From Dysidea avara (lineage: Eukaryota; Porifera; Demospongiae; Dictyoceratida; Dysideidae): DNA of 64,000 nucleotides. Positions 1-64,000 of the stretch are shown here, in pieces. The notes under the pieces were generated by a model. That model worked only from the letters and a program-made list of their open reading frames with translations, was not told the DNA's origin and searched no databases. Made by a program: the position numbers and the translations under genes. The stretch lies in the NCBI RefSeq assembly GCF_963678975.1, contig NC_089275.1, positions 26,411,977-26,475,976 of the forward strand, written 5' to 3'. Numbering within the stretch: the stretch's first letter is position 1; every line of letters begins with the position of its first letter.

Positions 1-123
1 GTAGGGTTGTTTGTATGCTGCTGTGAATCCTTGCGTGAATCTTAAGCTATTTGTGATGGTTGGGCAAGAAACTGTGATGGTTGGGCAAATTCCCGCCCAT
101 GCCCAGCCTTAGCTACGCCACTG
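1..123 (-). repeat. End of a MITE-like repeat (GTGGCGTAGCTAAGG terminus)
   Basis: The segment ends at 123 with the reverse complement of CAGTGGCGTAGCTAAGG. This looks like the terminal inverted repeat of small hAT-like elements found in many animal genomes (family recognition is from memory). It contains two near-identical copies of a GTGATGGTTGGGCAA unit around 54-88. The other end lies outside the window. It abuts the open frame of a retrotransposon fragment at 124, so it probably inserted into that fragment. Confidence 0.4.
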
Positions 124-561
124 GATTACTCTACTGACTACAAGTCTCGTCTTATTAAACTCCATACGCTACCCCTGATGTGCATTCTTGATGTAAATGA
201 TGTGATGTTCTTTCTTAAAAATCTCCACCACCCTCACAATGGATTTGACATCAATAATTTCATAAAATTTGCAACTGGTCACACACGTCTAGCTTCTGGA
301 AACAAGCTACTTCAAACAAGATCACCTGACAATTCGACTAGTAACTTCTATTTTAACCTGCTTCCTCGCATCTGGAATGCCCTTCTTCCCGTTATCAACT
401 ATCAGGACAACACACTCAAGATAAAGGCCAAACTTTTAGATCATCTGTGGAATCATTACACTGCCAATTTTACCTCCAACAACACCTGCTCTCATTCATT
501 TTTATGTCCATGCTCAAAGTGTTCAAAGATCCCTCACCAACCTAACTTCAACTCCCTTTAA
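124..561 (+). pseudogene. Non-LTR retrotransposon reverse transcriptase, C-terminal fragment
   Basis: An open frame runs from the MITE border to a stop at 561. It encodes only the region downstream of the RT catalytic core. The motif FDINNFIKFATGHTR, then RIWNALLPVIN and a terminal cysteine cluster CPCSKC, match the C-terminus of element G (48616-49280), which has the same order and an identical CPCSKC. The palm and endonuclease domains are absent, so this is a 5'-truncated or MITE-split copy of the G family. The CPCSKC motif may be a small zinc-binding knuckle; that is inference. Confidence 0.75.
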
Positions 562-1339
562 CTGTTAATTTTCTCCCCTTTAAGGTTACGGGATACTGTA
601 AACCCCACATGTACACTATCGATCATTTTTCATGATTAGGGTTTGATTTTTCTTAATGCATTGTTATCAAATATTTATGCATTCTTAACTTCTCATAAAT
701 TGACATGGAATTCAAATGTTGTTATGGAAACATGAGTTGTCCCCATGCCAAACAGTGAAAACTGTGAACCAAAAATCAGACCAATGAAGAACCATGAGAA
801 CTTACTAACAATTCTAAGGTTTGAAGAACATCATTTGTGAGGGACTGACAAGAGGATTTGTGAATAATGTGTATAGTTGCTGAAATATGACTACAATATG
901 GCCTAAATTAAAGCAAGACACTGTGGTCACAAAATTAATTTTTAAATTGATATCACAAGCACTAGAAACATTATTTCTAACAAATGGCTCCGTCAGGACC
1001 TAGACAAGAAGCCAGACTAGTAGTCTGTTTATACAGAATGTTAACAACTAGTTTGACAGTCCTGATTTTTGGTTCAGGAAAATATTGCCATTAGTCAGCA
1101 AAACTACGCATGCGCTTACAGGTGCGCCAGTTGCTAAGTGTGTTGTATCTATGTTATCTTGTACTGTTACGTGTGTTTTCTTGTACCTTGTAACTGTCCA
1201 GTCAGCACGCTATTATCCTCCCAACAATTTAAGCCTGTTATTTGTATTGTATTTGTATTTGTATTTTAAGGATAAAGGCTTATGCCTGTACATCCATAAA
1301 CAAAATTAATAATTATTATGTACTTAGCTATTCTAATTA
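562..1339. other. Stretch without a recognisable gene
   Basis: AT-rich sequence downstream of the RT fragment. The short open frame at 1085-1309 has no recognisable motif and I do not call it a gene. No clear repeat ends are visible. Confidence 0.3.
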
Positions 1340-1486
1340 CTATACAAAATCAAATAAGCAATTACTGTAGTGTCTGTCCAGCAGTGTTTTAAAATCATTG
1401 ACAGAGGGAGAATCAACAATAGATTGGGGTAATGAATTCCTGTTACCAGCTGATACAAAACACAACACCAAGCCCGCCTTAATTAC
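1340..1486 (-). pseudogene. 3' tip of a non-LTR retrotransposon ORF
   Basis: On the minus strand an open frame ends at a stop at 1340-1342 and contains NSLPQSIVDSPSVNDFKTLL. The pattern N-S-L-P followed by S-V-x-x-F-K-x-x-L-D is the usual C-terminal tail of jockey/CR1-type reverse transcriptases. Nothing upstream of this tail is preserved, as expected of a heavily 5'-truncated insertion. Confidence 0.5.
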
Positions 1487-1747
1487 GTAATAAAATTTTT
1501 GTTTGACAGTCGCTCACTATCTCGTAACCTTAAGTAATCAAGTAAGTAAACTTTGTAGCTAATCACTACTACAATTTAACTTCTGGACACTGACACATGA
1601 TGTCAGTGGACCATTAAGTGTGCTGCCACGTGTGCCGATTCTATCTTGCCGACATCTACAATCTGTATGTATGTATGTATATGTACAGTGTAAATTTCAT
1701 TATTATTATTATTATGATTATTATAAACCGCCACTCGAGCTCTACAC

Positions 1748-2384
1748 TAGGGTCCGCAAACCGAAAAATCGATATCTTCAAATCGACTTACAAACTTTAG
1801 TCATGTGTAGGGGTAAGTATAATCAAGAAAACACTAGAGTGGCAGCAACTTTCATCCATCTCTTCTAGTGAAAATAACGCGAAATACCTTGAATTCGATC
1901 GACTTTTAACCGTCGTAATTTGCAATGTTATTCTTTTGGGCCAAAACTCTCTCTCTCAAGTTTTGAGAGGTTGTCCACTCTTACTATGGAGTATAGGTAG
2001 CTTAGTATAATTAATTAATATTTGGTGGTGGCGTCGCGCACATCGCCGATCGGCGAAAAAAAGGTTTCGTGATCTGGAGCACAGTAGACTTGCAGGAAAT
2101 ACTGCAACATTTACTGCAATGATCACCTCCAAGTCAAGTATCTGTGTGCAGAATATGGTGTGTATTAAAGTTTGTTGACCATCTGGCTGAGACCAGCCCG
2201 GCCCGATTTAGCGAAAAATTCCTCCACGATCCAACAAATACTGCAGTCTCGTGCAAATTAGCACCTTTAGGTGTGCTGAAGCATGGAAATGATTGCTCAG
2301 AGCAAGTATAAACTTACAGAGATGGCTTGATTACTGACGATAAATTTTACAGTTAGCTAATAACGAAATTTATTGTGCAAAACT
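1748..2384 (+). repeat. Left long terminal inverted repeat
   Basis: Reverse complement of 5220-5854. Landmarks shared with the other arm include the ATCGATATCTTCAAATCGAC block near the tip, a TTAATTAAT block, a GCCGATxGGCGA palindrome and GGAAATACTGCAACATTTAC. Confidence 0.8.
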
Positions 2385-2780
2385 AAAACTCTTGTAATGA
2401 TAGTTTTACGGCACTCAGCAAAAGGGCGTCGGAACCTGGGGGCCCATGTCCCCCACACTATTTTCGACAGCATGTTTTGGCCCTCCCACTTTTGGGGCCA
2501 ACTAGCTCAGGTTGAAACAACCATCCAAAGCTATATACACAGAAATACACACCTCCATACGAGAAGCCATACAACACCACGCAACAGTACTGTCTCTTGT
2601 GGCATCACCAATCCCCCCCGAGTTCTCCACAACTGTCAAGCCATTCACTGTGTTACACCCAAAAGTGCCTATAATTTTATTTATGATTAGTCCTTGCACG
2701 TGACATCTGTTGTTCAAATATTTCCTGGAGCCTGTGCAGTGAGAAGTTTAAATAGTTGAAAGAATGCCACATCGGTGGGA

Positions 2781-2969
2781 TTATGATGGGGCATCCCAAT
2801 CATGTTGCAACTTACTTCTTTTAGCTTTGTTGTATAATCGTTTTCGTACTTTTATGTCTGCTTTAATTTGCCTATTTATCCATGGTAGTCTATTACGAGA
2901 GTTGTTCACTTTGTGTGGAACATTATCAATAACTGCTTTGTCAACTGCCTCCTTGAATTCCTGCCATAG
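2781..2969 (-). pseudogene. Non-LTR retrotransposon fragment, endonuclease-RT linker
   Basis: The minus strand encodes LWQEFKEAVDKAVIDNVPHK, then a PWINRQIK motif and KRLYNKAKR. This is the basic linker that lies between the AP endonuclease and the RT in jockey/CR1-type ORF2. The frame stops at 2781-2783. Neither the endonuclease nor the RT core is present here. Confidence 0.6.
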
Positions 2970-3140
2970 TCAAAAACAATTAATGATTGGAACTCTTTAC
3001 CAGTAGATCTTATTGAAGTTGCAGATGCTGGCATTTTTAGAACCGGACTACAATCATTATTGTAATTGTGTTGCATGTTTGGGCAAATCTGAGCACACCA
3101 GCAGGGCTGACTGCTCAGTAATAATAATAATCATAATAAT
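2970..3140 (+). pseudogene. 3' end of a non-LTR retrotransposon with AAT-repeat tail
   Basis: The frame NDWNSLPVDLIEVADAG ends at a stop at 3063-3065. It is followed by a short 3' UTR containing TGCTCAG and a tail of AATAATAATAATC. The same C-terminus, UTR motif and tail occur at 8633-8905 on the same strand, so both are 5'-truncated insertions of one family. It lies next to, and in opposite orientation to, the linker fragment at 2781-2969. Confidence 0.6.
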
Positions 3141-3808
3141 GGGAAAGGTTATACTCGAATGGAAGGATAGCAACAGATCTAACTAAGAGGGCAGTCTCAT
3201 TGTAGTGTGTGAATGTACAGCCGGGAGTTGCTGACTTCTGAGTACTGACTATTGAAGTATGAAGAATTTGGTGAAGAGTTGATTTATCAAGTAGTCTAAA
3301 AGAGAGGCATACAAGGATATGTAAATGAGAGTAGTCAGCCATGTCAACGCAGCAGTGGTGTGGGGTTCACATGATCCTCACACTCTGAACCTGCTACAGC
3401 AGATAACCCAGTTCCTTCAAGGTACGATGTTTCGCTTAGCGGATAACACTGTTAATGTTATAATCCTTGTAGTGGAGGTACTGTACAATAAACATAAAGG
3501 AAAGATCTTCATGTGACCATGATTTCTCACGTGATATATGCATGCATCGAGCGCGTGCAGTAGGATTAGCAGAATAGGGAGTGAACAGATAGCTATGCAT
3601 ACGTTGTGTAGCTGTAGGGTTATATTTATTAGCTAGTGATAACACTTCACAACACCTATATATAAAAGCACGTATGAACTGAGCTACAGGAGCCCTATCA
3701 ATGGGATTCTGTGTGTCTGCATGGGTGTTGATCAATTTATGGTTAGCTAGTTATGGATGCCTTTGGCCCCCACACTCTGAAAATCGTTCCTACGCCCTTG
3801 ACTCAGCA

Positions 3809-5215
3809 TATAATATTTCTGACCTGATATGATTATAAAACACTGTGAGCACAGTAAGATGATCATTTCTGTAGCAAGGATGGAGTCTAGAGGTCTTGAG
3901 TACATGGCCAGATATAGCTATAGCTAGATAGCTATGTACATGCAGGTCATGCAGCATAGTTATAATCATGCACACCTTTTGATAGTTAAATCAGAGCTTA
4001 TAATTATCTGATCATCTATTTTCATGTGATACTCAGATGCAGTAGCATGCAAGGTCAGATGGTATGCTCCCCAGACGAGTTTTTACATGCCTTGAAATCA
4101 CATCTGCATGAAAAATTATCACACAAAACCGTGATATTTCCTGGTAGCTAATTTTGTGCTAAAGTACCAACTTATTCAGTCTCAATCATATCTAGTAGCT
4201 ATTATCATATCCTGTGCAAGGCATAAAAACATATATAGTATTACCAAGAGTTCATAATATAAAGTAGTAAATATTGTATATTATAAACTCTTGGTATTAC
4301 TTCCATGACACAAAATCTCTAAAAATGAAGTTTAGTTATTTGGAAGAAATTTAAATTTGATTTTAATTGTTATAATGAGATGCCAATCAGATGATTTGCT
4401 GGAACTTGAAAATTGACAGTTATAAATTAGATCAAACATTTAATAAGAACAGTAGTCACATGTCACTAAATTTAAAGTAATTTTCATGATGACTTTGTCA
4501 TATTAATATATTAAGATCTTCACAAAATTCAAATAGTTTTAAATTTGTCCTACGCTGGGTCCTCATTTTGAAGTTTTTGAGGTTGAATTTTAGTATAGTT
4601 TAGAAAATTACATGGAATGTATATGAGTGCATGGTCCACACAGATAGGATATTTATACAAATGTACATACATTAAACTGTTGTCTGGAAGATTGCTTTCA
4701 GTCGTATATCTCAACTTTTTTACTTATCCTCACAGTTGTTGGCAGAGCCACTCTTCCCTACCATCAACTATGGAATTAGAGCAAACCCTTGGTTTCTGCT
4801 TTTGATAGCTTCTATAATTATTGCTAATACTTCCTCCATGCATATAAGTGGGCTCAGCATATATACATACCAAATAGTACATTGCATATCAAAATGAAAA
4901 TGCAGATGCTATGTCTAGACTATACCTTTTAGCCCTGTTGAGTATGAGGAAGATATTTTTTCAGAAAAGGCACAATGATTTTACTACATAGCATGCAATA
5001 TGCCAACAGTAAATTATATAGGTCATGTAATTTATACCAATGCAATATAGCTATACTATGTATAACTTGAAGGAAACTCTCCAATAGAGCAGTCAGATAT
5101 TCTTATAGAACAGTCAGAAATAGATTTTTCATACATAATGTCACTGAAATTGATCAACAAATTGCAAAAATGATTATTTAACTGCACTCAGAGTAGTCGT
5201 CTATATTCCACAATA
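3809..5215. other. Interior of the inverted-repeat element, no gene recognised
   Basis: AT-rich. It holds a hairpin at 4238-4300 and two degraded copies of the interspersed TAATAGAGCAGTCA motif near 5083-5125. No open frame shows a known domain. Confidence 0.35.
4238..4300. repeat. Hairpin of the CAAGAGTTCATAATA type
   Basis: TACCAAGAGTTCATAATAT pairs with ATATTATAAACTCTTGGTA with one mismatch around a short AT-rich loop. The same core arm forms a perfect palindrome at 62895-62928, so this is a dispersed family. Confidence 0.6.
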
Positions 5216-5219
5216 TAGA

Positions 5220-5854
5220 TTTTGTGCAATAAATCGCGTTTCGCATGCCGTACTTGATTAAAGTGTTCGTAATCTAGCCGTCGCTGGAAGTTTGTACTTG
5301 TGCTGTGTAATCATTTTAATAATTCAACACAATTAAAGGTGCTTATGTGCACTAGACTGCAGTATTTGTTGGATCGCGGAGGAATCTTTCCTAAATCTTG
5401 CGAGGCTGGTCTCAGACAGATGGTCAACAAACTTCAATCAACACCATATTCTACACACAGGTACTAGACTTGGAGGTGATCACTGCAGTAAATGTTGCAG
5501 TATTTCCTGCAAGTCTGCTGTGCTCCAAATCACGAAATGTCTTTTTTTTCGCCGATTGGCGATGTGCGCGACGCCACTACCAAATGTTAATTAATTATAT
5601 TAAACTACCTATACTCCATAGTAAGAGTGGACAACCTCTCAAAGCTTGAGAGAGAGTTTTTGCCCCAAAAAATGACATTGCAAATTACGACGGCTAAAAA
5701 TCGATCGAATTCAAGGTATTTCGCGTTATTTTCAATAGAAGAGATGGATAAAATTGCTGCCACTCTAGTGTTTTCTTGATTACTCCTACCCCTACACATG
5801 ACTATAGTTTGTAAGTCGATTTGAAGATATCGATTTTTCGGTTTGCGGACCCTA
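5220..5854 (-). repeat. Right long terminal inverted repeat
   Basis: Reverse complement of 1748-2384, ending GTTTGCGGACCCTA immediately before the TCTACAC duplication at 5855-5861. Confidence 0.8.
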
Positions 5855-5865
5855 TCTACACACCA

Positions 5866-6015
5866 TCCGGAAAAGACGCCTGTTGAAACCAGCCTCGATT
5901 AGTTTGAGTGAAACTGAGTGTCAAAACTGCTAGTGCGATAGTTATCCACTGGTGGTGTTAGTTTGATTTTGCCTGATGTGCGATTTGGATCGGTTTTGTA
6001 AAATCTGGTCACATA
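5866..6015 (+). repeat. Right half of a TGTGAC-ended mariner-like MITE
   Basis: This closely matches 52898-53031, the right half of the complete MITE at 52384-53031. Both end ...AAAATCTGGTCACATA. The left half is missing here, and the retained part is bordered by the long inverted-repeat element on the left and the composite element on the right. Confidence 0.6.
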
Positions 6016-6149
6016 TATCAAGACACACGGTGGTGTGTCGTGCGGCCCAATAAGCCGGCGCGCCACACCGTGAGTATATTAACAGGAAGAAAGTAGACGC
6101 GATTTTCACATCTTTGTAACTCCGTGATTCCTTATCCGACTGAACTACA

Positions 6150-6316
6150 AATTCGTAATAAGTACATAGAGTCTAGTTACTATACATAGTTAAATAATAA
6201 GTAATTAATGTATATATAGCTGTACTTTTCTGGCTGTGGGCACAGGTTGCCCACAGACCTTTGATGCAGGTTCTCCTGCTTCAAAAAGCATTACAAATAA
6301 AATAAAATAAAATAGA
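6150..6316 (+). mobile_element. 3'-UTR-only insertion of a non-LTR retrotransposon (G-like)
   Basis: It interrupts sequence that is continuous in composite copy c near 54330. It holds only a 3' UTR: a hairpin with stem CTGTGGGCA at 6234-6256, a second hairpin at 6266-6279, then an AAATAAAATAAAATAAAATA tail. The same two-hairpin arrangement lies at the 3' end of element G (49333-49374) with different stem bases but identical loop lengths. No coding sequence is retained. Confidence 0.6.
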
Positions 6317-6469
6317 AACCAAAGTTGCTACAGAAGTGCCGGCTAGCTAGGGTCTCTCTCTCTCTCATCTAGGGGAGTCCACATTCCAACTTTGAAGAAA
6401 ATCGCTTCAGCCATTTCTGAGATACGAGCGGCCAAACTTAGGGTTCTTTCTCTTCGTTTTGTTTTCTTC

Positions 6470-6821
6470 CAGCGGCGGAGCAAGTAGTTGATATGAGGGG
6501 GAGCTGGGCTGACCCAGACTTATTTCTATAGTTTGGTAAGGTGAGACCAAAAAAAAAAAAAAAAAAAAAGGTCGCAACCAACTGACAAGAGCTTTCCACC
6601 TCACCAGCTACCATTTCTAGCTGATAAACTACATAAAAATCCTTACATAGCTCGCTACACACTGAATACTTTATTAGAGTGACTGCTCTATTAGAGTATC
6701 TCGATCTTTATCACGGTTTTCACCCCCACTCCAAGAAAGATAATTTCGGTGTAATATCATTCTCCTCAGCAGATCGAGGGGGGGCTTCAGCCCCCTAGCC
6801 CCCCCCTTTCCGCCGCCTATG
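6470..6821. mobile_element. hAT-type MITE
   Basis: 352 bp with ends CAGCGGCGGAG and TCCGCCGCCTATG, flanked by the 8-bp duplication TTTTCTTC (6462-6469 and 6822-6829). It carries an A-run at 6549-6569 and one copy of the CTCTATTAGAG/GATCGAGATA motif near 6675-6710. It sits inside composite copy a. No coding capacity is recognised. Confidence 0.7.
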
Positions 6822-7394
6822 TTTTCTTCTACTTCTTTTCGCACACTTTGCAAAATCCGCCATACAACACGAATTCGCGTTCCAACCGGGCTGAAATTTG
6901 GACCACTTAAAGGGCTCATTAAGGCAAATCGCTGTACCAAATTTAGTAGGAATCCGATGAAAATTCATGGAGTTATGACCGATTATTTGCGTAAAATAAG
7001 GTCGAAGGTCTGTCACGCCCACAGGGTAAACCGCTTGAAGGAATGAGCTGAAAATCGCTATGTAGATGGAGTAACTATCGTAGGAGTGCCTTTTTAGTGG
7101 TTTGAAAGCAATCCAGTTAAAGGCCATCGAGATATGACACAAAACCCAACCTGTGTCACAATTACGCGATCGATTTTTATAAATAAAAAAAACTATTAGT
7201 TTTCACGCCTACCTGGCAAACCGCTTAGAGCAATGAGCTGAAAATTGGTGTGTAGCTGGAATAATTATCATAGAAAGTCCTTGCAGTAGTATAGAACAAT
7301 TGGAGTACAAACCACTGAGTTATGATTCCAAAGCCAACTACGTGTAGCATATGGGAGATCGAGATACTCTAATAGAACAGTCACCTTAATAAAG

Positions 7395-8632
7395 CATTCA
7401 GCTACGTTTACCATGTAGAGATTTCAGCTGCAAACAAATCACCCTGTAGAGAGTTTCAGTCATCCTGTAGAGAGATCAGCTAGAAGGATCACCTTGTAGA
7501 GAGTTTAACTGCAAACAAGTCACCCTGCAGATAGTTCAGCTATGAACAAATCACCCTGTAGAGAGATCAGCTAGAAGAAATCACCTTGTAGAAAATTCAG
7601 CTACAAAGAAACCACCCTGTAGAGAGTTCAGCTGCAAACAAATCATCTGTAGAGAGTTCAGCCAGAAACAAGTTCACCCTGTAGATCAGCTAGAAACAAG
7701 TCACCCCGTAGTGAGATCAGCTAGAAGAAATCACCTTGTAGAGAGTTCAGCTACAAAGAAACCACCATGTAGAGAGTTCAGCTGCAAACAAATCATCTGT
7801 AGAGAGTTCAGCCAGAAACAAGTTTACCCTGTAGAGAGATCAGCTAGAAACAAGTCACCCTGTAGAGAGATCAGCTACAAAGAAACCATCCTGTAGAGAG
7901 TTCAATTACAAACAGATAACCCTATAGAGATTTCATCTACAAGCAAGTCACCGTGTAGAGAGATCAGCTAGAAACAAGTCACCCTGTACAGAGATCAGCT
8001 ACAAAGAAACCATCCTGTAGAGAGTTCAATTACAAACAGATAACCCTATAGAGATTTCATCTACAAGCAAGTCACCGTGTAGAGAGATCAGCTAGAAACA
8101 AGTCACCCTGTAGAGAGATCAATTACAAACAGAAAACCCTATAGAGAGTTCAGCTAGAAACAAGTCACTGTGTAGAGAGATCAGCTAGAAATAAGTTATC
8201 CAGAAATCAGCTAGAAACAAGTCACCCTGTAGAGAGATCCGCTACAAAAAAATCATCCTGTAGAGAGTTCAATTACAAACAGACAACCCTATAGAGATTT
8301 CAGCTACAAACAAGTCACTGTGTAAAGAGATCAGCTAGAAACAAGTCATCCAGAGATCAGCTAGAAACAAGTCACCCTGTAGAGAGATCAACTAGAAACA
8401 AGTCGCCCTGTAGAGAGATCAGCTAGAAACAAGTCACTCCGTAGAGAGATCAATTACAAACAAAAAAAATCCTAGAGAGTTCAGCTAGAAACAAGTCACT
8501 GGTTAGAGAGATCGATCAGCTAGAAACAAGTCACCTTGTAGAGAGTTCGGCTACCAAGAAACCACCATGTAGAGAGTTCAGCTGCAAACAAATCACCCTG
8601 TAGAGAGTTCAGCTAGAAACAGACTATATCAC
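7395..8632 (+). repeat. 31-bp minisatellite array, part 1
   Basis: About 40 imperfect tandem copies of a 30-31 bp unit, GTAGAGAGWTCAGCTASAAA plus CAARTCACCCT. Units alternate between GATCAGCTAGAA and GTTCAGCTACAA variants. The array is interrupted at 8633-8905 by a retrotransposon tail and resumes briefly to about 8960. Open frames crossing it are by-products of the repeat. Confidence 0.85.
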
Positions 8633-8905
8633 CCACATCGTTTTATTCTACCAAATTCATCTACCCATTCATACCAACAGAGCTTTTTCTCCAGATCAAT
8701 TAAGGATTGGAACAACTTACCATCTTCCATCATTGAGAGCAACAATATTGACTCTTTTTCAGCGGAACTGCAAACATTGTATGGAACTCTATAACTGTAA
8801 TCTTTGTAACTACGTAGCTAAATTCATTTTATGATTGCTTTTTTTTCCTGAGCATATCAGCTGTGCTGTCTGCTCAGTAACAATAATAAAAAAAACAACA
8901 AATCA
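8633..8905 (+). pseudogene. 3' end of a non-LTR retrotransposon inserted in the array
   Basis: The frame SFFSRSIKDWNNLPSSIIES ends at a stop at 8792-8794. It is followed by a 3' UTR with TGCTCAGTAAC and an AATAATAAAAA tail, and then the 31-bp array resumes. C-terminus and tail match the fragment at 2970-3140. Confidence 0.65.
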
Positions 8906-9200
8906 TCCTGTAGAGTTCAGCTAGAAAAAAATTAACCCTGAAAAGAGTTCAGCTACAAACAATGAGAGTTTCAGCTACAGTTCAGTTATGTAAGAAGTCA
9001 CCTTATTAACTAGAGTCTACAGCATGTGATAATCATCATTCAATGTTAAAATATACAAAATTTATATCAGACAAAAGCTATGTACACAATTACTTCCTTT
9101 GTTCCACAATTCCTGCAGAAAAGAAAAAAAACAAGTTAAAAGGAAGCATCAAAGTCATATGGCCAGCTTTGTGGCTTGCAATGCAAAAAGAAGTGATATC

Positions 9201-9520
9201 TAAACCAAAACAGCCAAGCTGTAAAAAAAGAGTGCGGCCCCCAAAAAGGCCAAGGTGAAAAAAGATGTGAAATCCAAGGTGGCGGTCAAGAAATGGCTGT
9301 GATGGTAGGTTAACGGCAAAAATTTTAATTAAGGTGAATTTGGTGCCAAATCCTAGTGGAGGAGGCAATGCAAATTCACCTGAATTGTCGTAATTAAAAT
9401 TTTTGCCGTTAACCTACCATCACAGCCATTTCTTGGTCGCCACCTTGGATTTCACATCTTTTTTCACCTTGGCCTTTTTGGGGCCGCACTCTTTTTTTAC
9501 AGCCTGGCTGTTTTGGTTTA
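9201..9520. repeat. 320-bp foldback forming the end of composite copy a
   Basis: Two arms of about 125 bp are nearly perfect reverse complements (left from 9201 TAAACCAAAACAGCC, right to 9520 GGCTGTTTTGGTTTA) around a loop of about 60 bp. A full-length relative is at 49422-49745 and a deletion derivative at 57166-57336. One frame of the left arm reads lysine-rich (PKKAKVKKDVKSKVAVKKWL) without a start codon. Confidence 0.8.
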
Positions 9521-9594
9521 AATATAGTATGCAATATACCCTTTGTCAGCTGTCTGCTTCAAATCCATTAAAATACCACGACTGTTTGTTTATA

Positions 9595-9847
9595 TGTGAC
9601 CAGGCCTGCAAAAACAGGGCACGTGGGCACAAACTACACCCTGTCACACTACAGATCATATCTCGCTACTGGAACAGAATATTTGAAATCTGTAACTTGC
9701 ATCATAAAAGCCAACTAAATGCTTACTAAGAAACTGAAAATTGCATTTCCATAGCATGATGGTATAAAGTGTTATGAGTGATGGAAGTTTGAAAAAGTAG
9801 ACAAAAATCATGTGCCCACATGCCCTATTTTCGCAGGCTCAGTCACA
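9595..9847. mobile_element. TGTGAC-ended mariner-like MITE
   Basis: 253 bp. The left end TGTGACCAGGCCTGCAAAAA and the right end are near-perfect reverse complements for about 39 bp. TA lies directly outside both ends. Similar TGTGAC termini with TA or ATAT flanks occur at 48021-48651 and 52384-53031. No coding capacity. Confidence 0.65.
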
Positions 9848-9903
9848 TATGACTGTTCTATTAGAGTATCTCGATCATACATGCAAGCAACCCTGCCATT
9901 TTC

Positions 9904-10065
9904 TAGTCTGGCGGCGCTCTCCCTTCGCATGGAGTAAGGGTCTGGTATGCTTAGTATAGTGGAGTTGTATCGGATTACCATAAACTGGTGCAACCAATCA
10001 GAACGCTCCACATTTAATCAACGCATTTTTGTTTATGTTACGTCAAAAGAATGAATAAAATGCCC
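9904..10065 (+). repeat. Left half of a TAGTCTGGCGGCG-ended MITE
   Basis: It matches 43511-43660 closely, including GGTCTGGTATGCTTAGTAT and GAACGCTCCAC, and continues past the point where retrotransposon E inserted at 43660. It therefore serves as an empty-site comparison. The right end of this copy is not visible. Confidence 0.6.
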
Positions 10066-10617
10066 TAACAGTACTATTATTATTATTTTATTATTACTAG
10101 GACCGCGTCACATACAACCAAGTACATACACCAACGTTGCAACCTACCCATTGGGCAAGTATAAACAGTGCCATAGGAAACACTCAGAGCAGTGTGCGTG
10201 TACCTGTGGAAATGATACATATGCATACGTACACAGGCAAGGGAGTTTAACTGGCATCAGAAAACCACAATACTAAAACACAACCTACACAAAAAACCAA
10301 GTTAAGTTAGCTATATTGAAAGTAACTATATATTGTAGTTGTGACGTGTCTCTGAAGATGACTCAGCAGTGAAGTGAGGCTATGCAGAATAAGGGATATG
10401 GTGAAGGCACAATTAGCAATTGATCCCAATCAAGCCAATATGGCACAACAGACTCTGTTGTAACTAGAGGCCACTGGTGATGTACCTGTATATCAGCGGT
10501 GTGGCATTGGCACAGTGATCACAGTCTATAATATTATGCATACAGCCATGCACAACATACAGGAGATAGTTACACATTGTTGTATATGCAGCACTGCATC
10601 GGCTTACCGCCACCTTC
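10066..10617. other. Stretch without a recognisable gene
   Basis: It contains a TTATTATTA microsatellite near 10076-10098. I see no coding motif or repeat end. Confidence 0.3.
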
Positions 10618-10724
10618 ATCTGGCTTGCTGGCGGCTGGAATTATTTTCCACTCGGCTCAACTACTAGTCTACTGTGAGTCTGTAATAGCTAATGAAAATA
10701 ATTCCAGCCGCTAGCAAGCCAGAT
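10618..10724. repeat. Imperfect hairpin
   Basis: ATCTGGCTTGCTGGCGGCTG at 10618 pairs with its near reverse complement ending at 10724 (arms about 31 bp, loop about 45 bp). No flanking duplication was recognised. Confidence 0.55.
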
Positions 10725-11546
10725 ACAACTACCGGTACAAGTATTACATTACTCATTACCTTGCTGTTCCAGCTGGTTGTTTATAAGCGCATCAGCTGGT
10801 ATCCCAACTGGTCATCAGCTGGTCGTTCACTGCATGACGCCTGGAGCGCATATCCTGCACACAAAAGACACAGTTACAAACATTTAAACATACTTGTAAT
10901 GTTGTTGCTTACCAGTAAAGTGGCGCCTGGCCTCTCCGCGGACGTTTACTCAGGGCCGCCCACAGGGGAAGGCAACTGGGGCATTTTGCCCCGGGCCCCA
11001 GCCTGAAAGGGGCCCCAGGAGGCCCCATGAAGGGCCTGTCATGCGACAATTGGTCCCCCCAAAATCAGTCCCCCAGGACTAGTTAAAGCCGCGCTATATG
11101 GTCCCCCCGGACCACTTGAGACACTTCAACTTGTCCCCCCCGGACAACCTAGAGCGCCACGGTTGGTCCCCCTCTGCTACAAGTGGTCCCCCACGCTGAA
11201 TATGATCCAGGCGCGGCAAGCAACACGGCCGGATCAGTTTCTTCGTACAGCTTGTTTTTAAACTATAAAGCTACAGTACCAGTGATCGGGTATGAGGCTA
11301 CAGGCTGTGCCTTGTATGCTCGGCTCGAGGCTCGGCTAGGCCTGTGCTTCGTGGATTCTCAGCCATGATGCCGGTGATCAGTCTATGTTGTCAATTCACT
11401 ACTAATGTATTCACTGACATGCGTCATGCCAGGCTATATAGCTAGCCATAAAAGCGATGCAGCTAGCATAATTAATGTATGCCATGAAATAGCTAACTAG
11501 TTAGCAAAGTTTGCCAATATACATCAACAATTGTTACAGTCATTAG

Positions 11547-11993
11547 CTAATGTGTAAAGTCTTTACGTTGTTTGACACAATCAATACAGTTAAATTCATA
11601 AGAGGGTGCTGAAGGGTCATCCACAGTTACTCCTGAGCAGATTACATGCACCCACGCATTACAGTTACCACACTGGATCTACATACACAATAAATATACA
11701 TAAAGTTCTCACATGAATAATATATGTGTATAGCATACCCAGCGATCAGTATAATCTTCATGCTGAAAACTTTCTTCAGATCGTCCACACATGATGCAGC
11801 GCTCAGTCATGTCAACTGAATTTGAAACACACGTATATATGCACACTTTAACGCAGAGCAAATTACTTGAATTGGTGAGGAGTGCTGTGCCTATATCTAT
11901 TCTGGCTTTCTTCATATTCATTTGTAAAATGGCGTCTTCGTCGATACGGTTAAAATTTAACAATTGTTCAGCAATCTGTGTATAATACACAAA
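11547..11993 (-). other. C-terminal PHD finger of Ginger copy 1 (exons 17-18)
   Basis: CIMC, CGNC, WVHVIC and CIDC give the eight ligands C4-H-C3 of a PHD finger, split between two exons (donor after 11739, acceptor at 11678). The last residues are KQRKDFTH before TAG. PHD fingers usually read histone H3 tails, so a role in choosing insertion sites is possible but is inference. Confidence 0.75.
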
Positions 11994-12029
11994 CTTTATA
12001 GCCTTAGCTACAAAAGCGAGATGTTATAC

Positions 12030-12828
12030 CTTTAAACTCAAAACACCACAGTTGAAGCTGTCTCCTGGCTTTTGCACACCTTTCTTGAGCTGAATGAGCT
12101 CAAAATTGTCCAATGAGACGTTGTCTTGACCAACGCAGTTATATCTCATAGCAAAGAACCTTCTATGGAGCATATAAAACTAGGTGTAAAAGTGCATTGC
12201 ATCAATTTAGTTCACAGTGATGCACTGTATAATTATGTTAACAGTCAATGTTACAGTATTGAACATACTTCAAACCTGTGTATGCTCCACGTATGGCTCG
12301 CGATGGTCCAAGAGGATCGATGTAGTAAAACTTTTTTTCTTCCATGTTGATTGCCTACAGAGCAGCACAACAAGTGTATTGGTATCACCCTATGCAAATT
12401 GCTTACAATCAATATCCAGTGGTTTTCTCCACGATTGTACATTCCAACAATAAACACTTTGGTGCTTAGCGTCTCCTATAGTATGAATAAGCTAACTCCT
12501 CCACGTAGCATTTGTGATCTTACCTTGCTTAAAAGGTGCGATGATTTCCCAGATTTTGAGCGATTAACCCAGGCAGTGATGGTTTGTGACAAGACAGCAA
12601 AACTGTCATTCCTCAATTCAACTAGCATGCGTAAATATCCATTCACTATCTATAACATTAATTTTAGTGCATCAAATTTAGAGGTATATAATACAATGCA
12701 CTGACCTCATCATTTAACCAGTTATTTCCTTTCAAGTTGTGAAAGCTACCTTGATGTATAGCCAAATGTCCAAACCTAGCTTTAATTACATAGCACGGCT
12801 TTCTTTTCCAGATAGCTTTTAGCTGATC
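12030..12828 (-). other. Ulp1/SENP-like cysteine protease domain of Ginger copy 1 (exons 12-16)
   Basis: Exon 12 ends GNNWLNDE and exon 13 opens IVNGYLRMLVE, the family's substrate-groove WLND-E-x-I-N-x-Y motif. Exon 14 has NHWILI (catalytic His-Trp). Exon 15 has YYIDPLGPSR (catalytic Asp). Exon 16 has QKPGDSFNCGV (oxyanion-hole Gln and nucleophile Cys). All four catalytic positions of peptidase family C48 are present in order. The substrate is unknown; SUMO-like proteins are the usual targets of the family. Both copies keep these residues. Confidence 0.8.
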
Positions 12829-12875
12829 CTGTATGTATATATATGAGTCATATGTACCACAGCACAAAAACATAC

Positions 12876-14233
12876 ATAGGCTGTAAGTGGTATGATGCTT
12901 CCATTGTTGGCTCCGGCTGTATTAATCATTCCTGTTACTGCTGTAGACGTTGTAGCTGTTACGTTAGGTGTGGCTGTTATCTTGGATTCCACTGTCTCTG
13001 TTGTTGTCGCAATCATAGGTGCTACCACTGATGGTTCCGCTATTGTAGGAGGCTTTGTTACGGTGTTTTTCTGAAACTCCTCACATCTCTGTGTAATGGT
13101 AAGCACACAATAATTACAATAGCTGTCAAGGAATTATCACAACAAAATACAACCTTTATAAGCTTGCGACGTCGTCTCAATGGCTTAACTGAATTCGTAT
13201 CAGGACTATCAGAGAAATTCAGCTTTCTCTTGGTAACAATGTGCTTTGGTGGTGAGAATATCATATCAACAACCCTCTTTCCTATTGGAACTGTTGTGAT
13301 GTTTTTCCAGCTATCACAATTTACCTTTATCAGATGTAGGCTTTATTTTAAATTCATTGTGTTCCAGTTTTTGGCTGTAAATAGGTGATAGCGCAGGTGC
13401 ACTAAAACTGCCAAACTCTGGGAAGTAGCCTCCTGCTTGTTTGGGGGAACTGTAAACCAATGGGCAATTCTGAAAATAGACATTAGTAAGATATGTGAAG
13501 AACGAATTGGAGGAACTTCTAACCACATTAATAGCAACTGATACATTGTGCCCTTGCTCCTTATTCATTCGTACTAGATCTTTACAGTGAGTGATATCTT
13601 CCTCATCCCATCGTGATATCAAACTGGGATAGCTGGGTTCCTACTACATGTACTCATATAGAATTCCACGTGGGTGTATATAGTATGCTACAGTAGCTAT
13701 GTAACCAGCAAATCAGTGAGCTTATTAAAACTACTCAAAGTATGTATGCTGGCTGCACTACAACCATAGTTACCATGCTATCATCCATTTGGTCCAAAAT
13801 TTTGGTCTTACTATCTTCATCACACTGAGATGTCAAGATGGGATCCTATAACATGTACATGATATAAATATTACAGTATAGTATCAAATAATCTTACTTT
13901 ATCACTTTTGGTGGCACTAGGTTCATGTGAGATAATGGACACTGTTGGGTTGTGAGATTTTGAAGTATGTGTACAAGTATTGTGAGTAACAACTGATGTG
14001 TTGTCCTCCTCTATTTGGTCAGTCTTGATATTGTCATCATACTGGGATATCGAGTTGCATGGTTCCTATGTATTGCAAGATAATATTACATCAATTAACA
14101 TGCAGTTATAAGTTCTTACTTTGTCGCTCACACTGGCACTAGGATCATGTGAAATGGATCCTTTTCCACTTCTGACAGATGTGTTGCCACTATTATCACT
14201 TTCGTCATGAGATGTTGAGATACAACCAGTTGC
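12876..14233 (-). other. Repeated-exon linker and basic patch (exons 6-11)
   Basis: Exons 6, 7 and 8 (full length only in copy 2) each end with a serine/aspartate motif and SDK at the donor: HDPSASVSDK, HEPSATKSDK and YDPSSIMSDK. Exons 7, 8 and 9 each begin E/D-P. This suggests tandem exon duplication. Exon 10 carries a basic run PLRRRRKLIK that could be a nuclear localisation signal. Exon 11 is threonine/alanine-rich low complexity. No enzymatic motif is seen. Confidence 0.6.
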
Positions 14234-14291
14234 CTATACAATTATAACTTACATAAACACACACCTGTGTGCCGCACATACATGCATGTAC

Positions 14292-15289
14292 CTTCTTGGG
14301 TGGATAGAACAATTTCAAATGTGTACCATGGACTTTTAAAGTCTGTTTAATGTCATTGGTGTTTAGGATCTGAAAAATTCCTTTACCAACAGACTTCACA
14401 ACTTTATAAGGACCCTGCCACTTATAATCCATTTTTCCACCAGCCCGCTTTTTCCTCTTCATATCTTTTCTAAGAACCAATGCTCCAACTTTGAATGTAG
14501 CTGGGTTATGGTGCTTCCTGTCATACACTTGTTTTTGACGCTTTTGAGCGGTGAGTATGTTCTCCTTCACAATTTGTGCTACTTTTGTTTGATGAATGAA
14601 ATGTTGTTCTATAACTTCATCATTATGATCCAAGTGCTGTACGATATCTTCTTCTTTGGGAGATTGAATTTCAACAGGTAACAGAGCTTGTCGTCCAAAC
14701 ATCACAGCAAAAGGGCAATATTTTGATGACTCGTGTTTAGAAGTATTGTAAGCAAAAACACAGGTGTCTAAATAATCTTCCCAGAGTTCCTTTTTCTCAT
14801 TAACAAACTTTACCAGCATATTCTGGATGGTCTGGTTAAAACGCTCAACCAAGCCGTTTGCCTACAACAGACACATAATACAGTTGTATCTACTTAAAGT
14901 GCATAAGGTAAATATGCATATTATAGCACTATGCATTTCTTTACCATGCAACTATTAATGTTGATTAGTTACAACATAGCATATAATATAGGATAGTAGA
15001 GTAGTAGTTACCTGAGGATGGTAAGGGGGTAGTCAAACGGTGGTCAATTTTCATCATCTTCATCAATTTCTTGTCAAGGCGATTGTTAAATTCACTTCCT
15101 TGATCAGAAGTAATTACTCTTGGTAATCCAAACTGCATGAATAACTGTAAAGTATGCAATATGCAAGTAAATAACATGGTACACTTTGAATTGCATGGTT
15201 CTGGTGGCTGCTTGGGTTATAATGACTACTTCATTCTGTTAGTATTTAATTACATTTTTGCAGCACACTATAATACATTGCTTTGTCTT

Positions 15290-15337
<48 letters not shown>

Positions 15338-18162
15338 GTGTGTTCATGTATATGTGTGAACTTTTCCGAATGTATTAGTAGATTTTATTTTGCATTGTTT
15401 TATTGTTACTGCATGGAAACAGAATTAGATGCAACATACAAAAGTATTCTTTAAGTCAATTTGGACACCTGTGGATGTTATTAACTGCATGCACAGTTTC
15501 ACATTAATGACAAACATTCAAAGTACATGTATTACTTCTGCACGGTTATTCTGTATTCCGTAATCTCCCAAATATTGTGCAGTTGTTTTACATACTCCTA
15601 CATACAATAAGCAATCAAGTTGAAATTTTCAGCACCTAGCTGCTTCTCTACCATCTCTATCTAGCTACTTTTCTACCATCCAGTAACCAAGTCAAAATAT
15701 TTTGGTGATCATAGCATAGGATTGTAATAGGCTTAATTATAAAGGATCCTTTATGATGAAGCTATGACAAAATTAATAAGTTTCAGCAGCTGCGTGAAAG
15801 GATAGGAATACTAAAGCTAATCTATTGACATCCAAGTAAGCAAGATTCACATCTTGCTAAGATAAGTGATTTAGCCAAAGGTTTTCATACAGCTATACAA
15901 AATGTTTCAATTAGACGTAGAAAATGAATACTGGAATTGGTATGCTGGGAGAATACGGGTTAAACGGCCCACATAACTGGCTATACAACTCTTTTCTGAC
16001 CCATATTATATAGCTGCTTTAACAAACATATACTGTAGTTCTGTATTAGTCTATACGTCCAAGTGTTTGCAAACTTTAAGTAAATATGTGCATTATACAC
16101 ACAACATATATATATATATATACCTTAAACAAAGCACTAAACACGGTTGAGGATTCCTTATTGCTGCAAGCAAATGCCTGCACAAACTTGCTAAAGTAGT
16201 CTGCTACTGTCAGAATATAGCAATTTCCTTGAGTGGACTTGTGCTTTAGTGGTCCGACAAAGTCTATTCCAATGTGGTACCAAGTTGCTACAACTGAAAT
16301 AGGGTTAAGTTCTGGTACCCCTGTGTCCATTTTCTTTGTCATCCGTTGGCACACATCACATTCCTTCACCTTAGATGTATAGAAAAATGTGATGATGCAA
16401 GTTTATTACTGATGAAATATTTTGCATCTTGTGCAAAGGCATTATGTATACGTGCATGGTAAACCATTGTTCTTTACAACCTGAAAGCATATAAAATTAA
16501 TAGAGTTTTGCAGTACAGTTCTATAGCAACTCCAACATGTTGATTGATATAATTGGGTCATTTTTCATTTATGTAGCTATTTAGAAAACAGAATACTGCA
16601 GTTGCAAGTGGTATAGAAGCATGCAAGCAGGGTAAATTTTCAACATAATCATAATTATTATATATGTCTACAACATTATCATAAAGTAAAACTGACAAGA
16701 CCAAAAAGATGTAACAGGGGCATCATACTGTAATAAGCAACCAAATTACATAGCTGTTTGGTATACGTATTGTGAAAGCTGAGTATTAGTCTGCTATTCT
16801 AAATTGCAAGGCATCAACTGCATGATATACTTCCGCATATATGTATACCCCCAAGGTATAGCTGTATAGGTATGTACTTACAAATGCTTTTACATCCTTT
16901 CCTACTCCTTGCCACATGTAGCATTCTGTAATCCTTGCCTGTGTCTTCTTTGTCCCCATGTGACCTGATGTAGGGTGTACATGACAACCTCGCAATATCC
17001 GCTCTTTCTCTTTCGGGTCTAGTATGTATCTGACCTATACAAACCATACACTTGTATTACCAGTCACATACACTGCATTATAGTATGCTGAGTCAGCAGC
17101 TATATATGGCCCTACAGCTCTATACAACTTAGAATTAGAGAGTCAATAGGGTCTTGAACTAAAAGAGAAATTATCACACCAAGCAATTTGTCCATGTAGA
17201 CAACAGCAGGTCATGCAAACTAGGTGGCTACCAAGTACCGGAACCATAACATCCTGAACGAAAAGAACTTCTTATTTCAGTGGAAACTGAATCAGTTCTG
17301 TTTCATTTACCAGAGGTTGCACTATATGTATGTTTTGCATTGATTTTGCAAAAGTTCAGAAATACTCTATAACAGCCAGCCACTCCAACAGAACAGTGAC
17401 AATTTTGTTTATTCAGCTGTGCATAGCAATTCACTAAAATGGTCCAAAACTTTATTTCAGTTGACCCACCCTGTTTAAGTGAAAAGTTTGGAAGCCATAT
17501 AGTCACTGCTGCAAAAGTTTATTCCTGACTCATAGGTTTGCTTTCTGTACTCAGGGTTACTGTGATTAAACAAATAATAAATATGGCAGGGAGACAGAAA
17601 CATAACTATATGTTTAAGTTTTCATAGTACAATTATCTGGAAGCTAGCCAGATGTAATAAATAACAGAAAGGAACCATGGGACACGTGGTAGACTGTAAA
17701 TACAATGGCTTATACGTTGGCAGCTGCATTCGCAGTTTCTAAGTGTGACTGCTCTATTAGAGCAACTGACTGTTCTATTAGAGTAAGTGGCTGAGCCACT
17801 TTCTTTCTATACAATTATAGAAAGTAAGCCCGACTCGGGGAGTCTATGCCACGGCCTCCTAATGCTGGCTTCTCCACCTCCGTCCTATGCATACATGATG
17901 CATTATAATAGTAAATCTTTACCTTGGTCTTGTCCTGTTTGGTGTACAGAAGCGCTCCATCTTCTAAAGTGTACCTCATTGCCTTTCTTCTAATACACCT
18001 CTTCTCGTTCTTTGTACACTCTTGTCTGTACCTCTGCTCTTGAAGATACAGTAAAATATCCTCGTGCAGTTGTCTCTCAATCTCTCCACGACTATCTTCT
18101 GACTCCGTACATTGGCTGCTGCTACTGTGACCAGCAGGGTTAGCGGAGCCATCCGCCATCAT
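14292..18162 (-). other. Integrase half of Ginger copy 1 (exons 1-5)
   Basis: Exon 2 starts the zinc finger: CHVHPTSGHMG gives the two histidines (H-x6-H), and exon 3 supplies CDVC. The catalytic triad is D in IDFVGPL (exon 3), D in TSDQGSEF (exon 4) and E in NGLVERF (exon 5). The YHPQ/ANG junction falls exactly on the exon 4/5 splice. Exon 5 ends in WQGPYKVVKSVGKG, which resembles the GPY/F module of Ty3/Gypsy integrases. Only the TIRs and the absence of gag, protease, RT and LTRs separate this from an LTR retrotransposon. Confidence 0.85.
15292..15349. repeat. (GT)n microsatellite in intron 3 of Ginger copy 1
   Basis: A long GT run, clearly longer than in the same intron of copy 2 (31537-31570). 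It generates spurious Cys-Val open frames. Confidence 0.9.
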
Positions 18163-18519
18163 CCTTAAACTGAACTGTTACAAATACTGCTCTAAGCGTC
18201 CTTAAAGTGCGAGTTAAAGTGACGAGCCCTCAGCCGAATCAGTACAGCTATAAACTTGAATCAAGTAAAGTCACGCCAACAGTCGAGGCCAACAGTCGCT
18301 GTTCAGCAACTGACACGTGTTTAGACTGTAGATCAACCGTATCAATATAAAATATGGCTGAGTCGACAGCTGCCAGTCACCTTTGAACTCCTTTCGACAC
18401 GATCATCAAAGGCAGCGGTGTGCCGGAAAGCTACTGATAACATCCACATAACTGAGTTTTCCGGTAACGAACAAGTAACCCATATCTAACCGGCCTCTAT
18501 ACAGCTGTTTCATTGGGGG

Positions 18520-18639
18520 GACCAATTGAAGCAGGGCGGACCACTTGACGCAACTTCACATGGTCCGGCCGGACAGCCTGAAGTGCGCTAGTTGGTCCGG
18601 CCGGACCACTTGGGGCGGGGGACCATCTGTAGCGTGACA
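18520..18639. repeat. Subterminal GGTCC/GGACC repeats, right end of Ginger copy 1
   Basis: Repeated GGTCCGGCCGGACC blocks and single GGACCACTTG motifs are spaced by roughly 30 bp. The left subterminal region has GGTCCCCC repeats and a GGACCACTTGAG motif in the same style. Likely transposase-binding sites, by analogy with other DNA transposons. Confidence 0.6.
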
Positions 18640-19089
18640 GGCCCCCTGAATACCTGTTTAAAAGATCGATATACTCTAATAGAGCAGTCAGATCTAAATA
18701 CTCTAATAGAGCAGTCACAGTATTCTTCAGAGGAGCAGTGTAGCAAGCTTATAGATAAGGAGATGTGGTTGGTGATGGGTAGTTATTGTCATTGCCAGCA
18801 GGTTGTGACCTTTTTTTTTTTTTTTTTTTTTTTTAGTCTTCACCTTACAACTTGGGTGAAGGGCCCCACTTTAACTCTTTGCCCTGGGCCCCTTAATTTC
18901 TCTGGGCGGCCCTGCGTTTACTAATCTTCTCGTTCGAGCAATCTGTAATTAAACAAGGGCGTGGTGCCGGACGTTATATAGAATTACACGTACGATAAAG
19001 TCATCAGCACGAACAGGCGTACTTATTATACTTTTGTGCCTTCATTCACAGGCGAATCTATCCCCGCTTAGTTCATGTCTCTAGGCCTC

Positions 19090-19219
19090 GTAGTTTTCTC
19101 AAACATTATTTATTATTTATTTAATTCATTATTAATGACGCAATTTTAACCGCATTTCGTATTATTCTTACTACTTGGTTGTATAATTAGTATTACTGTG
19201 TAGGAAAATCAATGACAGA
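19090..19219 (-). other. 3' UTR and tail of retrotransposon A
   Basis: Follows the ORF2 stop at 19220 on the minus strand. It contains an AATAAATAATAAATAATG-type run near 19106-19135 that probably marks the 3' end. Confidence 0.45.
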
Positions 19220-22100
19220 TTATAACGCACAGGTATTATGCATATAATTATCTAAGTTAATACAAAAATCATTAAGTGTGAGAGAATTGACTACAGGTGG
19301 GGGTGAACTATTCCATAATTTAATTACAGAAGGAAAAAATGAAAATTTATAAGAATCAATTCTTGTAGAGAGGTGGATATAGTATCCTCCTGGAAGTAAA
19401 CATTGTTTAGGTACAAAGTGGCTGGCAGGAATGTCTATAAGGTCATTAATTATCTTGAACGTCATAATACATTTACTTCTCTTTCTCCTTTGCTGTAGAT
19501 TAGGTAAACTGAGCTGGTTCAACATTCTAGAAACACTGGAAAGTTTAAAACAATTGTTGTAACAAAATCTAGCAGTAGTTTTTTGGATGCTTTCTAGTAA
19601 GTTAATATTCAGGTGGGTGTGGGGGTCCGGCCCAGATGGTAGAGCCATATTCAAGTATTGGGCGCACCATGATCTTATAGATGTTACATTTGACATGTGT
19701 AGGACAGTTAGAAATATTGCGACATAAAAATGCATTAACTTGCCTTGCCTTATTGGTTACTTTCAGAATATGTTCATTCCATGATAACTTTTCGTCAATT
19801 ATAACTCCCAGATATTTAGCATGTGTTACTTGTTGTATGACTGCATCACCGATGGAGTACTGGTATGTGATAGGATTCCTTTTATTAGTCATCCGCAAAA
19901 ATTCACACTTGGAGGGATTAAATTCCGTTTGCCACAATATAGACCGTTGATGTAACAATTTCAAATCCTCCTGCAGGCGGACACAGCCTGCTTCAGAATG
20001 TATAACAGAATATAATAAAACATCATCAGTGTAGAGTTTTATTTTGTTGCGGATGCACTGTGGAAGGTCATTAACATAAAGTAGAAATAGTAGGGGTGCC
20101 AGGACGGTGCCCTGAGGTATGCCTGATAATACACTGGCTTCATGGCTAGTACAATTGTTCAGGATAACATGCTGGGATCGATTAGTCAGAAATGATTCAA
20201 GCCATTTCAATAGAGGACCATGTATGTCATAGTGATTGAGTTTGTAAAGTAAACGGGAATGAGGCACTCTGTCAAATGCTTTACTAAAGTCGAGAAAAAG
20301 AACATCACATTGGCCCCCTTCATTAAGGCAACTAGCAAAATCATCTATGGTAGAGATTAACTGCGATTCACAACATCTACGGTGGCTAAAGCCATGCTGT
20401 TCATCACAAAGAACATGGTAAGCATCCAGGTGGTCTGATATATTAGAAACAATAATGTGTTCAAGGATCTTGGAACAGATACAGGTAAGAGATATCGGTC
20501 TGTAATTGCCACATTCAGTACGACTGCCTTTCTTGTGAACTGGGACTATTGCTCCAGACTTCCAAATATGTGGCAGAACACCTTGATTAAGAGATGCTTG
20601 AAAGATCATAGTTAAAGCAGGAGCAATTTCAGCTGAAACTTCTTTAAAAAAATGGGTGGGCAGGTTGTCAGGGTCCCCTGATTTGTGAGTTTGTAGTTTA
20701 ACGAGTAGATGTTGAACTCCATGTGGATTTATTACAATAGATGGGATATCAGGTAAGGGGTTGCTGTTTAAGGTGGGGATATACTCAGTGTTTTCAGTAG
20801 TAAAGACTGAAGAAAAGTAAGTAGCCAGCAGGTCAGTTTTGTCTTGGGGATCAGTATATGTAATGCCATGATCTACAAGAGGACTTACTCCTGTATGATC
20901 TTTCCTTTTATTCTTTATTAGAGTCCACAAACGTTTAGTAACTGTGTTACAGCTTGGATCTACAAGGCTAGATAGGTATTTATTATAAGCAAGACGACAG
21001 CCTTGTTGGGATTGTTTTTTGATGTCTTGGTAATGGAGCCAGTCTGTTTGTAAATTTGTTATGCGAGCACGGTTGTATGCATGTTTTTTTTTCTAGTAAG
21101 CCTTTTTAAACTAGGTGTAATCCATGGGCAGCGACGTTTAGTTGAAATCTGTTTTGTAGGAATAAGCTTCATACAGGTGTTACAAATATCCAAGAACTTG
21201 TTCCACAAGTCATTCACAGGGGTAGAAGTATTATAAGCTGTTACAAATTCCTCACAAAAAACCTTGAATAGTATGTCTGATATAATCAAAGTCAGTTTGA
21301 GACCACAGGTAGACAGATCGCGTTGGGGGGTCTGTGAGGTGAACAATAGTATCAGATTTCACTAACACAGCTTCGTGGTCACTTATTCCATCAATTGTAC
21401 TACGTGATACAATCAGAGAAGGCCTATTGGTTAAAAAAATGTCAGGGATGTTTAGGCCCCTAGTTGGAGATTCTACAGTTTGGGTAATTCCGTTACTATC
21501 TAGAAAGTTTAGGAAAATGTTGTTTAGATTTAATGAATAGCCGTGGCCTGCAACACAGTGACTGGACCAATTTATATCTGGGAGATTAACATCACCTGCT
21601 ATCCACACAGTGGATGATGGATGGCCATTAATAATAGAATCTAGTTCTGTACAAAGTTTCTGAAGGTAATGCTCATCGGTAGATGGAGGCCTATAAATTG
21701 TGCATACAATCAATGAAGTATTATTGGCAAGCTTTATCTCACAAGCAACAATCTCACATGAGCAGTCTGTTAAATCTAAACTATATGAAACATGAGAATC
21801 ATGACAAGCCACAAATACTCCTCCATATCCATCTGGGCGATCCCGAGGGTATACGGCATAACCAGCTGGAAAAACTTCACTAGAGAAAATTGTATCTTTA
21901 AGCCAAGACTCTGACCCAAAAATAATGTCTGGAGAGTGTGTGTTAATTAAGTTTACGAAAGATTCCTTTTTAGCGGGTAGGGATTGACAATTAAGTGATA
22001 AAGCAATCAGCGAATGATCAGCAGGATTAGGAGAATCATTTGGGGGAGGGGGTAAGTCACTGTTAGTGCAGAGAGCACTTAAGGTGTCCTCTGCACTATC
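19220..22100 (-). pseudogene. Retrotransposon A ORF2: AP endonuclease and reverse transcriptase
   Basis: The endonuclease part (about 22078-21275) has LSLNCQSLPAKKESF, SESWL, VYPRDRPDGYGG, AGDVNLPDINW and GISDHE, i.e. the APE-type catalytic set. The RT part has NYRPISLTCICSK, LDFSKAFDRVPH and SGIPQGTVLAPL, but motif C reads YTDD instead of the usual YADD/FADD. The C-terminus has RIDSYKFSFFPSVIKLWNSS. Frameshifts lie near 21275, near 21085 (T-run) and near 19640, so it cannot make full-length protein. ORF2 overlaps the end of ORF1 in another frame. The type is jockey/CR1-like. Confidence 0.8.
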
Positions 22101-23331
22101 TTCCCGTGTTTTATAACATATAGTTTCTTATCTTTGTTCATAGAAGCCAGCTGCTGGCATAGAGCCTTATTCTGTCTTTGCTCGAGTGGAGTGAAGTCAG
22201 GTGTGATAAAGATCTTATGGACATCAGAAGGGTTGTTTGAAGACCTTAGTTTGGTCTTGTTCTTCAGAATAATAGCTTTATCTTGGATACTATTCAGAGA
22301 CAGCTTTAGCAATCTGGGTTTAGTAGATTTCTTGCCTAGACGGAGGGCATTGTTTATTGTTGTCAAAACTCCAAGGTATGTCTGGAGTAAAGTTGTGCAT
22401 TTAGAAATATCATCTTTCTTTCTAGATGCTCCATCAGAGGCAGCAGATTCTTCAATGTTGTGTACTATGATGTTCAGTTGCCTCTTCTCCTTTTCCTTCT
22501 GTTCAGTTGCTAGTGATACAGTTATGTGAGCAACAGAATCTTCAGAAAGTGAGGGAGAGGCAGATTGCGTAGGTGCATCAGCTGAGTGGTCAGCAAGTGC
22601 TTCAGCAAAGGTCTTTTGATGTTTATCGATTTGTGTTCCAAGATTCTTAGCAACCTCAGAAATGTTGGAGTGTAGTTCAGAAAGCTTGCTGTTAATTGAT
22701 TGAAGATCTGTTTGGAGTGCTTCATGGTTACTGGTTGTTTCATCTTTCACTTTTAAAGCGAAAGGCACTTTTGTATAACACAGAGAACAAAAAAAACATA
22801 ATCTTGGAAGAACTATTAGATAATACAGTGTATTCATCTTTTATTATTATTATTATTATTTATTGTTAATCAGCAGGACCCTCCAGGGGTATAATGCTGA
22901 TGTGCAATTACATGTGTACAATTTCCATTAGTTACTTAACTATATAAGTATGTACAATTATGACAAGTTACTTAATTATATACATATGTACAATTACAAT
23001 AATAAACTATAAAAATATATACAATTACGATAAGTTACTTAACTATATACATAGAAGGGGCTAATTTTTGCTTAAATTCTTCAACACAGTCAGTCTCAAT
23101 AATCTCATCATCTAATCTATTCCATTCTGGTACAGTTCTTGGGAGGAAGGAATATTTATATACATCAATTCTTGGTTGGTCATCTGGGGTAATTCCAGCG
23201 CACTCACAGTGTTCCCAGCGGAGGCACCAGTTGCATTCCACACCGTTCTCCTCGACGTCCTGACTGCACGTGATACACGAGTCACCTGAGGTGTTTTCTC
23301 GTTGGCGCCTGGTTTGCGCTTCAGAGGTCAT
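22079..23331 (-). pseudogene. Retrotransposon A ORF1 with PHD-type finger, interrupted
   Basis: The N-terminus (23331-23186) has CITCSQDVEENGVECNWCLR and HCEC, the first half of a PHD-like zinc finger. The rest resumes at 22839 and reads FFCSLCYTKV, then a coiled-coil-like stretch and an RRM-like nucleic-acid-binding region (RQLNIIVHNIEESAAS, ALRLGKK, KIFITPDFTPLEQ). Element B (22840-23179) splits the finger. One extra T in the run near 22790 also shifts the frame. ORF1 of element C has the same architecture. The protein would bind the retrotransposon RNA. Confidence 0.7.
22840..23179 (-). mobile_element. Retrotransposon B: 5'-truncated insertion with target duplication
   Basis: It encodes only the RT tail IDVYKYSFLPRTVPEWNRLD (about 23175-23035), then a 3' UTR and an AATAATAATAAAA-type tail at 22840-22865. 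TCATCT occurs at both borders (22834-22839 and 23180-23185). Removing the insert and one TCATCT rejoins the two halves of the PHD-like finger of ORF1. Confidence 0.75.
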
Positions 23332-23449
23332 GTCCAGCGTGTTACTATAAACGGGAAGTAGTTGCCGTCAGTAGATAGTAGAAAACTAGGAAGGTAAATT
23401 TCAGAGGTAAAAATTAAAGCCAACTCCCACAATCGAATTTGTAATGTAC

Positions 23450-24830
23450 TGAAAGAAACAAAAGGAGTTAGCTAATGATTATGATTATGATTAAAGTACC
23501 GGTAAAGGCACAGCCTGTATATCGGATCTACACACAATAGTACAATTAACCATTATACAAAAGTAAATCTCGAATCAAATAAGTGATTATCTAATAAGGA
23601 TTTAAAATTATTTACAGAATTTACATTAACTACAACTGCAGGCAAAACGTTCCAATCATTAATTAACCTATTAAAAATATTTTGATCGATAGTTTAATCT
23701 TGAGTGACATTTGAAAAGCTTAAACTGATGCCCCCTTGTAATGGTGGTATCAGAGTAGGTATATAGAGTGGAAAAATCTGAATTGAAATAGTTATTGATA
23801 ATCTTGTATAGTATCATATCACCTCTATGACGTCTGTGAGCCAGGGATGGTAGTTGTAGTGCTGCTAGTCTCTCATCGTACGGTTTATCTCTTAATGATG
23901 GCAATAAATGTGTAGCCCTATGTTGGACTTTCTCCACTTTCCTTTGATCAAGAACAAAGAAAGGCCCCCATACTACGTTACTATATTCAAGTGTTGGATG
24001 TACGAAAGCTGTAAATAATTTAGTCAACATATCAGAATCTAAATAATCAAAAGATTTCTTAATTAATCCTAGTAATCAATTTGCTTTTACAGCAACCTCT
24101 GCGGTATGCAGGTGGAACTTAAGTTGGTGGTCCAAGATAATGCCCAAGTCTTTGTAAGAATCAATATTGTCAATAACTGTTCCATCCAAATAATATGGCC
24201 CTTAGTGATGCATCGGTCCACTGAAGGTGCATATGCTTGCACTTCAAGATATTGAACTTAAGTTGCCAACGAATTGACCATTCATAAAGTAAGTCCAAAT
24301 CATGTTGTAGTACTGAATAATCCTCACTAGTTCTTATAACACGGAAAATCTTAGTGTCGTCAGCAAACATATACACGGGACTTGATACAATCGAAGGTAA
24401 GTCATTGACAAACATCGTGAATAAGATGGGACCAACACTGAACCCTGTGGGACTCCACTTTTAACAGGAATGGAATTAGATTTCTTTCCATTAAGCACTA
24501 CTTGTGTTCTGTCCTAATAAAGAACAAAGAGAAGAAATTATTATTTCGGGAAGGGCTTTTCGTCTTGTTTGATACGCGAAAAACCCGGGTTACGCTCTGA
24601 TTTCCTAGGTAGGGAGACACGTGTATTCTATGAAAAGCAGACCAATCCACTTTCGCCTATGTAAAGGCGAAGAAAGTTCAATATCACTGCCACAGTTTTG
24701 GGTGAGGCACTTCCGTTAAGGCCATTTTCGTTACGTCATTACATTCAAATTAAATTCCTCCAGAACAACTCGGTGATACTAAGCATACCAGACCCTTACT
24801 CTATGCGAAGGGGCGGGCGCCGCCAGACTA
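23450..24830. mobile_element. Right half of a TAGTCTGG-ended MITE, carrying retrotransposon F
   Basis: 23450-23476 and 24514-24830 align end to end with 44990-45334. The right end is GGCGCCGCCAGACTA. The left half is missing, probably lost where retrotransposon A lies. F is inserted at 23477-24513. Confidence 0.65.
23477..24513 (-). pseudogene. Retrotransposon F: 5'-truncated reverse transcriptase
   Basis: Minus-strand frames encode GVPQGSVL, then VYMFADDTKIFRV (catalytic FADD intact), WQLKFNILKCKHM and the C-terminal LEYSNVVWGPF, HRRHRGDMILYKIIN and TTITRGHQFKLF. The frames are split by shifts near 24430 and 24180. The insertion is bounded by CTAAT (23472-23476 and 24514-24518), and the 3' tail is an ATTATG repeat. 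The copy at 45010-45025 lacks the insertion. Confidence 0.8.
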
Positions 24831-25436
24831 GCCATTTTCCACGTTTTAATGTGCCTAACTAGTAGCTTCGTCAGTGGTGTCGCAGTCAGAGGTTGATAAA
24901 AATACTAGTGAAATTAGCCTGGATTATACCACTACACAGCTAGCTATGTATAGCTATAATGCACACGAAAAATCAATCCATAATCACGTGATCCATTTTC
25001 TAGTTGGAAACTAATACCATCAGGTGGTCACAACATAATATTGAAACCTGAATAACTTGCTAGGGAAACTAAAACTTTAAGTTATTGCAGCCATGCCTCT
25101 CATTTTAGCGTCAGACACATTTTTTGAGGACTTTTAATAGAACTTACATAGAATATTGTAGAAAAATCTAGTACTTCTATTGGTAGATCTGTGAAAAATT
25201 ACAAATGTTTGATTATAAGCAGATTTCAACTAGAAATTTCATTTATAAAGCAGAAATTAAGTGAGGTGATCAGCCAAGGTAGCAGTGGTTCAGTGGTTAA
25301 GGATGCAGGTGTTAGGTATGGAGGTCCAAGGGCAGCCCCAGGAGTTTGGTGACTGGTTTCCAAACTTTTGCTTTGTGTAAATTTAAGGGCAAGATTTTCC
25401 AGAAAATTATGTAATTTGAAATTGAATCTGGTAGCA
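24831..25436. other. Stretch without a recognisable gene; one tRNA-like head
   Basis: Mostly AT-rich with no coding motif. Around 25278-25310 the text TGGTTCAGTGGTTAAGGATG resembles a tRNA D-arm with A box, but no matching anticodon and T arms follow. A GGTTCGAATTC B-box-like string occurs only at 25923. At most a decayed tRNA-derived SINE. Confidence 0.25.
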
Positions 25437-25490
25437 ATACCTTAAATTTAAACTGTCAATACTACTATTGACAGTTTAAATTTAAGGTAT
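25437..25490. repeat. Perfect 25-bp hairpin
   Basis: The arm 25437-25461 is the exact reverse complement of 25466-25490, with the four-base loop CTAC. The arms contain CTTAAATTTAAACTGTCAAT. Confidence 0.85.
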
Positions 25491-25539
25491 AATAATGTAT
25501 ACGTAGGCTGCTTAACTGTCTGGCACAGTATCAGGTGCA

Positions 25540-26030
25540 GACTAAAGAATTAAGGGACAGAGCAAATTTGACATTTGAAGCATACAACAGACATGGATGT
25601 TATTCTGGGGGTCTTGGGGCATTCCCCCAGGAAGATTTTCAAATTTTAATACTCTGTTATAAGATTTTGAACTGTTTTTTACTGTGTTAGCACAGGTAAA
25701 TAAACTAGCTAGCTAGCTACTTACAGTTCTTAAGGGAAATACAAAACGTGGATGTTCTATTAGAGTGGTTGACTAGAGAGTAGAAAGAGAATTTAGAGAG
25801 TATTTCGATCTGAACTTTTGTACCATTACAAATCACTGTAAAATATAATTTTGAACACCTGAATACACTTGACCAGTTTCTGGAAACCTCAGAAACCCCC
25901 TAGATCCACTTCTGAGGTTCCTGGTTCGAATTCTGGTAAGTTTTTGTTTTTCGACATTTTTTGCACACCTTTTTTACCCCGTGGTGACTACTCTATAAGA
26001 GTATCTCGATCCTGCAATTTCACACTTGCT
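25540..26030 (+). repeat. Dispersed repeat, related to 63380-63720
   Basis: Shared landmarks in order are a GGGGCATTCCCCCAG-like block, TTACAGTTCTTAAGG, CTATTAGAGTGGTTGACT and TGTTTCTGGAAACCTCAGAA-like text. Both copies contain the CTCTATTAGAG motif. No coding potential is seen. Confidence 0.5.
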
Positions 26031-26089
26031 TAGTTTTGCTTTATAACTTTGTCGTTATAACTCTATTGCTATTAAGGCTCCTATTCGGT

Positions 26090-26775
26090 GATTATTATTT
26101 TTTATTTTTTTATTATTATTATTTTTTATTTATTTTTATTTAATTTTTTTATTTAATTTTTTTAATTTTTTTCCCTGGGCTGGATGGACTGCCCTTGCCT
26201 ACCACCCCAGCACAAAGAAAGCACGTGCTGGACAACTGAATAAAAAGGACCAGATTGCTAAAAGTTTAAAAGTCCCTGTGCTCATCAATGCGGCCCATCT
26301 CAGGAGAGGCATCAGAGGAGCGATGCGAGATGGACCTACTTCCACGTATGCACATTGTAGCTGACCGAAGTAAAGAAAAAGACAATGTGCATCGGATAAA
26401 AGCCAGAGTCTGACTGTAACTAGTAGAGCCGCGGCGAGATAGATGGTCAGCCAAACGACGGTAGAAAACTATTGCCTCCCTTCCCATACCTCCAGTGGTC
26501 GCAAACACAAGGGGAGTGAAGGAGGCCTGCTCAACCTCTCTGACACGGTCACCATACTCACGTTTCTTCTGTGCCTCGTGACGTCGATACAAAGAGGGGA
26601 CACTGGTGTTGCAGTAGCTCGGTGCATTAGGATGAAACACCCTTACGTCAAAAAAGGCACTTTGCCGCTGCCCCCAGAATCCCCTAGCATGTATGTCTGC
26701 CCTAGCCTCATCCTGACGGTTGGCAGTCTTAGGTGCAATGATCTCCCCAGTAAGTGGCTGTAAAGGTGGCTCAAG
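26090..26775 (-). pseudogene. Retrotransposon D, 3' part: restriction-like endonuclease and tail
   Basis: It continues the D frame after Ginger copy 2. It encodes LEPPLQPLTGEII, ADIHARGFWGQRQSAFFDVR and VFHPNAPSY, with D and DVRV placed like the catalytic core of a PD-(D/E)XK nuclease, then EVEQASFTPLVFATTGGMG. It is followed by a 3' UTR and an A/T-rich tail at 26090-26170. In R2-like non-LTR elements this domain nicks the target for primed reverse transcription. The first codons directly abut the GGCC duplication at 26776-26779. Confidence 0.7.
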
Positions 26776-27277
26776 GGCCTGTCATGCGACAATTGGTCCC
26801 CCCAAAATCAGTCCCCCCGGACTAGTTAAAGCCGCGCTATATGGTCCCCCCGGACCACTTGAGAAACTTCAACTTGTCCCCCCCGGACAACCTAGAGCGC
26901 CACGGTTGGTCCCCCTCTGCTACAAGTGGTCCCCCACGCTGAATATGATCCAGGCGCGGCAAGCAACACGGCCGGATCAGTTTCTTCGTACAGCTTGTTT
27001 TTAAACTATAAAGCTACAGTGCCAGTGATCGGGTATGAGGCTACAGGCTGTGCCTTGTATGCTCGGCTAGGCCTGTGCTTCGTGGATTCTCAGCCATGAT
27101 GCCGGTGATCAGTCTATGTTGTCAATTCACTACTAATGTATTCACTGACATGCGTCATGCCAGGCTATATAGCTAGCCATAAAAGCGATGCAGCTAGCAT
27201 AATTAATGTATGCCATGAAATAGCTAACTAGTTAGCAAAGTTTGCCAATATACATCAACAATTGTTACAGTCATTAG

Positions 27278-30200
27278 CTAATGTGTAAAGTCTTTACGTT
27301 GTTTGACACAATCAATACAGTTAAATTCATAAGAGGGTGCTGAAGGGTCATCCACAGTTACTCCTGAGCAGATTACATGCACCCACGCATTACAGTTACC
27401 ACACTGGATCTACATACACAATAAATATACATAAAGTTCTCACATGAATAATATATGTGTATAGCATACCCAGCGATCAGTATAATCTTCATGCTGAAAA
27501 CTTTCTTCAGATCGTCCACACATGATGCAGCGCTCAGTCATGTCAACTGAATTTGAAACACACGTATATATGCACACTTTAACGCAGAGCAAATTACTTG
27601 AATTGGTGAGGAGTGCTGTGCCTATATCTATTCTGGCTTTCTTCATATTCATTTGTAAAATGGCGTCTTCGTCGATACGGTTAAAATTTAACAATTGTTC
27701 AGCAATCTGTGTATAATACACAAACTTTATAGCCTTAGCTACAAAAGCGAGATGTTATACCTTTAAACTCAAAACACCACAGTTGAAGCTGTCTCCTGGC
27801 TTTTGCACACCTTTCTTGAGCTGAATGAGCTCAAAATTGTCCAATGAGACGTTGTCTTGACCAACGCAGTTATATCTCATAGCAAAGAACCTTCTATGGA
27901 GCATATAAAACTAGGTGTAAAAGTGCATTGCATCAATTTAGTTCACAGTGATGCACTGTATAATTATGTTAACAGTCAATGTTACAGTATTGAACATACT
28001 TCAAACCTGTGTATGCTCCACGTATGGCTCGCGATGGTCCAAGAGGATCGATGTAGTAAAACTTTTTTTCTTCCATGTTGATTGCCTACAGAGCAGCACA
28101 ACAAGTGTATTGGTATCACCCTATGCAAATTGCTTACAATCAATATCCAGTGGTTTTCTCCACGATTGTACATTCCAACAATAAACACTTTGGTGCTTAG
28201 CGTCTCCTATAGTATGAATAAGCTAACTCCTCCACGTAGCATTTGTGATCTTACCTTGCTTAAAAGGTGCGATGATTTCCCAGATTTTGAGCGATTAACC
28301 CAGGCAGTGATGGTTTGTGACAAGACAGCAAAACTGTCATTCCTCAATTCAACTAGCATGCGTAAATATCCATTCACTATCTATAACATTAATTTTAGTG
28401 CATCAAATTTAGAGGTATATAATACAATGCACTGACCTCATCATTTAACCAGTTATTTCCTTTCAAGTTGTGAAAGCTACCTTGATGTATAGCCAAATGT
28501 CCAAACCTAGCTTTAATTACATAGCACGGCTTTCTTTTCCAGATAGCTTTTAGCTGATCCTGTATGTATATATATGAGTCATATGTACCACAGCACAAAA
28601 ACATACATAGGCTGTAAGTGGTATGATGCTTCCATTGTTGGCTCCGGCTGTATTAATCATTCCTGTTACTGCTGTAGACGTTGTAGCTGTTACGTTAGGT
28701 GTGGCTGTTATCTTGGATTCCACTGTCTCTGTTGTTGTCGCAATCATAGGTGCTACCACTGATGGTTCCGCTATTGTAGGAGGCTTTGTTACGGTGTTTT
28801 TCTGAAACTCCTCACATCTCTGTGTAATGGTAAGCACACAATAATTACAATAGCTGTCAAGGAATTATCACAACAAAATACAACCTTTATAAGCTTGCGA
28901 CGTCGTCTCAATGGCTTAACTGAATTCGTATCAGGACTATCAGAGAAATTCAGCTTTCTCTTGGTAACAATGTGCTTTGGTGGTGAGAATATCATATCAA
29001 CAACCCTCTTTCCTATTGGAACTGTTGTGATGTTTTTCCAGCTATCACAATTTACCTTTATCAGATGTAGGCTTTATTTTAAATTCATTGTGTTCCAGTT
29101 TTTGGCTGTAAATAGGTGATAGCGCAGGTGCACTAAAACTGCCAAACTCTGGGAAGTAGCCTCCTGCTTGTTTGGGGGAACTGTAAACCAATGGGCAATT
29201 CTGAAAATAGACATTAGTAAGATATGTGAAGAACGAATTGGAGGAACTTCTAACCACATTAATAGCAACTGATACATTGTGCCCTTGCTCCTTATTCATT
29301 CGTACTAGATCTTTACAGTGAGTGATATCTTCCTCATCCCATCGTGATATCAAACTGGGATAGCTGGGTTCCTATTACATGTACTCATATAGAATTCCAC
29401 GTGGGTGTATATAGTATGCTACAGTAGCTATGTAACCAGCAAATCAGTGAGCTTATTAAAACTACTCAAAGTATGTATGCTGGCTGCACTACAACCATAG
29501 TTACCATGCTTGGCAATAAGCCTATACATTACTTACTTTGTCACTCATGATGCTGCTAGGATCATAAGAAATGGACGTTCTTGAAGAAGAGTCACTCTGA
29601 TCATGAGATGTACGAGCATGTAGGAGCACTGATATGTTGCCATCATCCATTTGGTCCAAAATTTTGGTCTTAGTATCTTCATCACACTGAGATGTCAAGA
29701 TGGGATCCTATAACATGTACATGATATAAATATTACAGTATAGTATCAAATAATCTTACTTTATCACTTTTGGTGGCTCTAGGTTCATGTGAGATAATGG
29801 ACACTGTTGGGTTGTGAGATTTTGAAGTATGTGTACAAGTATTGTGAGTAACAACTGATGTGTTGTCCTCCTCTATTTGGTCAGTCTAGATATTGTCATC
29901 ATACTGGAATATCGAGTTGCATGGTTCCTATGTATTGCAAGATAATATTACATCAATTAACATGTAGTTATAAGTTCTTACTTTGTCGCTCACACTGGCA
30001 CTAGGATCATGTGAAATGGATCCTTTTCCACTTCTGACAGATGTGTTGCCACTATTATCACTTTCGTCATGAGATGTTGAGATACAACCAGTTGCCTATA
30101 CAATTATAACTTACATAAACACACCTGTGTGCCACACATACATGCACGTACCTTCTTGGGTGGATAGAACAATTTCAAATGTGTACCATGGACTTTTAAA

Positions 30201-33200
30201 GTCTGTTTAATGTCATTGGTGTTTATAGTACGTTCACGTTGAGCTGAATCCTCAAAAACATTTAATAACTCATGGATGCAATTACACATGATCTTGAAAT
30301 TTGGCTCATTTGTAGTACTGCTTGATCCGCTAAAAATATTTTGAAATCTTTTTGTTCAAATGTTTGACATAATATTTACGGCCAATCAAAATTTTCACAA
30401 TACATTTCCTATGGAGAAGCCATATAAGTACAGTGTCCATTACAGCCCTTCCCCGAATTTGTAGTGAAGCCAAACCGTACATGTCTGTTGTTGACACCTT
30501 TGCTGTTCCCAATAATCATCTGGTTGGCTGAAATGTTAACTCTGTTGAGAAAAAATCCACTTTTAATTTTTAGCTGTTTTTCAGGATTCAGCTCAACGTG
30601 AACATACTATAGGATCTGAAAAATTCCTTTACCAACAGACTTCACAACTTTATAAGGACCCTGCCACTTATAATCCATTTTTCCAACAGCCCGCTTTTTC
30701 CTCTTCATATCTTTTCTAAGAACCAATGTTCCAACTTTGAATGTAGCTGGGTTATGGTGCTTCCTGTCATACACTTGTTTGTGACGCTTTTGAGCGGTGA
30801 GTATGTTCTCCTTCACAATTTGTGCTACTTTTGTTTGATGAATGAAATGTTGTTCTATAACTTCATCATTATGATCCAAGTGCTGTACGATATCTTCTTC
30901 TTTGGGAGATTGAATTTCAACAGGTAACAGAGCTTGTCGTCCAAACATCACAGCAAAAGGGCAATATTTTGATGACTCGTGTTTAGAAGTATTGTAAGCA
31001 AAAACACAGGTGTCTAAATAATCTTCCCAGAGTTCCTTTTTCTCATTAACAAACTTTACCAGCATATTCTGGATGGTCTGGTTAAAATGCTCAACCAAGC
31101 CGTTTGCCTACAACAGACACATAATACAGTTGTATCTACTTAAAGTGCATAAGGTAAATATGCATATTATAGCACTATGCATTTCTTTACCATGCAACTA
31201 TTAATGTTGATTAGTTACAACATAGCATATAATATAGGATAGTAGAGTAGTAGTTACCTGAGGATGGTAAGGGGTAGTCAAACGGTGGTCAATTTTCATC
31301 ATCTTCATCAATTTCTTGTCAAGGCGATTGTTAAATTCACTTCCTTGATCAGAAGTAATTACTCTTGGTAATCCAAACTGCATGAATAACTGTAAAGTAT
31401 GTAATATGCAAGTAAATAACATGGTACACTTTGAATTGCATGGTTCTGGTGGCTGCTTGGGTTATAATGACTACTTCATTCTGTTAGTATTTAATTACAT
31501 TTTTGCAGCACACTATAATACATTGCTTTGTCTTGGGTGTGTGTGTGTGTGTGTGTGTGCATGTGTGTGTTCATGTATATGTGTGAACTTTTCCGAATGT
31601 ATTAGTAGATTTTATTTTGCATTGTTTTATTGTTACTGCATGGAAACAGAATTAGATGCAACATACAAAAGTATTCTTTAAGTCAATTTGGACACCTGTG
31701 GATGTTATTAACTGCATGCACAGTTTCACATTAATGACAAACATTCAAAGTACATGTATTACTTCTGCACGGTTATTCTGTATTCCGTAATCTCCCAAAT
31801 ATTGTGCAGTTGTTTTACATACTCCTACATACAATAAGCAATCAAGTTGAAATTTTCAGCACCTAGCTGCTTCTCTACCATCTCTATCTAGCTACTTTTC
31901 TACCATCCAGTAACCAAGTCAAAATATTTTGGTGATCATAGCATAGGATTGTAATAGGCTTAATTATAAAGGATCCTTTATGATGAAGCTATGACAAAAT
32001 TAATAAGTTTCAGCAGCTGCGTGAAAGGATAGGAATACTAAAGCTAATCTATTGACATCCAAGTAAGCAAGATTCACATCTTGCTAAGATAAGTGATTTA
32101 GCCAAAGGTTTTCATACAGCTATACAAAATGTTTCAATTAGACGTAGAAAATGAATACTGGAATTGGTATGCTGGGAGAATACGGGTTAAACGGCCCACA
32201 TAACTGGCTATACAACTCTTTTCCGACCCATATTATATAGCTGCTTTAACAAACATATACTGTAGTTCTGTATTAGTCTACACGTCCAAGTGTTTGCAAA
32301 CTTTAAGTAAATATGTGCATTATACACACAACATATATATATATACCTTAAACAAAGCACTAAACACGGTTGAGGATTCCTTATTGCTGCAAGCAAATGC
32401 CTGCACAAACTTGCTAAAGTAGTCTGCTACTGTCAGAATATAGCAATTTCCTTGAGTGGACTTGTGCTTTAGTGGTCCGACAAAGTCTATTCCAATGTGG
32501 TACCAAGTTGCTACAACTGGAATAGGGTTAAGTTCTGGTACCCCTGTGTCCATTTTCTTTGTCATCCGTTGGCGCACATCACATTCCTTCACCTTAGATG
32601 TATAGAAAAATGTGATGATGCAAGTTTATTACTGATGAAATATTTTGCATCTTGTGCAAAGGCATTATGTATACGTGCATGGTAAACCATTGTTCTTTAC
32701 AACCTGAAAGCATATAAAATTAATAGAGTTTTGCAGTACAGTTCTATAGCAACTCCAACATGTTGATTGATATAATTGGGTCATTTTTCATTTATGCAGC
32801 TATTTAGAAAACAGAATACTGCAGTTGCAAGTGGTATAGAAGCATGCAAGCAGGGTAAATTTTCAACATAATCATAATTATTATATATGTCTACAACATT
32901 ATCATAAAGTAAAACTGACAAGACCAAAAAGATGTAACAGGGGCATCATACTGTAATAAGCAACCAAATTACATAGCTGTTTGGTATACGTATTGTGAAA
33001 GCTGAGTATTAGTCTGCTATTCTAAATTGCAAGGCATCAACTGCATGATATACTTCCGCATATATGTATACCCCCAAGGTATAGCTGTATAGGTATGTAC
33101 TTACAAATGCTTTTACATCCTTTCCTACTCCTTGCCACATGTAGCGTTCTGTAATCCTTGCCTGTGTCTTCTTTGTCCCCATGTGACCTGATGTAGGGTG

Positions 33201-34379
33201 TACATGACAATACCGCAATATCCGCTCTTTCTCTTTCGGGTCTAGTATGTATCTGACCTATACAAACCATACACTTGTATTACCAGTCACATACACTGCA
33301 TTATAGTATGCTGAGTCAGCAGCTATATATGGCCCTACAGCTCTATACAACTTAGAATTAGAGAGTCAATAGGGTCTTGAACTAAAAGAGAAATTATCAC
33401 ACCAAGCAATTTGTCCATGTAGACAACAGCAGGCCATGCAAACTAGGTGGCTACCAAGTACCGGAACCATAACATCCTGAACGAAAAGAACTTCTTATTT
33501 CAGTGGAAACTGAATCAGTTCTGTTTCATTTACCAGAGGTTGCACTATATGTATGTTTTGCATTGATTTTGCAAAAGTTCAGAAATACTCTATAGCAGCC
33601 AGCCACTCCAACAGAACAGTGACAATTTTGTTTATTCAGCTGTGCATAGCAATTCACTAAAATGGTCCAAAACTTTATTTCAGTTGACCCACCCTGTTTA
33701 AGTGAAAAGTTTGGAAGCCATATAGTCACTGCTGCAAAAGTTTATTCCTGACTCATAGGTTTGCTTTCTGTACTCAGGGTTACTGTGATTAAACAAATAA
33801 TAAATATGGCAGGGAGACAGAAACATAACTATATGTTTAAGTTTTCATAGTACAATTATCTGGAAGCTAGCCAGATGTAATAAATAACAGAAAGGAACCA
33901 TGGGACACGTGGTAGACTGTAAATACAATGGCTTATACGTTGGCAGCTGCATTCGCAGTTTCTAAGTGTGACTGCTCTATTAGAGCAACTGACTGTTCTA
34001 TTAGAGTAAGTGGCTGAACCACTTTCTACAATTATAGAAAGTAAGCCCGACTCGGGGAGTCTATGCCACGGCCTCCTAATGCTGGCTTCTCCACCTCCGT
34101 CCTATGCATACATGATGCATTATAATAGTAAATATTTACCTTGGTCTTGTCCTGTTTGGTGTACAGAAGCGCTCCATCTTCTAAAGTGTACCTCATTGCC
34201 TTTCTTCTAATACACCTCTTCTCGTTCTTTGTACACTCTTGTCTGTACCTCTGCTCTTGAAGATACAGTAAAACATCCTCGTGCAGTTGTCTCTCAATCT
34301 CTCCACGACTATCTTCCGACTCCGTACATTGGCTGCTGCTACTGTGACCAGCAGGGTTAGCGGAGCCATCCGCCATCAT
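27278..34379 (-). pseudogene. Ginger-like transposase gene, copy 2 (three lesions)
   Basis: Same exon set as copy 1, from ATG at 34379 to a stop at 27278. Exon 4 keeps frame here (G4 run at 31271-31274, YHPQ intact). Lesions are: the zinc-finger CDVC reads CDVR (TGC to CGC, 32572-32574), a MITE splits exon 5 at 30226-30609, and exon 7 has an in-frame TAG at 29886-29888. Exon 8 is full length (29707-29537, 57 residues ending SDK). The protease catalytic residues and PHD ligands are unchanged. Because the two copies are damaged at different places, a functional parent probably existed recently or still exists elsewhere. Confidence 0.8.
30226..30609. mobile_element. TA-flanked MITE inside Ginger copy 2
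   Basis: 384 bp with about 27-bp TIRs (left TAGTACGTTCACGTTGAGCT, right its reverse complement with one mismatch). TA flanks both sides (30224-30225 and 30610-30611), and copy 1 shows the unoccupied site at 14354-14356. TA duplication suggests the Tc1/mariner group. It splits exon 5 just after the GPY/F-like module. Confidence 0.85.
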
Positions 34380-34860
34380 CCTTAAACTGAACTGTTACAA
34401 ATACTGCTCTAAGCGTCCTTAAAGTGCGAGTTAAAGTGACGAGCCCTCAGCCGAATCAGTACAGCTATAAACTTGAATCAAGTAAAGTCATGCCAACAGT
34501 CGAGGCCAACAGTCGCTGTTCAGCAACTGACACGTGTTTAGACTGTAGATCAACCGTATCAATATAAAATATGGCTGAGTCGACAGCTGCCAGTCACCTT
34601 TGAACTCCTTTCGACACGATCATCAAAGGCAGCGGTGTGCCGGAAAGCTACTGATAACATCCACATAACTGAGTTTTCCGGTAACGAACAAGTAACCCAT
34701 ATCTAACCGGCCTCTATACAGCTGTTTCATTGGGGGGACCAATTGAAGCAGGGCGGACCACTTGACGCAACTTCACATGGTCCGGCCGGACAGCCTGAAG
34801 TGCGCTAGTTGGTCCGGCCGGACCACTTGGGGCGGGGGACCATCTGTAGCGTGACAGGCC

Positions 34861-36930
34861 ACACCATGACATGTCTTGGAAAGCCACTCTGCAGTGATGT
34901 TTCGCAAAGCATTGTGGCGAACAAATGTGAGGCCTCCATGTCTGCAAATCATAGCATGATCCGCAGAAAATGAGACCCCACAAACACAGTGACTGGGTAT
35001 GTTCAGGAGCTTCCAGCCGTATCTAAGATGCAAGGCATCCCAAAATTCTTGCTTCATCAGATGGAATCCCTGCTCTGCTAAAGGCAATGCTGTCAGCCAG
35101 GCAGAAGCACCCGGTTCACTGTTCAGGTCTAAAACTCTTTGGGATTGTGACGAAAGATTAGATTTGATCGTAGAAGCCCTCCCCCTCAACTCATATGCAA
35201 AGTAGAGCGACGATCCTGATGAATCTGAGCCTTGATAGAACTAACGTCGGGTAGAGGGGCTAGTAGATTCTGAGCAACAATCAAAGATCTCAGAGAGTGT
35301 GATTTTGATAGATGCAGTAAACTGAGAATCAGCAATGTCTACAGGATTGACAATACCCAAGCCACCTAGGCGGCAGGGTAGAGAGAGCACATCACGCTCC
35401 AAGGCAGAACAAGCACCATGGCCAGTGAGGGCAGGGATCAGCTTCAAACGGATGGCATCCTCTAGAGGCTGAAACAGGGGCCCAACATTGGGGATGGTCC
35501 TCATGATGTATACCCACCGGCCTATCATCCCATGAATGAAAGCACAAAAAGCCGAATGAGGACGATTTGTAGCAATCTCAGCCAAAGCAAGCACTTCACT
35601 AGACCAAGAACAAACCTTCTTGGCCACAAACCCCTCTGCAAATTCTCGAGAGCCCAATGCAGCCCCAAGATGGCGCTGGCCTTGATCAGTAATCTGCATA
35701 CCAGTGTCAGCAAAGATAGATTTTGCAATAGTTAACAAATGAGGCTTTACAATCAACACTGTCTTAGATGCATTAGAAAAATACCCGAAATTAGGTCCCA
35801 AAGAGGATAGTATCTGCCACCATTTATGCAAAAGTTTCAGTTTCCCCACCGCAGTGGCATCATCTGCAAACCATACCTGCCCAACACTAGGGACTGCCAC
35901 ACGGAGTCTTTTAATTAAGGGAACCACAGCCAGGGCATACATTGCCATTGCGAGAGGATCTCCTTGAGTTGTTCCTTCACAAGATGGGATTTCACCCTCT
36001 CCAACTACAAACAATCGGACTGGCTGAGCATAAGTGTTGTTCAGGATAGTAGAAAATGCAGGACAAAGGATGGATATATTATGTAGGGCAGCTTGGCGAT
36101 TCACACAATTGAATGCATTAGTAGCATCCACCAAGAGCGCAGCTTCACAATCACTGTCATCAAACATATTCTTCATAGCATGTACAGCAGCCTCAGAGCC
36201 AGCTGATTGTCCCGCACAGGTCTGTAATGGGCCAGCAGCCAGTGCAATATCATCACCTATAACATAAAGGATCGCCTTAGCAACAATTCTACGGGGCACG
36301 TCACCAATACCTATTGGTCTCACACCTGGGCGTTTGTCGAGAGGTATCAGCCTGCAAGCAACAAAAGGCATCAAAATTGCAGGTTCAACTGTAGTTATGG
36401 ATAAACAGCGGGCAACAGAGGCCAAGGCTTGGCACAGTTCAACAGAAGCCTCATTAAAAGAGGTGCACAGACACTTCCACCCATAAGCATCCACACCAGA
36501 CAAACCGGCAGCACCATGAGTATTAAGTGTTGCACGCTTGATAAGATCGCCTGTGAGAGAGTCAAAGATTATCGGATCAAACTGGGGAGTGATTGGATCA
36601 CCAGTAGGATCTAGAAGAACGTCAGGGGTAGCAAACTTTGCTGATGGATGTTTCTCTAATAGAATGTCTCTAGCAGTTCGATATACAGGATTTCCCGATG
36701 GATCCACACCACAAGGAATCATTGAGTCTAGTGACAACACTCCACCTTTTGAATCCTCCGACAGTAAACGAAGAGCCATACTAACCTTGCCCTCAGACAT
36801 TAAATGATCAAACAGACGAGAGCGATCATGGAGCTTCCCCCCTAGTGAATTATTCTGCCTAAGGCGGTCCTGTATACACTGACCCTCACGCAGCAGATCA
36901 TCATCATCATCAAAAAAAAAAAATTTCGAT
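34861..36930 (-). pseudogene. Retrotransposon D, 5' part: reverse transcriptase and CCHC knuckle
   Basis: The frame runs from a 5' truncation near 36930 (acidic DDDDDLLREGQ) through GKVSMALRLLSEDSKGGVLS. RT motifs are ALLVDATNAFNCVNR (motif A), CEGTTQGDPLAMAMY (motif B) and VWFADDATAV (motif C). A second frame (35189-34861) gives SHCVCGVSFSADHAMICRHG, a C-x-C-x7-H-x3-C knuckle, and FVRHNALRNITAEWL, after which Ginger copy 2 intervenes. Frameshifts lie near 35245 and 35192. RT plus CCHC plus restriction-like endonuclease in one protein is the R2/NeSL-like layout. I cannot assign the clade. Confidence 0.75.
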
Positions 36931-37181
36931 TGTGGATGGCGTCTACTTTATCCTCTTCACTTTCACCTTCCTTCTCACGGACTTTTGAGTGCTACTATTG
37001 ACCTTAAACTGCCTTGCTCAAACTGCGTATTTCGTCGGAGTTCGAAGGTGACGCCGTGGACGGCTGGTACAGCCGTTCGACAGTCTTACTGTCTCCTAAA
37101 CGCTCACGCTGTTGTACCGTGGCTCTAGTAAATAACGGTACCTGTGAAGGCAAGCCATCTTTTTGGTAGGAACATTCGTGG
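36931..37181 (+). other. Probable 5' UTR of retrotransposon C
   Basis: Relatively GC-rich leader without an open frame, running from the A-run at 36913-36924 to the ORF1 region. It probably holds the element's internal promoter; no specific site is identified. Confidence 0.4.
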
Positions 37182-38250
37182 TTGTTGTTATTGTGCAGGT
37201 TTCAACGTCTGGCACCTTTCATTGTCAAGATGACCACACCAGCAGTCAAGCGGGGACGCGCAGAAGATAACACCCCACCAAAAGCACTGAGTATGCCAGG
37301 TGATATTTGTAACCATTGTAAAAAGAAGTGTACTACCAAGGGTAAAGGTAGTGAGGCAGCTCAGTGTGATATTTGTTTTTCTTGGGTCCACACAGCTTGT
37401 GAGGGTCTAAGTAAGGAGCAGTACAAACTGCTTGCAGAGGTTACTAAAAGTATTCCTAACCTTGTTTACTGCTGCAAGTTGAATGGTTGTGAAACACATT
37501 TTAAGCAGTTGGTCAGAAATACAGATATATCTACTAATAGTGTTGACAGTATTACAGTTAATCTTCAACAAGGTCATGAGCTAGTCAGCAGAAAATTACT
37601 AGAAACAGCTTCCAAGATAGAAGAGTTATCTGCCTGTCTAGTAGCCCTATCATCAAAGGTTGAAGCCCTTGCACATGATCAGTCTAAATCTGACAAAAGT
37701 GTTCCTACAACCAAACCCCCTTCACATCCTCCACCTTCCACCGGTGCTGCAGAAGCCATAAATGTCATCAGAGAATATTCAGAAAGGGAACGTCGTAAAT
37801 GTAATGTTGTTGTATACAATTTATCAGAATCAGATGAAGATAGTGATGCTTTTGCTCACATCTGTAAAGAGGGTCTCAGGCTTAACATAAAGATAGTTAG
37901 GGTACTACGATTAGGTAGATCTGCTAGCAACAAAGCTAGACCTCTCTTAGTAACAGTCACAGATCTAGAAGAGAAGCTGCTAATCCTAAGAAATGTTCAT
38001 AATCTTCACCGCCACAAAGACTTCAGTAACATTTTTATCTCACCTGATAGAACAAGACAAGAGAGAGATACATTTAGAATGCTCAGAGATGAATTAAAAA
38101 AAGGAAGTTAAGTGGAGAAACTAACTTGGTAATAAGAAATAACAAAATAGTAGTGTTAAGCAAGCCAGTTAATAATAACCCTGGTCCCGTTACTACTGCC
38201 CATACATCTGCTCCACCAACTCAAATTCAAGCCATGGATCAATCGCCACT
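37182..38250 (+). pseudogene. Retrotransposon C ORF1: PHD-like finger, coiled coil, RRM-like region
   Basis: ICNHCKKKCTTKG, AAQCDICFSWVH and YCCKLNGCETHF give a C4HC3-like finger at residues 41-110. A coiled-coil-like stretch follows, then RRKCNVVVYNLSESDEDSDA, RVLRLGR and NIFISPDRTRQERDTFR, the RRM-like region seen in CR1/L2-type ORF1 proteins. The frame stops at 38111 after an A6 run and continues in the next frame (LVIRNNKIVVLSKPVN) to about 38290, so a one-base indel is likely. The start could be the ATG at 37182 or the one at 37230. Confidence 0.75.
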
Positions 38251-38258
38251 CATTACTT

Positions 38259-41106
38259 TTGCTACCCCACCTCCCTCTAACAATTGTTCCTGACCCTGTT
38301 AATAGTACACCTACATCTAATCTACCTTCTAAAAAATTAACATTGATTTCAGTAAACATACAATCCGTAGTTAGTAAAAAGCAAGCTTTGTGGGAATCTA
38401 TTGACTTGTACCAACCTGATTTCATTACTGGTTGCAAAACATGGCTATCCCAATCAGTTTTTGACAGTGAAGTTCTCCCTGAAAATTATAGAATCTATAG
38501 GAAAGATCGAAGTGATGGCTATGGAGGTACTCTAATTGGTATAAAAAGGCAGTACCAATCGGAACTTATTGACTGTGACAACCACTGTGAAATATGCGCA
38601 GTAAAAGTGAAAGCATCTTCAAACTCTAGTGACATAATGATACTTATAAGTGTATACAGACCCCCTAATAGAGATGTATCTAATTACCACTCACTTTGTA
38701 ATGCTATCTATAGCATTGAGTTAGCCTATCCAAGGGCAGTGATTGTTTGTGCAGGTGACCTAAACTTACCTGATATATGTTGGAGCACCAGCTCCGTTTG
38801 TGGATATAGATATCCTCTGGAGATCAATAATATAACATTGGACTTAGTTCTGATTGTGGGTTTACTCAAATGGTTGAGCTCCCAACTCGAGGATCAAACC
38901 TATTGGACATACTTTTTACAAACAGGCCAACCCTAATACATCGATCTGGTCCAGTTCCTGGAATTAGTGACCATGACATCATTCTCACAACATTTCAAAT
39001 GAAGGCATCCTACCAAGAAAATACAGCTCGTAAAATATTCCTGTGGAATTCCTTGAATCATAATGACATAAAAACTAAGTTACTGGCACTTAAGAACTAC
39101 TACACATCTGTATTTACTGAAGATACCCCCGTTGAGCTTCTCTGGAATGTTTTACATTATAACTTACTGGATATTATGGACAATTACATCCCATCTAAAA
39201 CCGTCCGTATAAACCACAAACAACGCTGGATTAGTCGCAACATCAAACAGCTAAGGAGGCATAAGCAGAGGTACTATAACAAAGCAAGATCCTCAAATTC
39301 AATTTCTGACTGGAATAGGTTTAAAGATATTAAGAGAACTATGCAAAGGGAAACTAGACGTGCTTTCAATCAGTATATGTATAAGACTATCCACAATCCT
39401 TATGTGTATGGTAAGCGGAAAATGTTCTATAAGTACATCAAATCTTTAAGATCTGATCACACTGGTATACCCTCCTTAGAAAGAAATGGGCAATCCTATA
39501 CAACAAGTCAAGAAAAAGCGAGGATCTTGAACGAGTACTTCTGTACTGTTTTTACACCAGACAGAAATGATGAAGACCTGCCAAGCATTGGGGACTCTCC
39601 TTTCTCAAGTATTTCTAAAATCAATTTACAGGCCTCTGGAATAACTAAGCTTCTAAAAGATCTTGATCCATCAAAAGCTGCAGGACCCGACCACATCCCT
39701 GCTAAATTTCTGAAGATGTTTGCTGAAGATTTGACTCCATGTTTGTTCATTTTGTTTTCAGCTTCCCTTAAACAAGGCATAATCCCTACAGATTGGAAAA
39801 AAGCAACAGTATCACCTATTTTCAAGAAAGGATCACGATCCGACCCAGCTAACTACAGGCCCATTTCACTCACTTCTTTATTATGTAAAACTTTAGAGCA
39901 CATTATTTACTCGCATGTGATGGGTCATTTAGAACGTAACAACATCCTCTCAACCAATCAGTTTGGCTTCCGCCAAAAACGCTCTGCTGATCTTCAACTA
40001 CTATTAACCGTCCATGACTTAGCATCCAGTTTAAATGACAATGCACAAACTGATTGCATACTGCTGGATTTCAGCAAGGCTTTCAACAAAGTTTCCCATA
40101 AACTCTTACTGTTAAAGTTAAGGTACTACGGAATTACTGGAGAGACAATTAACTGGATTCAGTCTTTTTTAACCAACCGTAAACAGCAAGTTGTTTGTGA
40201 TGGTTCTATTTCAGAAGTTGTCAATGTCACCAGTGGAGTACCTCAGGGCTCTGTATTGGGCCCCTTACTGTTCCTTGTTTTTATAAATGACATACCCAGC
40301 TGTATCAAATCTACTTGTCGCCTATTTGCAGATGACTGTCTATTGTATCGCCAAATTCACTCTAAGCATGACTCCGATGTCCTACAGAATGATTTACATT
40401 GTCTGGAACATTGGGCAAACAAATGGTTTATGCAATTTAACCCAATTAAATGTGTTATTTTAACAATTACTCACAAAGTGCATCCAACTGTCACACACTA
40501 CACACTGTATGATCAAATGCTTGCCCAAGTACAGGAAGCTAAATACTTAGGACTTAAATTAGACAGTAAACTTACTTTCAACAAGCATATTGAGTGTATC
40601 TGTAAAAGAGCTAACTCTGCCCTAGCATAAACACTCATTTCTGTCAGAGGAATATTAGAGTTGATGCTTATTGTACATATGTCAGACCAATTTTGGAGTA
40701 CGCAGCTTTTGTTTGGTCCCCCTATACCAACATTAACATTAACAAATTAGAATCTGTTCAAAGGAGAGCTGCTAGATATGTGATGTCTGATTTTAACAGA
40801 TACAGCAGTGTTGGTGAAATGTTATCAACTTTACAGTGGGACAGCTTGAAGAAAAGACGAGATATTCAGTCTCTATGTGTCCTTTATAAAATCTTAAATG
40901 GTTTAATAGATGTTTCACTCCCAGAATGTATGATTAAAAACTCTCTTATCACTAGAGGTCACAACAAAAGATTTGTTACAATATCTTCAACAGTTAATAG
41001 CTATAAGTACAGTTTTTTTCCACGAGTAGTCCCTCAGTGGAATGCTTTACCAAGTGTCACTGTCAATGCACCAACTCTACAACAATTCTCTACACTTGTA
41101 CACTAG
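38259..41106 (+). pseudogene. Retrotransposon C ORF2: AP endonuclease and reverse transcriptase
   Basis: The endonuclease part has LISVNIQSVVSKK, GCKTWL, CAGDLNLPDICW and GISDHD. The conserved catalytic Glu of ETWL is replaced by Lys. A frameshift lies near 38865. The long RT frame (38870-40630) has NYRPISLTSLLCK, LDFSKAFNKVSH (usual FD is FN), SGVPQGSVLGPLLF and CRLFADDCLLY. After another frameshift near 40625 the C-terminus continues (YVRPILEYAAFVW, SYKYSFFPRVVPQWNALP) to 41106. A 3' tail of TTACTTAATTACTTA repeats runs to 41200. This is the longest-open retrotransposon in the window, but it is inactive. Confidence 0.85.
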
Positions 41107-41200
41107 TGATCTCTTCAATTACTTAATTACTTATCCTTAATTAATTTACTTACTTAATTACTTATACTTAATTAATTTACTTACTTATTTACTTACATTC
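41107..41200 (+). repeat. 3' tail of retrotransposon C
   Basis: Degenerate TTAATTTACTTACTTAATTA repeats directly downstream of the ORF2 stop. Confidence 0.6.
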
Positions 41201-41462
41201 TAATTTAATTTGTAACTAATCATTGTACTATGCTCATGCATATGAGTCTTGCAATTATAAAATATAATATAATCAAAAGACCCCCTGCACCATAAATCCA
41301 GTCTTCGTATCAAATGAGATGAATGATCCTTAGCCTTGCTGTTCTTGTAAGGTTTTTGTAGAAGTAAAGGTTGCATCACAGACACTGCTAACAGGGCAAT
41401 GGAGTGAAGGGCAGAATTCTCTGCAAAACACTGATACAATCTTGCAAGTTCAGTGATTATTA

Positions 41463-41889
41463 GGTGATTATTAGTTTCTCATCCAGCCTTTCTAATTATT
41501 ATGATGCGGGCGGGAGGATATTACCATTATGCCATTATTTTATAATATTAACACACTGATGTACAAACCTTGTCCAAATTGTCTTTCTTTCTTACTACAA
41601 ACATTTCCTTTACCAGCTGATTCTACTTTTCGTGATCGACAACTGTTTTTCGACAGTCAACTGAAAGCCTGCTTTGATGAAGTCGATAGAGCACGATTGC
41701 AACTGGCACTGCAGCAATTTGAAAACAACAGTTCTCCTGGCGATATATAGCGCAGTGTAGCGTTCATCAACAAAAAATTATAACAGTTTGGTATCTCGTA
41801 TTCTTCTGAGCATGCGCAGAGTAAATAATGGCTTACCATGCGGTAGCTTAAGAAGGATGCGGGCGGTGGATGAGAAACTAATAATCACC
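41463..41889. mobile_element. TIR element carrying an exon-like open frame
   Basis: GGTGATTATTAGTTTCTCAT at 41463 is matched by its reverse complement ending at 41889 (22 bp perfect), with a further GCCCGCATCC-related match inside. No target duplication is clear. The interior includes the exon-like segment at 41617-41750. Confidence 0.5.
41617..41750 (+). CDS. Possible captured terminal exon, unknown protein
   Basis: It is preceded by a pyrimidine-rich tract and CAG (acceptor at 41616). The frame reads DSTFRDRQLFFDSQLKACFD, then EVDRARLQLALQQFE, and stops at TAG 41748-41750. Composition is protein-like, with amphipathic charged/leucine spacing suggestive of a coiled coil. I do not recognise the family. 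It may be the last exon of a host gene whose other exons are outside, or a gene fragment carried by the surrounding TIR element. Confidence 0.35.
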
Positions 41890-41929
41890 AATAGGGGCCT
41901 AAAAGGTACTGCTACGATGATCAGCCTAT

Positions 41930-42339
41930 CCACACACCAATTTTCAAGTTATTTCTATACTTGATTTAGCTACCCTGTAGCCGTGACAGAAGTTTGATTT
42001 TTTTACGTGCATAAACGCTCATAACTCCTTGAATATTACTCAGATTCACAACAAACTTGGTACGTGAATCCACCATTAAACGCTCTTCATTAGTGCCAAT
42101 GATCGAGGCAGTCGAGTTACACGTTTGCATTTTATAGCAATTTTTGCAAAGTGTGCAAAAAGAAATACTTTAATGCAAAAATGGTGTGTTTTGGAGAAGG
42201 GGGCATGGAGCTATGCACGCATATTGTTGTTATTGTTATTAGCGCATAAAAAACTGCTTTCTTTCTTCCTGTAAATATACTCACGGTGTGGTCGCCGCTA
42301 TCTTGGCCGCACGACACAACACACTACCATGTGTCTTGA
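41930..42339 (-). mobile_element. Composite element fragment e (5' end and part of body)
   Basis: Read on the minus strand it starts TCAAGACACATGGTAGTGTG at 42339 and continues with the GGAAGAAAGAAAG block and the body motif CTCATAACTCC (reverse). It lacks the 31-bp array and foldback. Confidence 0.6.
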
Positions 42340-42374
42340 TTATTATGTCATAATTTGCATCCACATTTCTTAGT

Positions 42375-42690
42375 TAGGGTCCGCAATGAAAAAATCGATA
42401 ATCACGAAATTACTTCCCTACTAATTCAACCTGTAGGGAATATCAAAGTATTTTTCTACGTACCAATAAACCTTATTTATCTTTCTCCATACGACGGGAA
42501 TCGCAATTATTTTGTGACTGGAAATCGCGAAAAATTACGCGCTCTCCGGATGAAGCATGAGTTCCTTCCCATATTTGACATATATAGTCCAGGTATATAC
42601 CTGATTGTAACCCACAGCAAAAATAAATCGATTTGCTACTGTGGATTTGGTCCAGAGCTACTCTTTGCCGAAAATCGGCCGAAAATCACG
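42375..42690 (+). repeat. TAGGGTCCGC-ended repeat fragment
   Basis: It starts TAGGGTCCGCAATGAAAAAA, resembling the tip of the long inverted-repeat element at 1748 (TAGGGTCCGCAAACCGAAAA). Similarity fades after about 35 bp and no second end is visible. It ends in a TTTATTTATTTA microsatellite at about 42697-42750. Confidence 0.35.
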
Positions 42691-42792
42691 TATTTTTTAT
42701 TTATTTATTTATTTATTTATTTTATTTATTTATTATTTTATTTTATTTTTGGATTCGGAGCAACCCAGCAATCAACAAAAGGAAAGCCCACT

Positions 42793-43153
42793 CAGGGCCG
42801 CCCACAGGGGGGGGGGGGGGGCAACTGGGGCATTTTGCCCCGGGCCCCAGCCTGAAACGGGCCCCAGGAGGCCCCATGAAGGGCCCCCTGAATACCTGTT
42901 TAAAAGATCGATATACTCTAATAGAGCAGTCAGATCTAAATACTCTAATAGAGCAGTCACAGTATTCTTCAGAGGAGCAGTGTAGCAAGCTTATAGATAA
43001 GGAGATATGGTTGGTGATGGGTAGTTATTGTCATTGCCAGCAGGTTGTGACCTTTCTTTTTTTTTTTTTTTTTGGTCTTCACCTTACAACTTGGGTGAAG
43101 GGCCCCACTTTAACTCTTTGCCCTGGGCCCCTTAAATTCTCTGGGCGGCCCTG
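42793..43153. mobile_element. Complete hAT-type MITE, the empty site for Ginger
   Basis: 361 bp, ends CAGGGCCGCCCACAGG and GGGCGGCCCTG, with an 8-bp duplication AGCCCACT (42785-42792 and 43154-43161). It aligns with the two halves flanking Ginger copy 1 and reads straight through the insertion point as GAAGGGCCCCCTGAAT with a single GGCC. It carries two CTCTAATAGAGCAGTCA motifs. The G-run near 42808 is longer than in the other copy. Confidence 0.85.
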
Positions 43154-43227
43154 AGCCCACTACCTTCACTATAAAGTAATATAGTTTGGTTATCACTTCA
43201 TGCACAGCGAAAGTTTCATATGGACAG

Positions 43228-43505
43228 TGTTGGGAGTGTAACACGTTACGTAATATTATTACTTTTGTGGTAACTAAGTAATATAACGAAATACGCTATA
43301 AAAACAGGTAATATAACTCAAGTTACTTCACTTACAAATGTAACGCGTTACCAAAGTAATATAGTTACTGTAACTAGTCTGATATTACGTAATATTATTA
43401 CTACAAGTAACGAAGTTACTAATCTCGTTAGTTATCCTCTTAGTAACGTCTAGCCAAAACGAAGTAACGAAGTCTACTGAATGAAGCTTATTCACCAGCT
43501 TCTTA
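43228..43505. repeat. GTAACGTAATATTATTAC palindromic repeat
   Basis: It starts CAGTGTTGGGAGTGTAAC and consists of many TAATATTATTA / AGTTACTTC / GTAACGAAGT palindromic pieces. Similar text reappears at 45420-45500, after the MITE at 43511-45334. The related terminus CAGTGTTGGGCAAGTTACTT occurs in reverse at 51641-51683. Probably a hAT-like MITE family, split here by the inserted MITE. Confidence 0.5.
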
Positions 43506-43510
43506 CTTAT

Positions 43511-45334
43511 TAGTCTGGCGGCGCCCGCCCCCTTCGCATGGAATAAGGCTCTGGTATGCTTAGTATAATGGAGTTGTACTGGATTACCAAAAACTGGTGC
43601 AACCAATCAGAACGCTCCACGTTTAATCAGCGCATTTTTGTTTATGTTACGTCAAAAGAATGAATCAAATAAAGTTCTGGATCATATTGTACATACAAAC
43701 ATCATGTCTCGCTTCTCTGAGCACAGTGTATTCTCTGAATCCCAATTTGGATTTCGTAAGAATTATTCAGCTGAACTACAATAATAACATATCTCATGAT
43801 TTTGCTTCTAGCTTAAACAACAAAGGCCAAACTGATGCCATATTACTAGATTTTAGCAAGGCTTTTGACCGAGTACCGCATCACTTACTGCTCACAAAGC
43901 TTCAACATTATGGTGTAAGTGGTACGTCTTGAACTGGATTACTGACTTTTTGGACAGCCGTACTCAGCGTGTGGTATGTGGTGGTGTCACCTCTAAACCT
44001 ATAAACGTAACTAGTGGTGTACCTCAGGGAAGTGTGTTGGGACCATTATTATTTTTAGCATATATTAATGATATCACCACCAATTTATCATCTTCCTGTC
44101 GTTTATTCGCTGATGACTGTATTTTGTACAGAAAGATTGATACACCGGACGATGCTAAAATACTTCAAGAAGACTTGAGAAAACTGGAAGAGACCTGGGG
44201 GATGAAATTCAATATAGAGAAATGCATGATATTAACAATCACATTAAAACATAATCCTTACATTACGGAATACACCCTCCATGGTAAAAAAACTGAATCC
44301 TGTTGTAAATGCTAAATACTTGGGTATCAATTTTGATAGCAAGCTTACATTCAACCATCATGTGGACACTGTTTGCCAAAAAGCTAATAACACTTTAGCA
44401 TTCTTATGAAGAAATCTGAAACACTGTCACCAAAGAGTTAAGCTAGATGCCTACAAGATATTTGTTCTACCAATTTTCAACTATACTGCGACAGTTTGGT
44501 CCCCAAACACGCAATACTACATCAATAAAGTAGAAGCTGTTCAGAAGCGTGCTGCTCGTTCTATTGTGTCAGATTAATGCAGATTAAGTAGTATATCACA
44601 TATCCTAAATTTACTAAAGTTAAAATCCATAGTGTACCACCATACAAGGCTTTGTCTCTTGATGTTCTACAAGATTGTCAATCACCTAGTAGAGCTTCCT
44701 ATCCCCAGTTATATTGTACATTCTACAAGATGTTTACGAGGAAACCAGGATAAATTCATCAAACCATCTGCTACTGTTGATGCATACAAATTTAGTTTTT
44801 ACCCAAGATCAATTACCCTATGGAATCAATTACCAATCAATGATATTTTTCCGTAAATGATTCTGATAGTATTCTTCAATCAACACTGACACATTCAATG
44901 AAAAACAGTAATTAATAATCTAAAGACATTGTTTTTATACTCAAATTTGTGAGTTTTACAATCATAAATATATATAAATGCCCTAACAGTACTGAAAGAA
45001 ACAAAAGGAGTTACGTAGCTAATAAAGAACAAAGAGAAGAAAGTATTATTTCGGGAAGGGCTTTTCGTCTTGTTTGATACGCGAAAAACCCGGGTTACGC
45101 TCTGATTTCCTAGGTAGGGAGACACGTGTATTCTATAAAAGCAGACCAATCCACTTTCGCCTATGTAAAGGCGAAGAAAGTTCAATATCACTGCCACAGT
45201 TTTGGGTGAGGCACTTCCGTTAAGGCCATTTTCGTTACGTCATTACATTCAAATTAAATTCCTCCAGAACAACTCGGTGATACTAAGCATACCAAACCCT
45301 TACTCTATGCAAAGGGGCGGGCGCCGCCATACTA
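43511..45334. mobile_element. TAGTCTGG-ended MITE carrying retrotransposon E
   Basis: TIRs of about 55 bp: the left TAGTCTGGCGGCGCCCGCCC and the right end GCGGGCGCCGCCATACTA are reverse complements, followed inward by matching GGTATGCTTAGTAT. Without E the element would be roughly 0.5 kb. Half copies are at 9904-10065 and 23450-24830. Confidence 0.7.
43660..44985 (+). pseudogene. Retrotransposon E: 5'-truncated reverse transcriptase
   Basis: It starts inside the RT palm (SESQFGFRKNYSAEL), then has LLDFSKAFDRVPHH, TSGVPQGSVLGPLLFLAYI and CRLFADDCILYRK with FADD intact. The C-terminus is DAYKFSFYPRSITLWNQLP (44770-44836). Frames are broken near 43785, 43930, 44300, 44409 and 44577. The flanks at 43650 and 44975 join in the related sequence at 10045-10065. 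Confidence 0.75.
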
Positions 45335-45499
45335 CTTAGTTATAACCAAGATTTGCACATTGTCCAAAAACGCAATCATGTCACGTGATAAAGCGGTAAT
45401 TTCACACGTGACAGCTTAAGGCTGTGGACAGTGGACACAAAGTAATATAATATGTAATATTATTATAGTTACTTTATTCTATGGGTAATATGTAATTGT

Positions 45500-46591
45500 A
45501 ACTAAATTCAGAGTGGCACAGATAAGAAGTACATTAGGCTAAGAGGCACCAATATATACATCAACAAACAACTTTATGCCAGATTGGACAAATCTAAAGA
45601 TGGTTCATTTGTGGTTAATATCATCGATACCAATCTGCCTACCTCTTCCTACTCACAGGATACCACACACAGTAATTCCACCTCCATACTCACACATACC
45701 CAACACTCAACGACTTCTAATTCAAATAACCCCGAGCCCATGATCACTGCAGCTTCATCTGCACCCAACAATAACCAATGACTAGCTTCTGTATTTTACA
45801 TCAACGCTAGAAGTATTGTAAATAAACTTGACAAATTTCAATCATTGATTTATGCAAATTATTATGATATTATTGGAGTGTCCGAAACCTGGCTGACCAG
45901 CGAGATATACAGCAATGAAATTCTTCCACATGGCTATTCAGTGTATCATAACGATAGACCATCACGGGGTGGTGGTGTGATGCTTGCTATCCATAACATT
46001 ATTCCGTGTCAACTATTGGCATCCCCTGTAGATATCGAAATCATTTGTGTTAAATTGAATCTGCAACATCCAATCACCTGCTGTGTAATCTACATCCCCC
46101 CTAACTCATCATCCTCTTATTATGACTCCCTATTTAGTACTTCTGCTGACATCTGTCACAACCCATCAGATATCGACAATGTCCACTTCCTCTTCCTCGG
46201 AGACTTCAACTTCACCGATATAGAATGGAATACCTTATCAGGTCAAACTCACGTATCTCAACAATTTAGTGATCTAGTTTTTGACATCGGTCTTGATCAA
46301 CTCATAAATCTTCCAACACATATCAAAGGCAACACCCTGGATTTGCTTTTAACTAACATGGATGATAGTATCGATTCTATAAAGGTTCATTCCGTCCCTC
46401 TACTTTTCCCGTCTGATCATTATAACATAACTTTCAACTTGTCGTTTAGTAAACCACCTGTCAAACAAGTTACCTATTATTCGTACAATTACTCCAAAGG
46501 AGACTACCAAGGACTCTATGAACATTTGTCATATCACAACTTGAGTAGCTGTTTTTTGTCACACGATGTTGAATTCATTTGGGAACATTAG
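45500..46591 (+). pseudogene. Retrotransposon G: ORF1 remnant and AP endonuclease
   Basis: The 5' end retains only the tail of ORF1 (LRGTNIYINKQLYARLDKSK). After an in-frame stop (45779-45781) the endonuclease frame follows: FYINARSIVNKLDKF, GVSETWL with the catalytic Glu present, YHNDRPSRGGG, FLGDFNFTDIEW and PSDHYNITF. Family features (ETWL, GDFN, SDH) are all intact. A frameshift near 46580 leads to the linker. Confidence 0.75.
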
Positions 46592-49280
46592 AGCTGATTA
46601 TATCCAATGCTATGAGACTTTTCATTCCTTTTACCAAAATTCACTGTAATAACCAACCCTCCTGGTTCACTGCCAATATTAGACATCACATCAAGTGCCT
46701 GCACACTCTCCGCCGCAGGTATAAGCAACATCCTACTAGACATCTCGAAGAGAAGATCAAATTATCTCAAGAGTCACTCCAAGAGGAAATTGCTAATAGT
46801 AAAACTAACTATGAGACATACCTCATCAGAGAGTATACATCTCACCGCAACAACAATATTTTCAAGTATATCAGGAACCTCACCCAATCCAAGAGCTTTC
46901 CTTCTGTTTTACAGTTTGACAACGAAATCGCCGAATTTGACACTGATTCTGCTAACATGTTCAATTGCTATTTTCATTCAGTTTCTCAGACTCATCTGAT
47001 CTATCCAATGTTGATAACCGTTTAGAGCCTACTGGTCACATTGATTTTACTTCAATCACAATAGAAGAAGTATATGACGCTCTTGTATCTTTGGACCCTA
47101 CTAAAGTACCAGGCATTGACCTTATTTCTCCAAAAATTCTTCAGACATGTGCTCCAATTTTGTGCCAGCCGTTGCACCATCTTTTTTCTATGTCTCTCCA
47201 ATATGCATACATCCCCTCGAGTTGGAAGATCCATAAGATTGTACCTATCTTCAAGGCTGGTGATAAAACTTCGGTAAAGAACTACAGACCCATCTCATTG
47301 CTTTCCAGCACATCAAAGGTACTTGAGCGATTAGTGTATAATAAGATAGTAAATCATCTGGTAACTCAAATTAATCCCTGCCAGTTTGGCTTTATAAAAG
47401 GAGCTTCCACCTTACAACAGCTTTTAACATTCTTTGACTTCTTGACCAACAGCCCAACGCAAATTGATACTATATACCTGGATATACGTAAAGCCTTCGA
47501 CACTGTTTCACATGGTATCCTACTAAATCACCTCTGGTCTTTTGGCATTACTGGTACCCTATGGTCGTGGTTTAAATGCTACCTCACTGACCGAGTACAG
47601 CAGGTATCTCAACAATACCTTATCTGACAGTGTACTACCAGTTATATCTGGCGTCCCCCAGGGAAGTATTTTAGGTCCCCTGTTATTTCTAGTTTATATG
47701 AACAATATCTCTTCCAGTATAGAAGTTAGTCAAGTATTGAAGTTTGCTGATGACATGAAATGTTTTATGACCATCTCGTGTGATGAGGACCGCATCAAGC
47801 TCCAGCAAGATGTTGATTCTATTATTCACCAAACATTCCTTTCCAATCTAACTATCAACTTTACCAAGTGTGTACATGTTCCCTTCAAATCAACGTCCAA
47901 TACCAGATACCTTATTTCCAGCACAGAAATCAATTGTCAAAAAGACCTGGGAGTGATTGTCTCCAGTGACCTGATAGTGAAGTGGTCAAATCACTACAAT
48001 TCTATAATATCTAAAGCATATGTGACCGGATTTCACATAACAAGGCTTCCACACACACAAAATCAAACTTACGTTTTTACCAGAAATGGATTGCTGGCCT
48101 AATACACTATCATATTCCACACTGTAGTTCCTTCAGCACTGACAAGTCTGGTTTCTGTAGCAGCTTTCTTCCGACCCTGTCAAAGCCACGAGTGTGAGAT
48201 TGGCACCATTAAATGGCCATGGCTTTGTGATAATGGTGTGTAGTGAGCTGGGACTTCACAGAGAGCTCGCCAATAGTGTTCTCAGTCAATTTGGAGTGAT
48301 TTGAGGGCCATGGAGGGCCATGGAGAGCCCAAACTTGGCCTCTGGATTCCAATCGTCTTCCTGCTTCATTTTATACCCCTATATTAAGCCCACCCACCCT
48401 CCCACCCTATTACTACCACCTGTGATATTATTACCCGCTCGAGAAAAGCTTCCCAAAACAGGGCTAATTTTGGGTATCAGAAATGTATACACCCACTCAG
48501 TGATAGGTAGTAAATAGATGCATACTTGGTGCAAATTTTGTTTGCACAGCTGTAGGCACTGGGAAGTTATTACACAATGATTACTTAAAATCGCCATATC
48601 TCCTAACGAAGCTTTGTGCGTCGAAGCCGGGTTTTGTCAAATTCAGTCACATATATATCGTTGGCTCTGATACGACGTACTTTTTGTTCCAATCACTACC
48701 CATCAGTCAAGCTACATCTGTATATTACTCTAGTTCGTCCTCATCTCACCTATTGCTCTCAGTTATGGCGTCCGTACCTAATCAAGGACATCTTATGTTT
48801 TGAGCGTATTCAACGTCGAGCAACCAAACACATCTTGAATAATTATAATATCAGCTACAAATCTAGGTTATTAGAACTCCATCTTCTACCACTCATGTAC
48901 ATCCTCGAGATTCAGGATGTTTTGTTTGAGATCAAATCACTTAAGTCACCCACAAGAAACTTTGACATTAATAGGTACATTACATTTACTCAGGGTCACA
49001 CCAGATCCTCTACACATAATATAATAAACTCAAACATCGTCTCCATATTACCAACTTAAATAGAAACTCTTATTTCCATCGTCTTCCTCGTTTGTGGAAT
49101 GCTCTTCCTGTAATCAATGCCAATTTATCAGTTGCAACCATCAAGGCTAAACTAAAGAAATTTATGTGGAATCATTTTGTAACTCATTTTGACGATGACA
49201 ATCACTGTACCTACCATTATCTATGTCCGTGCAGCAAATGTGACGATCTCTCGCCACCATCAAACTTTCAAACACTATAG
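46579..49280 (+). pseudogene. Retrotransposon G: reverse transcriptase, split by a MITE
   Basis: The linker has PSWFTANIRHHIKCL. RT motifs are VKNYRPISLLSSTSKVLE, LDIRKAFDTVSH, SGVPQGSILGPLLFLVYM and VLKFADDMKCF. Shifts lie near 46580, 46975 and 47600. A 631-bp MITE splits the frame at 48021-48651. Downstream are LIRRTFCSNHYPSVKLH, VRPHLTYCSQLWRPYL and a CPCSKC C-terminus shared with the fragment at 124-561. A further shift lies near 49058. The domain order is otherwise standard. Confidence 0.8.
48021..48651. mobile_element. TGTGAC-ended mariner-like MITE in retrotransposon G
   Basis: Ends are TGTGACCGGATTTCACA and, reversed, TGTGACTGAATTTGACA. TA lies on both sides (48019-48020 and 48652-48653); ATAT flanking GTGAC...GTCAC is an equally valid reading. 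Excision with one TA restores the RT frame (SKAYISLALIRR). No recognised coding capacity. Confidence 0.75.
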
Positions 49281-49332
49281 CTAAGTTATATTTAGTTAAA
49301 CTTATAATGCATGTATATCCTGTGTTTTTAGG

Positions 49333-49374
49333 CTGCAAGCACCAGTTGCTTGCAGACCCTTGGCATACTTGCCA
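49333..49374 (+). promoter_or_regulatory. Paired hairpins in the 3' UTR of retrotransposon G
   Basis: Stem 1 is CTGCAAGCA/TGCTTGCAG with a 5-base loop (49333-49355). Stem 2 is TGGCA/TGCCA with loop TACT (49361-49374). The fragment at 6234-6279 has the same two stems with different paired bases. Probably the structure recognised by the element's own RT; the role is inference. An AATAAATAAATAAATAAAATA tail follows at 49382-49403. Confidence 0.65.
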
Positions 49375-49421
49375 TAAAGTAATAATAAATAAATAAATAA
49401 AATAGTTCAGTTGCAAGTAAT

Positions 49422-49745
49422 CTAATCCTAAACAGCCAAGCTGTAAAAAAAGAGTGCGGCCCTCAAAAAGGCTATGGTGAAAAAAGATGTGAAATCCAAG
49501 GTGGTGGCCAAGAAATGGCTGTGATGGTAGGTCAATGGTAAAAATCTTAATAACAACAATTCAGATGAATTTGATGCTGCTTGGTCTTGGCACAAAATTC
49601 ACCTGAATTGTCTTTATTAAAATTTTTACCATTAACCTACCATCACAGCCATTTCTTGGCCGCCACCTTAGATTTCACATCTTTTTTCACCATAGCCTTT
49701 TTGAGGGCCGCACTCTTTTTATACAGTTTGGCTGTTCTGGATTAG
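49422..49745. repeat. Foldback end of composite copy b
   Basis: About 125-bp arms starting CTAATCC...AAACAGCCAAGCTG and ending with their reverse complement GGATTAG. The central loop contains GATGCTGCTTGGTCTTGG. Sequence matches the 9201-9520 foldback. Confidence 0.75.
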
Positions 49746-49780
49746 ATTTCACTTCTTTTTGTATTTGTATACCCCAAACA

Positions 49781-50069
49781 GGGGCGGATCCAGAGTTTGG
49801 AAAGAGGGGGGACACCTTGCTGAAAAACAGTTGAAGACCAAAAAAAAAGGTCACAACAATAATAGCTAGTTATCCTTTACCAAATATATCACGTCTGTTA
49901 TGTAAAATAAAATCCTATTTATAGCTTCATAGGTAAGCTACACTGCCTCATGAACATTGTGACTGCTTTATTAGAGTAATCGACTGCTCTATTAGAGTAT
50001 CTCGATCTTGTATGCAATTTCTTGAGGGTGGGGAGCATTTGCCCCAAATGCCCCATCCTGGATCCGCCA
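49781..50069. mobile_element. hAT-like MITE (CAGGGGCGGATCCAG end)
   Basis: It starts CAGGGGCGGATCCAG and ends CTGGATCCGCCA. It interrupts text that is continuous in composite copy c near 57130. It contains two CTCTATTAGAG motifs and one GATC. The exact duplication is unclear (CCAAA on both sides). Confidence 0.55.
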
Positions 50070-50224
50070 TTGCCAAAGCTGGCCTATGGCCGGCTTTGGG
50101 ACTTTTTAAACCTATCTTTTTTCTTTACCACAGGAAGAAGAAAAGATGAAGCAGATTTTTAATAGTTTAAATATTTCTGATTTTATCAGCAAATGTACAA
50201 ATTATAATAGAATACATTTATTTA

Positions 50225-50790
50225 TTACAGAACTCTCCATGGTGGTTTCTTTGTAACTGAACTCTCTACAAGGTGACTTCTTCTAACTGCTCTTTCTACA
50301 GGGTGAATTGTTTGTAGCTGAACGATCTACAAGGTAACTTCTTCTAGCTGATCTCTCTACAGGGTGATTTGTTTGTAGCTAAATTCTGTACAGGTGATTT
50401 GTTTGCAGCTGAGCTCTTTACAGAATGGTTTCTTTGTAGCTGAACTCTCTACAAGGTGACTTCTTCTAGCTGATCTGTCTACAGGGTGATTGGTTTGTAG
50501 CTGAAATTTTTACAGGGTGGTTCGTTTGCAGCTGAACTCTCCACATGGTGGTTTCTTTGTAGCTGAACTCTCTACAAGGTGACTTCTTCTAGCTGATGTC
50601 TCTACAGGGTCACTAGTTTGTAGCTGAATTCTCTACATGGTGGTTTCTTTGTAACTGAACTCTACAAGGTAACTTCTTCTAGCTGATCTTTCTACAGGGT
50701 GGATTGTTTGTAGCTGATCTCTCTACAGGGTGACTTGTTTGTAGCTGATCTCTATACAGGTTACTTGTTTCTAGCTGATCTCTTGATTTC
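50225..50790 (-). repeat. 31-bp minisatellite array of composite copy b
   Basis: About 17 tandem imperfect units of the reverse complement GTAGCTGAACTCTCTAC with GTGAxTTGTTT. Same unit as at 7395-8960 and 55075-56965. Confidence 0.85.
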
Positions 50791-51640
50791 ACTTCAGGGT
50801 GGCTGCTCTATTAGGGTGACTGCTCTATTAGAGTATGTCGATCTTGCGCTTGCTACACCAAGTTGGATTTCGTGTTATAACTCCGTGGCTTTAAGTCTGA
50901 TTCTTCAACACCATTGAAGAGCCTTTCTAAGATGATTACTCCATCTGTACAGTGATTTTCATAGCTTTACCCCTAGCAGTTTTTCTGGTAGGCGTGGCAG
51001 GTAGTCGTTTTTTATTAGCTAATCTCCATTGCGTAATAGTTACACACTGTTGGTTTTTTCGTTGTATCTTCCTGGTTTTTAGCTCGATTTTTTCAAACCA
51101 CAAAAGGTTTGAGGTTCAATAGTTAACCTATTCACCCACCGATTTTCAGCTTCTTCCCATACGCGGTTTACCCTGTAGGCGTGACAACATATTGGTGTTA
51201 TTTTTCGTGAATAATTGCTCATAACTCTTTGCCTTTTTATCGTATTCCAGCCAAAGTAGGTACCAAGATGCACCTTTATACCCCTCCCCCCCCCCCCCCC
51301 CTTCTGTGTACCACATTTCAAGGCAATTGGATATGGCGTTCGCGTGTTATAGCAGTTTTTGTAAGTGTGCGACAAGAGGAAGAAAAAACGAAGAAACTAA
51401 GCCAATTTTTGAAGTCGCATATCTCGGGAACACTTGAAGCGATTTCACTCAAATTTGGAATCTGGAGTGCTGAAGTTGGAGGGCATGTTCACAGCAAAAA
51501 TCGTCTTGTTTCATCAAGGCAGCACAGAGCTACGGAGGTGCGAAAATTGCGTTTTCTTTCTTCCTTTCAATATACTCACGGGTGTTGCGCGCCGGCTTCT
51601 TGGGCCGCACAACACACTACCGCGTGTCTTGATATGTAAT

Positions 51641-51683
51641 ATGTAACCAGTTACTTTTACAAAGTAACTTGCCCAACACTGCA
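51641..51683 (-). repeat. Terminus of a CAGTGTTGGG MITE
   Basis: Reverse complement of CAGTGTTGGGCAAGTTACTT followed by TGTAAAAGTAACTGGTTAC. It abuts the composite element, which probably inserted into it. Confidence 0.5.
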
Positions 51684-52383
51684 TATAGATCTGAGCTTTC
51701 CTTCCATCAAACTATATTAGAGTATTACAATAATATTATCAAATATTGAATAAATCATGCAATGAAATACATTTATAAGTCTGTCTCCGATAATCATCAT
51801 TGTATCTACATAGAAAAGAAGAAATGTGAGTAAAAACAAACTTCAAAGTCAGCCATAGGCTGGTTTTGGGGCCTTATAAAGTACAAAAAGAAGGAAATTC
51901 ACACAAAACAGCCAAGCTGTGAAAAAATGTTGCAGTTAGTTGCATACTCATTAATTTTATGCCTTTATGGTCATAACACAGCATAATTCATACACAAATA
52001 CTGACTGTATTTATCCTGTCTATGTTTTGGTGTTGGAACCAATAGTCCAAAAATTCTACCTAGGCTCAAACAAAATCTGACCACAGCCCTCAATAGTGAA
52101 TAACATTAGAGTCATTTATAGATTTGAGGTTCGTTTTGTCTCGTTATAGAGAGTTTTTAAAAATAGTTGTTCCAATACTGAATAAAGATGGGGTTAGAAT
52201 ATGTAGTATTGGAACACTATTTTTGCTGTGTAATTTGTTATATATATACCATCTGGATGTGTCATCTACTGCATGCATATCTGTGCTGTAAGGCAAGCTT
52301 GGGCAACTGGGGAAATTTGGAGGAACTTGGGTGAATTAGATGCTAGTTATGTAGCTGGGAAGCTTTATCAATCTATGCCAATA
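51684..52383. other. Stretch without a gene; one hairpin and a composite-end scrap
   Basis: At 51846-51925 there is a diverged piece of the composite element's terminal region (AGCCATAGGCTGG, then AAACAGCCAAGCTGTGAAAA). At 52159-52224 arms of about 20 bp containing GTTCCAATAC/GTATTGGAAC form an imperfect hairpin. Confidence 0.4.
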
Positions 52384-53031
52384 TGTGACTGGATTTTGGA
52401 AAAACGATCCAAATCGCACATTAGAAGTTCCGAGATAAACGGTTTTAAAGAATTGAAGCCAGCATAACTCTTCAAGGATAGCAAGCACGCGTATGAAATT
52501 TACACAAAAGATGCATCAATCTGTTACCTTTCAAGCCACTTCCAGTACTTGTAGCTGCTTGTACAGTTTCCCGCCAAATAAGATAGAAAATCTGAGCAGT
52601 TGGACGAGTGAAGTAGTATCACGAGTGCTCACAAAGGGGTGGAGGCTGGGGGGTGGCGGGGAGGGCAAAAGTTAGACCACAAAATGGAGGCAGACCACGA
52701 TTGGAGTCCAGACACGAGATTACAGGGCTGTGCTGGCTCCTTAGTGGCTGATATGTAGCAAAATCAACAGAGAACACGTCTGGCCAACATTATAAGGCTG
52801 TCCACCAGTAAACCACTGACTCTTGCCAAGCCAGGTCCTTCACAAGGCCTGAAACCGCCATTTGAGCACTCCACACCACCCAGAAAATACGTGTGTAAAA
52901 ACCAGCCTCGTGTAGTTTGAGTAGTGCTGAGGGTCAAAACTTGTAGTACGATAGTGTAGCTATCCACTGGTGGTGTTAGTTTGATTTTGCCTGATGTGCG
53001 ATTTGGATCGGTTCTGTAAAATCTGGTCACA
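52384..53031. mobile_element. TGTGAC-ended mariner-like MITE, complete
   Basis: 648 bp. The left end TGTGACTGGATTTTGGAAAA and the right end pair over about 45 bp, including CGATCCAAATCGCACAT. TA flanks both sides (52382-52383 and 53032-53033). The right half is duplicated at 5866-6015. Short open frames inside show no domain. Confidence 0.7.
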
Positions 53032-53033
53032 TA

Positions 53034-53687
53034 TTAATGTGCTTGTGACATAGCTATGTCTGTCATTTTTGGTTGCTAGTCATTAAATGCTGTGGTTCAA
53101 CATGTCTAAGTAATTTGCTACCATCACTTGTTTTCCAGACAGTAAGTCACAAATGCTATGTTCATTCATTCATCTACCCTGTTTATGGAAGAGCTTATTG
53201 CCCACCCTATGATTTTCTCAATTGCCAATTATTCATCCAAACTCAGTGGGGGTAGCTCGGTGCAGTGAAAGGGTGGTATGTATAGCTAGGCAAAAATGCT
53301 AGACTGCATATATACGCATGAGCACATGTGTGTAATAGAGTCCTCAATAAAATTAATGGTGGTGGTTGCCACTACTCCCAGGGGCTGGCCACAGCAACCA
53401 ACATGTAATAATAGTTAACTTCTAAAATCAATGTTTCTAAAACTGGGATTTCACTAACTTCACAGAAATCATTATGAATTCAGACCACTAGAATCAAGCT
53501 CAATAAATTTCGTGAGCTTATGTACTACATTTATGTAGGATGCTGTAATGTGAGCTATAACACTCACAAAATCAAAATTACCCTGGCTTTGAAATATAGG
53601 TTGTGTATGCTCAGACTCAGTAATAGACCAAACCCTGTCTTCTCAGCAGACATGTAGTTATTTAAATATATGTTGCTATGATACTTT
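53034..53687. other. Stretch without a recognisable gene
   Basis: AT-rich, no motif or repeat boundary recognised. Confidence 0.3.
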
Positions 53688-54198
53688 CAGGGGCGGATCC
53701 AGGGGGAGGGGGGGGGGCTTTGGGGGCTGAAGCCCCCCTTCATATTTAGGCTTTACTTGATCAATATGCTGAGTATTATAATGAAATTTTGTCTTAGCAT
53801 AATTATATGATCATTAATAATACAAATACTCACAAAACCACCTTATAAACATCTTTCCAAGGTATTATCAGTGGATTTATGCTAAAGTTTATGCAACAAG
53901 GACCCGGATCAGCATTGGAGGTGTACAAGATCGAGATACTCTAATAGAGCAGTCAGCTAACTACTCTAATAGAACATTCACTGGAAACATGTAGTTGGTT
54001 CTGTTATGGAATTTTTCCAAATCTACCTGCACCTATACATACAGTGAAGTGCATTGGTCTGTTTAAAGGGCTTCATTCATCTACTTGTGTAGTTAATATG
54101 TATGGCAATACTTAATTCAGGTACACAATTTCCATTGAAAATGCTCTCAGATTCAATCTTGTATTGTTCAAATTTCAAAATTTTCCACTTTCAACATT
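53688..54198 (+). repeat. hAT-like end (CAGGGGCGGATCCAGG) and flank
   Basis: It starts CAGGGGCGGATCCAGG followed by G-rich text and the inverted GGGGGCTGAAGCCCCC. Two tandem CTCTAATAGAG motifs preceded by GATCGAGATA lie at 53929-53975. No second end was found before composite copy c. Confidence 0.45.
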
Positions 54199-55074
54199 AT
54201 CAAGACACACGGTAGTGTGTCGTGCGGCCCAAGAAGCCGGCGCGCCACACCGTGAGTATATTGACAGGAAGAACGAAAACGTCATTTTCACACCTTTGTA
54301 TCTCGGTGATCACTTATCTGATTGGAACCAAATTTGCTACACAGTTGCCCGCCAGCCAAGGGAGTCTACATTCCAAATGTGAAGGAAATCGCTCCAGCCA
54401 TTTCCGAGATACGAGCTGCCAAAGTTTCGTTTTTTCTTCGTTTTTTTTTTTCTTCTTCTTCTTCTTCGTCTTTTTGCACACTTGCAAAAATTGCTATAAC
54501 AAGCAAATGCGTACTCTGATCGCCTTGAAATTTGGCACACAGAAAGGGAGTCCAAAGGCGAATCCTAGCATCAAATTTGGTACAAATCCGATGAATGGTT
54601 CAGGAGTTATGACCGATTATTCGCGTAAAACAAGATCGATTTGTTGTCACGCCTACAGGGTAAACCGCTACATGGAATGAGTTGAAAATTGCTATGTAGA
54701 TGGAGTAATCATCGTAGGAGTGCCTTTTGGTGGTTTGAAAGGAATCGACATAAAGACCACGGAGATATGATACAAAACCTAACCTGTGTCACAATTACGC
54801 GATCGATTTTTATGAATAAAAAAGTATTAGTTTTCACGCCTATTAGGCAAACCGCTTAGAGCAATGAGCTGAAAATCGGTGTATAGCTGGAATAATCTTC
54901 ATAGAAAGTCCTTGCAGTAGTACAGAAGAATCGGATTACAAACCACTGAGTTATGATTCGAAAGCCAACTCCGTGTAGCAAATGCGAGATCGAGATACTC
55001 TAATAGAACAGTCACCCTAATAGAGCATTCGGTTAATTTATTTACTCCATTATACAATTTTATTACATCACAAG

Positions 55075-56965
55075 TTATTCTGTAGGGAGTTCAGCTGCAA
55101 ACAGTTAATCTTATAGACAGTTCAGCAAGAAGACAGTCACCATGTGGAGAGTTAAGCAAATATACCACTATAGAAATTCAGAACATTACAAGTCACACTG
55201 AAGAAAGTTCAGCTATAAACAAGTCATGCACTGTGTAGAGAATTCAGCTACAATTAAGTCACTCTCTAGAGAATTCAGTTACACAGAATTCAGATACACA
55301 CAAGTCACTGTGGAGAGAGTTCAGCTACAAACAGATTACCTGTAGAGAAATCGGCTACAAACAAATCAACCTGCAGAGAGATCAGCTATATACACAAAAA
55401 TCAACTTGTAGAGAGATCAGCTACAAACAAATCACCCTGTAGAGAGATCAGCTAGAAACTAGACACAAAGTAAGGAGTTCAGCTACAAGCAAATTACCCT
55501 GTAGAGAGTTCATCTACAAACAAATCAACCTGTAGAGCAATCAGCTAGAAACAAATCACCCTGAAGAGAGGTCAGCTACAAAAAATCACCCTGTAGAGAG
55601 ATCAGCTAGAAACAAATCACCCTGAAGAGAGGTCAGCTACAAACAAATCAACCTGCAGTGAGATCACCTACAAAAAAGCACCTTGTACAGAGTTCAGCTA
55701 CAAACAAATTACCCTGTAGAGAGATCGGCTACAAACAAATCAACCAGTAGAAAGATCAGCTACACACAAATCAACTTGTAGAGAGATCAGCTACAAACAA
55801 ATTACCCTGTAGAGAGATCGGCTGCAAATTAATCAACCTGCAGAGAGATCAGCTACACACAAATCAACTTGTAGAGAGATCAGCTACAAACAAATCACCC
55901 TGTAGAGAGATCAGCTAGAAACTAGATACAATGCAAGGAGTTCAGCTACAAGCAAAATCACCCTTTAGTGAGTTCAGTTACAAACAAATCAACCTGCAGT
56001 GAGATCACCCACAAAAACGCACTTGTACAGAGTTCAGTTACAAACAAATCACCCTGTAGAGAGATCAGGTAGAAGAATTCACCTTGTAGAGAGTTCATTT
56101 ACAAAGAAACCATCATACAGAGAGTTCAGCTACAAAGAAATTACCCCGTGGAGAGTTCAGCTAGAAGAAGTCACCTTGTAAAGAGTTTAGCTACAAAGAA
56201 ACCATCATGTACAGAGTTCAGCTACAAAGAAACCACCTGTACAGGATTCAACTACAAACAAATCACCCTGTATAGAGATCAGCTAGAAGAAGTTACCTTG
56301 TAGATAGTTCAGCTACAACAATTCACCCTGTAGAAAGATCAGCTAGAAGAAGTCACCTTGTACAGTGTTCAGTTACAAAGAAACCATCATGTAGAGAGTT
56401 CAGCTGCAAACAAATCACTCTGTAGAGAGTTCAGCAACAAAGAAACCGCCATGTAGAGAGTTCAGTCTCATACAAACCACCTTGTAGAGAATTCGACTAC
56501 AACAAATCACCCTGTAGAGAAGAAGTTACCTTGTAGAGAGTTCAGCTACAAAGAAACCACCATGTAGAGAGTTTAGCTGCAAACAATTCACCTGTAGAGA
56601 GTTCAGCTAGAAACAAATCACCCCGTAGAGAGATCAACTGGACGAAGTCACCTTGTAGAGAGTTCAGCTACAAAGAAACCATCACGTAGAGAGTTCAGCT
56701 GCAAACAAATCACCCTGCAGAGAGTTCAGCTACAAAAAAATCACCCTGTAGAGAGTTCAGCTAGACGAAGTCACCTTATAGAGAGTTCAGCTACAAAGAA
56801 ACCATCATGTAGAGAGTTCGGCTATAAAGACACCACCATGTAGAGAGTTTAGCTGCAAACAAATCACCTGTTACAGAGAGTTCAGCTACAAAAAAACCAT
56901 CCTGTATATAGTTCAGCTACATTTCAAGTCACCCAGTAGAGAGATCAGCTGCAAAAAAAATCCTG
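55075..56965 (+). repeat. 31-bp minisatellite array of composite copy c
   Basis: About 55-60 imperfect tandem units (GTAGAGAGWTCAGCTACAAA plus CAAATCACCCT). It has local higher-order repetition, e.g. the blocks around 55330-55450 and 55700-55920 are near-duplicates. Confidence 0.85.
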
Positions 56966-57165
56966 TGGGGAATAATGAGCATGTAATAAATATATGTATA
57001 TAATTTGTATAATTACTAATAAAATCAAAAATAATTGAAGTACTAAAATTCTCCTTTAAGTTCTTTTCTACTTCCTGTGGTAAAGAAAAAAACACATGGG
57101 TTAAAAAAGCCCCAAAGCCAGCCATAGGCTGGCTTTGCAGTATACAAATACAAAAAGAAGTGATA

Positions 57166-57336
57166 TCTAATCAAAAACAGCCAAGCTGTAAAAAAAAGGT
57201 GCGGCCCCCATAAAGGCCATGGTGAAAAAAGATGTGAAATCCAAGGTGGCGGCCAAGAAATGGCTGTGATGGTAGGTTAATGATTACATTTTAATAACGG
57301 CAATTCAGGTGAATTTTGTGCCAATTTTTGATTAGA
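57166..57336. repeat. Deletion derivative of the foldback
   Basis: It retains the whole left arm (TCTAATCAAAAACAGCC onward) but only the last 12 bp of the right arm (TTTTTGATTAGA), so most of the hairpin has been lost. Confidence 0.65.
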
Positions 57337-57789
57337 TTATTCTAACATGCACCTATTCAGTATTGTGCAATTGTGAGAGGGGTGCATCATGTACTTGGTT
57401 GTCTGTGCCTACCCAAACTTTTCCATTAGCAAAATGCTTCAGAGAGCCATACTTATAATCTAAAGGCAGTATATAAAATATCTACAGGTATGAATTTTAT
57501 GTGGAAATGTCTACAAATTGCAGTATTTTAGCATCTATTTTTCAAAATTTCCTAGGGGGGGCATGCCCCCAGACCCCCCTAGTTCCAGCATGCGACGCAC
57601 ACCTCTACCCAAGAGATTAGTACCTTGAGTTAGCCTCCCCCTTTTATAAATCCTGGATGCGCCCCTGACTTTATTATGTACTGCACAAAAAACTCTTACA
57701 AAGAGTGTGCAAGCACAGATAATGATGATGCAAGTAATGAACATATATTACAGATAATTGTCTAGCTATAGTTTTGCTTTAAATTGGTC
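57337..57789. other. Stretch without a gene; hAT-like end at 57668
   Basis: 57540-57668 is G/C-rich MITE-like text ending CCTGGATGCGCCCCTG, the reverse complement of a CAGGGGCGCATCCAGG terminus. The partner end was not found. Confidence 0.35.
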
Positions 57790-58234
57790 TTGAGCAGGTG
57801 TCACCATTATGAGTTTGCTGGGTAAATTGTTCCATATTTTCAAAGTTGATGGGAAGAATGAGTGTAGGTATAAATTTGTTCTTGTGTTTGGTTATAGTAG
57901 CTTCATTGATTTTATGATTGATTTACCTTGTAAACAATAGAGGTAGCCAATTTAGGTTTTGTAACATAGTTGTAACACTTGCATATATACACAAACTTGC
58001 ACAGCATCTTTGGACTGATTTACAGTTGAGATGTCCTTATGTGTATAAGGGTCCCAGACAATACAGGCATATTCTAAGATTGGTTTGATAAGTGACTTGC
58101 AACAACTTGTTTTGACAGAGATTGAACAGCTGTGAAGGTCATGTTGCAAAAAAATACTTTTGTATTGTTAGCTTTGTTAGGTATTTGTCTGATGTGGTAA
58201 GATAGGTTTGAGTCAATTGTATATAGGTCCTAAG

Positions 58235-59345
58235 TAGTAGAGCAGCTAAGTGAAAAAATCATTCACTTTTCGATAAAAGCACCAAACTTGATACAACATT
58301 TGCTTAATTCATACTATTTCATATTAGATACAGTGCCATTAAAATTACCGATCATAATATCATGCTCAAAGAACCTGAAAAGTAAAATCAGTGGAAAATG
58401 TATAGGGGAAGCCATAGAATGCTCAGAGCTGGCTCAATGATGAATAATTATACTGAAACTTTGCATCTGAATAGACAAGCAAGGGATGGTCATATCAAAA
58501 AGCTGATCAAGGGAGGTGTCCATCCAGGTCATTAGCTTGCCATGTTAAGAAGCATGGATGGTCATGGTATATGAACCCATAGATATGCAATACATTATCT
58601 CTATTGGATCTGGCCTGTACTTTTAACACTGAAGTATTTGCTGCATTAGAAGTGTTTAAAAACAGGTTATTTTACTACATTTTGAAAGATTTTCTGATTA
58701 TACCTGTAAATTTGAGACACATTCATGCTATTAAATTTTGTACTAGTAATAGCATGTGTAGCAGTGAAATTTGGGATAAATACCACAAGTGTTGCATTGA
58801 AAATGGGTAAAATTCCACAAGGTGAAGCTGAGTGAAATTTCCATTTTCAATGCAGCAAGAGTGGTATTTATCCCAAATTTCACTGCTATGTCCATGCTAT
58901 TCCCAGTTAATACCATACTTGCTGCGTATACACATGCTGTGCATTACCATTGTTGCTACGTATGGAATTTGTCACTATGCACTAAACATGTGTCAACACT
59001 AATTAGTGCTACATTGTTACATAAATTCTAGCCAATGAAATTGCAATTATAACTTTCACTGCTGTCAGTGATAAATTTCACTGCTACTATAGAGACTTTT
59101 GTATGTGCAGTGAAACAGGAATGGTAATAAAGCAAGAACAAAGATTTGGGTGCACTTGTATGGTTTCCTGAGTAGCTAGAAATCATATACCCTAGTTTAA
59201 AAGTTTCAAAACATGCCCTAAGGCAATGATTTTGAAGTGGCACCATATCTCAAATGATTTAGTATACCTTACTCAATTTCCACAGAAAATTTGGTGCTTT
59301 TATCATAAAGTGAATGACAAAATTTGTTGCTTAGCTGCTCTACTA
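58235..59345. mobile_element. TIR element inserted in retrotransposon H
   Basis: About 60-bp TIRs: TAGTAGAGCAGCTAAG and GATAAAAGCACCAAA on the left, their reverse complements at 59268-59345. AAG flanks both ends (58232-58234 and 59346-59348). Removing the element and one AAG restores the RT frame across KYLG. No transposase recognised; contains a long hairpin at 58749-58900. Confidence 0.65.
58749..58900. repeat. 152-bp hairpin
   Basis: Arms of about 55-60 bp including GAAATTTGGGATAAATACCA and its reverse complement, with only a few mismatches. Confidence 0.75.
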
Positions 59346-59860
59346 AAGTATTTGGTGTGTGATACTTCTTGTATAAAGTACAGAGAATATAATGTGAAAG
59401 AATATAGGTTTCTTTTCTTATGAGCAATTCTGATAAATTCACATTTTTTTGACGTTGAAAGTCATTTTCTATTTGTTCGCCCATATTTCCAAAGTATTTA
59501 GGTCCTTCTGAAGACAAAAACAATCTTCTTTTGGATTAATAGAGGTGTGCAAAATAACATTATCCGCATAGTTTATAATCTTACAGTTGATAGTATGTTT
59601 TGGTAAATCCTTGAAGCATTATAATAATACAGGAACAAAAACAGTTTCCTGTGAAACTCCAGATGCTACTTCAGTCGCATCACCATCAACTAGTATCTGC
59701 TGCCGTCATTATGGTAATGTAACATTCTGCACCTTTTTGTACCTCTTGGAAATCTATCACTGATGTAACTTCAAATTTGTTTCAACAGAGTTTTGTTGAA
59801 GTAAAGTGTCCCAATCAATTGCATCAAGATTAGGCATACTGGCTACTATCTTTCCTGTCT

Positions 59861-60209
59861 ACATGTAGCTACCTATAACACTTATAATTTACAGACGTAT
59901 TCATGTGTTATTGCATATCACTTATACAGTTGGCTTTACTACATATGGTTATGGTATGTGCATTTTTCTGCATCTTAACTAAAAAGTTTGTAGCTATGTA
60001 CACCATACTCTATATAGTGTTGGAGAAGACATTAAAGTGGAAACTATACATTGGTAGGCATATAGTCAGTAAATTATTTTTGTATAGGAATGCTCAACGA
60101 ATCATTTTATAATCCTATATTAGGATATTTAAAACTGTAACATGGACTTGACATTCAGGTATTACAGAATACATCTAAACTATGTCATGCTTGGAATTTG
60201 TAGTACTCA
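59861..60209. other. Stretch without a recognisable gene
   Basis: Nothing recognised beyond short AT-rich frames. Confidence 0.3.
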
Positions 60210-61318
60210 CACTGTTTTAAAAAGGTGTTTTTGGGGTGCTATAGCTGCCATTTACACCAGGCTCCTCTGAGGGTGTTCTGTTACACCCATAGGATACTTC
60301 AACTACACCCATGGGGTGTAGAAGATATTTTAAATGGAAATGGACTGTTTTCTTTGTTATACAGCCAATCACATTTTCACCAAACAATTTCAAACATCAT
60401 CATATCATTGACTCAAAGAACATACAAGAAACATGGATATATGACAGTAATACATACATTCAGTATCATCAACTCTTCCCAGTGGCAGATCTAGAAATTT
60501 TCAGAGGGGGTTTCAGATTCCACTCAACTTCAGCCTAGCTGTAAGTCGAAGACTAAAAAAAAAAAGGTCACAACCTGCTCTTCAATGCCATAATTGTGAT
60601 TTCAAAGGAAAAAGTGAAAGTTTTGCCAGTAGAAAGCTCTACTATAACACACTACGTATAGCTCATGGTGGATTGTATCACCCACACAATGAGTTGTTAA
60701 TAAATTTGGGGCGTGCGCTATTCTCAGAGGGGGTTTCAGCTGAAACCATTGCAACCCCCCTACTGCTTCCTACCTCTTATGGTTTTCAGTTTGTATTTAT
60801 AATGTAACCAATAAGCATGACTTTCGATTGTGGGTTTCATTTTTAAAAGGCTCTGAAATGAATTACTACATGGTTGTCGCAAGACATAATACAGTGTACA
60901 GGTACATGACAATGCCATCACACTGTCGTTTCACTGTAATTAACACCTACGCGAATCTATTGTATGTACATCTTATGCATACATCAGTGGTAGAGTCACA
61001 TGCTATATGTCTTCCATGTTTTGCCTTCTTCATTTTATTATGATTTAATGTATGTACAATGCTGGAAGATAGTTTTGTTTGTAAATGCTAACCTGTATGC
61101 TCTTATTGACTTACAAACTTAATGTGTGACTGAATTGTGTTAATTTCATTAACTAAACCAGGTGTACATGAACACTAAAGGGTGTTGACAAATGCCAATA
61201 AGTGTTTTGAATTAGTGCAGTGTAAACACCCAAGGGTGTTCCTACTACACCATAACAGGTGTGGGTGCCTAGGTAACACAGCAACATGGGTGTTTGAGAA
61301 CACCCAATTTTAACAGTG
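60210..61318. mobile_element. CACTG-ended TIR element
   Basis: The left end CACTGTTTTAAAAAGGTGTT and the right end AACACCCAATTTTAACAGTG are imperfect inverted repeats. Both subterminal regions are rich in GGGTGT/ACACCC motifs (60231-60330 and 61150-61300). CACT ends hint at the CACTA/EnSpm group, but no target duplication or transposase was found. A hAT-like sequence starting CAGTGGCAGATCTAG lies inside at 60480. Confidence 0.45.
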
Positions 61319-62894
61319 CTGAATTACCTATCACTGTTAATTCATATTTGGTGTATACACTTGCATTCTATATACACCATATTGCAGTAGGTTGAGACTG
61401 TTGGAACTCCATTGCATACTCAAATTCATAAAGCCAGCTAACAAGGTGTTAAGACAGTTAGATACATAATACAATGAAACCTATCTAACCAAGTCACTGC
61501 AAAATAAGGTCACTACTTAACTCTAAACTAGCCATTGTAATAATTTTAATCCTTAAGTGCATCAAAGGTCACCTGCCTAATACAGCTATCTGCCTTCTAA
61601 GGTTGGGGGATTTTGGCCAATGGTGACCAGAATAGACAGGTTTCACTGTAATGTATTATACTATTTGCATTTTAGTGTGCTGAAATAGACATTATAGACA
61701 GCCATGCTTAAGTCCTTATAGATTATAAATTGGATCAGCCATGAATGAGACATGATGTCATGTTTTACATGTAAACCCAAGTATAGTGGAACTGATTGAA
61801 AGGATCAAGACATCTAAAGTGCTAGCTATTTTATTCAAGGTAAGAAATTGAACATATATGCAGAAATAAATTGGTTTTATATGCTAAAAAGCTAAGTATA
61901 GTAGCTATACTATCTACATGAGCTCACTTTGACTGCAGAGTCTCGAATCTTCAGCTATGGTAGCCTACATGTAGTGCAGCTATAGCTGTAGATGGCAACT
62001 TTTACTTAATATGTAGCAAAATGGGTAGTTGGCAGTCTGATAGGACAGCTATAGCATATTCAGCCACTACATGTTGGCTACCAATGTTAAAATTGTATTG
62101 ATATGACCTCATGAAGTGGATTATGGTTTTGCTGATGTAGCTGAGCTAGATCAGTTTTGATTACTCTGCAGAATTAAAATGCCACAACAGCCATTTCAGA
62201 AGCACACAATTGCTTTAAACAAGAAGCATATAAGAATGCAGTGAAACACAAAACATAGTCCAGTCCATAGAGATCAGCTAGGCACATGTGTATATAGCAA
62301 GATGCAACAATGCACTATGGTACTTTATATATAGTGCCCAGAAACATACTGCACTAACCATGATCTTTAAAAGTATCATTTGCTCAGAATCACTTTTTAA
62401 ACATGCTAGATTTAATTAAAAGATGGCTAAGTGGAGCTGATTCAATAATAATGAACAGAGAGTAAATGCTTCGTAGCTACAACTGAAAAGATCATGATGT
62501 TTCAATAATTGGTCTATATATTTAATATATAGTAGAAAAGCAAATGATGAGATGAAGACTGTTATAAGCATGTCAACCTATAGGGGTGCTGGGGACGTGC
62601 CCCATGCAGGTAATTTTGAAAATAGGCTTTTTTAAAATGAATTTGACGGAGTTTTGTATTCACAACTAACATCGCTTCCTGTGACTACAGATAGTAGATG
62701 GTTATCCAGCTCAGTTCCTCAAACGTGATAGAAAATTCTTATCATAAGCTTTGAGATTTTACATTCAGTTCTTGTTTGCAAAACCATAATTTGAGGGCTT
62801 TGCATGTAGTCCAAGAGACTTAAAGTATTATAGCAATACATAGTACCACTTGCAGTTCACTATAAACCAAGTAAAAATGGTTCAATGATAAGAG
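61319..62894. other. Stretch without a recognisable gene
   Basis: AT-rich. No coding motif recognised on either strand. A GGGGTGCTGGGGACGTGCCCC block near 62584 resembles parts of the dispersed repeat at 25540 and 63380. Confidence 0.3.
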
Positions 62895-62928
62895 CAAGAG
62901 TTCATAATATTTGTATTATGAACTCTTG
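62895..62928. repeat. Perfect CAAGAGTTCATAATA palindrome
   Basis: 15-bp arms (62895-62909 and 62914-62928) with loop TTTG; same arm as the hairpin at 4238-4300. Confidence 0.75.
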
Positions 62929-63379
62929 ATAAGAGTATAACTAGCAAGTTGCAGTGAAGAATGGAGTAAAGTTTGTGAACAAGATTAAAGGAATGGTAAG
63001 TATAATTTTATGATAGTTCAAACAAAAGACTAGGCATGTGGCATAATTGTGTAACACTGGTTACACCTAAAACTATTACAGTAGTTGAATGCAATATCAG
63101 CAATTGCATGATATTGTACAGTATAGGCAGCTCCAGGAATTTTGATGACAAGTTTTCAAACTTGCACTCTCGTAGCATGCTAAATCTAGGGGACTTGGAG
63201 GCATGTTCTCCAAGAAAAGTTTTGAAAATATGCAGCCTGAAATTTAATCTGGTAGCTAGCAATTTCACTAAAAACTCTTTTAACTGACATTCTCTGCATA
63301 ATTATGTTGAGAACTTATTGACATTCAATATAAACTTCTTGTGCTTGCTTCCATTTGCACAGCATCAACATCAGGAATG

Positions 63380-63720
63380 GACATACCAAAGTAGAGAAAT
63401 GTGAAGTTTGAATCATGCAACAGATACGGATGCCATTATGGAGGATCTGGGAGTATGTCCCCAGAGCTGTTTTCAGATTTTAAGTATTCTGAGATAGGAT
63501 TTTACACTATTAATTTTCATTGTGTGGTTACAATTAAATTAAATAGCCACTTACAGTTTTTAAGAGATATAAAATGTGGCTGCCCTATTAGAGTGGTTGA
63601 CTGCTCTATTAGAGTAACTCAATCTGAACCTTAGTACCAATAATTACTTGAATATACATACTTATGATCTGTTTCTGGAAACCTCAGAACCTCCCTCCAG
63701 AGCTGCCCCTGGTGATGGCA
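63380..63720 (+). repeat. Dispersed repeat, related to 25540-26030
   Basis: Shares TTACAGTTTTTAAG, CCTATTAGAGTGGTTGACTG and TGTTTCTGGAAACCTCAGAA-like landmarks in order with the earlier copy. Contains two CTATTAGAG motifs. Confidence 0.5.
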
Positions 63721-63859
63721 TGAGAATTCATGAGTCATGACATTTGAAATGTAAGCAATTTTAAGCCTGGTTTATTAAAAGCTAGATTTTCATTACAACT
63801 TAGTTAGTTTGATAGCACAAATATACAGAATAAATGGAAACAGGGCAGTTCAGTATAAA

Positions 63860-64000
63860 TCAAGACACACGGTAGTGTGTCGTGCGGCCCAAGAAGCCGG
63901 CGCGTAACACCCGTGAGTATATTGACAGGAAGAAAGAAAACGCAATTTTCGCACCTCCGTAGCTCTGTGCTTCCTTGATGAAACAAGCCAATTTTTTCTG
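63860..64000 (+). mobile_element. Composite element copy d, cut by the window end
   Basis: Starts TCAAGACACACGGTAGTGTG preceded by A, and continues with the GCGGCCCAAGAAGCCGGCGC block and the GACAGGAAGAAAG block seen in the other copies. Confidence 0.7.

Follow-up and report, generated by a model that had tools for sequence, protein, structure and literature searches.

Ginger1 elements are DNA transposons whose transposases are very close to Gypsy integrases. Ginger1-9_HM of Hydra magnipapillata carries Ulp1 and PHD domains in an element of 3,758 bp with 120 bp terminal inverted repeats (TIRs) and 2 introns (Bao, Kapitonov and Jurka, 2010; PMC2836005). The Ginger1 table of 2010 lists at most four introns per element; Ginger1-5_HM has 4, and three introns are described as shared with the Gin-1 and Gin-2 host genes (PMC2836005). 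The reported targets of Hydra Ginger1 are CCGG (75%) and CCGT/ACGG (24%), a rule based on 112 elements (PMC2836005). Loss of introns from a DNA transposon through reverse transcription, including loss of all introns, is proposed in passages of a report on plant CACTA transposases (PMC4158355). Here we describe two copies of an intron-rich element in a window of 64,000 nucleotides from contig NC_089275.1 of the sponge Dysidea avara, together with its relatives in the same genome.

Results

The window contains two copies of one element

Copy 1 (11037..18639, 7603 bp, gene on the minus strand) was delimited by its termini, its target site duplication (TSD) and Pfam matches. Sequence reading places the TSD, GGCC, at 11033..11036 on the left and 18640..18643 on the right. 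The left TIR (11037..11196, plus strand) is imperfect, ∼ 160 bp long and rich in GGTCC/GGACC; the right TIR lies at 18480..18639 (minus strand). Copy 2 (26780..34856, 8077 bp, minus strand, gene 34376..27278) is flanked by GGCC at 26776-26779 and 34857-34860. The copies are 99.6% alike and share inverted termini, TGTCA...TGACA (end sequences TGTCATGCGACA ... TGTAGCGTGACA), while their flanking DNA differs apart from the GGCC on either side of each. The TGT termini and 4 bp duplication that a preliminary description of this DNA had set against an LTR element are thus seen at both copies. Across the D. avara genome the family gives at least 29 integrase-exon matches, and its two ends, its integrase exons and its Ulp1–PHD exons co-occur at many sites. 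Among the 29 copies with both ends read, 27 have a perfect 4 bp duplication. The window element is very probably a young Ginger1-type DNA transposon, with ∼ 30 or more near-identical copies in D. avara.

Gene model and state of the copies

Each copy holds one minus-strand gene, to which 20 exons and 19 introns can be fitted. All internal borders are AG/GT and the phases are consistent once a shift in exon 4 is allowed for; 16 of the 19 introns are in phase 0, and the predicted spliced protein has ∼ 1082 residues. The preliminary description had counted 18 exons; its borders and phases hold, its count does not. It had also placed an extra G in exon 4, which we find at 15025: the base is missing from copy 2 and from the seven other copies aligned over exon 4, one of them with three bases deleted at this site.

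In copy 1, all on the minus strand, exon 1 spans 17923..18159 (an in-frame ATG also occurs at 18162). Exon 2 (16882..17034) encodes the first half of the H2C2 finger, exon 3 (16124..16369) its CxxC and the first catalytic Asp (16264-16262), exon 4 (15012..15144) the second catalytic Asp (15105-15103), and exon 5 (14292..14861) the catalytic Glu (14846-14844) and the GPY module. Exon 6 (14120..14233) and exon 7 (13898..14065) are the first two of three tandemly duplicated linker exons; exon 8 (13774..13845; 171 nt in copy 2), exon 9 (13524..13640), exon 10 (13325..13469), exon 11 (13154..13281) and exon 12 (12876..13088) follow. The acceptor of exon 11 follows a deposited Dysidea protein model, P0121, and the exon probably starts at 13281 as in that model. 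The Ulp1 domain begins in exon 13 (12706..12828) and continues through exon 14 (12524..12649), exon 15 (12407..12475, with the Ulp1 His), exon 16 (12269..12354, Asp) and exon 17 (12030..12162, Gln and Cys). After exon 18 (11867..11975), the PHD finger begins in exon 19 (11739..11815) and is completed in exon 20 (11547..11678), which also holds the stop codon.

Neither window copy is open, so the gene is not ‘fully readable’ as had been suggested. Copy 1 has the exon 4 frameshift and lacks 131 bp of exon 8, including the donor present in copy 2; the exon 8 border that can be used in copy 1 therefore arose by chance through the deletion. In copy 2, exon 7 contains a stop, the H2C2 finger has lost a zinc ligand (Cys to Arg), and exon 5 is interrupted by a MITE-like insert of 386 bp (30224..30609, no strand assigned) with terminal inverted repeats of ∼ 45 nt and TA at its borders. 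All exons are open in one of nine copies examined, whose left end is missing its first 15 bases; the other eight are broken. Variable sites among the nine, few in number, are spread evenly over codon positions, and hence do not point to recent selection on the protein.

Protein domains

The four domains expected of the joined exons all score above their curated Pfam cut-offs: H2C2 (61.2 bits) and rve (53.3 bits) in exons 1–5 of copy 2, and Peptidase_C48 (36.3 bits, cut-off 20.7) and PHD (25.0 bits, cut-off 24) in exons 5–20 of copy 1. GPY in exon 5 was read directly, by motif only. The Ulp1 catalytic set is complete in copy 1, as previously proposed, with codons for His at 12421-12419, Asp at 12318-12316, Gln at 12074-12072 and Cys at 12050-12048. 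The Ulp1 part matches the SENP2, SENP1 and Ulp1 structures in the PDB (best E 3e-8), and the PHD part matches the MLL and KDM5B PHD fingers (∼ 1e-4). By sequence, a SUMO/ubiquitin-like protease is the probable identity of the former, and a reader of histone tails that of the latter. As the preliminary description suggested, the two might help the element act on chromatin, a role that is speculative here. In the region of the Ginger1 YPYY motif (Y/F-P-Y/F-Y/F), exon 1 was aligned by eye to a YPE...LLY stretch of Ephydatia; the proline is replaced by Arg both here and in a second Dysidea family, represented by P0123.

That integrase, protease and PHD finger belong to one protein is supported by P0121, a single protein model that spans all three regions (rve, Ulp1, PHD), and by an intronless relative that has the three parts between TIRs (see below). 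P0121 lacks exon 15, which carries the Ulp1 His, and a further model, P0122, stops ahead of Gln and Cys; the protease may therefore not be needed, or these models may be in error. Between Gln and Cys the window family has two more residues than P0123 and P0124; in P0124 the Asp position is taken by Asn. An AlphaFold2 model of P0123 was poor (pLDDT 39.9) and was set aside.

Target site

The other copies rule out GGCC as the target: 25 of 26 independent insertions have a GNNC duplication, a motif found at 3.5% of window positions. The palindrome GNGNNCNC is present at 18 of the 26 sites versus 0.13% of window positions, and none of the 26 has a CCGG or CCGT/ACGG duplication.

Measured by the Ginger1 traits of Bao et al. 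(2010; PMC2836005), the imperfect TIRs lie within the range of ∼ 40–270 bp, TGTCA conforms to TGTNR, and the 4 bp TSD, the H2C2 finger with D-D-E core and GPY/F, and a C-terminal OTU or Ulp1 domain (here Peptidase_C48) are all found. The CCGG or CCGT/ACGG duplication is the trait that is absent. Because that rule was drawn from the 112 Hydra elements, we regard the family as a variant of Ginger1 and not as a plain member. Ginger2/TDD elements, which lack GPY/F and use AT-rich RTATAY targets, do not fit the GPY module and GNNC targets seen here.

Relatives with and without introns

The P0123 family (932 aa) is 47% identical to the window family over the queried Ulp1–PHD region, has the same domain order and a readable Ulp1 His-Asp-Gln-Cys set, and, at the positions checked, its matches break at the introns of the window gene. 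Six related loci show no such breaks. The one that we read is a 3.6 kb element with TIRs and a GCTC duplication that encodes integrase, protease and PHD finger. Its TIRs and duplication, together with the absence of eight or more consecutive A between the TIRs, led us to reject an ordinary processed pseudogene at this locus. The intronless sequence, to which P0022 is identical, stands in the integrase tree as sister to P0123 with 100/100 support, far from the window family. Breaks of the P0123 family at the window intron sites, together with unbroken related loci, one of them bounded by TIRs and a TSD, suggest wholesale intron loss through spliced mRNA in relatives of P0123.

Among 29 exon 5 matches of the window family, three end at a shared residue, 284, and five start at a shared residue, 137; within each group the duplications differ. 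In a related TIR family that lacks coding sequence, six of eight copies compared have perfect duplications, five of them GNNC.

Discussion

Two readings would deny that the element is a DNA transposon at all. Given an integrase core and GPY module that resemble those of Gypsy, and a D. avara genome in which H2C2 integrases abound (150 matches scored), one might see a degenerate Gypsy/LTR remnant whose integrase happens to lie beside host Ulp1 and PHD exons. We judge this highly improbable: the end repeats are inverted and not direct, scans of the gene and of ten further open frames gave no match to reverse transcriptase or RNase H, and the two ends, the integrase exons and the Ulp1–PHD exons recur together from site to site. 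In the integrase tree, moreover, all 14 Gypsy-labelled rows fall outside an 18-row clade (100/99) that holds the window integrase with sponge and Hydra rows given the label ‘Ginger-type’ in this analysis; the Ginger-type assignment of the preliminary description accords with this placement apart from LTR retrotransposons. A domesticated host gene family has precedents in the Ginger1-derived genes Gin-1, Gin-2 and Imagin, which contain introns and whose integrase domains are similar (PMC2836005; passages of PMC12863088). Near-identical copies at many sites, nearly all with perfect TSDs, and the broken state of eight of the nine copies examined make domestication just as hard to credit.

The history of the introns is the less certain matter. 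If the intron-free state were ancestral, the two intron-rich families would have gained their introns, separately or jointly; some Hydra Ginger1 families are intronless (PMC2836005), and the predominance of phase 0 could reflect a burst of gain. However, the window and P0123 families share break sites as checked, and the intronless sequence is sister to P0123 and remote from the window family, so that gain would need many coincident insertions. We consider gain unlikely. Our preference, held with some reserve, is that a branch of the 19-intron lineage replaced its gene in one step by a copy of the spliced mRNA of that gene and remained mobile between TIRs, and that the integrase moved from the CCGG of Hydra to the 8 bp palindrome GNGNNCNC. 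On this intron-loss reading, the introns would be older than the split between the window family and the second Dysidea family, and relatives of the latter would have lost them, most simply via reverse-transcribed spliced mRNA, with at least one such gene lying between TIRs.

We propose that the spliced protein would bind the TIRs and that its D-D-E core would join the ends to the target four bases apart at palindromic GNGNNCNC, leaving GNNC duplications. The protein may also act in trans on defective and coding-less relatives, as suggested by shared truncation points with differing duplications and by the coding-less TIR family with perfect duplications. We know of no tests of what the Ulp1, OTU and PHD parts of Ginger1 do. 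With ∼ 30 copies, a clear target motif and intron-free relatives alongside it in the genome, this young sponge family offers a testable system for target choice, for whether the protease and PHD finger are required, and for RNA-mediated rewriting of a DNA transposon. If our reading is correct, the intronless branch is a DNA transposon that has passed through an RNA stage.

In the titles, opening parts of abstracts and passages of the Ginger literature, Repbase lying outside the search, we found no mention of GNNC targets, nor any of this Dysidea family, and neither ‘transpos’ nor ‘ginger’ occurs in the main text of the D. avara genome paper (PMC12909245). Integrase proteins of Ephydatia muelleri are 42–49% identical to the window integrase over the matched part of the query, and in some of them Ulp1- and PHD-like parts also align with the window family; precomputed Pfam gives PHD in P0004, P0007, P0008 and P0010 and Ulp1 in P0017 and P0034. 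These proteins are deposited without a functional name.

Ginger1-9_HM shares with the window element a DDE integrase-type transposase, Ulp1, PHD and introns, and the earlier view that such accessory domains are known in Ginger1 is borne out by its publication (PMC2836005). By published description, the basis of our comparison, its 3,758 bp and 2 introns contrast with 7.6–8.1 kb and 19 introns here, and the CCGG/CCGT targets of Hydra Ginger1 as a group with GNNC. Ginger1-5_HM and Gin-1/Gin-2 likewise have an intron-bearing Ginger1 transposase. The CACTA precedent concerns plant genes of one to six exons, whereas in Dysidea a 20-exon gene and intronless relatives occur in one animal genome. The domain set is thus already published; what differs is the GNNC/GNGNNCNC target, the 19 introns and the intronless relatives.

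Two Ginger1-type elements and their termini

The window contains two copies of one Ginger1-type DNA transposon family, copy 1 at 11037–18639 and copy 2 at 26780–34856, each with both termini, a duplication and its gene on the minus strand. The element claimed in the preliminary description is real and its kind (Ginger-type) was rightly named. Not counting indels, there are 33 mismatches between the copies in 7560 aligned bases. Both start with TGTCATGCGACA, close with TGTAGCGTGACA and are bracketed by GGCC duplications in flanks that differ between the two. The inverted terminal repeat (TIR) is imperfect and ∼ 160 bp long. Searching the 550.8 Mb genome of the demosponge Dysidea avara (40 of 165 candidates scored) gave at least 30 left ends at 94–100% identity and at least 10 further ones at ∼ 84%. 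Elsewhere in the window, a 31-bp tandem repeat forms large arrays with dozens of copies (7397–8641 and 55082–56910) and has inverted counterparts around 50210–50820; there is also an inverted repeat (49419–49748) with arms of 159 nt that are 92% complementary and spaced by 12 nt.

The ten copies of the ∼ 84% family (L047–L056) have only ∼ 158 bp of left terminus in common with the window element (about 84–88%) and, where a right terminus was found, at most ∼ 132 bp. They are 3–5.5 kb long where both ends could be located. No protein match to Dysidea transposases was found in the ten copies; in the five that were checked, open frames reach at most 83–134 aa.

Gene structure and domains

The gene was described as having 18 exons; 20 fit, with AG and GT at all internal borders and phases that agree when the exon 4 frameshift is taken into account. 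The coding length is 3249 nt (1082 aa plus stop) when exons 4 and 8 are taken from copy 2 and the start of exon 11 from P0121, a deposited Dysidea protein of the family. The 19 introns have a median length of 56 nt (the exon 8/9 intron was measured in damaged copy 1), and 16 of them are in phase 0. Stretches of 42–48 bases at the 3′-ends of exons 6, 7 and 8 are 73–80% alike, and by this sequence likeness these exons look like tandem duplicates. A short dispersed motif around CTCTATTAGAG sits in intron 1 of both copies (17744–17794, 33967–34017) and elsewhere in the window (49958–50008, 63575–63625).

Integrase_H2C2, rve, Peptidase_C48 and PHD each score above the Pfam cut-off, the first two on copy 2, which is unshifted from exon 1 into exon 5. 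The Ulp1 part resembles SENP2, SENP1 and yeast Ulp1. All four catalytic positions are readable in the sequence; their role in this element is one that we assume from homology. The deposited gene model P0121 spans the integrase core, Ulp1 and PHD and misses exon 15 (12407–12475), which carries the Ulp1 His, while a second model of the family, P0122, ends early, after exon 16.

Relatives and integrase phylogeny

Among the 120 listed of 192 matches, the best-scoring integrase relatives are Ephydatia muelleri proteins, the top ones with 45–49% identity over 80–93% of the query and the most similar with 53% over 69%; precomputed Pfam annotation gives PHD in six of the 120, Ulp1 in two and OTU in one. 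The Ulp1–PHD part as query returned four proteins: two of the window family, P0121 at 91% and, over half its length of match, P0122 at 99%; P0123 from a second Dysidea family (47%); and a further relative, P0124 (45%). In an integrase tree of 40 rows (four of 44, at ≤ 180 aa, were dropped: L002, L006, L008 and P0033), the 18 Ginger-labelled rows form one side of a branch with support 100/99 and the 14 Gypsy-labelled rows fall outside it; we assigned these labels from source names, Pfam content and genome of origin, with eight rows unlabelled and no Repbase rows.

Target-site preference

Left ends of the window family were read at 30 copies and right ends at 29. The duplication is perfect in 27 of 29, the exceptions being L024 and L037 (truncated end); with one pair of segmental duplicates counted once, 26 sites are independent. 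At these the duplication is GNNC in 25, TATC in one and CCGG in none; the second base before it is always G or A (G in 21), the second base after it is C in 24, and GNGNNCNC fits 18. Background frequencies in the window are 3.5% of positions for GNNC and 0.13% for GNGNNCNC, with binomial tails of 1e-35 and 3e-46, respectively, for a pattern picked after the sites had been seen. Duplications in the ∼ 84% family (10 fetched) are perfect in six of eight compared, five of them GNNC and the remaining one GACG.

Defective copies

Exon-by-exon comparison covered nine copies, the window pair plus seven that were fetched, with the internally deleted L042 (1.2 kb) excluded. All exons are open with GT–AG borders in one, which has no matching duplication and lacks the first 15 left-end bases; the other eight are broken. 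The window gene, previously called 'fully readable', is damaged in both copies: copy 1 by the exon 4 frameshift and the loss of 131 bp from exon 8, copy 2 by a MITE-like insert of 386 bp in exon 5 (30224–30609; inverted termini of ∼ 45 nt, TA at the borders), an exon 7 stop codon and an altered zinc ligand. In L041 the same place holds an insert of similar length. Of at least 29 exon 5 matches, three end at the insert-site residue (the insert being seen directly in copy 2, by an alignment gap in L041 and inferred in the third) and five begin at one late residue, beyond the catalytic Glu. Since the duplications differ within both groups (GGCC, GAAC and GGGC; GTAC, GATC, GAAC, GGCC and GGAC), defective copies of the family have apparently been mobile, presumably with help in trans.

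Intronless relatives

A Ginger-type locus outside the window (C12:1142100–1145700; L083, L081 and L082), with frameshifts and stops, encodes integrase, linker, Ulp1 and PHD in this order within 2.65 kb. It is intronless, because matches to P0123 residues 4–932 adjoin without DNA gaps. The element measures 3601 bp by its flanks, starts with TGTAAC, ends with GTTGACA and has GCTC on both sides; TIRs were seen at this one of six intronless loci. Its 1083-bp Ulp1–PHD stretch has single-piece matches of 984–1083 query bases at six loci including itself (95–100%; 95–99% at the other five), matches 20 copies of the multi-exon family in pieces only and has further short matches, left unclassified.

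The P0123 family was located exon by exon in the genome, and its match breaks near many window-gene intron positions (mapped by alignment; the linker, exons 6–9, aligned too poorly for this comparison). On the C12 query its pieces join at 486, 548, 642 and 877 and the last match stops at 957; two of the pieces contain an additional 53 and 48 bases. Window-gene introns lie at 486, 555, 641, 877 and 951 (641 and 877 after adding intron phases); the remaining two, at 360 and 768, fall inside the pieces that contain the additional bases. In this stretch, six of the seven window introns thus appear to be matched in the P0123 family, whose introns we infer from match break points, and the seventh is consistent. 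Over the parts that match, the six contiguous loci are free of those introns. An integrase tree of 20 rows places the intronless sequence, to which P0022 is identical, as the sister of P0123 (100/100), far from the window family.

These results are most simply read as ancestral introns, present in the common ancestor of the families and then lost together in the intronless branch. Replacement of the gene by a reverse-transcribed mRNA would give such joint loss.

Comparison with known systems

The domain set of the window element is already known; it is set apart by its target rule, its number of introns and its intronless relatives. For 112 Hydra Ginger1 elements, the published account gives CCGG at 75% and CCGT/ACGG at 24% (PMC2836005), whereas the Dysidea window family follows GNNC. 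For the CACTA transposases of plants, reverse transcriptase-mediated intron loss, up to the loss of every intron, has been put forward (PMC4158355); Dysidea would be a larger case, and one in an animal.
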